Shown here: piece by piece, positions 1 through 64,000 of the stretch
How positions within the stretch are numbered: the stretch's first letter is position 1
Layout: each line of letters begins with the position of its first letter
DNA from: an uncultured Bacteroidota bacterium
GTDB lineage: Bacteria > Bacteroidota > Bacteroidia > Flavobacteriales > Flavobacteriaceae
Reading direction: 5' to 3'
Length of the DNA stretch: 64,000 nt
Assembly (NCBI GenBank): GCA_902559035.1
Contig: CACEGG010000003.1
Location: 1 to 64,000 of the forward strand
Program-made: the position numbers and the translations under genes
The notes under the pieces: model-generated
The model's input: only the letters and a program-made list of their open reading frames with translations
Told to the model about the DNA's origin: nothing
Databases searched by the model: none

Positions 1-9
1 TTAAGTAAA

Positions 10-2184
10 TTGTTAGAAACTAATTCAGAAAATTTAATTATTAAACTCCCATCTAAAGTAGAAGAACTAAACGAAGTTGTTGTTAGAGCAAATAGAAAGA
101 AAATCTTTCAAATTAAAAGAATGAAGGATTTCGAAGGGACATCCGTTTATGCGGGAAAGAAAAATGAAGTCATCTTACTAGAACTTTCCATGGCCAATTT
201 AGCATCAAATAATGCTCGTCAAATCTACAATCAAATTCCTGGACTTAATATATATCAGAACGATGATGCAGGTTTACAGCTAAATATTGGAGGAAGAGGT
301 TTAAACCCCAACAGGACTTCGAATTTTAATACAAGACAAAATGGATATGATATAAGTGCCGATGCTTTGGGTTATCCTGAGAGTTATTACACTCCTCCTG
401 CAGAAGGATTACAAGAAATACAAATTTTAAGAGGAGCTGCTTCACTTCAATATGGGACTCAATTTGGAGGTCTTATTAATTTTATAATGAAAAAACCTAA
501 TTATAATAAAGATTTAGAAATATTAACCCGAAATACAATTGGATCTAATAATTTATTTACAAACTTTACTAGCCTAAGTTCCGTAGGGGAAAAAATAAAT
601 TATTACGGCTATGTAAATTATAAAAAAGGGGATGGATTTAGAAATAATTCTGAATTTGAATCAACTAATACCTTTCAATATTTAGAGTATAAAATTAATG
701 ATACAACCCTTTTGAGTTCAGAGTTAACATATATGAACTATTTAGCTCAACAAGCTGGGGGCCTTAGTGATGACATGTTTAAAACCGATCATTTACAAAG
801 CAATAGGGCTAGAAATTGGTTTGAAGTTGAATGGTTAATGTATAACCTTAAATTCAAAAAAGAATTTTCCAAAAAGACTAATTTTAGCTTTAGTTTTTTT
901 GGACTTGAAGCTAAAAGAAACTCATTAGGCTTTAGAACAAATAGAGTTAGCCAGATAGACTCTGGTGAGGAAAGGGATTTAATCAAGGGAGATTTTTCAA
1001 ATTTTGGATTTGAATCACGATTACTTACAAACTATAGTTTATTAAATAAAAAATCTCTTTTTCTTGTTGGATTAAAGTATTACAACTCAAATTCTTCAAG
1101 TATTCAGGGTCCAGGATCAAATAGTTCAGATGCTGATTTTAATTTCCAAAACGCTCAATACCCAAACTATAGCAACCAATCAAACTATAAATATCCAAAT
1201 GAAAATATTGCAATATTTGCTGAAAATATTTTTTATTTAAACGATAAAATTTCTTTAACACCAGGTTTAAGATTCGAGAATATAATTACTAATAGTGAGG
1301 GATATTATAGAAAAATTAATTTAGATGGAGCTGGCAACGTTATCTACAATGAAAAGTTTGATGAGATAGATAAGAAAAGCAGAAACTTCTTATTAATTGG
1401 TTTAGGGTTTAGCTATAAAGCTAATAGAAACCTAGAAATTTACTCTAATTTTAGTGAAAATTATAGATCTGTAACTTTTGCTGATATCAGCACTATCAAT
1501 CCAGCATATGCGATTAATCCAAATATTGATGATGAGAAGGGTTATACGTTTGATATTGGTTTGAGAGGAAACTTCAAGAGGAAAATATCCTATGATGCTA
1601 ATATTTTCTTATTAAAATATAAAGATAGAATTGGTTTTGTTCAAAAAGTCTTTCAAGATGGAAATGTTAAAAGTGAAAGAGGTAATGTTGGTAATGCGCG
1701 AATTAATGGAATAGAATCTCTTTTTGATTTTGACCTAAATGAGATGTTTTTAAAAGACAATGATTTTGATCTAAATTATTTTATAAACTATTCATACATA
1801 AGCTCAAAATATTTAAAATCAGATCAGGTAGGTATTGAAGGCAAGTCTGTTGAATTCGTTCCAAAACATAATTTAAAGACAGGTTTAAAATTTGGATATA
1901 AAAATTTGCTGATTAATTTCCAATATTCATACATATCAAAACAATTTACAGATTCATCTAATGCTGAAAGTGGAAATTTAAGCGGAGTTATAGGACAAAT
2001 TCCAGAATATGGATTAGCTGACCTTTCAATTTCTTACAAACTAAAAAAAATAAAACTTGAGGCCGGAGTAAATAATTTATTTAATGAAAAATATTTCACT
2101 AGAAGAGCTACTGGATATCCAGGTCCTGGAATAATTCCTTCAGCACCAAGAAACTCTTATATTACAGTTGAATTAAAATTTTAA
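10..2184 (+). CDS. TonB-dependent outer-membrane receptor, FecA-like (5' end outside the window)
   Basis: Plug motifs (PGLNIYQNDDAGLQLNIGGRG, EIQILRGAASLQYGTQFGGLINF) and a beta-barrel ending in an aromatic residue (VELKF); frame open at the window edge. Confidence 0.88.
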   Translation: MLETNSENLIIKLPSKVEELNEVVVRANRKKIFQIKRMKDFEGTSVYAGKKNEVILLELSMANLASNNARQIYNQIPGLNIYQNDDAGLQLNIGGRGLNPNRTSNFNTRQNGYDISADALGYPESYYTPPAEGLQEIQILRGAASLQYGTQFGGLINFIMKKPNYNKDLEILTRNTIGSNNLFTNFTSLSSVGEKINYYGYVNYKKGDGFRNNSEFESTNTFQYLEYKINDTTLLSSELTYMNYLAQQAGGLSDDMFKTDHLQSNRARNWFEVEWLMYNLKFKKEFSKKTNFSFSFFGLEAKRNSLGFRTNRVSQIDSGEERDLIKGDFSNFGFESRLLTNYSLLNKKSLFLVGLKYYNSNSSSIQGPGSNSSDADFNFQNAQYPNYSNQSNYKYPNENIAIFAENIFYLNDKISLTPGLRFENIITNSEGYYRKINLDGAGNVIYNEKFDEIDKKSRNFLLIGLGFSYKANRNLEIYSNFSENYRSVTFADISTINPAYAINPNIDDEKGYTFDIGLRGNFKRKISYDANIFLLKYKDRIGFVQKVFQDGNVKSERGNVGNARINGIESLFDFDLNEMFLKDNDFDLNYFINYSYISSKYLKSDQVGIEGKSVEFVPKHNLKTGLKFGYKNLLINFQYSYISKQFTDSSNAESGNLSGVIGQIPEYGLADLSISYKLKKIKLEAGVNNLFNEKYFTRRATGYPGPGIIPSAPRNSYITVELKF

Positions 2185-2206
2185 TATGCCGTTTATTGGG
2201 ATTTAC

Positions 2207-2662
2207 TTAGATGGATTTGTTTTTAGAGTCCATAAAAATAGTAACTGGACCATCATTTTCAATTTTAACAAGCATATCAGCACCAAATACACCTGCCTTT
2301 GGAGTTTTATTTAATTTTTTAGAAATTTCCTTTAAAAAATCATCATAAATATTTTTTGCGAATTCACTTTTAGCAGCTTTTATATAAGATGGCCTATTTC
2401 CTTTTTTTGTCAACGCATGCAAAGTAAATTGACTTATAATTAGTATCTCTCCATCAATATCAATCAATGACTTATTCATTATTTTTTTTTCATCATCAAA
2501 AATTCGAAGTTGAGATACCTTTTGAGAGATCCAATTAATATCATTTTCATCATCACTATTTTCTATTCCTATAAACAAGACTATACCTTGATTAATATTT
2601 GAGACAACTCTATTATCTACTTCAACACTTCCTTTTTTTACTCTTTGAATTAAAGCTCTCAT
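2207..2662 (-). CDS. dtd: D-aminoacyl-tRNA deacylase
   Basis: MRALIQRVKKGSVEVD..., ISQFTLHALTKKGNRPSY, NDGPVTIFMDS motifs. Confidence 0.96.
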   Translation of the reverse strand: MRALIQRVKKGSVEVDNRVVSNINQGIVLFIGIENSDDENDINWISQKVSQLRIFDDEKKIMNKSLIDIDGEILIISQFTLHALTKKGNRPSYIKAAKSEFAKNIYDDFLKEISKKLNKTPKAGVFGADMLVKIENDGPVTIFMDSKNKSI

Positions 2663-3604
2663 TTACTTAAAACTGTTAGTTCTAAAATTATCTTCATCAT
2701 TATTTAAAATACTCAGATAATTATTATATCTAAAATTAGATATTTGATTGTTTTCTAGTGCCTTCTTAATTGCACAATTAGGTTCATTAAAGTGCAAACA
2801 ATTATTGAATTTACAATCACTACTTAAACTAGCAATTTCTGGAAAAAATCCTCCTATTTCACTTTTTTCAATGTCTATCAATCCAAAACCTTTGATTCCA
2901 GGACTATCAATTATTTTTGCACCTTTTTTTAAGTCAAACATTTCAGCAAATGTCGTAGTATGCTGACCCTGTTCGTTCTGTTTAGAAATTTCAGATGTTT
3001 TCAAATTCAATTCAGGGTCTAGTATATTCATTAAGCTTGTTTTACCAACCCCACTATGTCCTGTAAATACTGAAACATTGTTATTCATAAAATTCTCCAC
3101 TTTATCAATATTGACTCTTTTTTTTACTGAGATTTTCAAACATTGATAACCAATTTTAGTATATGTATTGAATAAATCATCAATATATTCAATATCCTCT
3201 TTGCTGTATATATCTATTTTATTAAATAGAATTATAGTTTCGATTCCAAAAGATTTTGTAGATAATAATACCCTATCAATAAAAAGTGATGATGTGTTTG
3301 GGTTAGATGGTGTTACAAAAAGAAAACAATAATCAATATTGGAGGCAATTATATGGGTTTGTTTAGATAGATTTACTGATTTTCTAATTATATAATTTTT
3401 CCTTTTTTCAATTTTAGTAATAATTCCACGAGATTCACTTTCATCAATAATTTCAAAAAAAACATGATCACCAACAGCGACAGGATTGGTACTTTTTATA
3501 CCCATGGAACGAAACTTTCCTTTTATATTACATTTATAAGTCTTTTGAGAATCAGTACGAACATCATACCAATTTCCAGTCGACTTATAAACTAACCCTT
3601 TCAT
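2663..3604 (-). CDS. rsgA: Ribosome small subunit-dependent GTPase A
   Basis: Circularly permuted GTPase: FNKID, GHSGVGKTSLMN, DSPGIKGFGL; C-terminal Zn motif CKFNNCLHFNEPNC. Confidence 0.96.
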   Translation of the reverse strand: MKGLVYKSTGNWYDVRTDSQKTYKCNIKGKFRSMGIKSTNPVAVGDHVFFEIIDESESRGIITKIEKRKNYIIRKSVNLSKQTHIIASNIDYCFLFVTPSNPNTSSLFIDRVLLSTKSFGIETIILFNKIDIYSKEDIEYIDDLFNTYTKIGYQCLKISVKKRVNIDKVENFMNNNVSVFTGHSGVGKTSLMNILDPELNLKTSEISKQNEQGQHTTTFAEMFDLKKGAKIIDSPGIKGFGLIDIEKSEIGGFFPEIASLSSDCKFNNCLHFNEPNCAIKKALENNQISNFRYNNYLSILNNDEDNFRTNSFK

Positions 3605-3610
3605 ATTAAT

Positions 3611-4693
3611 CTAACTATTTATCACCTTTTCTTGGTTATTAATTGATTCTTGGTGAATTGCTTTAAACATTCTTAAAACAAACTCTTCGCTTAATCCTTT
3701 TTTTTCACCCTCTAGAATCATATTTCCTAAAATTTCATTCCACCTTTTAGTTTGAAGAACAGCTACATTTTTTTTCTTTTTTAACTCACCAATTGAAACA
3801 GCTACCTTCATTCTTTTTCCTAGAGTTTCAAGTAATCCATGATCTATTACATCAATCTGTGTTCGGAGTGTATTAAGTTGATTTTTATAATCTGCCTCTT
3901 CACTTGTTAAAGTTCTAATTTTTAAGTCATTCATCATTTTAACCAGTACTGAGGGAGTAATTTGTTGAGCAGCATCACTCCAAGCATTGTCGGGGTCAAT
4001 ATGTGTTTCAATTATAAGTCCATCAAAATTCAAGTCCAAAGCAGTTTGAGATATATCCTGAAGAATATCACGCCTTCCAGCAATATGTGATGGATCACAA
4101 ATTAATGGTATATCTGGAAATCTATTTTGCAGCTCTATTGGTAATTGCCACTCAGGGTTGTTTCTGTATTTAGACTTTTCATAGGTTGAAAATCCACGAT
4201 GAATAACACCCAATTTTTTAATATTTGCTGAATATAATCTTTCAATTCCACCAAGCCACAATGCTAAGTCAGGATTTACAGGATTTTTAACTAGTACAAT
4301 TTTATCAGTTCCTTTAAGTGCATCTGCAATTTCTTGAACTATAAATGGACTTACTGTAGATCGAGCTCCAATCCACAAAACATCTATATCATATTCAAGA
4401 GCTAGTTTAACATGACTCGCATTAGCAACCTCAGTTGCAGTTAATAAACCTGTTTCTTTTTTTACTTTATCTAACCATTTAAGACCTATAGCTCCAACGC
4501 CTTCAAACATTCCAGGACGAGTTCTAGGCTTCCATATACCTGCCCTATATATAGACACATCTGTATCTTTTAAATCATGAGCAATTTTCAATACCTGATC
4601 TTCCGTTTCAGCACTACAAGGACCAGCTATTACAAGTGGATGATTTAATTTAAAATCATCAAGCCAAGTTCTCATTTCTTTTCTATTTTCCAT
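3611..4693 (-). CDS. Bifunctional 3-deoxy-7-phosphoheptulonate synthase / chorismate mutase type II
   Basis: N-terminal DAHP synthase (VIAGPCSAET, GIWKPRTRPGMFEG, CDPSHIAGRRD) and C-terminal AroQ chorismate mutase helices. Confidence 0.95.
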   Translation of the reverse strand: MENRKEMRTWLDDFKLNHPLVIAGPCSAETEDQVLKIAHDLKDTDVSIYRAGIWKPRTRPGMFEGVGAIGLKWLDKVKKETGLLTATEVANASHVKLALEYDIDVLWIGARSTVSPFIVQEIADALKGTDKIVLVKNPVNPDLALWLGGIERLYSANIKKLGVIHRGFSTYEKSKYRNNPEWQLPIELQNRFPDIPLICDPSHIAGRRDILQDISQTALDLNFDGLIIETHIDPDNAWSDAAQQITPSVLVKMMNDLKIRTLTSEEADYKNQLNTLRTQIDVIDHGLLETLGKRMKVAVSIGELKKKKNVAVLQTKRWNEILGNMILEGEKKGLSEEFVLRMFKAIHQESINNQEKVINS

Positions 4694-5543
4694 TTTTTGT
4701 TTTATTATTTAATATTTCTTTAATTCTATTTGTATTATTTAATATTTCCGATAATTTGTCATCATTTTCATTTAAAATCAACTCTTTCAGAAGATTTAAA
4801 TTTGAAACATACTCTTCAATAGCGGCTGCTAAATTAGTTTTATTTTGTAAAAAAATAGGTGTCCATGTTTTTGGGTTACTTTTTGCAAGCCTTACTGTTG
4901 ATTCAAAACCACTTCCAGCCAAGTCAAAAATATTGTCTTCATTTTTTTCTTTTTCAATAACAGTTTTCCCAAGCATAAATGAGCTTACATGAGAAAGATG
5001 AGAAACATACGCTACGTGAACATCATGAGATTTTGAATCCATGTAAATAGTTTTCATTTTTAAACCTTCAAATATTTCAAGTGCAAATTTTCCTAATTTA
5101 TTATCTGTTTTCTCAAACTCGCATATAATATTTGTTTTTCCGATATAAAGACCTTTTTGAGCAGCACTAGGTCCAGAAAATTCTGTACCAGCCATTGGGT
5201 GAGCAGCAAGATAATTTGATCTTTTACTATGATTTTCTAAAAGACTACAAATAGCTTCTTTAGTTGATCCTAAATCAATCACTAAAGTTTTTTGACCAAC
5301 TCTATCTAAAATTTTTGGAAGAATTTCAAGAAGATAATTAACTGGAACCCCAACTAAAACTAGATCCATTTCGCTTATTTTAGAATATTCAAGCTGATGA
5401 TCAATTAACCCGAGCTCTAAAGCTTTGTTTAGGTTCTCCTTTGACATATCTAAACCATAAATCACAGATTTTGGGTAGGGAATTTTTATATCTAATGCGA
5501 AAGACCCTCCCATAAGTCCTAAACCAACTATTCCTATTTTCAT
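4683..5543 (-). CDS. tyrA: Prephenate dehydrogenase
   Basis: MKIGIVGLGLMGGSFA Rossmann fold; AAHPMAGTEFSGP motif. Confidence 0.95.
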   Translation of the reverse strand: MKIGIVGLGLMGGSFALDIKIPYPKSVIYGLDMSKENLNKALELGLIDHQLEYSKISEMDLVLVGVPVNYLLEILPKILDRVGQKTLVIDLGSTKEAICSLLENHSKRSNYLAAHPMAGTEFSGPSAAQKGLYIGKTNIICEFEKTDNKLGKFALEIFEGLKMKTIYMDSKSHDVHVAYVSHLSHVSSFMLGKTVIEKEKNEDNIFDLAGSGFESTVRLAKSNPKTWTPIFLQNKTNLAAAIEEYVSNLNLLKELILNENDDKLSEILNNTNRIKEILNNKTKNGK

Positions 5544-6691
5544 AATTCTATTCTTTTAAGAGCCTCATCAATTTTGACTTCGTCAATACACAACGAAAAT
5601 CTAATATATCCCTCTCCGTTGGATCCAAAAATTGTTCCTGGGGCAATAAAAATTTTCTTTTCTTTAAGAAGAGTATCTATGTATTGATCTGAACTTTTTA
5701 CATGATTGGGAAGTTTTGCCCAAACAAATAACCCTTTAGAATTTTTATCATATGAGCAATTGAGTTTATCAGCAATATTCCAAATTAATTTTCTTCTTTT
5801 GAGGTATACTTTATTTAAATCATCAAACCAACTTTTATCTAGATTTAAGGCAGCTATGGCGCCTTTTTGGATTCCATAAAACATACCTGAATCCATGTTG
5901 CTTTTTACTTTTAAAACCTTAGTAATATTGTCAGAAGAACCTACCAACATTCCTACTCTCCAACCTGACATATTGAAAGATTTACTAAGAGAATTAAGTT
6001 CTAAAACAAAATCCTTGTAACCCTTCACTTTAAGTAAACTTAAATATTCATTATTTAAAATAAAGCTATAAGGATTATCGTTTATTAATAAAATATTATT
6101 GGTTTTTGCAAACTCTAAAAGTTTTTCAAATTGATCAAAATTTGCAGAAGCTCCAGTCGGCATGTGAGGATAATTAATCCACATTAACTTTACTTTTGAA
6201 AGGTCTTTATTTTCTAATTCTGATAGATTTGGAAACCAGCCATTTTCTTCTGATAAATTATAAAATACAGGATTAGCCTCAACGAGTTTTGTTACTGATA
6301 AATAGGTAGGATAACCTGGATTTGGAATCAAAACTTCATCGCCAGGGTTTAGAAAAGCTAAAGATATATGCATAATACCTTCCTTTGATCCCATTAGAGG
6401 TAATACTTCATTTGAAGGATTTAATTCTACCCCAAAAAACTTATTATAAAACTTAGCTATGGCATCTCTAAGTTCAGGTAATCCCTGATAACTCTGATAT
6501 TTATGAGCAAATGAATCTGATAAACTATTCTTAATTTCATCAACTACTTTAACTGATGGAAATAAATCAGGACTTCCTATTGCCATATTTATAACAGACT
6601 CACCAGATTGAATCATATTAGAAACTTCTCTTAATTTTTTAGAGAAATAATATTCTTCTACACTATTTAATCTTTCTGACTGTTTTATCAT
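5540..6691 (-). CDS. Pyridoxal phosphate-dependent aminotransferase class I/II
   Basis: Class I fold (NPGYPTY, NSLSKSFNMSGWRVG); position between pheA and tyrA suggests an aromatic substrate. Confidence 0.92.
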   Translation of the reverse strand: MIKQSERLNSVEEYYFSKKLREVSNMIQSGESVINMAIGSPDLFPSVKVVDEIKNSLSDSFAHKYQSYQGLPELRDAIAKFYNKFFGVELNPSNEVLPLMGSKEGIMHISLAFLNPGDEVLIPNPGYPTYLSVTKLVEANPVFYNLSEENGWFPNLSELENKDLSKVKLMWINYPHMPTGASANFDQFEKLLEFAKTNNILLINDNPYSFILNNEYLSLLKVKGYKDFVLELNSLSKSFNMSGWRVGMLVGSSDNITKVLKVKSNMDSGMFYGIQKGAIAALNLDKSWFDDLNKVYLKRRKLIWNIADKLNCSYDKNSKGLFVWAKLPNHVKSSDQYIDTLLKEKKIFIAPGTIFGSNGEGYIRFSLCIDEVKIDEALKRIEL

Positions 6692-7506
6692 TTCATTTGG
6701 TTTTTATATAATCCTAAAACCTTTAACGATTCTGCTTCATTTTTAATCAAATCGATTGCATCATTAAAGTTTTCAATTGAACTAAATGTTGTATCAACAA
6801 AAAAGGAATATTTCCAAGGTATTTCAACAATTGGTAGAGATTGGATTTTAGTAAGGTTTAAATTATAATCTTTTAAAATACTTAAAACAGATGCTAAACT
6901 ACCAGTTTCATGACTTAGTGAGAATTTAAGTGAAGCCTTATCAATTAAGTTTTCATTTTTAGAAAGTTCTTTAGAGACAATAACAAATCTTGTTTCATTG
7001 TTTTTTATAGTTTGAATATTACTAGAAATTATTTCTAAACCAAAAATTTCAGCTGCTTCAATACTTGCAATAGCTGCAGTATTTTTAATCTTTTTCTCAG
7101 AAATTTGTTTTGCAACATCTGCAGTGTCTTTTTCCTCAACCAAAGTTATATGAGGATATTTCATTAAAAAATTTTTACACTGTAAAAGTGCCATAGGATG
7201 AGAGGAAACAAATTTCAAATCTCCCATATTTATTCCTGGAAAAACCATTAATTGGTGATTTATATTTATGTAATATTCTCCAACAATATTTAAATTAAGA
7301 GTATCAATTAAAGCGTAGTTTGGAATTATAGATCCTGCTATTGAGTTTTCTATTGCCATAACCCCAAAATCTGAGTCATTATTAATGACTGAAATAGCTA
7401 AGTCATCAAATGACAAAAATTCCTGAACAGAAACCGAATCTCCAAAATAGCATTTAGCTACTTTATCGTGGTATGATCCTCTTATTCCCTGTATTCCTAT
7501 TTTCAT
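6688..7506 (-). CDS. pheA: Prephenate dehydratase with ACT domain
   Basis: IQGIRGSYHDKVAKCYFG, GVMAIENSIAGSI, TRFVIVSKE, C-terminal ACT domain (ETGSLASVLSILKDYNLNLTKIQSLP). Confidence 0.95.
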   Translation of the reverse strand: MKIGIQGIRGSYHDKVAKCYFGDSVSVQEFLSFDDLAISVINNDSDFGVMAIENSIAGSIIPNYALIDTLNLNIVGEYYININHQLMVFPGINMGDLKFVSSHPMALLQCKNFLMKYPHITLVEEKDTADVAKQISEKKIKNTAAIASIEAAEIFGLEIISSNIQTIKNNETRFVIVSKELSKNENLIDKASLKFSLSHETGSLASVLSILKDYNLNLTKIQSLPIVEIPWKYSFFVDTTFSSIENFNDAIDLIKNEAESLKVLGLYKNQMK

Positions 7507-7513
7507 ATTATCT

Positions 7514-7543
7514 TAAAAAAAAAGTCCTGATTTTATCAGGACT
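7514..7543 (-). terminator. Intrinsic terminator (attenuator) in the pheA leader
   Basis: Minus strand AGTCCTGAT-AAA-ATCAGGACT (perfect 9-bp stem) followed by about 8 U; ends a few nt before the pheA ATG at 7506. Confidence 0.9.
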
Positions 7544-7587
7544 CACTAAAATATATTAATTGTGTAATTATATATAAAAAGGTCCTG
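7537..7587 (-). promoter_or_regulatory. Predicted antiterminator hairpin of the pheA leader
   Basis: CAGGAC (7582-7587, inside leader-peptide codons 20-22) complements GTCCTG (7537-7542, 5' arm of the terminator); inner stem ATATATAATT-ACAC-AATTAATATAT lies between them. Confidence 0.75.
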
Positions 7588-7645
7588 TTTCCTCTTCAAA
7601 ATAGAAGAAGAAATAAAAACTTTGAAAAAAATAATTACGATTCAT
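7568..7645 (-). CDS. Phe/Tyr-rich leader peptide MNRNYFFQSFYFFFYFEEETGPFYI
   Basis: ATG at 7645..7643, TAA at 7570..7568; 8 Phe and 4 Tyr in 25 codons; sits between a promoter and a terminator upstream of pheA. Confidence 0.85.
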   Translation of the reverse strand: MNRNYFFQSFYFFFYFEEETGPFYI

Positions 7646-7661
7646 TTAATTTTTTAAAATT

Positions 7662-7691
7662 CAAATGTAGTATTAGTTATGGTAAAAACAA
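7662..7691 (-). promoter_or_regulatory. Bacteroidetes-type promoter for the pheA operon
   Basis: TTG-N19-TACATTTG, matching the TTG/TAnnTTTG consensus; predicted start lies about 10 nt before the leader ATG. Confidence 0.8.
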
Positions 7692-7713
7692 AAGCTATTA
7701 TTGAAAAAACATA

Positions 7714-8703
7714 CTAAAAGTCTAAGTCTAAAACTTTTTTTCTACTGAAAACTGAAGACAACAGAACGTTTAATTGATCATGTTCTATCAAAAATGCATC
7801 ATGTCCGTGAACGGATTTAATAGTTTTAAAAAAAATGTTATCCTTAATTCTGCAAGCTTTATAAAATGTGTCTCTATTTTGATAATCTGTGAAAAATAAA
7901 TCAGAATCTACAGAAACAATCAATATATTCCCTTTCACTCTTGAAACAATATCTTCAAATTTAATTTCACCTCCCCTTGTAATATCTATTTTAGATAATA
8001 AGTGATTCATTAATTTATATGAACTTAATTGAAATCTTTGTTGGAGTTTTTTACCATGATGAAGCAACCAACTTTCTACATTAAATATATCATTATTATC
8101 ACTTAAAGATCTATCAAACTTTTTTTGAAATGATAATGGTGATCTATAACATAACATTGCATGAATTCTTGCGTCATGAACTGGGTTAGAAGAATTATTT
8201 AATATTTGTTTTTGTAATCTAGTATTAGCAAGTAACCAATCACTAGATTTCCAATCCGATGCAATTGGAATATAATTTTTAGAAATATTTGGAGATAAAG
8301 CAGCCATTTCCCAAACTAAACCACCTCCAATTGAGCCTCCAATTATTGCATACAACTCTTCAATTTGTAATTTTTCAAGACCAATTATAAAAATTTTAGC
8401 TATGTCTCTTAAAATTAAATCTTCGTAATTTTCAATAATAAGCCCATCATATCCATTTCCAGGAAAATTGAACGCTATTACGGTGTAATCGTTAGTGTCA
8501 ATTAATTTTTCATTTCCAATAACTGAACTCCACCAACCATTTTTTCCACTAACAGTTGAATTGCCAGTTAAAGCATGATTAACCAGCACAATTGGTGCTT
8601 TTCCCAATGGTTTACCAAAAACTTCGTAAGAAAGCTCAATATCAAAATTTGTCCCGTTTTCAGAGATATAATTTTTGATATTGAGTTTTTTTAAATTTTT
8701 CAT
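7714..8703 (-). CDS. metX: Homoserine O-acetyltransferase-like alpha/beta hydrolase
   Basis: NHALTGNS, GGSIGGGLVWEMAALSP; catalytic His region SVHGHDAFLIEHDQL; adjacent to metY. Confidence 0.92.
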   Translation of the reverse strand: MKNLKKLNIKNYISENGTNFDIELSYEVFGKPLGKAPIVLVNHALTGNSTVSGKNGWWSSVIGNEKLIDTNDYTVIAFNFPGNGYDGLIIENYEDLILRDIAKIFIIGLEKLQIEELYAIIGGSIGGGLVWEMAALSPNISKNYIPIASDWKSSDWLLANTRLQKQILNNSSNPVHDARIHAMLCYRSPLSFQKKFDRSLSDNNDIFNVESWLLHHGKKLQQRFQLSSYKLMNHLLSKIDITRGGEIKFEDIVSRVKGNILIVSVDSDLFFTDYQNRDTFYKACRIKDNIFFKTIKSVHGHDAFLIEHDQLNVLLSSVFSRKKVLDLDF

Positions 8704-8712
8704 TGGTTTTAT

Positions 8713-10005
8713 TTAAACTAATACTTTTGAATCAATCTTTGAGAAAGCTAATTCCAAATCTTTCTTTAGATCTTCAATATCCTCCAAACCAACAGATAAT
8801 CTAATTAAATCACTTGTTACTCCAGTTGAAGCTTGCTCTTCAACACTTAATTGTTGATGAGTAGTACTTGCAGGATGAATAATTAGAGATTTAGTATCGC
8901 CTATATTAGCAAGAAGTGAAAAAACTTCTGTTTTATCTGCTAATGTTTTAGCAGAATCAAAACCTCCCTTTACTCCAAAGGTTATAAGACCACTTTGTCC
9001 TTTAGGTAAATATTTTTTAGCTAGAGAGTTGTATTCGCTAGATTCTAGTCCTGGATAATTAACCCACTCTACTTCTGGTCGATTCTCTAACCATTTTGCA
9101 AGACTTAAGGCATTAGAACTGTGTTTTTTAATTCTTATTTCTAATGTCTCTAGACCCTGAATAATTTGAAAAGCATTGAATGGACTTAGTGCTCCACCAA
9201 GATCTCGTAAACCTTCTATTCTAACTTTTGCAATAAATGCTGCAGCACCTAAAGCATCATGATATATTAATCCGTGGTAACCAGGTGAAGGTTCAGTAAA
9301 TTCTGGGAATTTACCACTGGACCAATCGAATGTTCCAGCATCTATAATAACTCCTCCTAGAGCTGTTCCGTTTCCATTAATGTATTTAGTTAAAGAATGG
9401 ATAACAATATTTGCTCCATGCTCTATTGGATTTAATAATGCGGGACTTGCAACAGTATTATCCACAATGAAAGGAACTTTAGATTGCTTTGCATATTTGG
9501 ATATTTCTTTTAAATCTAAAACATCTAGTTTAGGGTTTCCTAACGATTCTGCAAAAAATACTCTTGTATTTTCTTTTACAGCATCTTGAAAATTTTGAGG
9601 ATCCGATGGATCTACGAAAGTTGTAGTAATTCCTAGTCTTGGCAGAGTTACATTCAATAAATTAAAAGTTCCGCCATACAAACTATTAGAAGCTACAATA
9701 TGATCACCTGATTTTAATAGCACAAGAAGTGCAGTAGATATGGCCGAGGTTCCTGATGCAGTAACAACGGAAGCAATTCCTCCTTCCAGTGCGGCTAATC
9801 TTTGTTCTAAAACATCATTTGTTGGGTTATTTAGTCTTGTGTAAATATATCCAGGTTCAGCAAGTGCAAATAAATTTGCAGCGTGATCTGAATTATTAAA
9901 AACATAAGATGTAGATTGATAAATTGGAACTGCTCTAGTTCCTTGGCTTAAGCTTGTATCATGTCCTGCATGTAAAGCTTTTGTAGATAATTTTTGTTCA
10001 CTCAT
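8713..10005 (-). CDS. metY: O-acetylhomoserine aminocarboxypropyltransferase/cysteine synthase
   Basis: Cys/Met metabolism PLP enzyme: IVIHSLTKYINGNGTALGGVI; N-terminal STKALHAGHD. Confidence 0.95.
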   Translation of the reverse strand: MSEQKLSTKALHAGHDTSLSQGTRAVPIYQSTSYVFNNSDHAANLFALAEPGYIYTRLNNPTNDVLEQRLAALEGGIASVVTASGTSAISTALLVLLKSGDHIVASNSLYGGTFNLLNVTLPRLGITTTFVDPSDPQNFQDAVKENTRVFFAESLGNPKLDVLDLKEISKYAKQSKVPFIVDNTVASPALLNPIEHGANIVIHSLTKYINGNGTALGGVIIDAGTFDWSSGKFPEFTEPSPGYHGLIYHDALGAAAFIAKVRIEGLRDLGGALSPFNAFQIIQGLETLEIRIKKHSSNALSLAKWLENRPEVEWVNYPGLESSEYNSLAKKYLPKGQSGLITFGVKGGFDSAKTLADKTEVFSLLANIGDTKSLIIHPASTTHQQLSVEEQASTGVTSDLIRLSVGLEDIEDLKKDLELAFSKIDSKVLV

Positions 10006-10071
10006 TTTTATATATTTAATTAGATATTAATTAAATTTATAATTAGATGTGATTTGACGTTAAATAGTTCT

Positions 10072-10130
10072 GAAGCTTCTGCTTTAGCACTTTTTTAAAG
10101 AGGTTGCAATCAGTCAAATCGATCCTCTAA
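10072..10130 (-). ncRNA. SAM-II riboswitch
   Basis: Minus strand AGAGGAUCGAUUUGACUGAUUGCAACCUCUUUAAAAAAGUGCUAAAGCAGAAG matches the SAM-II pseudoknot (P1 AGAGG/CCUCU, GAUUUgACnnnUUGCAA, UAAAnnnnGCUAAA), upstream of metY-metX. Confidence 0.9.
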
Positions 10131-10145
10131 TAATAAATTAGACTT

Positions 10146-10175
10146 CAAATCTAAAATTAAAATGCCTTAAAACAA
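10146..10175 (-). promoter_or_regulatory. Bacteroidetes-type promoter for SAM-II/metY-metX
   Basis: TTG-N19-TAGATTTG immediately upstream of the riboswitch. Confidence 0.75.
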
Positions 10176-10181
10176 AAAAAA

Positions 10182-11195
10182 TTATCTAAAATTTACAGAA
10201 ATTCCAGCTGACAAGGTATTATATCTCTGGAAAGTGAAGTCAGCAAAAGCGCTAAAAACTAAAAATTTAAACCTAGCACCAATAGTTGTTTTGTATCCTG
10301 AAACGTTAAAATCCATGTCAATTGGATCTTTTAACAATTTTGAAATTGGTATTCCTGAACTGGAATTATACTCTAAATCGTAATTTCCTAATAATTTAAA
10401 TGAAGAATTTCCACCTGAATATCCAAAGGAAGTATAAAAATCTACAACTAATAAATCAACTGAGGCTAGTAGTAACAAATTATAATTATTTAGGCTAAAC
10501 TGTGCAACCTGTCCGGATCCGTTCAAAGAACTAAACGATTGAACATCATAGTCTATATCCATATTTGAAAATGAAGCGAAAGCAGAAACATTTAATGGGA
10601 TTTTATCAATTGGTCCAAAATATTGCAATAAATTATGTTTGATACCTAATCCTTTTAATGACATATCTACTCCATTTCTGTGATATTCTGGACTGTATCT
10701 TATGACAACTTCCGTATCAAAAGGAATTCCTACACCCAACTGAAGAACAGGAGCGGGTATTGCACCAAGAGGAAGCTTGCTTTTAATTCCTTTAGGAGAT
10801 TTAATAATAGTTGAAATTTCAGGATATATACCATCAGCCGGAATAGTAATCATCAAATCTTCTTGTCTACTTTCACCTGCAATAGTAGGTAAGCTTTCCG
10901 CATCTGTTGAAATATATTCTAAATCAGAAATAGTAAAAGATCTATCAGCTGATGGTACAAAAGAGGTGTTAATTCTAAGGGATAAATCAACTCCTAATTT
11001 CTTATGGACCTTCGCAGTATTATACCATCCGCCGTTCGAGCTGTATATTGCTCCTTTCATCATAGGATCTAAATACCTTTCGAATATTTTTTTTGAATCG
11101 CTTTCAACTGCAAGAAGGATAGACTCAAAACCTGACTGGGACCAACAAAGTAATGGTAAAAAAAGTGAAATTAATATACTAAATCTAAAATTCAA
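10182..11195 (-). CDS. Secreted/outer-membrane protein, DUF6588-like
   Basis: Signal peptide (FLPLLCWSQ); GGWYNTAKVHKKLGVDLSLRIN resembles DUF6588 proteins. Confidence 0.65.
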   Translation of the reverse strand: MNFRFSILISLFLPLLCWSQSGFESILLAVESDSKKIFERYLDPMMKGAIYSSNGGWYNTAKVHKKLGVDLSLRINTSFVPSADRSFTISDLEYISTDAESLPTIAGESRQEDLMITIPADGIYPEISTIIKSPKGIKSKLPLGAIPAPVLQLGVGIPFDTEVVIRYSPEYHRNGVDMSLKGLGIKHNLLQYFGPIDKIPLNVSAFASFSNMDIDYDVQSFSSLNGSGQVAQFSLNNYNLLLLASVDLLVVDFYTSFGYSGGNSSFKLLGNYDLEYNSSSGIPISKLLKDPIDMDFNVSGYKTTIGARFKFLVFSAFADFTFQRYNTLSAGISVNFR

Positions 11196-11233
11196 TTGTT
11201 TAAATTTTAAACAAATATACGCTGAAAAAAATC

Positions 11234-13993
11234 TTATTTCTTACCGCCTTTGGTCTTACCCCCTTTGGATTTTCCAGAACCCCCAGCAAAAGACGTTAAA
11301 TCGTATTTTAATCTAAAAACTGTATATCTAGGTTGAATAATATAAGATCTAGTTTGGCTGTAAAGTTGATTAAAACTATCTCTATTTATTGATGTATCAT
11401 TAAATATGTTAGTTACGCTTATGCCGAATTCCCATTTAGAACCATCTTTATTGTAGGATAAATCTGCTTCTCCGGATCTATACTCATTTAAAGTAACATT
11501 TTCATCTCTGTAATAATTGTAAGAGTAATCGGCTCTAAAAACAAACCCTTTACCGAAATATGCATCAATTTGAACAAAAGGAGAATCCGTGTAAAAATAG
11601 TTTTTAAAATTACCAGTGTCGTACATACGCTTGTTGTAGCTATAACCAACCTCAATGTTAGGTTTATCCCTAAAATTTGTTGCTATACTAGCTTTATAGC
11701 TTTGAGTAAAGTTAACTTGTTCAGTGAGGGTTCCGTTTACTATATTATTGAAATCACTGAAATTAAAATTCATATTAAACCCTGCTTTGAAATTTTTAAA
11801 TCTTTTATCTATTCTTCCAGATGCGCTGTAAGTTTCTCTTGGTATATTAGAATTTATTGGAGATCTAACACTACTTACTCCACTTAGCAAAGTTCTACTT
11901 TGAATTGAATTACTTCTCTTGGAATAATTAAGTCTTGCAAATACATTTGTGAAATTGAAAATATTGATACTTTGATAATTAAGATTATAATTATAAAATT
12001 TAGCGGATTCAAGATTTGGATTCCCTTGAAAAAAGGAATTGTAATTGTTAAAAACATAACCCTCTGCTAAATTATTTACGTCAGTAAATTGATTTGTTGC
12101 ATTGTAAGTAAACCTTAATGATTCAGAGTCTTTAAATTTCACAAATACTCTCATGTCAGGTCTAATATCAGTAAATGAATTAGTTTCTGTTCTTGCAAGT
12201 TGAGTATTTTCTGATTTATATGAATTGATGGTAAATCCCGGTTCCATTGTAAAAATACCAGTTATAAACCTATAATTTAATGAGAAGTATGCATCATTAA
12301 ATTTAAAGTCTACATCGTTGTTTAAAATTTCATCATTAAAAGAAACCTGGGAGTTATTGTCTAATATTTGAAAAATACTAGAATTAAAATTTTGTTTAAC
12401 ATCGGTAATACCAAAAGTGAAATTTAAATTTGATTTAGGAGTCAAAATGTAGTAATAATCTAATTTGGCTTCAACTTTATCAGTTTCAACTATTCTATTT
12501 TGATTTACATTAAATTTAGATTGATCAGTATTTAATGGAATTATATTTCTAAATGGTTGAATATCTCTAATTGCTCTGTAAAATGGGTCTTCGTTCTGGG
12601 ACAAATGTTGTGCTTCAAAAGAGAATATATGATCTTCATTCAAAGTATAATACGCTTTTAATTCTTGATTAATAGAGCTAGGTTCATCAGATTTATATAA
12701 ATTAATTTGATCTAATTCTATTGGTTGAATAGAAGGTTGATTTGAAGAATCACGAAAAGATTCAGACATCAAATCGGTATTTTCTATATTTTCTGCAGAT
12801 TTTACAAGTAAGTTATACTCGGTTTGTAACCTGTCGTTAGGATTAAAAGCAGTAGTGAATTTATAAAGTTGTTGCTGATTATCTTGAATAACATTGTCTT
12901 CTGAATTTTGAATATTACCATTAGTATAATTTCTTGATATTTTTTCTTCAACAATATTTTTAGTTTTAGATAAAATTGCAAATCCACTAATTTCCCAGCT
13001 TTCATTAGGAGAATGACTAAAATTATATGCTCCAAGTTGAGCATCAATAGATTTTGCTTGGTTATTTTGTAAACTACCTAAACCAGCTCCATCTGTTGAT
13101 ATACTTATAGATGTTCCGTTTCTAGCATTTAAATTACCAAATCCTCCACCAAATTTATAAAAATCCCGTCTGGAAAGAACAGGTTCACCAATGTTATTAG
13201 TATTACCTAAAAGACTCATACTAAAATCTTTAGCATAGTAAAATACTTTTGGAGCAGCCAAGACTCTGTCTTCATTACCCACTCCCCCTAAAATTTCACC
13301 AAACCAAAATTTATCTTTTCCACTTTTAAGGCTAATGTTAATTGCAATGTTATCCTCATTATTGGTTACATTTCTAAGCTGACCAACTTCAGTAAAATTT
13401 CTTAATACTTCAACCTTACCGACTGCTTTTGCTGGTAAATTTTGTGTTGCTAATTTAGAATCTCCATCAAAAAAATCCTTTCCTTCAACTGTGATTTTTG
13501 TTATCTCCTTACCCTCAACTTCAACCCTTCCGTCTTCATTAATTTCAACACCAGGTAAGTTTTTTAAGACGTCAGCCAATTTTTTTTCGGTTCCAGTGTT
13601 AAAGGAGTCAGCATTATAAACTATCGTATCTCCTTTAATAGTTACTGGCATTTCATAAACAAGTTCAACTTCGTCTAAAGCTTCAGCTTGTTCTTCGAGT
13701 TTTATATTTTTTTCAAAACTCTCTGAAATGTTTAAATTAAATACAAACTCAGTAAAACCAATAAAAGAAACTTTTATTTCATAGTCTGTGTTTTTCTTTA
13801 ATGAAAGTCTGTAATATCCTGATTCATTAGAAATTCCAAAACCATCTAAAATTTTTGATTGCTTTTCTATGGCAATGACATTTGCTCCCGTTAAACTATT
13901 TCCATCTACATCTGTAATTATTCCCTCAAATCTAACTTGAGAATATGAAAGTGTAGAGAATACTAATAAAACAATTAGAAATATATTTTTCAT
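11234..13993 (-). CDS. Outer-membrane beta-barrel protein with N-terminal carboxypeptidase-like regulatory domain (TonB-receptor related)
   Basis: Signal peptide; GIITDVDGNSLTGANVIAIEK domain; LADVLKNLPGVEINEDGRVEVEGKEITKITVEGKDFFDGD plug. Confidence 0.88.
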   Translation of the reverse strand: MKNIFLIVLLVFSTLSYSQVRFEGIITDVDGNSLTGANVIAIEKQSKILDGFGISNESGYYRLSLKKNTDYEIKVSFIGFTEFVFNLNISESFEKNIKLEEQAEALDEVELVYEMPVTIKGDTIVYNADSFNTGTEKKLADVLKNLPGVEINEDGRVEVEGKEITKITVEGKDFFDGDSKLATQNLPAKAVGKVEVLRNFTEVGQLRNVTNNEDNIAINISLKSGKDKFWFGEILGGVGNEDRVLAAPKVFYYAKDFSMSLLGNTNNIGEPVLSRRDFYKFGGGFGNLNARNGTSISISTDGAGLGSLQNNQAKSIDAQLGAYNFSHSPNESWEISGFAILSKTKNIVEEKISRNYTNGNIQNSEDNVIQDNQQQLYKFTTAFNPNDRLQTEYNLLVKSAENIENTDLMSESFRDSSNQPSIQPIELDQINLYKSDEPSSINQELKAYYTLNEDHIFSFEAQHLSQNEDPFYRAIRDIQPFRNIIPLNTDQSKFNVNQNRIVETDKVEAKLDYYYILTPKSNLNFTFGITDVKQNFNSSIFQILDNNSQVSFNDEILNNDVDFKFNDAYFSLNYRFITGIFTMEPGFTINSYKSENTQLARTETNSFTDIRPDMRVFVKFKDSESLRFTYNATNQFTDVNNLAEGYVFNNYNSFFQGNPNLESAKFYNYNLNYQSINIFNFTNVFARLNYSKRSNSIQSRTLLSGVSSVRSPINSNIPRETYSASGRIDKRFKNFKAGFNMNFNFSDFNNIVNGTLTEQVNFTQSYKASIATNFRDKPNIEVGYSYNKRMYDTGNFKNYFYTDSPFVQIDAYFGKGFVFRADYSYNYYRDENVTLNEYRSGEADLSYNKDGSKWEFGISVTNIFNDTSINRDSFNQLYSQTRSYIIQPRYTVFRLKYDLTSFAGGSGKSKGGKTKGGKK

Positions 13994-14014
13994 TATGGTC
14001 TTGTGAAATTTAAA

Positions 14015-14869
14015 TTAATTTAAACGAGCTCTTGAATTTCCCCATCCGCCACGATTGCCTCCTCCTCTGTTGTATCTCTCTCTCATTTCATTCATTTTAT
14101 CGCCTTGAATTTTATTAAACTCAGAATTTGTAACAACTTTGCCTTTAGAAGGTTCTTTAATTTTAATTTTTTCTTCTGGATTTAAAACAACTTTGGTACA
14201 TAACATTGTTCTATTTCCGTCACTTATTTCCAAAATAAGTCCAGGAAGACCACCGTACATCGCCGGTCCTGTTGAAACAGGAATTTCAGGGGTAAACCAA
14301 GCTGTCATAACAACAGTTTTAGTCTTGGGTAGTATGGGATTATTCTCTTCATTTGCATTCTGGTTATCTCTTTGTCTTCTACTAAAACTAAAAACATCTT
14401 CTTCAACTTCTTTAGTGTAAGAAGCCTTGTATGCGTTATAAATTCCTATTTTTTTAGTTTCTCCTGTCATAACCCATTTAGTAGGAGCTATGCTATCTGT
14501 AATTAGAAATATTTTTCCAAACAACTCTCTTTTGTTTATATACATATTTTCTTGGATATCTTTATAGATATCACCTTGAGCAGGACCTGCAACGAATTGC
14601 ATCCAATTAAATCCACCTCCACCAGATCCGCCAGCTTCGAGTGTTACTTCTTCTTTAAAGTAAGATGAACTACTATCAAAATCCAATATATAATTCTTTT
14701 CAAGAGCTGTTTTCATTCTTGCCTTCATATATTTTTGTCGTTCTGGTGACATATTCTTCATCCAATCCATATTGACAGTACTTTTAGACATGTAGTAAGC
14801 CTTACCTAAAAAATCCTGAGAATAACCCTCAAAACTTAAAAACAATAAAATAATTATTAATTTTTTCAT
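14015..14869 (-). CDS. GLPGLI family protein
   Basis: Contains YGGLPGLILEISDG; next to an outer-membrane beta-barrel gene. Confidence 0.93.
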   Translation of the reverse strand: MKKLIIILLFLSFEGYSQDFLGKAYYMSKSTVNMDWMKNMSPERQKYMKARMKTALEKNYILDFDSSSSYFKEEVTLEAGGSGGGGFNWMQFVAGPAQGDIYKDIQENMYINKRELFGKIFLITDSIAPTKWVMTGETKKIGIYNAYKASYTKEVEEDVFSFSRRQRDNQNANEENNPILPKTKTVVMTAWFTPEIPVSTGPAMYGGLPGLILEISDGNRTMLCTKVVLNPEEKIKIKEPSKGKVVTNSEFNKIQGDKMNEMRERYNRGGGNRGGWGNSRARLN

Positions 14870-14994
14870 AAGATTTAAATTATTTAAAATTTACAACTAA
14901 TAAATAGACAACAATTAAGCCACAAAGTTTAATTGATATTAATTTATATCAAATATAAATTATAAATTAGACTATTGATTTTAATCCATTAATT

Positions 14995-15606
14995 ATGCAT
15001 ATAGCAATTGCAGGAAATATTGGTGCTGGTAAAACAACATTGACAAAATTACTTTCCAAAAAATATAAATTTGAAGGACATTACGAGGATGTACTAAAAA
15101 ATCCTTATTTAGATGACTTCTACGAACAAATGGAAAGATGGTCATTTAATCTTCAAATTTATTTCCTAAACAGTAGATTCCGTCAAATATTAGATTTTAA
15201 TAAAGAAGGCAAAAACATTATTCAGGATAGAACAATCTATGAAGATGCCTTTATTTTTGCTCCAAATTTGAAAGCAATGGGACTGATGACTAACAGAGAT
15301 TTTGAAAACTATAAATCAATATTTAATTTAATGGAATCTTTTGTAAATCCACCAGATTTACTTATTTATTTAAGAAGTCAAATTCCAAATTTAGTTGATC
15401 AAATTCATAAAAGAGGAAGAGATTACGAAAGTTCAATCAGCATAGATTATCTAAGCAGACTAAATGAAAGATACGAAGCTTGGATTCAAACTTACAATAA
15501 AGGGAAACTTCTTATAATTGACGTTGACGATTTAGATTTTGTTAAAAACAAAAAAGACCTCCAAACTATTACCGACAAAATCGATAAGAGTCTAAAAGGT
15601 CTTTAA
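14995..15606 (+). CDS. Deoxynucleoside kinase
   Basis: P-loop AGNIGAGKTTLTKLL, QDRTIYEDAFIFA, DLLIYLR. Confidence 0.94.
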   Translation: MHIAIAGNIGAGKTTLTKLLSKKYKFEGHYEDVLKNPYLDDFYEQMERWSFNLQIYFLNSRFRQILDFNKEGKNIIQDRTIYEDAFIFAPNLKAMGLMTNRDFENYKSIFNLMESFVNPPDLLIYLRSQIPNLVDQIHKRGRDYESSISIDYLSRLNERYEAWIQTYNKGKLLIIDVDDLDFVKNKKDLQTITDKIDKSLKGL

Positions 15607-15625
15607 ATTCTACTTTATTTTTAAA

Positions 15626-18037
15626 TTACTTTTTATCTATCTGCATCATTGCAGCCTTTGCAATTTCCATAGCTTCACTTTTACTATGCTCTAACATTGC
15701 TTCCATAATTTCTTCTTGAGATCCACTTATAAATTCAGATTTTTTAGATACACCGTCAGAATCTGTTTCTTTAGATGTTACAGTCATAGTCCAAACATCA
15801 TTGTCAGCCTTAACAATTACTTCTTTTTTTACTTCAAGATCAATAGTGCTATGATCATTTTCTAATGAATGACCTCCTAAAATCGGAGCAATAACAAGGC
15901 CAATTAAACAAGTAAGTTTAATAAGAATATTCATTGATGGTCCAGAAGTATCTTTAAAAGGATCTCCAACAGTATCTCCAGTTACAGCAGCTTTGTGTGC
16001 ATCAGAACCTTTGTATGTCATCTCACCATTAATTTCAACACCAGCTTCAAAAGATTTTTTTGCATTATCCCAAGCACCACCAGCATTATTTTGAAAAATT
16101 GCCCATAAAACACCACTAACTGTAACACCTGCCATATATCCACCAAGCATTTCAGCAATCGCTAGATTATCCATTCCAAAAATCATTGGTACAAAAGCAA
16201 TTAATAATGGGAAGCCAATAGTTAAAACTCCAGGAAGCATCATTTCTTTTAAAGAAGCTTGAGTTGAAATAGCAACACATTTGTCATATTCTGGTTTTCC
16301 AGTACCCTCCATGATTCCAGGAATGTCTTTAAATTGTCTTCTTACTTCATGAACCATTTCCATTGCTGCCTTTCCAACTGCATTCATAGCAAGAGCTGAA
16401 AAAACAACTGGAACCATTCCACCTACAAATAACATAGCAAGAACTGGTGCCTTGAAAATATTGATACCATCAATTCCGGTAAATGTTACATAGGCAGCAA
16501 ATAAAGCCAGAGATGTTAAAGCAGCAGATGCAATTGCGAATCCTTTTCCAGTGGCTGCAGTAGTATTTCCTACAGAATCTAAAATATCTGTTCTTTCTCT
16601 CACAATTGGATCTTGTTCACTCATCTCCGCAATACCACCAGCATTATCAGAAATAGGTCCAAAAGCATCAATTGCAAGTTGCATTGCTGTAGTAGCCATC
16701 ATTGCTGAAGCAGCTAGAGCAACACCATAAAATCCAGCAAATATGTAAGATGCCCAAATAGCTAAAGCAAACAATATAACTGAGGGAAATGTAGAAATCA
16801 TTCCGGTAGCTAAACCTGCTATAATGTTTGTACCTGCACCAGTACTAGATTGTTGAACAATTTTAAGTGTTGGTGCTTTACCTAAACCAGTGTAATATTC
16901 TGTAACAGATGAAATTACCGCTCCAACAATTAAACCAACAATTGTGGCAAAAAATACATCCATTGAAGTAACTTCTTTCAATCCTTCTCCAAAAAATTCC
17001 ATTTGCATAGTTTCTGGAAGCATCCAAGAACATAAAACATAGCAAGCAGCAGCAACTAAACCTATTGAGGTCCAATTTCCTTTGTTAAGTGCATTCATTA
17101 CTTGATCTTCTTTAGCATCGTTTGTTTTGACACTTACTAATAATGTTCCTATAATGGAGATGATAATTCCAGCTCCAGCAATAGCAACTGGTAATAAAAT
17201 TGGTCCTATTCCACCAAAGGCATCATTGATACTTCCTCCCATATCTTCAATAACATAATTTCCAAGAACCATTGCTGCAAGAACAGTAGCTACATATGAA
17301 CCAAATAAATCAGCACCCATTCCAGCTACATCTCCTACATTATCACCAACATTATCAGCAATAGTCGCTGGATTTCTTGGGTCATCTTCAGGAATACCTG
17401 CTTCAACCTTACCAACTAAATCGGCACCAACGTCCGCTGCTTTAGTATAAATTCCTCCACCTACTCTTGCAAATAATGCAATTGACTCAGCACCTAACGA
17501 AAATCCTGCTAAGGTTTCTAAAACAATTGTCATGTCTTCAGTACTTGTCCAAGAACCTTCCATAAAAACATTGTAGAATATTATGAAAAAAGCTGTTAGA
17601 CCTAAAACTGCAAGTCCTGCAACTCCAAGTCCCATGACTGTTCCTCCACCAAATGATATTTTTAATGCATTTGGTAAGCTTGTTCTAGCAGCTTGAGTTG
17701 TTCTAACATTAGTTTTTGTCGCAATCTTCATTCCCATATTTCCAGCCCACGCCGAGAAAACAGCTCCAAAGATAAAAGCAATAACTATCAACCAGTGAGT
17801 AGTTGGAACTACAACAGAAACACCAGCTAAAGCTAAACTAACCACAAAAACAAATACAGCTAGTAATTTATATTCAGCATTTAAAAAAGCTAAAGCTCCC
17901 TCATATATGTGATCAGAAATTTCTTTCATTTTACCATCACCAGCATCTTGTTTCATTACCCATGATTTTTTGTAGAGCATGTAAGCTAATCCTATTAAAG
18001 CCAGGATTATAGGCATATAAATTGCTAAAGATTCCAT
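15626..18037 (-). CDS. hppA: Membrane-bound ion-translocating pyrophosphatase
   Basis: [44 protein letters not shown] signature; [11 protein letters not shown] (Ala/Gly as in the K+-dependent class). Confidence 0.97.
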
Positions 18038-18113
18038 ATTATATTTTTAATATTAATTTGTTTAAAATTTGATCGCAAAAGTAGTTAAATACAGTGAATA
18101 ACAAAACTGAATT

Positions 18114-19091
18114 TTATTTATACATCACCTTTTTAATAGACTTTATCACATCTTCACTATTTGGTAGCCATTCAGCCAGAAGTACAGGCGAGTATGGAGC
18201 AGGTGTATCAGCAGTATTGATTTTTTCAATTGGTGCATCTAAATAATCGAAAATTTGATTTTGTACTTGGTATGTAATTTCAGTTGAAATATTACCAAAT
18301 GGCCAGGATTCTTCTAAAATTACTAATCTATTTGTTTTTTTAACAGACTCTAAAATTGTATCTACATCCAGAGGTCTGATCGTTCTAAGATCAATTAATT
18401 CTACCTCAATTCCTTCTTCTTTTAATTTATCGACTGCTATTTGTGCCTGTTTTAATATTTTTCCAAATGAGACGAGCGTTACATCCTTCCCTGGAACCTT
18501 AATTTCAGCTTTTCCAATTGGAATTAAATACTCATCCTCAGGCACCTCTCCTTTGTCACCATACATCTGTTCTGATTCCATAAAAATGACTGGGTCATTA
18601 TCTCTTATTGCAGATTTTAATAACCCTTTTGCATCATAGGGGTTTGATGGAACAATTACTTTTAATCCAGGACAATTTGCATACCAACTCTCGAAAGCTT
18701 GGGAATGGGTTGCAGCTAGTTGACCTGCAGATCCTGTTGGGCCTCTAAATACTATGGGACATGGAAATTGACCGCCTGACATTTGTCTAATTTTTGCAGC
18801 ATTATTTATAATTTGATCAATACCCACCAACGCAAAGTTAAAAGTCATAAACTCTATTATGGGACGATTTCCTGTCATTGTTGAACCAACTCCTATACCG
18901 GCGAAACCTAGCTCCGAAATTGGTGTATCTATAACTCTTTTATCTCCAAATTCATCAAGCATTCCTTTTGAAGCTTTATAAGCTCCATTGTATTCTGCTA
19001 CCTCTTCACCCATTAAATAAATTGATTCATCCAATCTCATTTCTTCAGACATGGCTTCACAGATTGCTTCTCTAAATTGAATAATTCTCAT
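18114..19091 (-). CDS. pdhB: Pyruvate dehydrogenase E1 component beta subunit (start moved from 19169 to 19091)
   Basis: MRIIQFREAICEAMSEEMRLDESIYLMGEEVAEYNGAYKASKGML; TPI(S)ELGFAGIGVG; the first 26 aa of the ORF call look non-native. Confidence 0.94.
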   Translation of the reverse strand: MRIIQFREAICEAMSEEMRLDESIYLMGEEVAEYNGAYKASKGMLDEFGDKRVIDTPISELGFAGIGVGSTMTGNRPIIEFMTFNFALVGIDQIINNAAKIRQMSGGQFPCPIVFRGPTGSAGQLAATHSQAFESWYANCPGLKVIVPSNPYDAKGLLKSAIRDNDPVIFMESEQMYGDKGEVPEDEYLIPIGKAEIKVPGKDVTLVSFGKILKQAQIAVDKLKEEGIEVELIDLRTIRPLDVDTILESVKKTNRLVILEESWPFGNISTEITYQVQNQIFDYLDAPIEKINTADTPAPYSPVLLAEWLPNSEDVIKSIKKVMYK

Positions 19092-19154
19092 ATGGATTAT
19101 AATTTGTGGCAAAAATAAATAATATTTAAAGATTTTGATGTTTTTATTCTTAAA

Positions 19155-19182
19155 AAAAATACTATGCACGCATAGTATTTTT
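19155..19182. repeat. 28-bp palindrome in the pdhB/etfB divergent intergenic region
   Basis: AAAAATACTATGC-AC-GCATAGTATTTTT, perfect 13-bp arms. Confidence 0.9.
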
Positions 19183-19227
19183 ATAAATTTTACATATATT
19201 TGGAGAAATATAATAACTCAGGTATTT

Positions 19228-19974
19228 ATGAAAGTTTTAGTATGTATAAGTCATGTTCCCGATACAACTTCAAAAATTAATTTCATTGAAGATGACACTA
19301 AATTTGATGTTCAAGGAGTTCAATTTGTAATAAATCCAAATGATGAATTTGGGTTAACAAGAGCAATGTGGTTGAAAGAAAAACAAGGAGCCTCAATTGA
19401 TGTAATCAATGTTGGAAATCAAAGCTCTGAACCAACTCTAAGAAAAGCGCTAGCAATAGGAGCTGATAGAGCCATTAGAATAAACTCTGATCCAAATGAT
19501 GGCTTTTTTGTTGCTAAGCAAATTTCAGAATACATAAAAAACAATACCTATGACTTAATTATTGCTGGAAGAGAGTCTATTGATTACAATGGAGCTATGG
19601 TACCAGGATTAATTGCAGGATTTTTAAATATTAATTATGTGACTAATTGCATAAAACTTGAAATTGATAATGAAAATGTTTTATTGGATCGTGAAATTGA
19701 TGGAGGAAAAGAAACATTAAAAGGAAAACTTCCTCTGATAATTGGTGGTCAAAAGGGTCTTGTTGAAGAAAGTGATTTAAGAATTCCTAACATGAGAGGA
19801 ATCATGCAAGCAAGACAAAAACCTCTTGAGGTTATTGAACCATATGATTTCAACTCAAATACTGAAACTTTGAAATTTCAAAAACCACTACCCAAACAAG
19901 CAGTCAAACTTGTTGACTCAGAAAATTTAGATGAATTAATTAACCTTCTTCATAACGAAGCTAAAGTTTTATAA
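19228..19974 (+). CDS. etfB: Electron transfer flavoprotein beta subunit (start moved from 19135 to 19228)
   Basis: MKVLVCISHVPDTTSKI; AGRESIDYNGAMVPGLIAGFL. Confidence 0.94.
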   Translation: MKVLVCISHVPDTTSKINFIEDDTKFDVQGVQFVINPNDEFGLTRAMWLKEKQGASIDVINVGNQSSEPTLRKALAIGADRAIRINSDPNDGFFVAKQISEYIKNNTYDLIIAGRESIDYNGAMVPGLIAGFLNINYVTNCIKLEIDNENVLLDREIDGGKETLKGKLPLIIGGQKGLVEESDLRIPNMRGIMQARQKPLEVIEPYDFNSNTETLKFQKPLPKQAVKLVDSENLDELINLLHNEAKVL

Positions 19975-19977
19975 GCT

Positions 19978-20940
19978 ATGCCAGTAATAACATACATTGA
20001 ATCTTCAAACGGAAAAATTAAAAAAAATGGTTTTGAGTTAGCCTCTTACTCAAGTGAGTTAGCTAAACTTTTAAATACTACTGCAATTGCATTAACTGTA
20101 AACGTTTCAGACTGTAGTGAACTCGGCAATTATGGAATTTCTAAAGCATTGAAAATTAGTGATGATTCATTAAATGAATTTAATGCTTCAACATATGCTG
20201 ACATCATTACTCAAGCTGTAAATAAGACTGGAGCAAACACAATTGTGGTAAGTAGCAGTTTAGATTCCAAATATCTAGCTCCCATTTTATCAGCTAATAT
20301 TGAAGCAGCATATATTAACAATGTAATAAGCTTGCCATCAAATTTAGACCCGTTTACAGTCAAAAGGACTGCTTTTACAAACAAAGCCTTTAGTGATACA
20401 AGTTCCAACTCTGAAAAAGTTATTGTTGGACTTTCTAACAACTCCTTTGGTTTAATAGAAAATTCTATACCGATCGATGAAGAAATTTTTGAAGTTTCAA
20501 TTTCTAATTCAAATTTGTCAGTTGAATCTTCAGAAAAAGTTTCTGGAAAAATATCAATTGCAGATGCTGATATTGTCGTTTCTGCGGGAAGAGGAATGAA
20601 AGGACCAGAAAATTGGAATTTAATTGAAGATCTAGCAGATACTTTAGGAGCAGCAACCGCATGCTCGAAGCCAGTCTCTGATATGGGTTGGAGACCTCAT
20701 AGTGAGCATGTAGGTCAAACTGGAAAGCCAGTTGCTACAAACTTATATATTGCTATTGGTATCTCTGGTGCTATTCAGCATCTAGCAGGAATTAATTCCT
20801 CAAAAATTAAAGTTGTTATTAATAGTGATCCAGAAGCACCATTCTTCAAAGCTGCTGATTATGGGATTGTTGGAGATGCCTTTGACGTAGTGCCAAGATT
20901 AAATGAAAAACTAAAAGAATTTAAAGCCCAAAACTCATAA
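19978..20940 (+). CDS. etfA: Electron transfer flavoprotein alpha subunit
   Basis: VSAGRGMKGPENWNLIEDLADTLGAATACSKPVSDMGWRPHSEHVGQTGK FAD-binding motif. Confidence 0.96.
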   Translation: MPVITYIESSNGKIKKNGFELASYSSELAKLLNTTAIALTVNVSDCSELGNYGISKALKISDDSLNEFNASTYADIITQAVNKTGANTIVVSSSLDSKYLAPILSANIEAAYINNVISLPSNLDPFTVKRTAFTNKAFSDTSSNSEKVIVGLSNNSFGLIENSIPIDEEIFEVSISNSNLSVESSEKVSGKISIADADIVVSAGRGMKGPENWNLIEDLADTLGAATACSKPVSDMGWRPHSEHVGQTGKPVATNLYIAIGISGAIQHLAGINSSKIKVVINSDPEAPFFKAADYGIVGDAFDVVPRLNEKLKEFKAQNS

Positions 20941-20979
20941 ATTTTTAATACTTTAGAAGTCACTACATACTTCTTATTA

Positions 20980-21552
20980 ATGAGTTTAATTCGCTTAACA
21001 ATCGACAGAATTTCTTATAGCCAAAACACCAATGGTGCATATGCTCTGTTGTTAAACGAAAAAGGTGGAGAAAGAAAATTACCAATTGTTATTGGTGGAT
21101 TTGAAGCTCAATCCATCGCAGTTGCTCTAGAAAAAGAAATTAAACCACCGAGACCTTTGACACACGATTTATTCAAAAATTTTTCCGATTGTTTTGAAAT
21201 TAATTTAAAGCAAGTGATAATACATAAAATTGTTGATGGTGTTTTCTTTTCTAGTCTAATTTGCGTTAGAGACAAAATTGAGGAAATAATTGATTCTCGA
21301 ACTTCAGATGCTATTGCGCTTGCCATTAGATTCAACTCACCAATATTTACATATGAAAGTGTATTGGAAACAGCTGGAATAATATTAAAACCAGGAGTTA
21401 AAAAAAACAAAAAGCATAGTGTCAAAAATAAAGTTAAAAAAGAGAAGATGTCCGCTGGTCAAATTAAAAAAGCTATTGAAATAGCTGTAAAAAATGAAGA
21501 TTATGAGTTAGCAGCTCAATTAAGAGATGAACTAAATAAAAAAAATGATTAA
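20980..21552 (+). CDS. Bifunctional nuclease (DUF151) with C-terminal UvrB/UvrC-like motif
   Basis: LPIVIGGFEAQSIAVALE; SDAIALAIR; C-terminal IKKAIEIAVKNEDYELAAQLRDEL. Confidence 0.92.
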   Translation: MSLIRLTIDRISYSQNTNGAYALLLNEKGGERKLPIVIGGFEAQSIAVALEKEIKPPRPLTHDLFKNFSDCFEINLKQVIIHKIVDGVFFSSLICVRDKIEEIIDSRTSDAIALAIRFNSPIFTYESVLETAGIILKPGVKKNKKHSVKNKVKKEKMSAGQIKKAIEIAVKNEDYELAAQLRDELNKKND

Positions 21553-22900
21553 TTACTTTTCAATTTCAGGGTTACTTCAAAATGAGATTATTTTAAGCCA
21601 GGGTTTTTCTTTTGAAAGTATCTTAAGAGGAATAATCGGAATGATTTCTTTGGTTTTTATTGCTTACTTGTTTAGTAGTAATAAAAAAGCAATAAACTGG
21701 AAGACTACATTTTTGGGATTAACATCTCAGTTAATATTAGCAGTTTTGATATTACGAGTAGAGTTTGTTCAAAGTATTTTTGAATTTTTTGGAAAAATAT
21801 TTGTAAAAACCCTAGATTTTACAATGGAAGGTAGTAAGTTTCTACTTGGTGACATGGTTAATGTTGAAAGTTTTGGATACGTATTTTTGTTTCAAGTTTT
21901 ACCTACAATTATATTCTTTTCTGCTCTTACTTCCGTTTTATTTTATCTTGGAATAATTCAAAAAGTTGTAAAAATATTAGCACTTAGTTTGAGTAAATTA
22001 TTGAACATTTCTGGTGCTGAAAGCTTAAGTGTTGCTGGAAATATATTTTTGGGTCAAACTGAAGCTCCTCTTATGATAAAAGCCTATTTAGAAAAAATGA
22101 ACAAATCAGAAATTCTATTGGTAATGATTGGTGGCATGGCTACAGTTGCCGGAGGAGTTTTGGCAGCATATATTGGGTTTTTAGGTGGAGAAGACGAAGT
22201 TCTAAAGCTTTATTATGCTAAACATTTATTAACTGCTTCTGTTATGGCTGCGCCTGGGGCAATAGTTATTTCAAAAATATTATTTCCTCAAGTAAAGACA
22301 ATAAATAAAGACGTTTCAGTTTCTCAAGATAAGATTGGATCAAATCTATTAGATGCAATTGCAAACGGCACAACTGAGGGTCTTAAATTAGCAGCAAATG
22401 TTGGTGCTATGCTACTAGTTTTCATAGCTTTCATCGCCATGATTAATTTTGGTTTTGAAAAAATTGGCGCAATTACCAACATTAATGACTGGATTAATAA
22501 TAATACTACTTATAATTTTTTATCAATTGAATTTATTTTAGGTTACACGCTATCTCCGATTATGTGGATTATTGGTGTTGCTAAAGAAGATATGGCGTTA
22601 ATGGGCCAATTACTTGGAATTAAACTCGCAGCTAGCGAATTTATTGGATATATGCAGCTTGCTGAATTAAAAGATATTTCTAATGTAGTTCATCTACAAT
22701 ATGAAAAATCAATTTTAATGGCTACATACATGCTTTGCGGTTTTGCAAATTTTGCATCTATTGGAATACAGATTGGAGGTATAGGATCCCTTGCTCCAAA
22801 TCAAAGAACTAATCTCTCAAAATTTGGAATGATCGCTGTTCTTGGTGGAACTTTAGCATCATTACTTTCAGCAACAATTGCAGGAATGATAATCGGTTAA
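21545..22900 (+). CDS. Concentrative nucleoside transporter (NupC/CNT family)
   Basis: GNIFLGQTEAPLMIKAYL; GFANFASIGIQIGGIGSLAPNQR. Confidence 0.94.
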   Translation: MINYFSISGLLQNEIILSQGFSFESILRGIIGMISLVFIAYLFSSNKKAINWKTTFLGLTSQLILAVLILRVEFVQSIFEFFGKIFVKTLDFTMEGSKFLLGDMVNVESFGYVFLFQVLPTIIFFSALTSVLFYLGIIQKVVKILALSLSKLLNISGAESLSVAGNIFLGQTEAPLMIKAYLEKMNKSEILLVMIGGMATVAGGVLAAYIGFLGGEDEVLKLYYAKHLLTASVMAAPGAIVISKILFPQVKTINKDVSVSQDKIGSNLLDAIANGTTEGLKLAANVGAMLLVFIAFIAMINFGFEKIGAITNINDWINNNTTYNFLSIEFILGYTLSPIMWIIGVAKEDMALMGQLLGIKLAASEFIGYMQLAELKDISNVVHLQYEKSILMATYMLCGFANFASIGIQIGGIGSLAPNQRTNLSKFGMIAVLGGTLASLLSATIAGMIIG

Positions 22901-22973
22901 TATTTATTAATAAGTTCCTGTATTTTATTACTTTGAAATTTGGTTAATTTATATTTTTGAATTTTAAATTTAT

Positions 22974-23798
22974 ATGAAACAGTATTTAGATTTAGTTAAG
23001 CACGTTCTTAAAAATGGTAATGAAAAATCTGATAGAACTGGCACTGGAACAAAAAGTGTTTTTGGATATCAAATGAGATTTGATTTAGCTAAAGGTTTTC
23101 CAATGATAACGACAAAAAAACTTCATCTTAAATCAATAATTTATGAATTACTGTGGTTTATAAAAGGTGAAACAAATATTGAGTATCTAAAACAGAATGG
23201 TGTAAAAATTTGGGATGAATGGGCTGATGAGAATGGAGATTTAGGACCAGTTTACGGACACCAATGGAGAAATTGGAACAGTGATGGAATTGATCAAATC
23301 AAAGAAGTAATTAATTCTCTTAAAAACAATCCTGACAGTCGAAGAATGATTGTTTCTGCATGGAATCCTGGAGTTCTTCCTGATACGTCTATAAGTTTTA
23401 GTGAAAATGTAAAAAAAGGAAAAGCAGCTTTACCTCCTTGTCATGCTTTTTTTCAATTTTATGTTCACAACAATAAATTGTCTTGCCAATTATACCAAAG
23501 AAGTGCAGATATTTTTTTAGGAGTCCCTTTTAATATTGCTTCATATGCATTGTTAACAGAAATGATTGCTCAGGTATGCGGTTATGAGGCAGGTGATTTT
23601 ATACACACGTTTGGTGATGCTCACATTTACAATAACCACTTAGAACAACTGGAACTTCAACTTTCGAGAGAGCCTAAAGAATTACCTAAATTAAAAATTT
23701 TAAAAGACATTAAAAATATTGATGATTTTAAATTTGAAGATTTTGAAATTTTAAATTATAATCCACATCCACATATAAAAGGAAAAGTTGCTGTTTAA
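22974..23798 (+). CDS. thyA: Thymidylate synthase
   Basis: [60 protein letters not shown]. Confidence 0.98.
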
Positions 23799-23984
23799 AT
23801 AATTATTTTTAACATAATATTAAAAACATACCGCTAAGTATGTAATTAATTGACTTTCAGTTAATTAAATTGATTTTTTTTAAATAAAGATCCAATTTGT
23901 GTTTGATAATTTAATATCTTCGAAAGGTTAAAAATAAGGTGCCGATTGGCATGCATTTTGATTGTAAAACATTAAACTAAAACT

Positions 23985-26900
23985 TTGACTTTGAAACTTA
24001 ACAAAACTTTTCTGTTTGTATTAGCTATTTTACTTATTGGTTTATACAATTATGATTCATTTTATTTGGACTACAAAAGATCTATTCACCAAGAAAATTT
24101 AAAAAATAGTCCCATAAAAAAAACATACAAACTTTCTAAAGCAGAAAGAAAAAAAATTAATTTACCTCCCAACCAATATCAAGAAAAGATGTGGGAACTC
24201 TCAATGAACCCCATGACTGGTAAACCTGATATTGATGATTTATTTGAACTACAATTCGATATGAATAAATCAATGAACACTTCTGTAAGAGCCTTTTCAG
24301 TTCCTGGAGAATCTGAAGAAATGAAATGGGTCAGCAGAGGTCCTTACAATGTTGGAGGAAGGACAAAGGGCTTAATGTTTGATCCCAATGATGAATCTGA
24401 TGAGACTGTTTTTGCTGGGGGCGTTAGCGGTGGATTATTTAAAAACACTAATATTTCTAGTGTTAATTCTGAATGGATTCATATTACAGCTGGAATACCT
24501 GACAACATACCGGTTTCCTCAATTGTATATGATCCAAATGATTTAAAGACCTTTTATGTTGGAACTGGAGAATCTTACACAGGGGCTGAAGCTCTTGGAA
24601 ATGGTTTATGGAAATCAAGTGATGGTGGAGAAACTTGGTCGAACGTTTTTGGTGGAAAATCAGAAACAGAAAAAGTGTACAGAAGTACAGGTAACTATGT
24701 TAAGTTTACCAATAATGAAAATCTAGGACCTTACTCTTATGTTAGCGCAGCGTTTGGATCATCCCTGACATCTACGCCAATTGTAAAAGATTTAATTTTA
24801 GCGGATGATAACAGTACAGATAACGGAGGAACAGAAGGTGCTACAGGAACAACAAACGATGCTTGTTCAGGACTAGTAAATGGATCTGCAATAAGCGGAA
24901 ATATTGCTTTTATTGAAAGAGGTGTCTGTGCTTTTGTTGACAAAGTTAAAAATGCGCAGGATGCTGGAGCTGTTGCTGTTATTATAGTGAATAGAAATGA
25001 TGGTTCCAGAACTGATTATACTCCTGCTCCATTTACTATGGGAGGTAGTGATAGTTCTATAACCATACCTTCAGTAATGATTAGTGGATCTTACAGAACC
25101 AAAATTGCTAATGCACTAAAAGCTGGAAAGGTAACTGTTTCGTTATCACTTGAAAATTTAGCTAGTGAAGGAAGAACTGTAAGTCCAGGTGTTTTTTACA
25201 TAAATGATGTGGTTGTTAGAAACAATGATGGTATTTCTGAAGTTATAATAGCGGCAGGTGTATCGACACATCGTGATGATTCAAACCATATATTTGGAGT
25301 TAATGATTATGGAATTTGGAAGTCAACAGATGCTGCTGCTTCATGGGACAAAATTCCATTTGGAATAAATGATGGTGCTTTTCAATACCAGCCTATGGAC
25401 CTAGAGCTAGCACCTGATAATAAATTATGGGTTTCAACTACTTATAATCATTCAGGATCTGGCGGTGGAACCATATTACAAGCAAATGATGACATTTCAG
25501 CATTTTCTGTGAAACACAATATAGAAAATGGTAGAAGAACAGAGCTTGAGATAGCAAGTAATGGGGATATTTATGCTTTAGCTAGTGTAAATGATGGTGC
25601 AGCTCCAGTGACTATCATTAAATCTACCAATAACGGATCATCATTCACACCAGTTACATTACCTGATGGAAGCGCAACCGGATTAGATGCAAACGATTTT
25701 ACTAGAGGACAATCATTTTACGATTTAGTGATTGAAACAGATCCAAGTAATCCAAAAACTGTGTATGCAGGTGGAATTGATCTTTATAAATCTACAAGTG
25801 GAGCGGAAAATGCTACTACAAATCCATGGAGTCAATTCACACAGTGGTATGGTAATGGCCTTACATACACTCATGCAGATCAGCACAATATGGCATTTGG
25901 AAACTACGATTCTTCAAAAAAAGTTTTTGGAAACGATGGAGGTGTTTATTACAGCAAATCAGCTGGTGCATCTGAAGAAATTTCCTCTAGAAACTCTAAT
26001 TTTGTAACCACTCAATTTTATACAATTGGTGTTGCTCCCTCTGAAATGTTTAAAGATTTAAATAAACAACTATCGGGAAGAGATCTTTCAGATTACAGAA
26101 CAAAAAATAAAAGTGTAGCAGGTATGACTGATGCGTTCTTAGCGGGTGCACAAGACAATGGTACTCAATTTCTTTCAGACGCGCAAAACAAAATTTCAAC
26201 CAGCATTGATGTTTCTGGAGGTGATGGAGCTGCATCTATGTTCTCACAAAATGTGAACAAACCTTACTTTGTTACTAACTATGTTTACAATAGATATGTT
26301 GATGTTTATGATTTTGTTTCTGGTGACTTACATCAAATCAGAAGTGAAGGTGAATCCAATGGTGATTTTATTAACGTTCAAGCCTTAGACTCTAACTATG
26401 GTATAATTTATTCAAATTATTCTGGAAGCAGTTTCCAAATCATTTCTTATTATGGTTGGGATGGTTTTAGCGAAGATGACAGAAACACTGATGCGCCAAG
26501 TCGAATTTTATCAAACTCACAATTAACAGCAAACGTTTCTGCTCTGACCGTTTCTCCACATACAACAAATTCATCCACTTTAATGGTGGGACTTGAAAAT
26601 GGTGTTGTATTAAAAGTAGAAGACGCTAATACTTCCAATCCAAAATATACCAATCTTACTGGAAATAAATTTTTAGGAAGTGTTTCTGATATTGAATTCG
26701 GTTTAAGTGAAAACGAAATTTTTGTTACATTCCACAATTATTCAGTGGTTAACGTGTTTTATTCGAAAGATGGAGGTGAAACTTGGGAGAATAAGGAAGG
26801 AGATGAGGATAATGGCGGTCTTCCAAACTTACCTGTTAGATCAATTCTTCAAAACCCAATAGTTCTTAGTGAAGTTATAGTTGGTACTGATTTGGGAGTA

Positions 26901-28223
26901 TGGTACACTAAAAACTTCTTCGATAGTTCTCCATCATGGTCTCCAGCTTTCAATGGCATGAGTGATGTTAGAGTTACTGATTTAGATATGAGAGATGATT
27001 ATAAAGTATTTGCCTCAACATATGGACGAGGTATTTTCTCATCTTATTTCTCCTCAGATGGACCTCTATTACAACTTAGCACACCTCAACCAAGTTTAAA
27101 AGTTGGACAAGGTGAGACAACTTCATTTAAGGTCAACTACAGAGTTTTTTCAAATTATGATTTTGAAACTACATTTTCACTAGACGGATTGCCTGATAAT
27201 ACTGAAGTCACATATACACCATCAAATCCAATAAACATTAACAGTGATGGAGAAATCACGTTTGAATTAAAAGTTTCTAATGAAGCGGAAGCAAAAGAGT
27301 ATCCAATTATTATTAATGCCACAGCTTCAGGTCAAACCATTGAATCTGTTGGAATTAATTTAGAAATTCTTTCAAATGATTTTGATAATGATGGAATAAT
27401 AAATTCTGAAGATAATTGTGAAAACACATATAATCCGGATCAAAATGATTTTGATGGTGATGACATCGGTGATGTTTGTGATCCAAATCCAGTTCCAAAC
27501 GACACATTTACGTTATTTTACACTAACGAAGTTTGCAGATCATCAAATGATGGTTATTTAGATCTTACCATTAAAGGTGAGTGGGGTGAATATCCTTTCA
27601 CAGTTTCTGTCACAAGCAGCATACCAAGTTTTAGTTTTGATCCTGTAACAATAGGTTCTACTTGGAGTTTATCAGGTTTAGAAGCTGGCTTATACGAAGT
27701 TTGCCTTACTAATACTCTCTTCCCAAATTTTGAACAATGTTTCAATGTAAATATTGAAGAACCAGTTGATTTAAGTGTATTAACTGCAATTAATAGAGAA
27801 GATAGACAAGTTAATTTAAATCTTACTGGAAGTGATAGTTATGATATCTTATTAAATGGTAATCTTATTAAAACATCTGAAAACAATATTAATCTAGATC
27901 TTAAAGCTGGATTTAATACAATTAAAGTATCTACAAATTTAAGATGCCAAGGTGTGTTTGAAGAAACAATCTTTATTTCAGAAGATATATTGTTAAGTCC
28001 TAACCCCGCAAGTAGTGAGTCTAAACTTTGGGTTGGTGGTAGTGACAATAGTATTAATATGACATTGTTTGATGTCACTGGAAGAATTATTTGGTCAAAG
28101 GATGATAAAGTTCCATACAATAGATCGGTTAGCATACCCTTTAATAATATAAAATCTGGGATTTACATTTTACAAGTTGACTCTGAGACAGTTAATAAAT
28201 CAATTAAAGTAATAAAAGAATAA
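23985..28223 (+). CDS. Large secreted T9SS cargo protein with sialidase/VPS10-like repeats, PA domain and TSP3 repeats
   Basis: SRGPYNVGGRTKGLMFDPND and repeated SxDGGxTW motifs; PA domain (IERGVCAFVDKVKNAQDAGAVAVIIVN); TSP3 (DFDNDGIINSEDNCENTYNPDQNDFDGDDIGDVCD); T9SS type A C-terminus (LSPNPASSESKLWV...GIYILQV). Confidence 0.9.
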   Translation: MTLKLNKTFLFVLAILLIGLYNYDSFYLDYKRSIHQENLKNSPIKKTYKLSKAERKKINLPPNQYQEKMWELSMNPMTGKPDIDDLFELQFDMNKSMNTSVRAFSVPGESEEMKWVSRGPYNVGGRTKGLMFDPNDESDETVFAGGVSGGLFKNTNISSVNSEWIHITAGIPDNIPVSSIVYDPNDLKTFYVGTGESYTGAEALGNGLWKSSDGGETWSNVFGGKSETEKVYRSTGNYVKFTNNENLGPYSYVSAAFGSSLTSTPIVKDLILADDNSTDNGGTEGATGTTNDACSGLVNGSAISGNIAFIERGVCAFVDKVKNAQDAGAVAVIIVNRNDGSRTDYTPAPFTMGGSDSSITIPSVMISGSYRTKIANALKAGKVTVSLSLENLASEGRTVSPGVFYINDVVVRNNDGISEVIIAAGVSTHRDDSNHIFGVNDYGIWKSTDAAASWDKIPFGINDGAFQYQPMDLELAPDNKLWVSTTYNHSGSGGGTILQANDDISAFSVKHNIENGRRTELEIASNGDIYALASVNDGAAPVTIIKSTNNGSSFTPVTLPDGSATGLDANDFTRGQSFYDLVIETDPSNPKTVYAGGIDLYKSTSGAENATTNPWSQFTQWYGNGLTYTHADQHNMAFGNYDSSKKVFGNDGGVYYSKSAGASEEISSRNSNFVTTQFYTIGVAPSEMFKDLNKQLSGRDLSDYRTKNKSVAGMTDAFLAGAQDNGTQFLSDAQNKISTSIDVSGGDGAASMFSQNVNKPYFVTNYVYNRYVDVYDFVSGDLHQIRSEGESNGDFINVQALDSNYGIIYSNYSGSSFQIISYYGWDGFSEDDRNTDAPSRILSNSQLTANVSALTVSPHTTNSSTLMVGLENGVVLKVEDANTSNPKYTNLTGNKFLGSVSDIEFGLSENEIFVTFHNYSVVNVFYSKDGGETWENKEGDEDNGGLPNLPVRSILQNPIVLSEVIVGTDLGVWYTKNFFDSSPSWSPAFNGMSDVRVTDLDMRDDYKVFASTYGRGIFSSYFSSDGPLLQLSTPQPSLKVGQGETTSFKVNYRVFSNYDFETTFSLDGLPDNTEVTYTPSNPININSDGEITFELKVSNEAEAKEYPIIINATASGQTIESVGINLEILSNDFDNDGIINSEDNCENTYNPDQNDFDGDDIGDVCDPNPVPNDTFTLFYTNEVCRSSNDGYLDLTIKGEWGEYPFTVSVTSSIPSFSFDPVTIGSTWSLSGLEAGLYEVCLTNTLFPNFEQCFNVNIEEPVDLSVLTAINREDRQVNLNLTGSDSYDILLNGNLIKTSENNINLDLKAGFNTIKVSTNLRCQGVFEETIFISEDILLSPNPASSESKLWVGGSDNSINMTLFDVTGRIIWSKDDKVPYNRSVSIPFNNIKSGIYILQVDSETVNKSIKVIKE

Positions 28224-28927
28224 TGAAAAAAATATATTTTAAATCTATATACATTTTAAGTTTAATTCTATTCTCATGTGGAGGGTCTGGAGGAGATGAT
28301 GGAGGCGGTGGCTCAGGACCAGTTGATCCACCACCAACACCTCAGAAACCTCAAAAAGCTGTTTTGAGTAAACCAGAAAATAACTCTGAATGTTTGGAAG
28401 TTGATGCTGTAAAATTTGAATGGAACACTGCAGCTAATACTAGTTCTTACACTTTAAATGTCAAAAATCTATTAACTAATGAAATAAGTTCAACTACCAC
28501 AACTTCTACTAGTGCAGATGTGACTTTAACAAAAGGCTTTCCTTATTCATGGCAAGTGATTTCAACAAACAGTACTACTTTTGTTGGGGAGAGTGACAAA
28601 TGGAAATTTTATCTTTCTGGTGAACCTTTGAAAAATCACGCACCTTTTCCAGCAGAAATAGTTGCTCCTTCACCTGGTGCTAGTGTTAATTCTGGATCAG
28701 TACAATTGTCTTGGACTTTCTCTGACGTAGATTCAGACGATACCCATAGTTTTGATTTATATCTTGATAAAGTTGATGGTTCAACTTTATTAGTTTCTAA
28801 GTGGGGTGCTACAAAAAGAACGATTTCGCTTAGCGACCCTGGAACATACTATTGGAGAGTTGTGACAAAAGACAATCATAATGCTTCATCTGATTCAGGA
28901 GTTTCTACGTTTGTTGTTTTAGAGTAA
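28223..28927 (+). CDS. Lipoprotein with fibronectin type III-like domains
   Basis: Lipobox LILFSCGGSGG; FEWNTAANTSSYTLNV and WTFSDVDSDDTHSFDLYL; overlaps the previous stop. Confidence 0.75.
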   Translation: MKKIYFKSIYILSLILFSCGGSGGDDGGGGSGPVDPPPTPQKPQKAVLSKPENNSECLEVDAVKFEWNTAANTSSYTLNVKNLLTNEISSTTTTSTSADVTLTKGFPYSWQVISTNSTTFVGESDKWKFYLSGEPLKNHAPFPAEIVAPSPGASVNSGSVQLSWTFSDVDSDDTHSFDLYLDKVDGSTLLVSKWGATKRTISLSDPGTYYWRVVTKDNHNASSDSGVSTFVVLE

Positions 28928-28928
28928 T

Positions 28929-29951
28929 TTAAAGTATTGAAAGAAGATCGTCTATTTCACTAATAGTGTTATAAAAATTGAAACTAAACCTAATTCCATT
29001 CCCCCTTTTGGAACATATGATTTTGTTTTTAACTAGATGTTTATGAAAACTATCGTTTCCCTCAATATTAAAAATATTAGAATGCTTTTCTCTTTTTACA
29101 ACTTTTAAATTTAAGAGTTCCTTATTTTCAAAAGAGCTTTTAGCATAATTTGAAAGTTTGTTAATATCATTTTCTATGTTTTTAATACCATAGTTAGAAA
29201 TTGTTTTTAAAGAAAATAGCAAACTCCCAAAACTTAGTGTGTCTAAGTGTCCTGGTTCAAAAATTAAGGAAAGATTATAAGAATTAATATCCATTTTAAA
29301 ATAATTTGAAGAACACGATGGATTAATACTAATAAAACCATTTCCATATCCTCCAAGCATCCATTTATAACCACTTGAAATTAAAATATCAATATCAGAA
29401 TTTTTAAAGTCAAAAAACTTAGTTCCACAAAACTGTGTGCCATCTGCAATAATTAAAATTTCAGGGAATTCATTTTTGATCTTCTTGATAAAATCTAAAT
29501 CTACAAGAGTTCCATCTATATGTTGAACAATTGAAAAAATTAAAACATCAGGAAGTTTTTTTTTTATTTCGTTCAATATTTGCAACTCTAAATCAAATGT
29601 ATTTTCAATAAAAAAATATGGTAAACCCGAACACCTTACTTGATCTATAATACTTGAATAATCATCTTTGATAATCATAACTGATTGATTTGATTTAAGA
29701 CTATTTAGCAACTTACTAAGGCCTATCGAAAAATTCTGAATTAAAAAAGTTCTAGACTTTGGTGAATTAAAAAATTTGTTAATTTCTAGTCTAGTTTCAT
29801 TTAATAATTCTTCATCATTTAATCTGAACTGACTTCCTTCCTTTAGATAATGATTTTCATGACTATTTCTCCAATTTAAGAGTTCATCATACATTAAACC
29901 AGAACGTGCTGTATCAAAATAAATTTTATTTTTTAGGGCTGGAAAATTCAT
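28929..29951 (-). CDS. Aminotransferase class V-fold PLP enzyme
   Basis: IYFDTARSGLMYDE; ADGTQFCGTKFFDFKNSDIDILISSGYKWMLGGYGNGF. Confidence 0.85.
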   Translation of the reverse strand: MNFPALKNKIYFDTARSGLMYDELLNWRNSHENHYLKEGSQFRLNDEELLNETRLEINKFFNSPKSRTFLIQNFSIGLSKLLNSLKSNQSVMIIKDDYSSIIDQVRCSGLPYFFIENTFDLELQILNEIKKKLPDVLIFSIVQHIDGTLVDLDFIKKIKNEFPEILIIADGTQFCGTKFFDFKNSDIDILISSGYKWMLGGYGNGFISINPSCSSNYFKMDINSYNLSLIFEPGHLDTLSFGSLLFSLKTISNYGIKNIENDINKLSNYAKSSFENKELLNLKVVKREKHSNIFNIEGNDSFHKHLVKNKIICSKRGNGIRFSFNFYNTISEIDDLLSIL

Positions 29952-30006
29952 AGTTTAATAATAATTAATTTTTAAAAGATTATTTTTGTGAACTGATTTT
30001 AAAATT

Positions 30007-30909
30007 ATGCTATTTAAAAATAAAAATAGTTCCAATATTGATGAAGAGCAAATTGCTTTAATAGAATATGCACAGGAAAGAATAAAATCTAAAAGAAGAT
30101 TATTCTATCATTTTTCAATAATGTTAATAGGTTCCTCATCAATGCTTATTGCTAATTTACTTTTTGATTTTAAAGCAGATTACATATTTTTTAATTATCC
30201 CTGGTCCTACTGGCTATGTATTTTATGGTTAGTTCTGTTATTTTATCATGTTTTTAATGTTTACATTAAAAATAAATTCATGGGTAAGAAATGGGAAAAA
30301 AATCAAATGAAAAAACTGTTAAATAAGCAACAAATTAAAATTGCGGAAATAAAAGCAGAATTAGAAAAAGAAGCCAGAATAATTGCTGAATCCCAACTCT
30401 ATACTGAAAAAAACCCTAACAGAATAATCACATTAATTGCAGCAGCAAGCGAGAATAATGTAATAGGAAAAGATAATAAATTAATATGGCGTTTAAGTGA
30501 TGATTTAAAACATTTTAAAGAACTTACCAAAGGACATCATGTTATTATGGGAAGGAAGACTTTTGAATCAATGCCAAAAGCGTTGCCCAATAGAACTAAC
30601 ATTGTTATAACAAGAAAAACAGATTATCAAGCTAATAATGCTATTGTAGTAAACTCATTAGAACAAGCATTAAAACATTCAGAAAGTGATAATCAACCTT
30701 TTATAATTGGAGGAGGTGAAATATATAAATTAGCTATTGAAAATGCAGATAGAATTGAATTAACTAGAGTTCATACTTCAATTGAAGGGGATGCATATTT
30801 CCCAGAAATTAACACCAATTTGTGGGAAGAGGTCAGTTCAGAGAAAAAATTTAAAGATGATAAAAACGAATTCGATTACACTTTTTACAGATATAACAAA
30901 ACAAACTAA
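30007..30909 (+). CDS. folA: 2TM-domain / dihydrofolate reductase fusion protein
   Basis: N-terminal two TM helices (KRRLFYHFSIMLIGSSS...WLCILWLVLLFYHVFNVYIKNKFMGKKWEK); C-terminal DHFR (IAAASENNVIGKDNKLIWRLSDDLKHFKELTKGHHVIMGRKTFESMPKALPNRTN). Confidence 0.93.
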   Translation: MLFKNKNSSNIDEEQIALIEYAQERIKSKRRLFYHFSIMLIGSSSMLIANLLFDFKADYIFFNYPWSYWLCILWLVLLFYHVFNVYIKNKFMGKKWEKNQMKKLLNKQQIKIAEIKAELEKEARIIAESQLYTEKNPNRIITLIAAASENNVIGKDNKLIWRLSDDLKHFKELTKGHHVIMGRKTFESMPKALPNRTNIVITRKTDYQANNAIVVNSLEQALKHSESDNQPFIIGGGEIYKLAIENADRIELTRVHTSIEGDAYFPEINTNLWEEVSSEKKFKDDKNEFDYTFYRYNKTN

Positions 30910-31791
30910 ATGAAAGGATATATTTTCCCTGGGCAGGGTTCACAATATACAGGAATGTGTCATGATTTATTTATAAAATATGATAATGTGAAACCACTTT
31001 TTGAACGAGCTGAGACTATTTTAGGTTTTGATATTTCAAAAATAATGTTTGAAGGAACAAAAGAAGAATTGACTCAAACAAAAGTAACTCAACCTGCAAT
31101 TTTTATTCATTCAATGGCAATTTTAAAAGTTTTGGAAGATTCTTTCAAACCAAATTTAGTTGCTGGTCACTCATTAGGAGAATTTTCATCTCTTGTTGCA
31201 GCTGGTGTTTTAAACTTTGAGGATGGATTACGTTTAGTTTCAATTAGAGCAAAAGCAATGCAGAAATCGTGTGAAAATACTAATGGGACGATGGCAGCAA
31301 TTTTAGGTCTTGATAATAGTATTATTGAAGAAATTTGTTCGAATATTGAAGGAACTGTTGTTGCTGCAAACTATAATTGTCCAGGACAAGTAGTGATTTC
31401 AGGAGAAGTTAGCACTGTAAAAAATGCATGTGAAAAATTGAGTGAGGCTGGGGCCAGACGAGCTTTAATTCTTCCTGTTGGAGGTGCTTTTCACTCTGAA
31501 TTAATGAAAGAGGCTGAAGATGAGCTTTCTAAAGCGATAAAGGAAACATCATTTAATTCACCAATATGTCCAATTTATCAAAATGTAAATGGCAAGCCAG
31601 AACATTTAGTTGATAATATAAAAACAAATTTAATATCACAACTCACATCTCCTGTAAAATGGACTCAAAGTGTGAATAAAATGATTGAAGATGGTTGTCA
31701 AGATTTTATTGAAATTGGTCCTGGAAAAGTTTTACAAGGTCTGATTAAAAAGATTAACAGAGATGCTAATATTAGCTGTCCAAATCTTTAA
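30910..31791 (+). CDS. fabD: Malonyl-CoA-ACP transacylase
   Basis: FPGQGSQYTGM, GHSLGEFSSL, GGAFHSELM. Confidence 0.97.
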   Translation: MKGYIFPGQGSQYTGMCHDLFIKYDNVKPLFERAETILGFDISKIMFEGTKEELTQTKVTQPAIFIHSMAILKVLEDSFKPNLVAGHSLGEFSSLVAAGVLNFEDGLRLVSIRAKAMQKSCENTNGTMAAILGLDNSIIEEICSNIEGTVVAANYNCPGQVVISGEVSTVKNACEKLSEAGARRALILPVGGAFHSELMKEAEDELSKAIKETSFNSPICPIYQNVNGKPEHLVDNIKTNLISQLTSPVKWTQSVNKMIEDGCQDFIEIGPGKVLQGLIKKINRDANISCPNL

Positions 31792-32944
31792 AAAATTGAT
31801 TGACTTTTTGTGAAATAAAATTAATTTGCTCTTCATCAAGTTCTGAATGCATGGGAAGTGAAATTACCTGTTTGGACATCATTATAGACACCTTGAAATC
31901 TTCATCATTATAGTCCTTTGTATTATTTAAGAGTTTTTTGAACCAATTTTTATGTTCTCTGTCTATGTAGGCCTTTTGCTTATGTAGAGGTATTGGATAA
32001 TAAATTCCGTGAGGGATTTTATGATCATTCAAAAATTTAGATAACTCGTCTCTTTTACCATTTAGAACTCTCAAAGTATATTGATGAAAAACATGAGATT
32101 GACTATTACCTTTTACTATTGGTGTAATTAAATTTTTATTATCTCTAAAATTACTTGTGTATAATATAGAAGCTTTTTTTCTTCTTTCATTATATTGATC
32201 TAGAAGAGGAAGTTTAGCTTTTAATACTGCCGCCTGAACACTATCAAGTCTTGAGTTGACACCTACCACATCATGATGATATCTTTTATACATACCATGA
32301 TTAACTATTCCACGTATAGTGTGAGCTAAGTCATCATTTTCAGTAAAAATAGCTCCACCGTCTCCAAAACATCCTAAGTTTTTTGAAGGAAAAAAAGATG
32401 TAGTACCTAAATGGCCAATAGTCCCTGATTTTTTATTTGAATTGTATACAGCACCAATTGCTTGTGCATTATCTTCAATAACAAATAAATTATTAGACTT
32501 AGCTATTTCCATAACCTTATCCATATTCGCGACTTGCCCAAACAAGTGAACCGGGATAATAGCTTTAGTTTTAGTTGTTATGGCCTTAATAATTTCATCA
32601 CAATTTATATTAAAAGTATCTTCTTCAATATCAACTAGAACAGGTTTTAATTTTAATAATGCTATTACTTCCACTGTTGCAGCAAAAGTAAAGTTAGAAG
32701 TTATAATTTCATCGCCTGGCTTTAAATCTAAACTCATCAAAGCAATTTGAAGGGCATCTGTTCCGTTTGCGCACGGAATAACATGTTTAACATTTAAATA
32801 ATCTTCTAGTTGAGATTGAAATTCTTTGACTGAGGGACCATTAATGAATGTTCCTTTTTTGAAAATTTCAAGTACTGAAGAATCAACTTGTTCTCTAATA
32901 AACTCATACTGAGTTTGAAGATCAACCATTTGTAGTTTTTTCAT
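31772..32944 (-). CDS. DegT/DnrJ/EryC1/StrS family aminotransferase
   Basis: CANGTDALQIALMSL, VIEDNAQAIGAVY, TTSFFPSKNLGCFGDGGA. Confidence 0.94.
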   Translation of the reverse strand: MKKLQMVDLQTQYEFIREQVDSSVLEIFKKGTFINGPSVKEFQSQLEDYLNVKHVIPCANGTDALQIALMSLDLKPGDEIITSNFTFAATVEVIALLKLKPVLVDIEEDTFNINCDEIIKAITTKTKAIIPVHLFGQVANMDKVMEIAKSNNLFVIEDNAQAIGAVYNSNKKSGTIGHLGTTSFFPSKNLGCFGDGGAIFTENDDLAHTIRGIVNHGMYKRYHHDVVGVNSRLDSVQAAVLKAKLPLLDQYNERRKKASILYTSNFRDNKNLITPIVKGNSQSHVFHQYTLRVLNGKRDELSKFLNDHKIPHGIYYPIPLHKQKAYIDREHKNWFKKLLNNTKDYNDEDFKVSIMMSKQVISLPMHSELDEEQINFISQKVNQFFKDLDS

Positions 32945-33028
32945 AAACTAAATTTGCATAAAAATAAGAAAATACACAGTTCCAGAATAAATATATTTAC
33001 AAAATACTTTATAGTATTTTTGTATTAA

Positions 33029-34273
33029 GTGAATATCATTTATAACATAGCAGTTTTTAAAATCAAAGTTTTATTTTTTATTCTAAAATTTTTTAACTCA
33101 AAGATTAAATTATTTTTAGATGAAAGAAAAAATGTTTTTGAAATATTAGAAAAAAACATCTCAAATTCAGAAAAATATATTTGGATTCACGTTGCATCGC
33201 TTGGTGAATATGAACAGGGGCTTCCAATATTTAAAGAAATAAAATCACTATATCACGATCATAAAATTGTAGTTTCATTTTTTTCATCATCTGGATATGA
33301 AGTTAAAAAAAAGGATTCCATCGGAGATTTAACAGTTTATCTTCCAATTGATTCTTATTTAAATTCAAAAAAATTTATTGATATAATTAATCCTAAACTT
33401 GCTTTTTTTGTTAAATACGAATTTTGGCCAAACTACCTTAGAAATTTAATAAAAAATAAAGTCCCTACTTATTTAATTGCTGGAAACTTTAGAGAAGATC
33501 AATGGTTCTTTAAATGGTATGGTAAAGGGTTTTTATCATTATTAAAAACATCATTTACCCATTTCTTTGTTCAAAACAATCCTTCGTTAATCCTTTTAAA
33601 TAAGAAAAGAATATTTAATTCAAGTGTTATGGGAGATTCAAGATTTGACAGAGTAAAGTCTTTACTAGATCAAAATAATTCAATAGAAAATATTAAAAAA
33701 TTTATAAATACTAAAACTTGCATTGTTGCTGGAAGCACATGGAATGAGGATGAAAAGTTATTTATTGATTTTATTAAATCCTCAAAAAAAGAGAATATAT
33801 GTTGGATCATTGCTCCCCATCAAATTGATTTAATTAAAATAAAAATATTTCAGAAAAAACTTAGTTCTGAAAGTATTCTGCTTTCAGAAATGAATAAAAC
33901 TAATTTTAAAGAATTTAAAATATTAATCATTGATTGTGTTGGTATATTAACAAAACTATATAGTTATGCTGATATTTCTTACGTTGGAGGTGGTATGGGA
34001 AATTCAGGATTACATAATATATTAGAGCCAGCCATTTTTAAATCTCCTATAATAATTGGTAAAAACTATAAAAAATTTCCAGAAGCTAATGAAATGATAA
34101 AACAAAAGGGATTAATTAGTATAAAAAACTCTGTTGAATTTAAAAAAACAATTAATTCTCTAATTAAAAATAAAGACTTGAGGTTAAAAATGGGTGAAAT
34201 AAATTACAATTTTATAAATGAAAACTTAGGTGCTACAAACAAGGTAATTTCCTTTTTAAAACAAAAAAAATGA
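33029..34273 (+). CDS. waaA: 3-deoxy-D-manno-octulosonic acid transferase
   Basis: IWIHVASLGEYEQGLPI, AGSTWNEDE, YVGGGMGNSGLHNILEPA. Confidence 0.94.
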   Translation: MNIIYNIAVFKIKVLFFILKFFNSKIKLFLDERKNVFEILEKNISNSEKYIWIHVASLGEYEQGLPIFKEIKSLYHDHKIVVSFFSSSGYEVKKKDSIGDLTVYLPIDSYLNSKKFIDIINPKLAFFVKYEFWPNYLRNLIKNKVPTYLIAGNFREDQWFFKWYGKGFLSLLKTSFTHFFVQNNPSLILLNKKRIFNSSVMGDSRFDRVKSLLDQNNSIENIKKFINTKTCIVAGSTWNEDEKLFIDFIKSSKKENICWIIAPHQIDLIKIKIFQKKLSSESILLSEMNKTNFKEFKILIIDCVGILTKLYSYADISYVGGGMGNSGLHNILEPAIFKSPIIIGKNYKKFPEANEMIKQKGLISIKNSVEFKKTINSLIKNKDLRLKMGEINYNFINENLGATNKVISFLKQKK

Positions 34274-34974
34274 AAAAAATTATTTTACTTACTATCATAC
34301 TTATTTCTTTCTCAGCAAACGCTCAAAATATTATTGGTTCATGGGAAAGAATTCACACTTCAAATGACGGAAAAGAATTAAAGAGTATAGTGATATTCAC
34401 AGAATCTCACCAAAGTATAAGTATTATTGAAAATAAAACTGGTAAACTCATCCATTCAAATGGAGGAACCTGGTCACTCGATGGAAATACAATGACTGAA
34501 GTCATTGAATTTGATACTGATAATCCTGAAAGAGTAGGAAGTTCAGTAGTGTTTGATATAGAATTAAACAATAACTATTTAAAAATTGTTGGAAGTGATA
34601 GAAAATTCTCTAGAAATGATGATGGCGGTCCTGGAAAGTTAAACGGTGCTTGGCTAATGTCATCAAGAATTAGAAATGGTGTTATGCAAAAAAGAGAAAC
34701 TAATAGGCCAAGAAAAACTATGAAAATTCTTTCTGGAACTAGATTTCAATGGATTGCCTATGACACTAGTAAAAAAACATTTATTGCTACTGGAGGGGGA
34801 ACTTACACAACTAAGAATGGAGTTTACACTGAAAGTATTGAATTTTTTTCCAGGGATATTTCAAGAATTGGAATGAAACTTGAATTTGAATATAGCTTAA
34901 AAGATGGAAATTGGAATCATAAGGGGTTTAGCAGTAGAGGAAAAGCAATCAATGAAATATGGACCAAAAGATAA
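34270..34974 (+). CDS. Secreted protein with two lipocalin-like repeats, unknown function
   Basis: Signal peptide ending SANAQ; two similar units (IIGSWERI...GGTWSLDGNTMTEVIEF / LNGAWLMS...GGGTYTTKNGVYTESIEF). Confidence 0.7.
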   Translation: MKKIILLTIILISFSANAQNIIGSWERIHTSNDGKELKSIVIFTESHQSISIIENKTGKLIHSNGGTWSLDGNTMTEVIEFDTDNPERVGSSVVFDIELNNNYLKIVGSDRKFSRNDDGGPGKLNGAWLMSSRIRNGVMQKRETNRPRKTMKILSGTRFQWIAYDTSKKTFIATGGGTYTTKNGVYTESIEFFSRDISRIGMKLEFEYSLKDGNWNHKGFSSRGKAINEIWTKR

Positions 34975-35020
34975 ATTAGATATGGTTCGATATTTCAACT
35001 AATTTTACACAAAATTAAAT

Positions 35021-35797
35021 ATGTCAAAAAAACCTTTAATCTTAGTTACAAATGATGATGGTATTTCTGCACCTGGAATAAGAACATTAATATCTGCAAT
35101 GAATGAAATTGGAGATGTTATTGTTGTAGCTCCAGATAGTCCACAATCTGCAATGGGACATGCCATAACAATCAATTCTACATTACATTGTAATGAAATT
35201 AAAATTGATGATGGTCCACAGAAAGAATATTCTTGTTCAGGTACACCCGCAGATTGTGTTAAATTAGGAATTAATGAAATACTTGATAGAAAACCTGATA
35301 TTTGTGTGTCAGGTGTTAATCACGGATCTAATTCATCAATTAATGTTATTTATTCTGGAACTATGAGTGCTGCAGTGGAAGCTAGTATTGAAGGTATTCC
35401 TGCAATTGGATTTTCTCTTTTAGACTATAGTTGGAATGCTGATTTCAATTCGATTAAAAAATATTTAATTGGAATAACTAAGAAAGCACTTGAAGAAGGT
35501 ATTCCTAAGGGAAGTGCATTAAATATTAACTTTCCAAAACTACTAGAAAACGAAATTAAAGGAATCAAAATATGTCGTCAAGCTAATGCTTATTGGGTTG
35601 AAAAGTTTGATAAAAGAACTAACCCTCAGGGAAAGGAATATTATTGGCTAACCGGAGAATTTATAAATGAAGACAAGGGCGAGGACTCTGATGAGTGGGC
35701 TCTTGCAAATGGTTACATTTCGATTGTTCCAGTAAAATTTGATATGACTGATCATAAAAATATCAATACATTAAAAAATTGGAGGTTATTAAAATAA
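35021..35797 (+). CDS. surE: 5'/3'-nucleotidase SurE
   Basis: LVTNDDGISAPGI, VAPDSPQSAMGHAIT, SGTPADCVKLG, SGVNHGSN, YSGTMSAAVEA. Confidence 0.97.
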   Translation: MSKKPLILVTNDDGISAPGIRTLISAMNEIGDVIVVAPDSPQSAMGHAITINSTLHCNEIKIDDGPQKEYSCSGTPADCVKLGINEILDRKPDICVSGVNHGSNSSINVIYSGTMSAAVEASIEGIPAIGFSLLDYSWNADFNSIKKYLIGITKKALEEGIPKGSALNINFPKLLENEIKGIKICRQANAYWVEKFDKRTNPQGKEYYWLTGEFINEDKGEDSDEWALANGYISIVPVKFDMTDHKNINTLKNWRLLK

Positions 35798-36901
35798 ATG
35801 AAATATTACATAATAGCAGGAGAAGCATCAGGTGATTTACATGGATCTAACTTAATTAAAGAAATAATTAAATTAGATTCAAATGCAAAGATAAGAGCTT
35901 GGGGCGGAGATAAAATGCATGATGCAGGTGCTACTATTGTAAAGCATTTCAAAGATTTAGCTTTTATGGGGTTTTATGAAGTTTTAATTAATCTTAGAAC
36001 GATCATTAATAATATTAGCTATTGTAAAAAAGATATATTGGACTTTAATCCAGATAAAATAATTTTTATAGACTATCCTGGATTTAATTTAAGGATTGCT
36101 AAATGGGCTAAGAAATATAAATTTCATACAATCTATTATATAGCCCCCCAGCTTTGGGCTTGGAACGAAAAAAGAATTAATGAAATAAAAAAATTTGTTA
36201 ATTCGATGTATGTAATCCTTCCATTCGAAAAAGAATTTTTCGAAAAAAAACACAATTATCCAGTAAATTTTTTGGGACACCCACTAATTGATAGCATCTT
36301 TAATTTTCAAAATAAGTTTCAAAAAGACAAACAAGAGATCAAATTAAACAATAAGCCAGTTATTGCAATATTACCTGGAAGTAGAAAACAAGAGATCAAA
36401 AAAATTCTAAAAACAGTAATTAAAGTCATTAATGATTATCCAAACTATCAATTTATAATTGCTGGAGCACCAAACATAGAAAAGAGTTTTTACAAAAATT
36501 TTTTAAAGAATATAGATATTACTATTGTCCAAAATAAAACTTATGAACTTTTATCCGTTTCATCAGCAGCAATTGTGACTAGCGGAACAGCTACTCTTGA
36601 AACAGCGTTATTTAAAGTTCCTCAAATCGTATGTTATAAAAGTAGTTTTATTAGCTACATCATTGCAAAACTACTTGTTAAAATAAAATACATATCCCTT
36701 GTAAATCTTATAATGGATAAAGAAATAGTTAAAGAATTAATACAGCAAAACTGTAATAAGGATTCTATTTCCTTGGAATTAAATAAAATCCTGAATCCAG
36801 ACCATAGAAAAAAATTATTATTAAATTACAATAAGTTAATCTCTGTTTTAGGAAAACCTGGGACAAGCAGAAGAATTGCTAATGACATAATTAAAACATA
36901 G
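35798..36901 (+). CDS. lpxB: Lipid-A-disaccharide synthase
   Basis: IIAGEASGDLHGSNL, YYIAPQLWAWNEKRI, ILPGSRKQEI. Confidence 0.96.
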   Translation: MKYYIIAGEASGDLHGSNLIKEIIKLDSNAKIRAWGGDKMHDAGATIVKHFKDLAFMGFYEVLINLRTIINNISYCKKDILDFNPDKIIFIDYPGFNLRIAKWAKKYKFHTIYYIAPQLWAWNEKRINEIKKFVNSMYVILPFEKEFFEKKHNYPVNFLGHPLIDSIFNFQNKFQKDKQEIKLNNKPVIAILPGSRKQEIKKILKTVIKVINDYPNYQFIIAGAPNIEKSFYKNFLKNIDITIVQNKTYELLSVSSAAIVTSGTATLETALFKVPQIVCYKSSFISYIIAKLLVKIKYISLVNLIMDKEIVKELIQQNCNKDSISLELNKILNPDHRKKLLLNYNKLISVLGKPGTSRRIANDIIKT

Positions 36902-36905
36902 TATT

Positions 36906-37358
36906 TTGAAAATTGATGGTATAGACAAAAAAATAATTCTTGAGTTAACTAATAATTCAAGAACTCCAATACTAGAAATTTCAAGAAAAATAGGGATTTC
37001 GGGTGCTGCTATTCATCAACGAATTAGAAAACTTGAAGATAGCGGATTAATAAGTGGTCATCACTTAAAACTAAACCCAAAGGTCCTAGGTTATTCTACT
37101 TTAGCATTTGTTGGGGTTTATTTTGATAAAGCTGAAAGAAATGCTGAAGCTATTAAACAAATGAAAACTATTCCAGAAATTTTAGAGTGTCATTATACAA
37201 CTGGAAACTGGAGTGTTCTTATTAAAATCTTGTGTAAGGATAATGAAGATCTAATGTTAATTTTAAATAAAAAAATTCAATCTATTAAAGGTGTTTCCAG
37301 AACAGAAACTTTCATCTCACTTGAACAACAAATTGACAGACAAATTACTGTAAATTAA
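36906..37358 (+). CDS. Lrp/AsnC family transcriptional regulator (TTG start)
   Basis: IDGIDKKIILELTNNSRTPILEISRKIGISGAAIHQRIRKLE HTH plus RAM domain. Confidence 0.93.
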   Translation: MKIDGIDKKIILELTNNSRTPILEISRKIGISGAAIHQRIRKLEDSGLISGHHLKLNPKVLGYSTLAFVGVYFDKAERNAEAIKQMKTIPEILECHYTTGNWSVLIKILCKDNEDLMLILNKKIQSIKGVSRTETFISLEQQIDRQITVN

Positions 37359-37627
37359 ATCTTAGATTTAATTATAAAATAGATTATTACTAATGCCAAC
37401 ACAACAGTGATAGAATTGGCAATAATCATTGATAAGCTTCCTATATTGAGACCATATAAAAACCATAAAAAAACTCCAATAACAAAAATAATATAGGTTG
37501 TTAATGATAAACCCTCTACAGAATTTGTTTTCCAAACTTGAACAACTTGGGGAATAAAAGCAATTGTTGTTAAGAAAGCTGCAGCAAATCCAATAAGCTC
37601 AACACCATCAAACCCTATATCTAACAT
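37355..37627 (-). CDS. SemiSWEET-type sugar transporter
   Basis: 90 aa, three TM helices; FIPQVVQVWKTNSVEGLSLTTY PQ-loop. Confidence 0.9.
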   Translation of the reverse strand: MLDIGFDGVELIGFAAAFLTTIAFIPQVVQVWKTNSVEGLSLTTYIIFVIGVFLWFLYGLNIGSLSMIIANSITVVLALVIIYFIIKSKI

Positions 37628-40434
37628 ACGATATTGATTATTTTTCCAGGCACAACTATAATTTTTTTAATTTCTCGGCCAACAAGAAATTTTTCCAATC
37701 TTAAATCATTTCTTAAAGAACTTTTAATTTCATCAACCTTTAGAGATACGTCTAAATTAATTTTAAATTTCATTTTACCATTAAATGATACTGGGTATTC
37801 AAAAGCACTCTCTTTAATAAATTCAGCATTAAACTCAGGAAAAGATTCATATGAAATAGTCTTTTTGTTTCCTAACTTATTCCATATTTCTTCACAAATA
37901 TGAGGAGCAAATGGAGAAAGTAAAATAGTTAAAGATTTTAAAATATGTATGTTATCACATTTTAATGAGTTTAATTCATTAACGCAGATCATAAAAGCAC
38001 TAACAGACGTGTTAAAAGAAAAGTTATTGATATCATCTTCAATTTTTCTTATAGTTTTATGTAAAACTTTTAAACTTTCATTGGATGGTTTGTCTTGACT
38101 TACTTTAAAACTTCCTGATCTATGAAAAAGGTTCCAGTATTTTTTTAAAAATGAATACGTTCCCGTAATTCCTGCAGTGTTCCAAGGTTTAGCTTGTTCA
38201 AGAGGGCCTAAAAACATTTCATACAATCTTAGCGTGTCAGCTCCATAATCCTCACATATATCATCTGGGTTTATTACATTATATTTTGATTTGGACATTT
38301 TTTCAACCTCTCTACATACTATAAACTTATTATTATTAGTTTCAAAATTTGCTTTTTTAAATTGAGGTTGCCAATTACGTAATTTTACAATATCAAGTTC
38401 ATTACTAGTGTTTACAAACTGAACATCAACATGAATGAGTTGAGTTTTAACATCTTTATTAATTTCATCTGAGTAATAATTATCTGTACCAACCTCTCTT
38501 TTTATAAAAGCACTATTTCCTAAAATCATTCCCTGGTTAATTAACTTTTTTGCATAATCCTTGACAGGAACTAGCCCCAAGTCATAAAGAAAATATTGCC
38601 AAAACCTTGAATAAAGTAAATGACCAGTAGCATGTTCACTTCCACCAATATAGACATCAACTTCTTTCCAATAATTTAAAGATTCTTCAGATGCAAACTC
38701 ATTACTATTATTTGGGTCCATATACCTATTAAAATACCACGAACTACCAGCCCAACCGGGCATAGTATTAAGTTCCATTCTAAATACAGTTTTATTATCG
38801 ATATGAAAATTATCTACAATTTTATTTTGAATAGTATCCCATGCCCAAGAATCTGAATTTCCAAGTGGAGGTTTACCATCTTCTGTCGGAAGATATTTAC
38901 TAACGTCTGGCAGCTCAATTGGCAAATATTTTTCATCAATCATTACAGGAAGATTATCTTTATAGTAGACTGGAAATGGTTCACCCCAATATCTCTGTCT
39001 ACTGAAAACAGCATCTCTGAGTTTATAATTAATCTTGTGAGTTCCTTTATTAACTTCTTTTAATTTTTTAATAGCTAAACTCAATCCTTCTTTAAAGTTA
39101 AGACCGTCTAGAAAACTAGAATTTGTTAGAACAAATCCATCTTTATTTTGGAACGCTTCCTCTGAAATATCCTTGTCTAAAAAAATATTTTTAATTGGAA
39201 TATTAAAAAACTTAGCAAAATTGTAATCCCTTTGATCTCCACATGGTACAGCCATTACTGCACCAGTTCCATATCCAGCTAAAACATAATCTGAAATCCA
39301 AATTGGTAACCTTTCATTTGAAAGAGGGTGAATTGCATACGCTCCAGTAAAAACACCGCTAATAGATTTAACATCTGACATTCTTTCTCTTTCTGTTTTT
39401 TTTCCAGAAAGTTTAATATAGTCCTGAACTTTTTTTAAGTTTTCTTTAGTCGTTATTTTTTTTACGTAAGGATGCTCAGGAGCTAAAGTCATGAAAGTAA
39501 CTCCAAAAATTGTATCCACCCTAGTTGTAAAAACTTCAATTTGTTTGTCAAAATTTTTAATATCAAAAGTTACCATTGCTCCATCAGATCTTCCAATCCA
39601 ATTTTTTTGCATCTCCTTAAGAGGTTCCGGCCAGTTGATATCATTTAAACCAGTTAATAATCGTTGAGAGTATGCTGATATTCTAATACTCCACTGTGTC
39701 ATTTTTTTTCGGATCACCTCAAAACCACCTCTCTCAGATAATCCATCAATGATCTCATCGTTTGCTAAAACTGTTCCTAACTTAGGACACCAGTTAACAT
39801 CAATCTCAGAAAGAAATGCAAGTCTGTAATTAAGTAGAATTTTATTTTTTTTTGATTCGTCAAAGGAATTCCAATCATCAGAAGAAAAAGTTTTAAATTC
39901 TTCACTTTGACAGGCGTCCAAGTTTGTATTTCCTTCTTTACTAAAAATTAAAATTAATTCATTAATGTCTTTTGCTGTTTCTGTTTTATTATCATACCAA
40001 GAATTGTATAATTTAATAAACATCCATTGTGTCCATTTGTAATAACTCTTATCAGAAGTTCTAATTTCTCTGGACCAATCAAAAGAAAATCCTAATCTAT
40101 CTAATTGTTCTCTGTATCGAGCTATGTTTTCGTCTGTAGTTTTTTTAGGATGTCTTCCTGTTTGAATAGCGTATTGTTCAGCAGGTAAACCAAATGAATC
40201 GTATCCTTGAGGATGTAATACATTAAATCCTTTCAGTCTCTTATATCTTGAGAATATATCACTGGCAATATAACCCAAAGGATGACCTACATGTAAACCT
40301 GCACCTGATGGATATGGAAACATATCCATAATGAAATATTTAGGTAAGTCTGTTTTATTTTCAGCTTTGAAAGTTTGATTTTCAGACCAATATTTCTGCC
40401 ATTTTTTTTCAATATGTTTAAAATTATAAGACAT
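37621..40434 (-). CDS. leuS: Leucyl-tRNA synthetase
   Basis: MFPYPSGAGLHVGHPLGY (HIGH), EKMSKSKYNVINPDDI (KMSKS). Confidence 0.98.
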   Translation of the reverse strand: MSYNFKHIEKKWQKYWSENQTFKAENKTDLPKYFIMDMFPYPSGAGLHVGHPLGYIASDIFSRYKRLKGFNVLHPQGYDSFGLPAEQYAIQTGRHPKKTTDENIARYREQLDRLGFSFDWSREIRTSDKSYYKWTQWMFIKLYNSWYDNKTETAKDINELILIFSKEGNTNLDACQSEEFKTFSSDDWNSFDESKKNKILLNYRLAFLSEIDVNWCPKLGTVLANDEIIDGLSERGGFEVIRKKMTQWSIRISAYSQRLLTGLNDINWPEPLKEMQKNWIGRSDGAMVTFDIKNFDKQIEVFTTRVDTIFGVTFMTLAPEHPYVKKITTKENLKKVQDYIKLSGKKTERERMSDVKSISGVFTGAYAIHPLSNERLPIWISDYVLAGYGTGAVMAVPCGDQRDYNFAKFFNIPIKNIFLDKDISEEAFQNKDGFVLTNSSFLDGLNFKEGLSLAIKKLKEVNKGTHKINYKLRDAVFSRQRYWGEPFPVYYKDNLPVMIDEKYLPIELPDVSKYLPTEDGKPPLGNSDSWAWDTIQNKIVDNFHIDNKTVFRMELNTMPGWAGSSWYFNRYMDPNNSNEFASEESLNYWKEVDVYIGGSEHATGHLLYSRFWQYFLYDLGLVPVKDYAKKLINQGMILGNSAFIKREVGTDNYYSDEINKDVKTQLIHVDVQFVNTSNELDIVKLRNWQPQFKKANFETNNNKFIVCREVEKMSKSKYNVINPDDICEDYGADTLRLYEMFLGPLEQAKPWNTAGITGTYSFLKKYWNLFHRSGSFKVSQDKPSNESLKVLHKTIRKIEDDINNFSFNTSVSAFMICVNELNSLKCDNIHILKSLTILLSPFAPHICEEIWNKLGNKKTISYESFPEFNAEFIKESAFEYPVSFNGKMKFKINLDVSLKVDEIKSSLRNDLRLEKFLVGREIKKIIVVPGKIINIVC

Positions 40435-40551
40435 TACCTATTTTAAAGACACAAAAATACGTTTATTGTATGAATAGGGAAAGTTTAAATCACATATCCT
40501 GACTTGTTAAAAAGGTTTAGTATTTTTACCAAAAAATAATTTTTATTTATT

Positions 40552-41415
40552 TTGGCTAATTCGAAAAACAAAAGACTTTTTACCTCATACTTTTCAGTTA
40601 CCGTGAGTATTTCAATTGTACTCTTTTTGATTGGGGCTTTTTTGTTAATTGCATTCAATGCTAGAAAAATAACAAACGATTTTAAGGAAAAAATTCCTAT
40701 AACTATCTATTTAAAAAAAGAAGCAAAAAAAATTGAGATTGAACAATTAATTAAAAAATTAAATATTAAGGACTACACAGGCTCAGTAAATTACATTTCA
40801 AAGGAAAAGGGTGCTGAAATTCTAATTGATGAAATTGGAGAAGATTTTGTTGAATTTTACGGAAGTAACCCTCTTTTAAATTCGATAGATGTATTTTTAA
40901 AATCTGAATATGTGACAACTCTAGTATTCGATGAGGTTTCAAATGAGTTAGGTAAAACAGATTTTATTGATGAGATAATTTATGATGCTCCTCTTATATC
41001 GTTAATTAATGAAAACATAAATAAAATCAAATATTGGGTTCTGGGAATAGCAGTGTTTTTTTTAATAATATCAATTTTAGTAATTAATAGTTCAATAAGA
41101 TTATCTATTTATTCAAACAGGATAAATATAAAAACTATGCAATTAGTTGGGGCAACTAGAGGCTTTATTAGAAAGCCTTTTATTCTCACCCATGTTAAAT
41201 TAGGTTTATTTGGAGCTTTTTTAGCTATAGTTATGCTTAGTGGAGCATTATATTACATTCAAAACTTTTTTGATTATGTTAATTTTGAATCAGATATTCA
41301 AATAATTATGGCAATGTTTGGTGCTATTTCAATTTTTAGTATGCTTATAACTTACTTATGTACCTTTTTTGCTACACAAAAATTCTTAAAATCTAAAATT
41401 GATCAACTATACTGA
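40552..41415 (+). CDS. ftsX: Cell division protein FtsX (TTG start)
   Basis: Four TM layout; ITIYLKKEAKKIEIEQLIKKL, LVINSSIRLSIYSNRINIKTMQLVGATRGFIRKPF. Confidence 0.92.
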   Translation: MANSKNKRLFTSYFSVTVSISIVLFLIGAFLLIAFNARKITNDFKEKIPITIYLKKEAKKIEIEQLIKKLNIKDYTGSVNYISKEKGAEILIDEIGEDFVEFYGSNPLLNSIDVFLKSEYVTTLVFDEVSNELGKTDFIDEIIYDAPLISLINENINKIKYWVLGIAVFFLIISILVINSSIRLSIYSNRINIKTMQLVGATRGFIRKPFILTHVKLGLFGAFLAIVMLSGALYYIQNFFDYVNFESDIQIIMAMFGAISIFSMLITYLCTFFATQKFLKSKIDQLY

Positions 41416-41657
41416 TGAAAAATAAAAAAACTAACAAAACATTTGTCTTCGAAAAAAAGAATTATTTTATAATGATAATAGGGCTTCTTTTTATAGCAAC
41501 TGGTTTCATTCTTATGTCAGGTGGGGCTAGTGAAGACCCAAATGTTTTTAATCCTGAAATTTATAATTTTCAAAGAATTCGATTAGCTCCAACCCTTGTT
41601 TTAATTGGGTTTGCAATTCAGGTCTACGCTATTCTTTTCTCATCAAAGAAAAAATAA
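41415..41657 (+). CDS. DUF3098 family two-TM protein
   Basis: FVFEKKNYFIMIIGLLFIATGFILMSGGASEDPNVFNPEIYNFQRIRLAPTLVLIGF. Confidence 0.88.
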   Translation: MKNKKTNKTFVFEKKNYFIMIIGLLFIATGFILMSGGASEDPNVFNPEIYNFQRIRLAPTLVLIGFAIQVYAILFSSKKK

Positions 41658-42458
41658 ATGGAATATCTAGAATCAATTATCTTAGGAGTTGTTCAAGGCT
41701 TAACCGAGTTCTTACCAATATCCTCAAGTGGACATCTTGAAATATCAAAAGCTATATTAGGAAATGACCTTTCTAATAAAGAAAGCCTACTTTTTACAAT
41801 TGTACTACATTTTGCCACTGCTTTAAGTACACTGTTTTTTTTTAGAAAAGATATTTTGAATATTATTTTAGGTTTGTTTGATTCCAATAACAAAGAATCT
41901 AAAAACTTCTCAATATCAATTTTAATTTCTATGATTCCTGCTGTTTTTGTTGGTCTTTTTTTTGAAGACTTTATTAATTCTTTTTTTGATGGTAATTTAA
42001 TTTTGGTTGGCTGTATGCTCTATATAACAGCAATTCTTTTGTATTTATCTGACGTGATTAAATTAAAAACAAACGAAGTTACTTTCAAGAATAGTTTTAT
42101 CATTGGATTATCTCAAGCTATAGCAATTTTACCTGGTATTTCAAGAAGTGGTGCTACAATTGCTACAGCTGTTGTTATTGGAATTGACAGAGAAAAAGCT
42201 GCTAGATTTTCATTTATTATGGTTATCCCTTTAATTTTTGGAAGTATGTTTAAATCAATTATTGATAATGGAGGATTAGAATTTACTAACTATAATTTGA
42301 TCTCAGTTTTATTAGGCTTTATATCTGCTTTTATAACCGGGCTATTAGCTTGCAAATGGATGATTTCATTGGTTAAAAAAAGTAAGCTTTATTACTTTTC
42401 TATATATTGTTTTATTGTTGGATCGATAATTATCTACTATTCTTTCAATGGAATTTAA
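41658..42458 (+). CDS. uppP: Undecaprenyl-diphosphate phosphatase
   Basis: GVVQGLTEFLPISSSGHLEI, LPGISRSGATIATA. Confidence 0.97.
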   Translation: MEYLESIILGVVQGLTEFLPISSSGHLEISKAILGNDLSNKESLLFTIVLHFATALSTLFFFRKDILNIILGLFDSNNKESKNFSISILISMIPAVFVGLFFEDFINSFFDGNLILVGCMLYITAILLYLSDVIKLKTNEVTFKNSFIIGLSQAIAILPGISRSGATIATAVVIGIDREKAARFSFIMVIPLIFGSMFKSIIDNGGLEFTNYNLISVLLGFISAFITGLLACKWMISLVKKSKLYYFSIYCFIVGSIIIYYSFNGI

Positions 42459-43140
42459 CGAAGAATCTTTTGTTGATGGTAATCTTCTACTAATAAATAA
42501 ACCTTTAAAATGGACTTCATTTCAAGTTGTAAATAAAATTAGATGGTTAATTAAAAAACAATATGGGATAAAAAAAATAAAAGTAGGTCACGCTGGCACA
42601 TTAGATCCTCTTGCGGAGGGGCTATTAATAGTTTGTACAGGAAAAATGACTAAAAGAATTACAGAATTTCAAAATCTAAATAAAACATATACAGGGAAGT
42701 TTTATTTGGGTGCCTCAACTCCTTCCTTCGATTTAGAAACTGAAATAAGTGAAAAAAAATCGATTGATCATCTCAATGATGATATTATACAACAAGCAGC
42801 TACAGAATTTAAAGGAAAAATACTTCAAACTCCACCCATTTACTCAGCTATTAAACATAAAGGGAAAAAACTTTATGAATTTGCAAGAAAAGGTGAGACT
42901 GTAACAATAAAAAGTAGAGAAGTTTTTATACATGAATTCATAATTTCTAAAATAAATCTTCCCGAAATAAATTTTAAAATTTCATGCAGTAAAGGAACCT
43001 ACATAAGATCATTAGCTAACGATTATGGTACTAAATTAAATTGTGGAGCCCATTTAAAAGAACTAAAAAGAACTGCTATAGGAGATTATAAACTTCAAAA
43101 TTCAATCTCAATTGAAGATTTTGAGAAAAAATTAAAATAA
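42448..43140 (+). CDS. truB: tRNA pseudouridine synthase B
   Basis: KVGHAGTLDPLAEGLLIVCTGKMTK, TPPIYSAIKHKGKKLYE, CSKGTYIRSLANDYG. Confidence 0.96.
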   Translation: MEFNEESFVDGNLLLINKPLKWTSFQVVNKIRWLIKKQYGIKKIKVGHAGTLDPLAEGLLIVCTGKMTKRITEFQNLNKTYTGKFYLGASTPSFDLETEISEKKSIDHLNDDIIQQAATEFKGKILQTPPIYSAIKHKGKKLYEFARKGETVTIKSREVFIHEFIISKINLPEINFKISCSKGTYIRSLANDYGTKLNCGAHLKELKRTAIGDYKLQNSISIEDFEKKLK

Positions 43141-43764
43141 ATATTTTAAAAATTCTTTTCTGGAGATCTCCTCTGCACCCAAAGATTTTAAATGTGCACT
43201 TGGAACTTGACAATCGATTAATTTATACTTGTTTTTTGTGAGTTCTTTAACCAAATGAACAAAACCAATTTTACTTGCATTATTCGCTTTAGTAAACATA
43301 CTTTCACCACAAAAAACATCTCCTAAATCAATACCATAAAGCCCGCCAACAAGTTCATAATCTTTCCAAACTTCAACGGAATATGCATGACCCATGTTAT
43401 GTAATTTACTGTAAGCTTTCTTTAATCCATTTGTAATCCAGGTACCATTTTGGCCAAATCTCTTAACCTTTGCACAAGAATCTACCACTTCATCAAAGGA
43501 TTGATTAAAAGTAACTTTAAAAAAATTTTCTTTTAATAATTTTTTTGTTGACTTTGAGATTTTTAGTTTTTCTGGCAATAAAACCATTCGGGGATCAGGA
43601 CTCCACCATACAAGATGATCATCATTTTCAAACCAAGGGAAAATACCATTTTTGTATGCTTTTAATATTCTATTTGGATCTAAATCCCCACCAATAGCAA
43701 CAATCCCCTCTTTAGATGCAGAATCTGCAGAAGGAAAGATATGTTCGCTACCCAATAGATGCAT
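43132..43764 (-). CDS. aat: Leucyl/phenylalanyl-tRNA-protein transferase
   Basis: ILKAYKNGIFPWFENDDHLVWWSPDPRMVL, VGGLYGIDLGDVFCGESMF, LIDCQVPSAHLKSLGA. Confidence 0.97.
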   Translation of the reverse strand: MHLLGSEHIFPSADSASKEGIVAIGGDLDPNRILKAYKNGIFPWFENDDHLVWWSPDPRMVLLPEKLKISKSTKKLLKENFFKVTFNQSFDEVVDSCAKVKRFGQNGTWITNGLKKAYSKLHNMGHAYSVEVWKDYELVGGLYGIDLGDVFCGESMFTKANNASKIGFVHLVKELTKNKYKLIDCQVPSAHLKSLGAEEISRKEFLKYLF

Positions 43765-43769
43765 TTATT

Positions 43770-44147
43770 TTAGAAAGGTAAATCGTCAGGCTCGTTATCA
43801 TTGACATCATCTGCTGGCTCAAATGCTTCAGCAGGTGGCACCGGAGGAATATTAGCATCTGTTTCTTGAGAAGACAACTTTTCTATTCTCCATCCCTGAA
43901 TTGAATTAAAATATTTTATTTCACCTTGTGGACTTTCCCACTCTCTTCCTCTTAGATTTATATCTACTTTAACCGACTCACCAACTTTATAAGAATTTAG
44001 AATATCACATTTATCTTGAATAAATTCAACTAATAAATCTTGTGGGTATTGCTCTTCTGTAGTGACTACTAGTTCTCTTTTTCTAAACCCATTACTTCCA
44101 TATTCTTTTGTGTCGTTAATTAGTTTTATTTTTCCTGTAATATCCAT
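43770..44147 (-). CDS. DUF3127 domain protein
   Basis: MDITGKIKLINDTKEYGSNGFRKRELVVTTEEQYPQDLLVEFIQDK...DDLPF, SSB-like acidic tail. Confidence 0.9.
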   Translation of the reverse strand: MDITGKIKLINDTKEYGSNGFRKRELVVTTEEQYPQDLLVEFIQDKCDILNSYKVGESVKVDINLRGREWESPQGEIKYFNSIQGWRIEKLSSQETDANIPPVPPAEAFEPADDVNDNEPDDLPF

Positions 44148-44222
44148 CTTTAAATAATTTATAACGAAAGTAAATAAATTTAAGCCTTAAATAAAGCTTA
44201 AATGAAAATTTAATAAGAGTTT

Positions 44223-44612
44223 TTATAAAAAAGATTTTATTTGATCGACGAGAATTTCGAAATCCTTAGTTTCTAACTTTACTTTATTTTTAAAAGATAC
44301 ATCTTTCATTGAATTTATAGGAATTAAGTGAACATGAGCATGAGGAACTTCTAGTCCAATAACTGACATACCTATTCTTTCACAAGGAACTGCTTTTTTT
44401 AAAGCCGTCGCAATTTTTTTAGAAAAGTTCATTAAATCTTGATAAAGATCCTGGTCTAAATCAAAAATAAGATCAACTTCTTTTTTGGGAATACAAAGTG
44501 TATGGCCAACAGAATTTGGGTTTATATCTAAAAAAGCTAAACAAGTTGGAGTTTCAGCTATTTTGTAACTAGGAATTTTTCCTTCAACAATATCTGTGAA
44601 TATAGAACTCAA
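44223..44612 (-). CDS. HIT family protein
   Basis: IFTDIVEGKIPSYKI, VPHAHVHLIPI. Confidence 0.95.
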   Translation of the reverse strand: MSSIFTDIVEGKIPSYKIAETPTCLAFLDINPNSVGHTLCIPKKEVDLIFDLDQDLYQDLMNFSKKIATALKKAVPCERIGMSVIGLEVPHAHVHLIPINSMKDVSFKNKVKLETKDFEILVDQIKSFL

Positions 44613-44615
44613 AGC

Positions 44616-45089
44616 TTATCTCTCAATTGATATAATTTCAAATTTAATGGTCCCATTTGGAACTACAACTTCAGCTATCTCTCCAACCTTTTTACCTAAA
44701 AGTCCTTTCCCGATAGGAGAACTGACAGAAATTTTACCAGATTTTAGATCTGCCTCACTTTCAGCAACTAAAGTATATTTCAATTGCATCTGATTATTTA
44801 AATTTTTTATTGTGACCTTAGATAAGACTAAAACTTTACTTAGATCAAGTTGAGATTCATCAATTAACCTAGCATTTGACAAAACTGCTTCAAGTTTGGA
44901 TATTTTCATCTCCAACATTCCTTGAGCCTCCTTTGCTGCATCGTATTCAGCATTTTCACTTAAATCACCTTTATCTCTAGCTTCTGCGATTGCATTAGAC
45001 GCTTTTGGTCTTTCGATATCTTTAAGTTGACTTAATTCATCCTTTAACTTCTTTAAGCCTTCTTTAGTATAGTAAGATACATCACTCAT
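44616..45089 (-). CDS. greA: Transcription elongation factor GreA
   Basis: YYTKEGLKKLKDELSQLK, EARDKGDLSENAEYDAAKEAQG, SPIGKGLLGKKVGE. Confidence 0.97.
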   Translation of the reverse strand: MSDVSYYTKEGLKKLKDELSQLKDIERPKASNAIAEARDKGDLSENAEYDAAKEAQGMLEMKISKLEAVLSNARLIDESQLDLSKVLVLSKVTIKNLNNQMQLKYTLVAESEADLKSGKISVSSPIGKGLLGKKVGEIAEVVVPNGTIKFEIISIER

Positions 45090-45102
45090 AATACTTAGTT
45101 TA

Positions 45103-45132
45103 AAACAAAAAATCCCTTATTGATCGGGATTT
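45103..45132 (-). terminator. Terminator-like hairpin in the greA 5' leader
   Basis: Minus strand AAATCCC-GATCAATAA-GGGATTT followed by a T-run, between a TATATTTG -7 box (45137-45144) and the greA ATG (45089). Confidence 0.65.
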
Positions 45133-45186
45133 AATACAAATATACAAAATTCTGAAATCTATTATTTTTTAACTAATTTCACTACT

Positions 45187-45615
45187 GTGAGAATAAGAAA
45201 AATCATAGCACTTTTATTTTTTCTTTTTATAATTTCTTGTACAAAGAACGAAATAAACAAAAACCCTTACTTACACGAGGTTTCATTTGAGAAAGTAATA
45301 AATCTTAACTTACCTCAATACGATAATTTAAATTACAATGGAGGAGCTATTTATTTAAATTCGGGTGGTATAAAAGGCTTAATTTTATTTAATTTCAGTA
45401 ATCAAATTTTTGCTTGGGAAGCTAGCTGTCCAAATCAATATCCTTCATCTTGCTCAACTATGAGAATTGATGGTGTTCAATCAGTCTGTGATTGTGACAA
45501 CTATAAATACAGTTTAGCTACCGGTCAATTACTTTCAAGCACTGAAAATGACGCCTATCCAATGAAATTATATTTTTCTGAAAAAAATGGTAATTCAGTC
45601 CGAATATCGAACTGA
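45187..45615 (+). CDS. Small lipoprotein with degenerate Rieske-like domain (GTG start)
   Basis: Lipobox LFIISCTK; FAWEASCPNQYPSSC...VCDCDNYKYSLATGQLLS resembles a Rieske fold without the His ligands. Confidence 0.6.
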   Translation: MRIRKIIALLFFLFIISCTKNEINKNPYLHEVSFEKVINLNLPQYDNLNYNGGAIYLNSGGIKGLILFNFSNQIFAWEASCPNQYPSSCSTMRIDGVQSVCDCDNYKYSLATGQLLSSTENDAYPMKLYFSEKNGNSVRISN

Positions 45616-45621
45616 ATTACC
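45581..45621 (-). terminator. Intrinsic terminator of the minus-strand TonB receptor
   Basis: Minus strand GGTAATTCAGT-t-CGA-TAT-TCG-g-ACTGAATTACC then A-T7; overlaps the 3' end of the convergent plus-strand CDS. Confidence 0.85.
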
Positions 45622-45629
45622 AAATAATT

Positions 45630-47780
45630 TTAGAATTTATAGTTTAATCCAAAAGAAATGTTTCTTCCCATTTCATGGATACCCATGTTCTTAAATCTAG
45701 ATAAATGATCGTAGTATTCTTCATCTAATAAATTATTAATTGACCAAACAAAACCTAAATTATTACTACCAAGGTTAAATTTGTGACTTCCTGAGATATT
45801 CATAAGAAAATAAGAATCTGTAGCAGTTTCAAACTGTCCAACATTATTTTGTTTCCCTTTAGAAATCATACTAATCTTATAGTTATTACTATCAAAATCT
45901 AAATTAAATACATGTTTTAAAGTAAAAGGCGAGATAAATGGCAAGTAACCACCATTACTTTTTTCTCCTGATACATACTCAAAAGATGTTTTGTAAGAAA
46001 GCCAATCCAATGATGTAGATTTTGAAAAATAAAGTTCACCACCCATCAAAGAAGCATCTTCTTGAGAATAATTATAAACTGGCGCAGAGCTAATTGTTTG
46101 TCCAGTTGGCTCTAAATAAATGTAGTCACTAATAGAATTATAGAAAACATCTAAACCAAAACTAGAATCTGAACCAAAAGAGGATATAGAAATATCTGTT
46201 TGGATATTTTTCTCTTCAACTAAACTACTATCTCCTATTTCATACTGAGCCGTTCCGTGATGAACTCCGTCAGAAAATAGCTCTGAAAGATTAGGTGCTC
46301 TGTACCCACTTGAGAAATTAATTCTAAAAATTTTATTCTCAGTAAATTCTCTTTTAATCCCCAAAGAAGTAGTAAAACTACTATAGTCTTCATCAAAAGT
46401 GGCAGTTGATATATTTCTATTGTCACCTCTTAAAGCAAGTAAAATATCCCATTTAGACGTATGTATATGAGACATAGCGTAAAGACCAAAGTCCTTCTTT
46501 TCAGCATCAGGTATCAATTCTTCATGTGCCATGTTTGTATTGGTTTGAGAAAGCATATTAGCTCCAACTACAAATTCCAGTTTTTCTGATTTTGGAAAAA
46601 TATATTTAAAATCAAATGTTGTAGTTTCCAATTCCATACTTAAAGCTGGACCCTCTCCATGTTCGTCATGATCGTCGTGATCATCATCATGATCATCATC
46701 ATGATCATCATCGTCGTGATCATCATCGTGATCATCATCTCCGTGATCGTCGTCATGATCATCATGACCCTCTTCGTCGTGATGACCAAACTCTTTTCTT
46801 TTATTTGAGCTAAATCCTAAAGTAAATTCAATTTCAGATTTATTCTCAAAAAGAATTCTGTTTTTCCAAGAAATCATTGTGTTTTCAAGATCCTGATAAG
46901 ATTTTTCCTCTTCATGCTCATCATGATCTTCATCATCGTGATCATCGTCATGATCGTCGTCATGATCGTCGTCGTGATCGTCGTCGTGATCGTCATGGTC
47001 GTCATGTTCTTCATCACCATGTGGTATTCCAATTTCAGATTTATTTACATTAATTCTTAAATCTGAAATAAAATTATCAGACGTGAAACCTAAGCCTAAT
47101 TTTAAATCACTGCTTTTAATGTAAGTATTTTCTACTTCACCGTCTGGTGTATTAAAATTTTTGTTATCAACAAGGCTAGCTTGAACTAAGTAGGATAATT
47201 TATTTTTACCTCCTTTAATTCCTAAATTGGTAGTTAAACCACTATAGTTAGAATTATATATGGTTGCAAGCTCTATATCAGTTCCCTCTCCTTTGAAATA
47301 AGAGTCAGGATTTACATATAAAACACCTCCAATTGCATCACTTCCGTATATAACAGATGCTGGGCCTTTTATTACCTCAACTGATTCAATTCCAAATCCT
47401 GAAATTTCCATTCCGTGTTCAGCACCCCATTGCTGATTTTCAACTCTCATGTATTGATTAAAAACAGTAACTCGATTTGATGATAATCCTCTAATAACAG
47501 GTTTAGAAATACCAGGTCCTGTAGAAATTATTGAGACTCCAGGAATTTCTTGAATAGCATTTGAAAAGTTTTGTTTTTTAATGTAATTTAAATTATTAAG
47601 GTTTAGCTTATTAATTTTAATTACGTTGTTTTTAACAGACTCTTTAAAAGGAGTTGACAAAACTATTTCATTTAATTCTACGGTAATTATAGAATCATTT
47701 TCTTGAGTGTTTTGAGCTAAAATTGTGTTTGTACTAATTAATAGCAATGCCAAAAAGGCAAGTTTTGTAATATTTTTCAT
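45630..47780 (-). CDS. TonB-dependent receptor with His/Asp-rich loops, putative metal uptake (ZnuD-like)
   Basis: Plug (IQEIPGVSIISTGPGISKPVIRGLSSNRVTVFNQ, VEVIKGPASVIYGSDAIGGVLYV); two HDDHDDDHDDDH tracts; barrel ends GLNYKF. Confidence 0.9.
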   Translation of the reverse strand: MKNITKLAFLALLLISTNTILAQNTQENDSIITVELNEIVLSTPFKESVKNNVIKINKLNLNNLNYIKKQNFSNAIQEIPGVSIISTGPGISKPVIRGLSSNRVTVFNQYMRVENQQWGAEHGMEISGFGIESVEVIKGPASVIYGSDAIGGVLYVNPDSYFKGEGTDIELATIYNSNYSGLTTNLGIKGGKNKLSYLVQASLVDNKNFNTPDGEVENTYIKSSDLKLGLGFTSDNFISDLRINVNKSEIGIPHGDEEHDDHDDHDDDHDDDHDDDHDDDHDDEDHDEHEEEKSYQDLENTMISWKNRILFENKSEIEFTLGFSSNKRKEFGHHDEEGHDDHDDDHGDDDHDDDHDDDDHDDDHDDDHDDHDEHGEGPALSMELETTTFDFKYIFPKSEKLEFVVGANMLSQTNTNMAHEELIPDAEKKDFGLYAMSHIHTSKWDILLALRGDNRNISTATFDEDYSSFTTSLGIKREFTENKIFRINFSSGYRAPNLSELFSDGVHHGTAQYEIGDSSLVEEKNIQTDISISSFGSDSSFGLDVFYNSISDYIYLEPTGQTISSAPVYNYSQEDASLMGGELYFSKSTSLDWLSYKTSFEYVSGEKSNGGYLPFISPFTLKHVFNLDFDSNNYKISMISKGKQNNVGQFETATDSYFLMNISGSHKFNLGSNNLGFVWSINNLLDEEYYDHLSRFKNMGIHEMGRNISFGLNYKF
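46660..46790 (-). repeat. Low-complexity GAT/CAT repeat encoding a (HDD)n tract, second tract of the protein
   Basis: Repeated gatcatcat/gtcgtgatc units encoding HHDEEGHDDHDDDHGDDDHDDDHDDDDHDDDHDDDHDDHDEH. Confidence 0.9.
46908..47022 (-). repeat. Low-complexity GAT/CAT repeat encoding a (HDD)n tract, first tract of the protein
   Basis: Encodes HGDEEHDDHDDHDDDHDDDHDDDHDDDHDDEDHDEHEEE. Confidence 0.9.
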
Positions 47781-47820
47781 TTATTTTTTTATTTATTTTT
47801 ATTAGATTAATTCTTGAATT

Positions 47821-48126
47821 TTAAGAATTAACAGGGGGACCCCTTGAGTCAAAATAAGTAGAAAAATTTGAAAAAATTATTTCATTGTAAGTGAAATCTT
47901 CCTTGTAAAAAGCTGAAAAATCATTAAAAGAATAGTTAAAATTATCAGAACTATACTCAATGTCTAATCTTATAAAATCACATGTACAACAGTCTATTTC
48001 TGTTTCATGAAAGTGAACGTTTTCCTCAAAACATTCAAAGTGATCTTCAAATAAGAAGTGATTTAAGCCAAAAACTGAAGGCAGGCTTAAAATTCCAATA
48101 AGTACTAAACTTATGATGTTCTTCAC
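47821..48126 (-). CDS. Small exported Cys/His-rich protein upstream of a TonB receptor (resembles HYC_CC_PP-type proteins)
   Basis: Signal peptide; HFECFEENVHFHETEIDCCTCDF; C-terminal SRGPP; 19-nt gap from the upstream gene. Confidence 0.6.
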   Translation of the reverse strand: MKNIISLVLIGILSLPSVFGLNHFLFEDHFECFEENVHFHETEIDCCTCDFIRLDIEYSSDNFNYSFNDFSAFYKEDFTYNEIIFSNFSTYFDSRGPPVNS

Positions 48127-48145
48127 TCGGCAAATTTAATAAAAT

Positions 48146-50302
48146 TTAGAATTTGAGGGTTATTCCAATTAAAAAGTTTCTTGTAGCTTGAGGATAGTAA
48201 CCTGCTCCATCCATAGTCTTAGTTTGTCCAGGAACTGACCAAGTATCGTCGTATGTATAATAATATCCATTTGAAACGTATTCTTTATCAAGTATATTAT
48301 TAATCAAGCCTGAAATTATAATTTCTTTAAAAGTCTTCTTCGGATTTATTTTATAATTAAGATTTAGATCGTTAACAAAATAGCTGTCAAGAATAGAATT
48401 GACTGCATCAATATTACCCATATATTGCTTTCCAACATACTTAGATAAAAAGCTAATGTCAAGATTATCTTTGGGTGAAAAAACTATTGTATTTGAAGCA
48501 ATAACGTCCGGAGAAAATGAAATATTCGTTTTTCCAAAATCAACTATTTTTCCATCAAATTTTGATAATGTTTGTTTGTTCTTATTGGAACTTAGTGTAA
48601 CGTTTGTATTCATTAAAAAAAACTCAGAAAGTTTAATCTTAGCCTCGGCTTCAATACCCATTCTGTAACTTGAACCACTATTAGTACGAATAGGAGATCC
48701 TACATCATCAAGCTCCCCTGTCAATACTAATTGTTCATTATACAACATGTAGTATGTATTTATATTTAATCTTAACCCATCCTTTCTGAATCGCCACCCA
48801 ATTTCAAAGTCATTTAATTGTTCTGGTTTAATGTTTTCGTTGCTCTCAAAATCACTTCGACTAGGCTCTCTGTTAGCCCTTGAATAGGACCCGTACACCA
48901 TCGATTGTGAACTCAGTTTGTAGGATAGTCCAAATTTTGGATTAAAAAAACTATAAGACTCATCAAGTAACATATTAACTAAATCTGATGTATATCCAGT
49001 TGTTTTATAATTAACATTTCTAAGTTGAAAATCAGCGTAAAATTCAAAAGCATTGTTTAAGATTAAAGACCCTTTAGCAAATAAACTAAAATCAGTTTTT
49101 TTACCATTTCCATCATAGTATCTGTCTCTAATAGAAGAACTTTTACTAAAATTTCTTGCCCATATAACTTCTCCAAAGTGATCCCCGCTATATGTACTGT
49201 ATGAGGTATTAAACATTAAATTTAACTTACTTGAATTATAATTAGTTGATGCATTTAAAACATAGAAATTATTATCTAACCAACGTCTTCTTATTAAATC
49301 AGTTGTTCCTGTTAAATTACCATTTTGGTCAGTATCTGAATCTACAATTCCCCCATATGTATCAACTGAATCAGCCTCTCTATATTGCTCAAAATAACCT
49401 CTTCCATAGGTGTAATTAAGACCAAGATTAGTCGACCATTTTTCATTTAATTTTTGGTTCCAATGCAACTGATAATGATCTTGTTTGTAGTTATCAATTT
49501 CATTTTCATAAGTATATGGATTTTGTCTACGGTTATCCTGTAATTCATCCCAACTTAGTCCATACCAAGATTGATAAGTTTTTTCATGTCCACCAAAAGT
49601 TAGTGCTTTAATTAAGGTATTTCCCTTAATGTAAGCACCTTGAACAAAGTACGATTTCAAATCAGAATATGCTCTATCAATATATCCGTCAGAATCGATT
49701 TTAGATAATCTACCAGAAAGCTCAAAAGAGTCGTTCAGTTTTCCAGAACTAAACTTAACAGTATGTTTCAAAGTATTAAAACTTCCAACTGAGTTAGAAA
49801 TTTGCGCATAAGGACTTTCAGAAATAGCATCTGTGAGTATGTTAATACTTGCTCCGAATGCCCCAGAGCCATTGGTCGAAGTTCCAACCCCTCTTTGAAC
49901 CTGTAAACTTTCTACGGAAGAAACAAAATCTGGTAAATTGACCCAGTAAGTTCCGTGTGATTCTGGATCATTGAATGGAATCCCATTAATGGTAATATTA
50001 GTAGATTGTGGGCTTATACCTCTAATTCTTATTCCAGTATAACCAATTCCAGCTCCGGCATCTGAGGTTGTAACTACTGAGGGTAAAAAATTTAGTAAAA
50101 CTGGTAAATCTTGGCCTAAATTTCGAGAGGACATTTCAGATTTTGAGATATTTGAATGACTGATAGGTGAGGAATATTTAACTCTAACAGACTGTACGAT
50201 AACTTCATCCAAAACCTGTTTGGTTCCCTGTAAAGTGTCTATAACTTGTTGAGAATAAACATTGAATGAAATCAATAATAAAAAGTAAATCCCTTTTTTC
50301 AT
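48146..50302 (-). CDS. TonB-dependent receptor under a TPP riboswitch, predicted thiamin-related outer-membrane transporter
   Basis: Plug (LPVLLNFLPSVVTTSDAGAGIGYTGIRIRGISPQSTNITINGIPFNDPESHG, VESLQVQRGVGTSTNGSGAFGASINI); barrel ends GITLKF; TPP riboswitch immediately upstream. Confidence 0.88.
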   Translation of the reverse strand: MKKGIYFLLLISFNVYSQQVIDTLQGTKQVLDEVIVQSVRVKYSSPISHSNISKSEMSSRNLGQDLPVLLNFLPSVVTTSDAGAGIGYTGIRIRGISPQSTNITINGIPFNDPESHGTYWVNLPDFVSSVESLQVQRGVGTSTNGSGAFGASINILTDAISESPYAQISNSVGSFNTLKHTVKFSSGKLNDSFELSGRLSKIDSDGYIDRAYSDLKSYFVQGAYIKGNTLIKALTFGGHEKTYQSWYGLSWDELQDNRRQNPYTYENEIDNYKQDHYQLHWNQKLNEKWSTNLGLNYTYGRGYFEQYREADSVDTYGGIVDSDTDQNGNLTGTTDLIRRRWLDNNFYVLNASTNYNSSKLNLMFNTSYSTYSGDHFGEVIWARNFSKSSSIRDRYYDGNGKKTDFSLFAKGSLILNNAFEFYADFQLRNVNYKTTGYTSDLVNMLLDESYSFFNPKFGLSYKLSSQSMVYGSYSRANREPSRSDFESNENIKPEQLNDFEIGWRFRKDGLRLNINTYYMLYNEQLVLTGELDDVGSPIRTNSGSSYRMGIEAEAKIKLSEFFLMNTNVTLSSNKNKQTLSKFDGKIVDFGKTNISFSPDVIASNTIVFSPKDNLDISFLSKYVGKQYMGNIDAVNSILDSYFVNDLNLNYKINPKKTFKEIIISGLINNILDKEYVSNGYYYTYDDTWSVPGQTKTMDGAGYYPQATRNFLIGITLKF

Positions 50303-50337
50303 ATACTAAGTTATTTCAATGGAATACAGGGATTGAT

Positions 50338-50403
50338 AACAATTTTCCTCTCCAAAATTACTTGGCAGGTTCATTGGGTATAATCTCAGCCGTAGCACCC
50401 CAT
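50338..50403 (-). ncRNA. TPP riboswitch (THI element)
   Basis: Minus strand UGGGGUGCUACGGCUGAGAUUAUACCCAAUGAACCUGCCAAGUAAUUUUGGAGAGGAAAA matches GGGGUGC..GGCUGAGA..UACCC..UGAACCUG..GGA. Confidence 0.92.
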
Positions 50404-50414
50404 TTATTATTTAA

Positions 50415-50446
50415 CAAATATAGTATAAAACTTATTTATTGAACAA
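50415..50446 (-). promoter_or_regulatory. Bacteroidetes-type promoter for the TPP riboswitch transcript
   Basis: TTG-N21-TATATTTG just upstream of the aptamer; the TTG overlaps the end of the preceding gene. Confidence 0.65.
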
Positions 50447-50995
50447 AGAATTTATTGCTTTAGTAGCAGTATCTAATCTTTTTGACAATGATCCTGAAAC
50501 TTCAATGTATGGCCTATGATATTTAATTAAAGTTTCTTTAAAAGCATCAAACATTTTTTCTCTTTCATTTGGTCTATCTCTTAAATCATCTTTTTCCCAT
50601 GGAATGTCGATATTTGTCAAAATATACAAATCATAGGAATTTTTAAGTGCATATTTTTCAAGAAGAGGATCACAATATCCGTCATAATAAGTTTCAGAAT
50701 ATACTTTAGTTTCCAGTAGATCAGTATCACAAATCAACAGTTGCTTAGAGATTTTAGAAAGTTTATTTTCTAGTTTAATTTGTCCAATTGCTATGGGAAT
50801 TAAATCCTCAAGTTCACAAACTTTCTTTTCAACATTCCATTTTTTCTGTAAGTAATCTCTAGCATATTCCTTGACCCAATGGGTTTTATAGTGATTTGCT
50901 AATTCTTTAGATAAGGTTGTTTTTCCTGAGGATTCCGGTCCAAAAAGAACTATTTTTAAGCAGTTTGATTTGAGTTGTCTAAGATTTTTTTCCAT
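50432..50995 (-). CDS. NadR-like AAA ATPase/nucleoside-type kinase
   Basis: VLFGPESSGKTTLSKELANHY; EYARDYL; ICDTDLLETKVY; RPNEREKMFDAF. Confidence 0.87.
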   Translation of the reverse strand: MEKNLRQLKSNCLKIVLFGPESSGKTTLSKELANHYKTHWVKEYARDYLQKKWNVEKKVCELEDLIPIAIGQIKLENKLSKISKQLLICDTDLLETKVYSETYYDGYCDPLLEKYALKNSYDLYILTNIDIPWEKDDLRDRPNEREKMFDAFKETLIKYHRPYIEVSGSLSKRLDTATKAINSLFNK

Positions 50996-51576
50996 GTGTA
51001 ATAACCTGAAATAGCAATCACAGTAAAAATAATGTATTGTATGCTAGTAAATGTTAATCCTTTGTAAAAATATAATGGAATTGAAATAATATTTCCAATA
51101 ATCCAGAATATCCAATTTTCAATCTTTCTGTTAGCCATAAGCCACATCGCAACAAAGAAAATAGCTGTTGTAAAATTGTCTATGTATGATGTATATGATC
51201 CCCATTTATCAAAATAATTATAAATACCATATACAAAGCTTAATGAAAAAAAGAATATAATTAAAGATGTTATTTTTTCAGGTGAGCTTACTTTTGAAAT
51301 GGGAGTAACAATATTATTTACTTTTCGTGTCCATATATACCAACCATAAATACTCATCATAAAATAGTATGCATTTATCATCATATCCCCAAGCAAACTC
51401 CATTTAAAAAGTAAGTAAGTAAAAATAGAAGTAGAAATCATTCCTGTAGGATATACAAGAATATTGTTTTTTTTTGAAAACCAAACACTCAATATTCCAA
51501 ATACGACAGCAATAATTTCAAGTGAAATATCCAAGGTTTGGTAATCTGAATACTGTTGAAATAATAGATCAAACAT
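50956..51576 (-). CDS. PnuC-family transporter (nicotinamide riboside or thiamin)
   Basis: Multiple TM helices; SLLGDMMINAYYFMMSIYGWYIWTRK; WIIGNIISIPLYFYKGLTFTSIQYIIFTVIAISGYYTWKK. Confidence 0.92.
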   Translation of the reverse strand: MFDLLFQQYSDYQTLDISLEIIAVVFGILSVWFSKKNNILVYPTGMISTSIFTYLLFKWSLLGDMMINAYYFMMSIYGWYIWTRKVNNIVTPISKVSSPEKITSLIIFFFSLSFVYGIYNYFDKWGSYTSYIDNFTTAIFFVAMWLMANRKIENWIFWIIGNIISIPLYFYKGLTFTSIQYIIFTVIAISGYYTWKKILDNSNQTA

Positions 51577-51578
51577 GA

Positions 51579-52196
51579 CTACTGAATTATTTTAGCTAAT
51601 GAACAAATGTAATTAGAAATAGTAAAGAGATCTACACTAAACTGTTCAAGTATTTCATTTTTATTAATTACAACAAGTGCTTTGTCATTTTTCAGAGACT
51701 GAATTTTTATATTTTTTTTAAAATCTATGCCACTATGTCCAAAAGCTTTGAATACTGATTCTTTAATAGTCCAAGCTTTTGTAAGACTTTCTACAGATTT
51801 AATATCAAAAATATCATGTTCTTGGTTAGAGATAAATTTCATTGATATATTTAAAATTTGATTTCTAAATTTTTCTATATCTATGCCTGCTTTATTATTT
51901 GAAATAAAAATACCTGAATAATTAAAAGAATGTGTAATGGATATAAATCTAGCTTTTAAAGAAGGTTTTCCATTTAAATCATAGTGAATATCTTCAAATG
52001 ATAAATTTTGTTTTTCTAAAAGATTAAGGATACTTAAAAATTCAATTTGTTTAACTTTTGATTTAATTGAATTTAACTTTGAATTAAAAGAAGAATCTTG
52101 TTTAAGAGAATCTAAAAGTTCTTGTTTTGTTTCAGAAATATGCCAAATCAAAACAAACTCTTCTTTATTTATCTTGATTTTTTTGTATAAAGGCAT
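51579..52196 (-). CDS. 4'-phosphopantetheinyl transferase superfamily protein
   Basis: SITHSFNYSGIFISNNKAGIDIEKFR; SLTKAWTIKESVFKAFG. Confidence 0.92.
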   Translation of the reverse strand: MPLYKKIKINKEEFVLIWHISETKQELLDSLKQDSSFNSKLNSIKSKVKQIEFLSILNLLEKQNLSFEDIHYDLNGKPSLKARFISITHSFNYSGIFISNNKAGIDIEKFRNQILNISMKFISNQEHDIFDIKSVESLTKAWTIKESVFKAFGHSGIDFKKNIKIQSLKNDKALVVINKNEILEQFSVDLFTISNYICSLAKIIQ

Positions 52197-52253
52197 TTTC
52201 TAGTATAGAATACAAATATACTTAAAGAAAATTTTTTGAAATTCTAGGAATGA

Positions 52254-52514
52254 TTAAGCTTCGAATGGAATTATAGAAACAAAAGATTTATTGTCTTTCT
52301 TTTTCGTAAACTGGACTATACCATCAACTCTAGCGTGAAGTGTATGATCTTTACTAACGTATACATTCTCACCAGCTTTATGAGCAGTTCCTCTCTGACG
52401 AACAATAATATTTCCAGCTATAGCTGCTTGGCCACCAAAAATTTTTACACCAAGTCGTTTCGATTCTGATTCTCTACCGTTTTTCGAACTACCTACACCT
52501 TTTTTATGAGCCAT
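52254..52514 (-). CDS. rpmA: 50S ribosomal protein L27
   Basis: [29 protein letters not shown]. Confidence 0.98.
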
Positions 52515-52529
52515 TTTTAATGAATTTAA

Positions 52530-53006
52530 TTATTTCTTAGTTTCTGTTTTTTTTGCTGTAGTTTTTTTAGCTGCTGGCTTTTTTGCTGCAGGCTTCTTTT
52601 TAGCTACTGCTTTTTTTGCTACAGTCTTTTTTACTGAAGAATCATCTTTATTAGATTCTTTCTTAGGTTTTGATTCTACTTTAGCCTTTTTTGTTTTTTC
52701 TAAAATATTTTCAACAACAATTTGAGTTAAAGATTGTCTGTGACCATTCTTAACTTTATAACCCTTTCTTCTTTTCTTTTTGAAAACGATTACCTTATCG
52801 TCTTTTAAATGCTTAACAATTTTGGCTTCGACAGATGCACCTTGAACCATTGGGGTCCCAATAGTTGTTTTACCAGAATTATCTAACATCAAAATATTAT
52901 CAAAACTCACTTTTGAACCTTCCTTTCCCTCAAGTCTATTCACATAAACCTTTTGATCTTTTTCAACTTTAAATTGTTGACCTGCTATTTCTACAACTGC
53001 GTACAT
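52530..53006 (-). CDS. rplU: 50S ribosomal protein L21 with Lys/Ala-rich C-terminal extension (start moved from 53036 to 53006)
   Basis: MYAVVEIAGQQFKVEKDQKVYVNRLEG; KRRKGYKVKNGHRQSLTQI; tail KKAVAKKKPAAKKPAAKKTTAKK. Confidence 0.96.
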   Translation of the reverse strand: MYAVVEIAGQQFKVEKDQKVYVNRLEGKEGSKVSFDNILMLDNSGKTTIGTPMVQGASVEAKIVKHLKDDKVIVFKKKRRKGYKVKNGHRQSLTQIVVENILEKTKKAKVESKPKKESNKDDSSVKKTVAKKAVAKKKPAAKKPAAKKTTAKKTETKK

Positions 53007-53124
53007 AATAATATTTTTATTAAAAAACGTGTGCAAATATACAAGGATTGATCATATATCGCAACATTTAAGACTAAAATATAAAACTAGATAATTAAGT
53101 TCATGCGACAACTTTTTTTACAAA

Positions 53125-54000
53125 CTAGGAATTAGATTTTTTGTTAGCTAAATAAACTCCTATCAAGATGACTATAGTTGCAAAAAGTTGATTTAATGTA
53201 AAAACCTCACCATCGAGAAGACCCCAAAATAAGGCTACAACTGGAAGGGTATAAGTTACAGAAGATACAAATACGGGTGAAGCTATCTGTACAAACTTGT
53301 TGAATAATATTTTTGCAAATACCGTCCCAAAAATTGACAAAATTAGAATATAAAATAAAGCAGATGAAACATCTTTATCGTTTAAATCAAGTTCATTGTA
53401 ATCTGTCATAAAAAATATTACAACAGCAAAAGGAAAAATAAAAATAAAATTTCCTACTGTTATTGCTACTGCCGATACATCTTGCAAATAAACTTTTAAC
53501 AAATTTACTTGAAGAGCGTATAAAATTGAAGCCAATATGATGAAAATGACATAAACAATATTTTGATCAGGATTTATTATAGATCCCTGGTACATTAGTA
53601 ATACTGAACCTATTAAACCTAATATGACTCCTGAAATCTGTTTAGAATCTATTTTAAAGCGATAAAACCCAATACCAATAAGCAAAGTAGCTAAGGGGGT
53701 TAATGAGTTCAATATGGCTGCCAGAGCACTGTCAATTTCGGTTTGTGCATAGGCGAATAAAAAAGGTGGAATAAATGAAACATATCCAGTTATAGCTATC
53801 CATTTCCACTTATTTTTAGGTATTGTTTTTATTGAGGAATATCCAATAATTAATAATAAAAGTGTAGATAATATAGTCCTTAAACTTCCAACCTGTAAAG
53901 GTGTTAAACCAATTAAAGATTTTTTTATTAGAATGTACGAACTCCCCCATACTAAAGACAGTATTAATAAATAAATCCATTTTAAATTTTTATTACTCAT
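53125..54000 (-). CDS. EamA/DMT-superfamily transporter
   Basis: Ten TM helices; LVWGSSYILIKKSLIGLTPLQVGSLR. Confidence 0.92.
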   Translation of the reverse strand: MSNKNLKWIYLLILSLVWGSSYILIKKSLIGLTPLQVGSLRTILSTLLLLIIGYSSIKTIPKNKWKWIAITGYVSFIPPFLFAYAQTEIDSALAAILNSLTPLATLLIGIGFYRFKIDSKQISGVILGLIGSVLLMYQGSIINPDQNIVYVIFIILASILYALQVNLLKVYLQDVSAVAITVGNFIFIFPFAVVIFFMTDYNELDLNDKDVSSALFYILILSIFGTVFAKILFNKFVQIASPVFVSSVTYTLPVVALFWGLLDGEVFTLNQLFATIVILIGVYLANKKSNS

Positions 54001-54006
54001 TTACTA

Positions 54007-54552
54007 TTAATTCCAATTAAATGATTGAATCAATTTTCTAATATTCTTGTTTACATGATTAATAGATGGTAGTAATGAATCGTAATTGGGTTTTGAATCA
54101 AAAAATAATGATCCGGATAGATAAAATTTATCAGAATCAGTTATAAAAAAATATGTATTTGATGGAGTATCTCCACTAAAAGAAAAATATTTTGCAAAAA
54201 CTTTTTTTTGCTCATCCACATACTCACTACTATTTACAAAAAAAGCATTTTCAGAGTTCTTATTAATTTTATCTGTAAAATCTGACTCAATTAAGCTTAA
54301 GTTATTGTCGATTTTAATGTGGGTAATGAATATAGTTGACCTTAATTTTAAATTCTTAATTTTTAAGTTACATCCCTCTTGAGTTAGAATTGACTTATCA
54401 TTAATCTGAAAAGAAAAACCACAATTATTTTGGTAAAGCTTATAATTTGGTGTTTGAAATTCTTTATACAAAAAAGCATTAGGCTTTGGAATTATTGGAT
54501 CATTGGAACATCCAAGAATAAAAAAAACAGTAAGCAATGAAATTCTTTTCAT
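54007..54552 (-). CDS. gldD: Gliding motility lipoprotein GldD
   Basis: Lipobox FFILGCSND; PKPNAFLYKEF; FYLSGSLFFDSKPNYDSLLPSINHVNKNIRKLIQSFNWN matches recalled GldD C-termini; ssb/mutY neighbourhood. Confidence 0.88.
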   Translation of the reverse strand: MKRISLLTVFFILGCSNDPIIPKPNAFLYKEFQTPNYKLYQNNCGFSFQINDKSILTQEGCNLKIKNLKLRSTIFITHIKIDNNLSLIESDFTDKINKNSENAFFVNSSEYVDEQKKVFAKYFSFSGDTPSNTYFFITDSDKFYLSGSLFFDSKPNYDSLLPSINHVNKNIRKLIQSFNWN

Positions 54553-54712
54553 TTTTTTAAATCAGTTTCTGAAAGTAAGAAAAAGTTAACTCTGAACTAA
54601 AAATCAGTGTATAATATCTGATGAGTAAAAGAACTGTTGATGTTTTAATTTGATCAGGATAAAATTCTATCAATAAAAATGTATTTAACAATTTAAATTT
54701 TATGAGAAAAGA

Positions 54713-55150
54713 TTAAAATGGTAGATCATCAGCCTGATCTTCAGGTGCTTTTGTTTCTGGTTGTGGGGCCGTCGGAGGAGTAAATGTAGAGGGCTCCGTC
54801 TGATTCATCTCGTTTTTATTAGATAAAAAATTAAATTCATTAACATGTATTTCTGTAGAATAGCGTTGAACACCATCCTCTGATTGCCACTTTCTAGTTT
54901 TAATTTTTCCTTCAACATAAATTTTATCTCCTTTGTTGAGATATTTTTCACAAATTTCAGCAGCTTTATTACGAACTACAACATTGTGCCACTCAGTATT
55001 TGAAACTTTTTCTCCAGTTGTTTTATTTGTGTAATTTTCATTTGTAGCAATTGGAAATCTACCGATGCAACCTCCACCATCAAAATGATGTAATTTAACA
55101 TCGTCTCCAAGATTTCCGATAAGCATTACTTTATTAAGGGATCCACTCAT
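54713..55150 (-). CDS. ssb: Single-stranded DNA-binding protein
   Basis: SGSLNKVMLIGNLGDDVKLHHF; TEWHNVVVRNKAAEICEKYLNKGDKIYVEGKIKTRKW; DDLPF tail. Confidence 0.97.
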   Translation of the reverse strand: MSGSLNKVMLIGNLGDDVKLHHFDGGGCIGRFPIATNENYTNKTTGEKVSNTEWHNVVVRNKAAEICEKYLNKGDKIYVEGKIKTRKWQSEDGVQRYSTEIHVNEFNFLSNKNEMNQTEPSTFTPPTAPQPETKAPEDQADDLPF

Positions 55151-55180
55151 TTTATATGTATTATATTCAAATATAGGAAA

Positions 55181-56254
55181 TTACATCAAGAATCTTTCTA
55201 ATGTATTTATATATGATATTAGGGGTTTTGGAAAAGGATAATTGTTAAGGTTACTAATTGAAATACCTCGTTCAACAGGGCTTGAAGTTCTAATAATCCA
55301 GAATTTTAATTCTAAATTTTGATGTGATAATTTATGATTATGTATTTTGTCTAAATATATTTTTTCAAATGAAAATTTAGATTTATAATTTGATTCAAGA
55401 AATTCTATAATTATTTCATCATTTATTTTATCCATGCTCTCAATTAATGGAAAATTATATAAGTTCTGCCAGATATCTTTTTTTTTTCTTTTTTTAATTA
55501 TTATTTTTTTATAAAAATCCATCACAACTAAGTAATTTAAAGTTCTGAATTTTACAGTTGCATTTTTCTTCTTTACAGGAAAATTAAGGATAGTTTTATT
55601 TTGGTATGAGAGGCAATCCTTATTAAAAATACAATCACAACAACTGGGATTTTTTGGACGGCAAACAGTAGATCCAAAGTCCATTATTGCTTGATTAAAA
55701 TCTCCTGGATATTTTTTTGAAATCAACCTGAATAATACTTTTTTAAATTCTTTTACTGCAGTACTTGTATTAATGGTGATGCTTATTTCAAATAGTCTTG
55801 AAATTAAACGATATACGTTTCCATCTAACACAGGTCTAATCTCATTATTTGAAAATGAACTTATAGCACTTGCTGAGTAGTCTCCAATTCCAGGAAGTTT
55901 TATAAGTTCATCATAAGTTTTAGGAAATTTTGAATCATATTCTTTTACTACTTTTTGTGAAGCTTTGTGTAAATTTCTTGCTCTGCTGTAATAACCTAAA
56001 CCTTCCCAATTCTTCAAAACTTTTTGTTCTGATGAGATAGATAATGAATCAACATCTGGAAATAATTTCACAAATTTATTGTAGTAGGGTAACCCTTGTT
56101 TTATTTGTGTTTGTTGAAGGATAATTTCAGAAAGCCAGATTTTGTACGGATCTTTAGTATCGCGCCAGGGCAAAGACCTCTTATTGTCTGAATACCAGCT
56201 AATTAAATTTGATGCAAAATTTTTAGAAATTTTATTTAATAAATCTATTTTCAA
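55181..56254 (-). CDS. mutY: A/G-specific adenine glycosylase
   Basis: LPWRDTKDPYKIWLSEIILQQTQI; LPGIGDYSASAI; CxxxxxxCxxCxxxxxC cluster (CRPKNPSCCDCIFNKDC). Confidence 0.97.
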   Translation of the reverse strand: MKIDLLNKISKNFASNLISWYSDNKRSLPWRDTKDPYKIWLSEIILQQTQIKQGLPYYNKFVKLFPDVDSLSISSEQKVLKNWEGLGYYSRARNLHKASQKVVKEYDSKFPKTYDELIKLPGIGDYSASAISSFSNNEIRPVLDGNVYRLISRLFEISITINTSTAVKEFKKVLFRLISKKYPGDFNQAIMDFGSTVCRPKNPSCCDCIFNKDCLSYQNKTILNFPVKKKNATVKFRTLNYLVVMDFYKKIIIKKRKKKDIWQNLYNFPLIESMDKINDEIIIEFLESNYKSKFSFEKIYLDKIHNHKLSHQNLELKFWIIRTSSPVERGISISNLNNYPFPKPLISYINTLERFLM

Positions 56255-56355
56255 AACAAATATTGAAATTATTAGAGCATTTTAAAAGATGAATAATGAA
56301 TATAAATTTATATATTTGGCACCTTAAAAAGTAAACATAAGTAAATAATAAGAAT

Positions 56356-56637
56356 ATGACAAAAGCTGAGATAGTTTCAAAAGTTTCCAACAATTTAGGA
56401 TTGGACAAAAACGAAGTTTTAGCAACAGTAGAAAATTTAATGGAAGAAATTAAAGGCTCATTAAATAATGGAGAAAATGTTTATCTAAGAGGTTTTGGAA
56501 GCTTTATAGTTAAGAAGAGAGCTGAAAAAACTGGAAGAAACATCTCAAAAAATACAACAATAAGAATTCCTGCACACCATATCCCGGCCTTTAAACCGGC
56601 TAAAGTTTTCGTAGAGGGTGTCAAGAAAAATAATTAA
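56356..56637 (+). CDS. HU/IHF family DNA-binding protein
   Basis: MTKAEIVSKVSNNLGLDKNEVLATVENLMEEIK; RGFGSFIVKKRAEKTGRNISKNTTIRIPAHHIPAFKPAK. Confidence 0.96.
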   Translation: MTKAEIVSKVSNNLGLDKNEVLATVENLMEEIKGSLNNGENVYLRGFGSFIVKKRAEKTGRNISKNTTIRIPAHHIPAFKPAKVFVEGVKKNN

Positions 56638-56647
56638 AATTTAGATT

Positions 56648-56740
56648 ATGCCAAGTGGTAAGAAAAGAAAAAGACACAAAGTAGCTACACATAAGCGAAA
56701 AAAGAGAAGTCGTGCTAACAGGCACAAAAAGAATAAGTAA
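56648..56740 (+). CDS. 30-aa highly basic conserved protein MPSGKKRKRHKVATHKRKKRSRANRHKKNK (missing from the ORF track)
   Basis: ATG..TAA ORF 10 nt after the HU stop; sequence type I recall as widely conserved in Bacteroidetes at this locus. Confidence 0.88.
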   Translation: MPSGKKRKRHKVATHKRKKRSRANRHKKNK

Positions 56741-56880
56741 TATTCTTATTTCTGAACAAAATGTTCTTTGACATGAATCAAGTTTAGTGAATTTCAGCAC
56801 AAAAACTTTATTCCACGTAAATTAAAATCCTGTGAATCAAGTATAACCAGTTCACTTATGGTGAACATAAATTCAATATT

Positions 56881-58431
56881 GTGAATAAAGAAATTATAAT
56901 AAGATCTAATTCCACAGCTGTTGATTTTGCACTACTTAAAAACGGTAAATTAATTGAACTTCATAAACAAAACGATAGTAATAAATTTAATGTTGGAGAC
57001 ATTTTTCTAGCCAAAACTAAAAAAACTGTTTCTGGTCTTAATGCTGCATTTGTCAATGTAGGTTATGAAAAAGATGCTTTTTTGCATTATCATGACTTAG
57101 GGCCAAAAATATTATCATTAATTAAGTTCATTAAAGGTGTAAGCACAGGTAAATTAAAAAAATTTTCACTAGAAAAATTTCCCTTTGAATCAGAAATTGA
57201 CAAAGAAGGAAGTATTTCGGACGTTATAAGTCCAAATCAAACTGTTTTAGTTCAAATTATCAAAGAACCCATCTCAACTAAAGGGCCGAGAATAAGCTCA
57301 GAATTATCCTTTGCAGGCCGTTTTTTAGTTTTGGTTCCTTTTTCTAACAGAATATCTATTTCTCAAAAGATTGAAAGTAGAGAAGAAAAAAGCAGATTAA
57401 AAAGACTTGTACAAAGTATTAAACCTAAAGGTTTCGGTGTAATTGTAAGAACTGTTGCTAAAGATCAAAAAGTAGCAGCTCTTGATAAAGATTTAAAAAA
57501 CTTATTTAATCGTTGGACAAATCTTTGTAAAAGAATTCAAGGTTCAGATGTACCTTTAAAAGTACAAAGTGAACTTAACCGATCCTCTTCAATATTAAGA
57601 GATTATTTCAATGACAGTTTTACTGGAATACATGTTAATCAAAAATCCATGTATTCTGAAGTAAAGGATTATTTAAAGGAAATTGCTCCAAAAAAACAAT
57701 CTATAGTAAAACTTCACAAATCACACAATCCAATTTTTGAAGAATATGGAATAGAACGTCAAATCAAAACAGCATTTGGTAGAACCGTTACAATGAGTAA
57801 AGGTGCATACCTAATCATTGAGCATACTGAAGCTCTTCACGTTATTGATGTTAATAGTGGAAATCGATCAACAAAATCAAAAAATCAAGAAGATTCAGCC
57901 CTTGAAGTAAATCTAGTAGCCGCTACAGAAATAGCAAGGCAATTAAGACTTAGAGATATGGGTGGAATTATTGTAGTTGATTTTATAGATTTATTAAATC
58001 CAGAAAACCGAAAAACTCTTTTTGATCATTTTAAAAAGGAAATGGAGTCTGACAGAGCTAAGCATAAGATTTTACCACCAAGTAAAATTGGCTTAATTCA
58101 AATGACTAGACAAAGGGTAAGGTCTGAAATGGAAATCAAAACAATTGAGCCAAACCCTAATGAAAATGGTAAAGTTGAAGCTCCAATTGTTTTAATTGAT
58201 AAAATCTATGGAAAACTCGAAAAAATTCTTTTGAGTAAAAAATACAATAATGTAAAGATTTTTTTACACGTTCATCCATTTGTTGCTGCTTATTTAAAAA
58301 GCGAATACCCCTCAGTTAGAATGAGATGGTATTTACAACATAAAAGATGGATTAGTATTGTTCCAAGAGATGCATACACCTATTTACATTTTAGATTCTT
58401 TAACAAAGAAGGTAAAATCATAAATGCATAA
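56881..58431 (+). CDS. rng: Ribonuclease E/G (GTG start)
   Basis: DIFLAKTKKTVSGLNAAFVNVGYEKDAFLHYHDLG S1 region; LHVIDVNSGNRSTK; GGIIVVDFIDL; LIQMTRQRVR. Confidence 0.96.
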   Translation: MNKEIIIRSNSTAVDFALLKNGKLIELHKQNDSNKFNVGDIFLAKTKKTVSGLNAAFVNVGYEKDAFLHYHDLGPKILSLIKFIKGVSTGKLKKFSLEKFPFESEIDKEGSISDVISPNQTVLVQIIKEPISTKGPRISSELSFAGRFLVLVPFSNRISISQKIESREEKSRLKRLVQSIKPKGFGVIVRTVAKDQKVAALDKDLKNLFNRWTNLCKRIQGSDVPLKVQSELNRSSSILRDYFNDSFTGIHVNQKSMYSEVKDYLKEIAPKKQSIVKLHKSHNPIFEEYGIERQIKTAFGRTVTMSKGAYLIIEHTEALHVIDVNSGNRSTKSKNQEDSALEVNLVAATEIARQLRLRDMGGIIVVDFIDLLNPENRKTLFDHFKKEMESDRAKHKILPPSKIGLIQMTRQRVRSEMEIKTIEPNPNENGKVEAPIVLIDKIYGKLEKILLSKKYNNVKIFLHVHPFVAAYLKSEYPSVRMRWYLQHKRWISIVPRDAYTYLHFRFFNKEGKIINA

Positions 58432-58460
58432 AAAAGCGGCTAAAAGCCGCTTTTTTTTTG
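58431..58460 (+). terminator. Intrinsic terminator after RNase E/G
   Basis: AAAAAGCGGC-TAAAA-GCCGCTTTTTTTTT. Confidence 0.93.
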
Positions 58461-58485
58461 CTCAAAAAAAACCTAATTTACATTA

Positions 58486-58953
58486 ATGAAAAGTGAAAAC
58501 TTTACGATTAAAGAAATTGAATTTAAACTTAAACAGTACTGTTCCTATCAGGATAGGTGTCATAGTGAAGTTGAAAATAAATTATCAAAGTTCAATTTAA
58601 TTTCCCAGGCAAAAGATCAAATACTTTTTAATTTAATTAACGATGATTACTTGAACGAAACCAGATTTTGTAAAAGCTTTGTTAGAGGTAAGTTTAAAAT
58701 CAAAAATTGGGGAAAAAGAAGAATAATACAAGAACTGAAATCTAGGAAAATATCAGAATTTAATATTAAGAAAGGACTTAGTGAAATAAATGAATTTGAT
58801 TATCAAGAAAAATTTGAAAATCTATTTAATAAAAAATTATCATCTTTAGAAAATCTAAATAGTATTGATAAAAAGAAAAAAATCTTTTCTTATTTACAAT
58901 ACAGAGGATGGGAAACTAATTTAATCTATGAAAAAATTAATCAAATTTTATGA
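58486..58953 (+). CDS. recX: Regulatory protein RecX
   Basis: LKQYCSYQDRCHSEVENKL; DDYLNETRFCKSFVRGKFKIKNWGKRRIIQELKSRKIS. Confidence 0.9.
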   Translation: MKSENFTIKEIEFKLKQYCSYQDRCHSEVENKLSKFNLISQAKDQILFNLINDDYLNETRFCKSFVRGKFKIKNWGKRRIIQELKSRKISEFNIKKGLSEINEFDYQEKFENLFNKKLSSLENLNSIDKKKKIFSYLQYRGWETNLIYEKINQIL

Positions 58954-60568
58954 TATATTATTAATATTAGCAGTTACAATTTTTTTTCAAAGCTGTACTA
59001 AGACTGTTGATTTAATAGCACATAATGGCAACATCTACACAGTTGATGAGAATTTTTCTAAAGCATCAGCGTTTGCAGTTGAAAATGGAAAATTTATTGA
59101 TGTTGGGTCTGACGATATATTATCAAAATACAAAAGTGATAATATTATAAATCTTAATGGCTCAACTGTATTACCAGGCCTTATTGATGCGCATTGTCAT
59201 TTTTACGGACTTGGACTTAATCAAAGTGTTATTGATTTAACTGGAACTAAATCTTTCAGTGAAATAATTGATAAAATTTCTAATGACGATAAGAAATCTG
59301 TTATTAGAGGAAGAGGTTGGGATCAAAACGATTGGACCATAAAGAAATTCCCTAATAAAACTAAATTAGATTTATTATATCCAGAAACGCCGATTATTTT
59401 AGAAAGAATTGATGGTCATGCCTATCTTGTTAATCAAAAAGCCCTGGATGTTGCTAAAATTGATGTTAATACCAAATCAAAAAACGGTACTGTTGTAATT
59501 GAGAATGGAAAGCTAACTGGTGTACTAATTGATGGTCCAATGTCTTTAATTGATAAAGCGTTTGGAAACATTTCTAATCAGGAGAAAATAGATGCTCTTT
59601 TAAGCGCACAAGATATTTGTTTCAAACATGGACTAACCACCGTAGATGATGCTGGATTATCAAAAGAAGTCATATTACTTATCGATAGTCTGCAAAAGAA
59701 AAATAAATTAAAAATGCGTGTTTATGCTATGATTAGTAATTCGACAGAAGATGTCAATTATTTTTTAGATAAGGGACCTATTAAAACTAGTCTTCTTAAC
59801 GTAAGGTCGGTAAAAGTTTATGGAGATGGAGCATTAGGATCTCGTGGAGCAACATTAAAGGAGCCTTACTCAGACGATAAACATAATTATGGAAAACTAG
59901 TAACAGATATTCAAAGCGTTAAAGAACTGGCAAAAAGACTGTCGAATGAAAACTTTCAAATGAATACCCATGCAATTGGTGATTCCACTATAAATATTTT
60001 ACTAAATGAATATTCAAAAGTTTTAGAAAATAAAAAAGATCCAAGATGGCGAATAGAACATTCACAGATTGTAGATCTAAACGATATAAATGGTTACAGT
60101 AAAAAAATACTACCCTCAGTCCAACCTACTCATGCAACCAGTGATATGTATTGGGCAGAGGATAGAGTTGGTCCAAAACGAATAAAAGGAGCTTATGCAT
60201 ATAAAGATTTACTAGAAAGATCTAAAGTCATAGGACTTGGGACCGATTTTCCAGTTGAAAAAGTTAATCCATTTCACACCTTTTATGCAGCTACAGCAAG
60301 AAAAGATTTAGACAATTATCCTGAGGGCGGATTTGAGTTTTCAAATGCACTATCCAGAGAAGAAACTTTAAAAGGAATGACTATATGGGCGGCTTACTTA
60401 AATTTTGAAGAAAACGAAAAAGGTAGTATTGAAAAAAATAAGTTTGCAGATTTTATAGTAATTGATAGAGATCTAATGAACGTAGATCTTGATTTAACAC
60501 CAAATACAAAAGTTTTAAAGACATATTTATCAGGTGATTTAGTCTATTCCAACACTAATTCCAACTAG
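58928..60568 (+). CDS. Amidohydrolase family lipoprotein
   Basis: Lipobox-like FFQSCTK; STVLPGLIDAHCHFYGLGLNQ; MNTHAIGDSTI; GLGTDFPVEKVNPFHTFYAA. Confidence 0.92.
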   Translation: MKKLIKFYDILLILAVTIFFQSCTKTVDLIAHNGNIYTVDENFSKASAFAVENGKFIDVGSDDILSKYKSDNIINLNGSTVLPGLIDAHCHFYGLGLNQSVIDLTGTKSFSEIIDKISNDDKKSVIRGRGWDQNDWTIKKFPNKTKLDLLYPETPIILERIDGHAYLVNQKALDVAKIDVNTKSKNGTVVIENGKLTGVLIDGPMSLIDKAFGNISNQEKIDALLSAQDICFKHGLTTVDDAGLSKEVILLIDSLQKKNKLKMRVYAMISNSTEDVNYFLDKGPIKTSLLNVRSVKVYGDGALGSRGATLKEPYSDDKHNYGKLVTDIQSVKELAKRLSNENFQMNTHAIGDSTINILLNEYSKVLENKKDPRWRIEHSQIVDLNDINGYSKKILPSVQPTHATSDMYWAEDRVGPKRIKGAYAYKDLLERSKVIGLGTDFPVEKVNPFHTFYAATARKDLDNYPEGGFEFSNALSREETLKGMTIWAAYLNFEENEKGSIEKNKFADFIVIDRDLMNVDLDLTPNTKVLKTYLSGDLVYSNTNSN

Positions 60569-62344
60569 AAAACTTGTTCCTGGCATTGGGACTAAATTAG
60601 TCTCAGAGTATACCTCATCAAATATATTATTGACATAAATAAACAATCCTTTTTTATACATGATTTTGGAGTCGAGGATATTATAACTAGACTTGTCAGA
60701 TCGCTCAGCATACTTATAAACAAATGAATGATTTACATTTCGAATGTAATTCAAATTTAATTTAGATGTAAAATGATGTTTTAAAGAATTTAATGAATAC
60801 TTTGAAAAATTAATATTAGTTACGTAATTATTATCCTTAATATTGGTATAACCTAGGTTTAAATAATTTTGGTTTTGAAAATTATATCTAAAATCAAGTT
60901 CAAATCCGGTAGTTTTTAAAGAACCAATATTTACAGCATTCCACAAATCGTTCTCATTTTCTTTAACATAGTCAATAATATTTTTTGCTTTTCTATTAAA
61001 GAATGCACCTGAAATTTTAAAATTTGAGGTATTGTATTTGAAACCCAGTTCTGTTGAAGTTGCAGATTCAGGATTTAAATTTTCATTACCAATAGTCGTT
61101 CGATCACTATAATAAAGATCAGTGTAGGTTGGTATTCTGAAAGTCTTACCTATGTTACTGTACAATTTGAAATTTGAGTTTATGTTATATCCTATATCAA
61201 TTCCGGGAAAAGAATGAAATGACATATCTGAAAAGTAACTTACAGCTATTCCTGGTGATAGAACTAGTTTTTCATCAAATAATTTAAAGGTGTGATCAAC
61301 AAACAAGTTAACAGTTGTTCTATCGTGTTCTCCTAAATTATTACTTGAAATGTTTACAGTTGATAAATCTATACCAAAACCTGTAACACCAGAGTTAGAG
61401 AAATAAGAACCACTTAATTCAGCAGATACTTTATTGGTTTTATGTAGGTTTCTGTACACAGAGGGATTATCTCTAATGTAAATGTATTCATCTTGTCCTC
61501 TTCTCCAATATAGTCTGGGTTTAATAGATAACTTTTCAGAATTTATAGTTGTAGAAACACCTAACAAACTGGCTTGAGTTTCTTCATATTGTTCAGTAGC
61601 ACTTGGGCTTGCATAAAAACCATTAGCACCAAATTTATTTTCTGTAAATGATGCTATAACATCAATCGGAGATGACTTTAAGTTAAAAGAAGTTTTTACA
61701 AAATAATTATTTCTTTTGTAATCAGTATTATGTCTATAACCATCCGAGTTATTATTTGAAAAGCTAATTAAAGATTTTACTTTATTTGTTATTATTTTGG
61801 TTACTGTGGATATGTTTTTCTGTTCAAACGAACCGTAAGAAATTTCTTTAAGACTCAAATCTATCTGTTTCTTTTCACCTGTCACATCTTTAGTAACAAT
61901 GTTTATGGCCCCATTAAAAGCATTTTGACCAAAAATTCTAGCAGCTGGACCTTTAATTACTTCGATTCGTTCAATTAAATACAGTGGAAGAATCATATTC
62001 AATGTGTGATGGCCTGTTTGGGCATCATCCATTTTCATCCCGTCCACTAGTAACAAAGTTTGGTCAAAACCACCTCCTCTTATGTAAAGATCTCCCTGAA
62101 CACCACCAACACCTCTTCTTCTAACGTCAATTCCAGTAATTTCTTGTAAAAGATCAGAAACATTTGACGCTGGACTATTTTTAATATAATCAGAGGAGAT
62201 TATTTTTACGGTTCTAAAGTTCTTGGAAAAAGGGATTTCAAGTTTTGTTGTTGAAACTACTACTTCTTTCAGGTCAGTGGTGTCTTGCTGAGAAATAATA
62301 ATATTAAAAAACAGTAAAAATAAAAGTGCAAGACTTTTTTTCAT
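60539..62344 (-). CDS. TonB-dependent receptor, BtuB-like
   Basis: Signal peptide; LQEITGIDVRRRGVGGVQGDLYIRGGGFDQTLLLVDGMKMDDAQTGHHTLN; IEVIKGPAARIFGQNAFNGAINIV. Confidence 0.92.
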   Translation of the reverse strand: MKKSLALLFLLFFNIIISQQDTTDLKEVVVSTTKLEIPFSKNFRTVKIISSDYIKNSPASNVSDLLQEITGIDVRRRGVGGVQGDLYIRGGGFDQTLLLVDGMKMDDAQTGHHTLNMILPLYLIERIEVIKGPAARIFGQNAFNGAINIVTKDVTGEKKQIDLSLKEISYGSFEQKNISTVTKIITNKVKSLISFSNNNSDGYRHNTDYKRNNYFVKTSFNLKSSPIDVIASFTENKFGANGFYASPSATEQYEETQASLLGVSTTINSEKLSIKPRLYWRRGQDEYIYIRDNPSVYRNLHKTNKVSAELSGSYFSNSGVTGFGIDLSTVNISSNNLGEHDRTTVNLFVDHTFKLFDEKLVLSPGIAVSYFSDMSFHSFPGIDIGYNINSNFKLYSNIGKTFRIPTYTDLYYSDRTTIGNENLNPESATSTELGFKYNTSNFKISGAFFNRKAKNIIDYVKENENDLWNAVNIGSLKTTGFELDFRYNFQNQNYLNLGYTNIKDNNYVTNINFSKYSLNSLKHHFTSKLNLNYIRNVNHSFVYKYAERSDKSSYNILDSKIMYKKGLFIYVNNIFDEVYSETNLVPMPGTSFLVGISVGID

Positions 62345-62367
62345 AGAGACAGTAAAAAGTTAAAACT

Positions 62368-62646
62368 TTAGTCAGTTAATATAATGACTTTATTTTCTTT
62401 CATCTCAACAACTCCAGAACTAACTGATAAGTGTATTTCTTTTGGACTAATAACAGAAAATGAATCAGGCAAACTATTTGAATCTTCAATTTCACCAGAT
62501 ATTTTAACGGTACCTGAAATTAAAGTAGATACAATTGGAGCATGATTATCTAACATTTGAAAAGATCCATCAGTGCCTGGAACAATGACTGATTCTACAT
62601 CAGCTGTTAGTAATGTTCTTTCAGGACTTACTATTTCTAATTGCAT
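62368..62646 (-). CDS. atpC: ATP synthase F1 subunit epsilon
   Basis: MQLEIVSPERTLLTADVESVIVPGTDGSFQMLDNHAPIVSTL. Confidence 0.96.
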   Translation of the reverse strand: MQLEIVSPERTLLTADVESVIVPGTDGSFQMLDNHAPIVSTLISGTVKISGEIEDSNSLPDSFSVISPKEIHLSVSSGVVEMKENKVIILTD

Positions 62647-62655
62647 AGTCTAGTT

Positions 62656-64000
<1,345 letters not shown>

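Follow-up and report, generated by a model that had tools for sequence, protein, structure and literature searches.

We conclude with high confidence, from comparison of related sequences, that the pheA leader in the 64,000-nt stretch of DNA analyzed here (the window) acts as a ribosome-mediated transcription attenuator that would sense charged tRNA-Phe and tRNA-Tyr and control the genes for pheA, an aminotransferase, tyrA and a DAHP synthase/chorismate mutase. The core of this reading was already put forward in the initial annotation: a peptide rich in Phe and Tyr (F/Y) codons, an RNA arm near the end of its ORF, a terminator, and the position of the ribosome as the switch. Conservation, co-variation and spacing among relatives support it. 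The elements of the leader and the genes that follow it are:

7662–7691, minus strand: predicted Bacteroidota-type promoter, read from the sequence as TTG (7691–7689), N19 and TACATTTG (7669–7662)
7568–7645, minus strand: ORF of the leader peptide MNRNYFFQSFYFFFYFEEETGPFYI, 25 aa, with ATG at 7645–7643 and stop TAA at 7570–7568
7588–7613, minus strand: hairpin A in the MFE fold, UUUCUUCUUC (7613–7604, Phe codons), a UAUUUU loop and GAAGAGGAAA (7597–7588)
7582–7587, minus strand: arm 1, the antiterminator 5′ arm CAGGAC, in leader codons 20–22 and pairing with 7542–7537
7537–7542, minus strand: arm 2, GUCCUG in the sequence, common to antiterminator and terminator
7522–7544, minus strand: intrinsic terminator hairpin GAGTCCTGAT-AAA-ATCAGGACTT, invariant or compensated among relatives
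7515–7523, minus strand: T-tract of the terminator, 9 T in the sequence
6688–7506, minus strand: pheA, prephenate dehydratase (Pfam PF00800, E 1e-51)
5540–6691, minus strand: class I/II aminotransferase (Pfam PF00155)
4683–5543, minus strand: tyrA, prephenate dehydrogenase (NCBIfam NF006307, above cut-off, E 4e-109)
3611–4693, minus strand: DAHP synthase fused to chorismate mutase (Pfam PF00793 and PF01817)

By these Pfam and NCBIfam identities the operon makes Phe and Tyr and includes the entry step of the pathway, and the leader codons match the products assigned from the domains, exactly Phe and Tyr, with 8 Phe and 4 Tyr among the 25 codons of the sequence. The TTG-N19-TACATTTG promoter, the 25-codon ORF, and the hairpin with its T-tract before pheA were all found as the initial annotation had described them; the distance from promoter to ATG, given there as about 10 nt, measures 16 nt after TTTG. 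Bacteroidota promoters have the consensus TTTG/TAnnTTTG; the promoter keeps its position in the alignment of same-genus leaders, and TAnnTT[TA]G lies upstream in 48 of 70 leaders compared with 8 (maximum 17) in shuffles. The terminator hairpin, with its T9 run, lies 15 nt before pheA, whose ATG is at 7506–7504, and is the only terminator-like site between 7000 and 8200, where 0.3 would be expected. The leader has a G+C content of 20%, and an ATG-started ORF with at least 12 F and Y codons arose in 55 of 5000 dinucleotide shuffles; since 1.1% of such AT-rich shuffles yield a similar ORF, the ORF alone is only moderately surprising and proves little. The leader RNA folds far more stably than its shuffles (z −5.8). 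Judged from sequence, the attenuator is real and beyond chance, and the weight of this judgment lies on conservation and co-variation among relatives.

In the same genus, all 18 complete leaders contain an F/Y ORF that starts with ATG and has the core F-Y-F-x-F, together with a terminator and arm 1. ‘Cryomorphaceae bacterium BACL29’ is among the close relatives, and the window therefore probably comes from a marine flavobacterium. Across the Flavobacteriaceae we examined 76 pheA leaders, 75 of them complete and 72 analyzed in full. The element is present in every complete leader (75/75), and each of the 72 has an ATG-started F/Y-rich ORF and a terminator, the peptides averaging 5.1 F and 4.1 Y in 23.4 aa; one further leader ends at a contig edge, with the terminator and the tail of the F/Y run visible. 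In L021, L062 and L102 inserted DNA moves the element away from pheA by several hundred additional nt. A covariance model trained on 37 leaders matches 58 of 61 Flavobacteriaceae genera, mostly with one strong match per genome, and a location upstream of pheA was shown for 28 of the best 30 matches. The alignment of related flavobacterial leaders that had been suggested as a check recovers both the F/Y ORF and the covarying segments. Within the peptide only the F/Y run is kept, and starts, tails and stop positions vary. Substitutions within the leader, counted by codon position (638/1152/1026), do not show the usual third-position excess, because F/Y exchanges and RNA pairing dominate them.

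Two further features of these leaders may be recorded. The insert that separates attenuator and pheA in L021, L062 and L102 is repeat-like and several hundred nt long. A Trp codon occurs in 29 of the 72 leaders, typically right before the F/Y run (NWFYFFF, FWNGFYF, WNRFYFF; e.g., L026, L038, L051), and is missing from leaders of the window's genus; in the lineages that carry it the leader peptide may additionally sense Trp.

The triple formed by arm 1 in the leader and the 5′ and 3′ arms of the terminator (arms 2 and 3) co-varies between genera. The terminator arm reads GTCCTGA, GTCTCGA, GTCCCG, GTTCCGA, GCCTCGA, ATCCTGA or ATCCCGA by genus, and the matching leader segments shift with it (CAGGAC, CGAGAC/CGAGGC, CGGGAC, GGAACT, GAGGC, AGGAT and CGGGAT), with a register of arm 1 that differs by 1 nt between arm classes in the leader alignment. 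The complementarity of leader CAGGAC to terminator GTCCTG, on which the initial annotation had built its case, is thus confirmed, and arm 1 tracks arm 2 between genera. When arm 2 was swapped among species, the best complementarity was 17.1 for a leader's own arm versus 13.4 (sd 0.35) for swapped arms and was equaled in 0 of 1000 permutations, phylogeny being only partly corrected for in the permutation tests. Because arm 1 had originally been picked by complementarity, the test was repeated with anchors that do not depend on it, the terminator loop and the F/Y codon that closes the run. In this anchored position scan the own-minus-swapped complementarity was 4.5 at +12 nt and about 0 away from there, the signal being confined to 12–14 nt downstream of the final F/Y codon; the silent neighboring positions serve as a phylogenetic control, since their relatedness is identical to that of the signal position. 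Pair counting within the window's genus found cells paired no better than in shuffles, and co-variation is weak there because the arms are nearly invariant. Arms 1 and 3 compete for arm 2, and the antiterminator is accordingly mutually exclusive with the terminator.

The spacing of these elements is the strongest sign that ribosome position would act as the signal. Across the 72 leaders the modal distance to the start of arm 1 is 14 nt (sd 1.9), counted from the first base of the nearest preceding F/Y codon, and the leader stop codon drifts across 35 nt. The start of arm 1 falls within −20 to +8 nt of the stop in 70/72 leaders, a range of about one ribosome footprint. A ribosome covers about 12 nt downstream, a figure quoted for the stop codon (PMC4833913), and with the 14-nt spacing a ribosome at the last F/Y codon would therefore just leave arm 1 free. 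With these distances a stalled ribosome would free arm 1 and a ribosome at the stop would mask it. The initial annotation had placed the arm inside the coding sequence, which holds for most leaders; in 11 of 72 the stop codon comes before arm 1 rather than, as is usual, after it, and what is conserved is coverage of the arm by a ribosome at the stop.

From the parts, conservation, co-variation and spacing observed in these leaders we infer stalling, termination, pausing and a response to amino acids, in the following order. RNA polymerase would initiate about 10 nt before the leader ATG, and hairpin A may pause the polymerase right after arm 1 has been made, giving time for ribosome loading. 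When Phe and Tyr are ample, the ribosome would reach the stop and place its footprint over arm 1, and with arm 1 covered arm 2 would pair with arm 3 and transcription would terminate before pheA. When Phe or Tyr is scarce, the ribosome would wait in the F/Y run. Stalled on the final F/Y codon, it would reach to just before arm 1, leaving this arm free to pair with arm 2 while arm 3 is still unmade; the terminator would thereby be pre-empted and transcription would go on into the operon. Folding calculations are consistent with these steps. Before arm 3 is made, the probability of arm 1:arm 2 pairing averages 0.91 when the ribosome sits on the final F/Y codon and is 0.99 with the ribosome two F/Y codons earlier; with the ribosome at the stop it is 0.03, a value that follows by construction of the mask. 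In the equilibrium calculation on the full leader the terminator is strongly favored over the antiterminator, with a probability of 0.97 even when the ribosome is stalled. Since equilibrium always favors the terminator once the transcript is complete, the choice between the two structures must be a kinetic one, as it is for other attenuators.

Hairpin A, in which the Phe codons of the 5′ arm pair with a purine tract (3′ arm) directly adjoining arm 1, is found in nearly all relatives. Its local fold has a mean z of −2.7 over the 72 leaders, and it also appears, without being imposed, in the RNAalifold consensus, where a C-G pair is replaced by U-A. When 3′ halves are swapped between species the hairpin loses 1.3 kcal/mol of stability, with 0 of 300 permutations as stable, and in some leaders the hairpin is rebuilt with other bases (UCUAC/GUAGA in L017, UUACUUC/GGAAGUAA in L052). 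Pause hairpins are located 11–12 nt before the paused RNA end (PMC12288461), and at that distance arm 1 would still be within the polymerase while it pauses at hairpin A. By analogy, hairpin A could be an RNA polymerase pause hairpin that lets the ribosome catch up. Downstream of hairpin A no clear pause-site consensus was found, and the composition table shows a T-rich stretch only. The earlier claim that no 1:2 protector hairpin is needed holds in that no specific protector of arm 1 is apparent, and it overlooked this conserved first hairpin.

A protector complementary to arm 1 was considered and finds little support: upstream sequence is no more complementary to arm 1 than shuffles are (9.2 versus 9.7 shuffled), and arm-1 pairing with the leader is near the swapped-arm control (0.53 versus 0.48). 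Hairpin A adjoins arm 1 without overlap, and protection of arm 1 is near control level. With neither a ribosome nor arm 3 present, unconstrained folding gives arm 1:arm 2 a median probability of 0.91 (mean 0.65). With no specific protector apparent, and with arm 1:arm 2 forming without a ribosome, an untranslated leader should tend toward read-through. In these folding models the chance is better than even that read-through is the default without translation, opposite to E. coli trp superattenuation. We tentatively extend this to a possible Bacteroidia-wide design, held at somewhat less than even confidence, in which a pause hairpin made from the control codons adjoins arm 1, not overlapping it, and lack of translation leads to read-through. 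Conservation of hairpin A and its position next to arm 1 would also fit a ribosome-mediated attenuator that, like E. coli trp, terminates by default when untranslated, with hairpin A as a protector reaching weakly onto arm 1; in the free leader about half of arm 1 does pair weakly with upstream sequence. The shuffle-level complementarity, the near-control pairing and the high arm 1:arm 2 probability in unconstrained folds argue against this termination default, which we consider rather unlikely. For a ribosome-mediated attenuator, the footprint-tuned spacing yields clear predictions, including the sign of the response to loss of translation.

Explanations without attenuation fare worse. A plain terminator needs no third segment, whereas arm 1 tracks arm 2 at a fixed F/Y spacing; the peptide is conserved in its F/Y run only, while starts, tails and stops drift; and the element stays in front of pheA. 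These observations make it highly improbable that the leader is a stand-alone small gene or sRNA, producing a functional F/Y micropeptide or trans-acting RNA with an ordinary terminator that merely precedes pheA, even though its own promoter, ORF and terminator form a complete transcription unit. Still less probable is a ligand- or protein-sensing leader (a Phe/Tyr riboswitch or a target of an RNA-binding regulator) with an incidental ORF: riboswitches too use terminator/antiterminator pairs, but no aptamer-like conserved region is present, the only conserved structures are hairpin A, arm 1:arm 2 and the terminator, all variable in sequence, an Rfam search gave no family at threshold (RF01859 Phe_leader, 16.8 bits versus a gathering threshold of 55), and the F/Y-coding ORF in every leader would be left unexplained.

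Like the classical trp/phe/his-type leaders trpL and pheL of E. coli, the ribosome-mediated attenuator proposed here has a leader peptide enriched for codons of the amino acids that the operon makes, an antiterminator and an intrinsic terminator that exclude each other, and a control-codon hairpin before the antiterminator arm. Unlike in trpL and pheL, the first hairpin adjoins the antiterminator arm and does not overlap it, and hairpin A is for that reason not an established rival of the antiterminator; in most leaders the arm is within the ORF, and a single peptide reads two amino acids. The pheA leader is thus a new and well-supported example of classic attenuation and not a new type of switch, although its arrangement may prove a variant. 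Vitreschak et al. reportedly predicted, in 2004, some attenuators in Bacteroidetes/Chlorobi. Trp attenuators of Corynebacterium and Streptomyces likewise form terminator and antiterminator from three mutually complementary segments, with a triple conserved in sequence (gGCC-rGCy-GGCC), whereas the triple described here changes in concert between genera (PMC1262725). RNA-seq of Flavobacterium psychrophilum yielded, in the main text of Guerin et al. 2021, strong hints that amino-acid operons are attenuated through leader peptides encoded upstream, with pheA and hisG 5′ elements that are conserved in other genera and without Rfam hits (PMC9723704). That pheA element shares the family (Flavobacteriaceae), the gene and a structured transcribed region with ours but belongs to another genus, and the main text of the report does not give the peptide, arms, spacing and class-wide distribution presented here (PMC9723704). 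A structured pheA 5′ element had thus already been flagged in the phylum, where the initial annotation knew of no experimental study of this architecture. Leader-like short ORFs are noted in general in a B. thetaiotaomicron map (PMC7366714). In the literature open to search we found no earlier dissection of such a leader in Bacteroidia, and Rfam has no model of it.

The attenuator extends beyond the family. In a small sample of Bacteroidia outside Flavobacteriaceae it is present in 15 of 19 genomes; pheA genes sampled from other families of the same order carry it in 5 of 7 cases, and those from other orders of Bacteroidia in 10 of 12. Outside Bacteroidia, again in a small sample, it was found in 2 of 21 genomes, both with unusually class-like pheA proteins. 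For Bacteroidia as a whole, a class that lacks a strong Shine-Dalgarno system, it is thus very probable that aromatic amino-acid synthesis is under classical attenuation. Two Bacteroidia genomes, L128 and L130, have two apparent tandem F/Y leader ORFs, each with a terminator-like hairpin, about 60–370 nt upstream of pheA.

Elsewhere in the window, a SAM-II riboswitch (10074–10133, minus strand; 74.9 bits versus a gathering score of 44) sits upstream of O-acetylhomoserine sulfhydrylase and MetX-like genes that end shortly before the pheA promoter. A terminator search between metX and the pheA leader found none, and Met read-through transcripts would therefore also reach the attenuator. A combined scan for terminator, third segment and short ORF found no further attenuator of the same shape in the 64,000-nt window; in the same genome the region upstream of ilvD has no such leader, and hisG was not found in the assembly, which is 88.6% complete. 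A candidate Trp attenuator precedes trpE in the same genome (L112, minus strand, offset about 770–900), with the leader MNLKLNTNWWQSLNFH. GTCGAT follows its stop directly and could base-pair with the ATCGAC segment of the terminator GGCTTGT-TAATCG-ACAAGCC-TTTTTT, a three-segment logic similar to that of the pheA attenuator.
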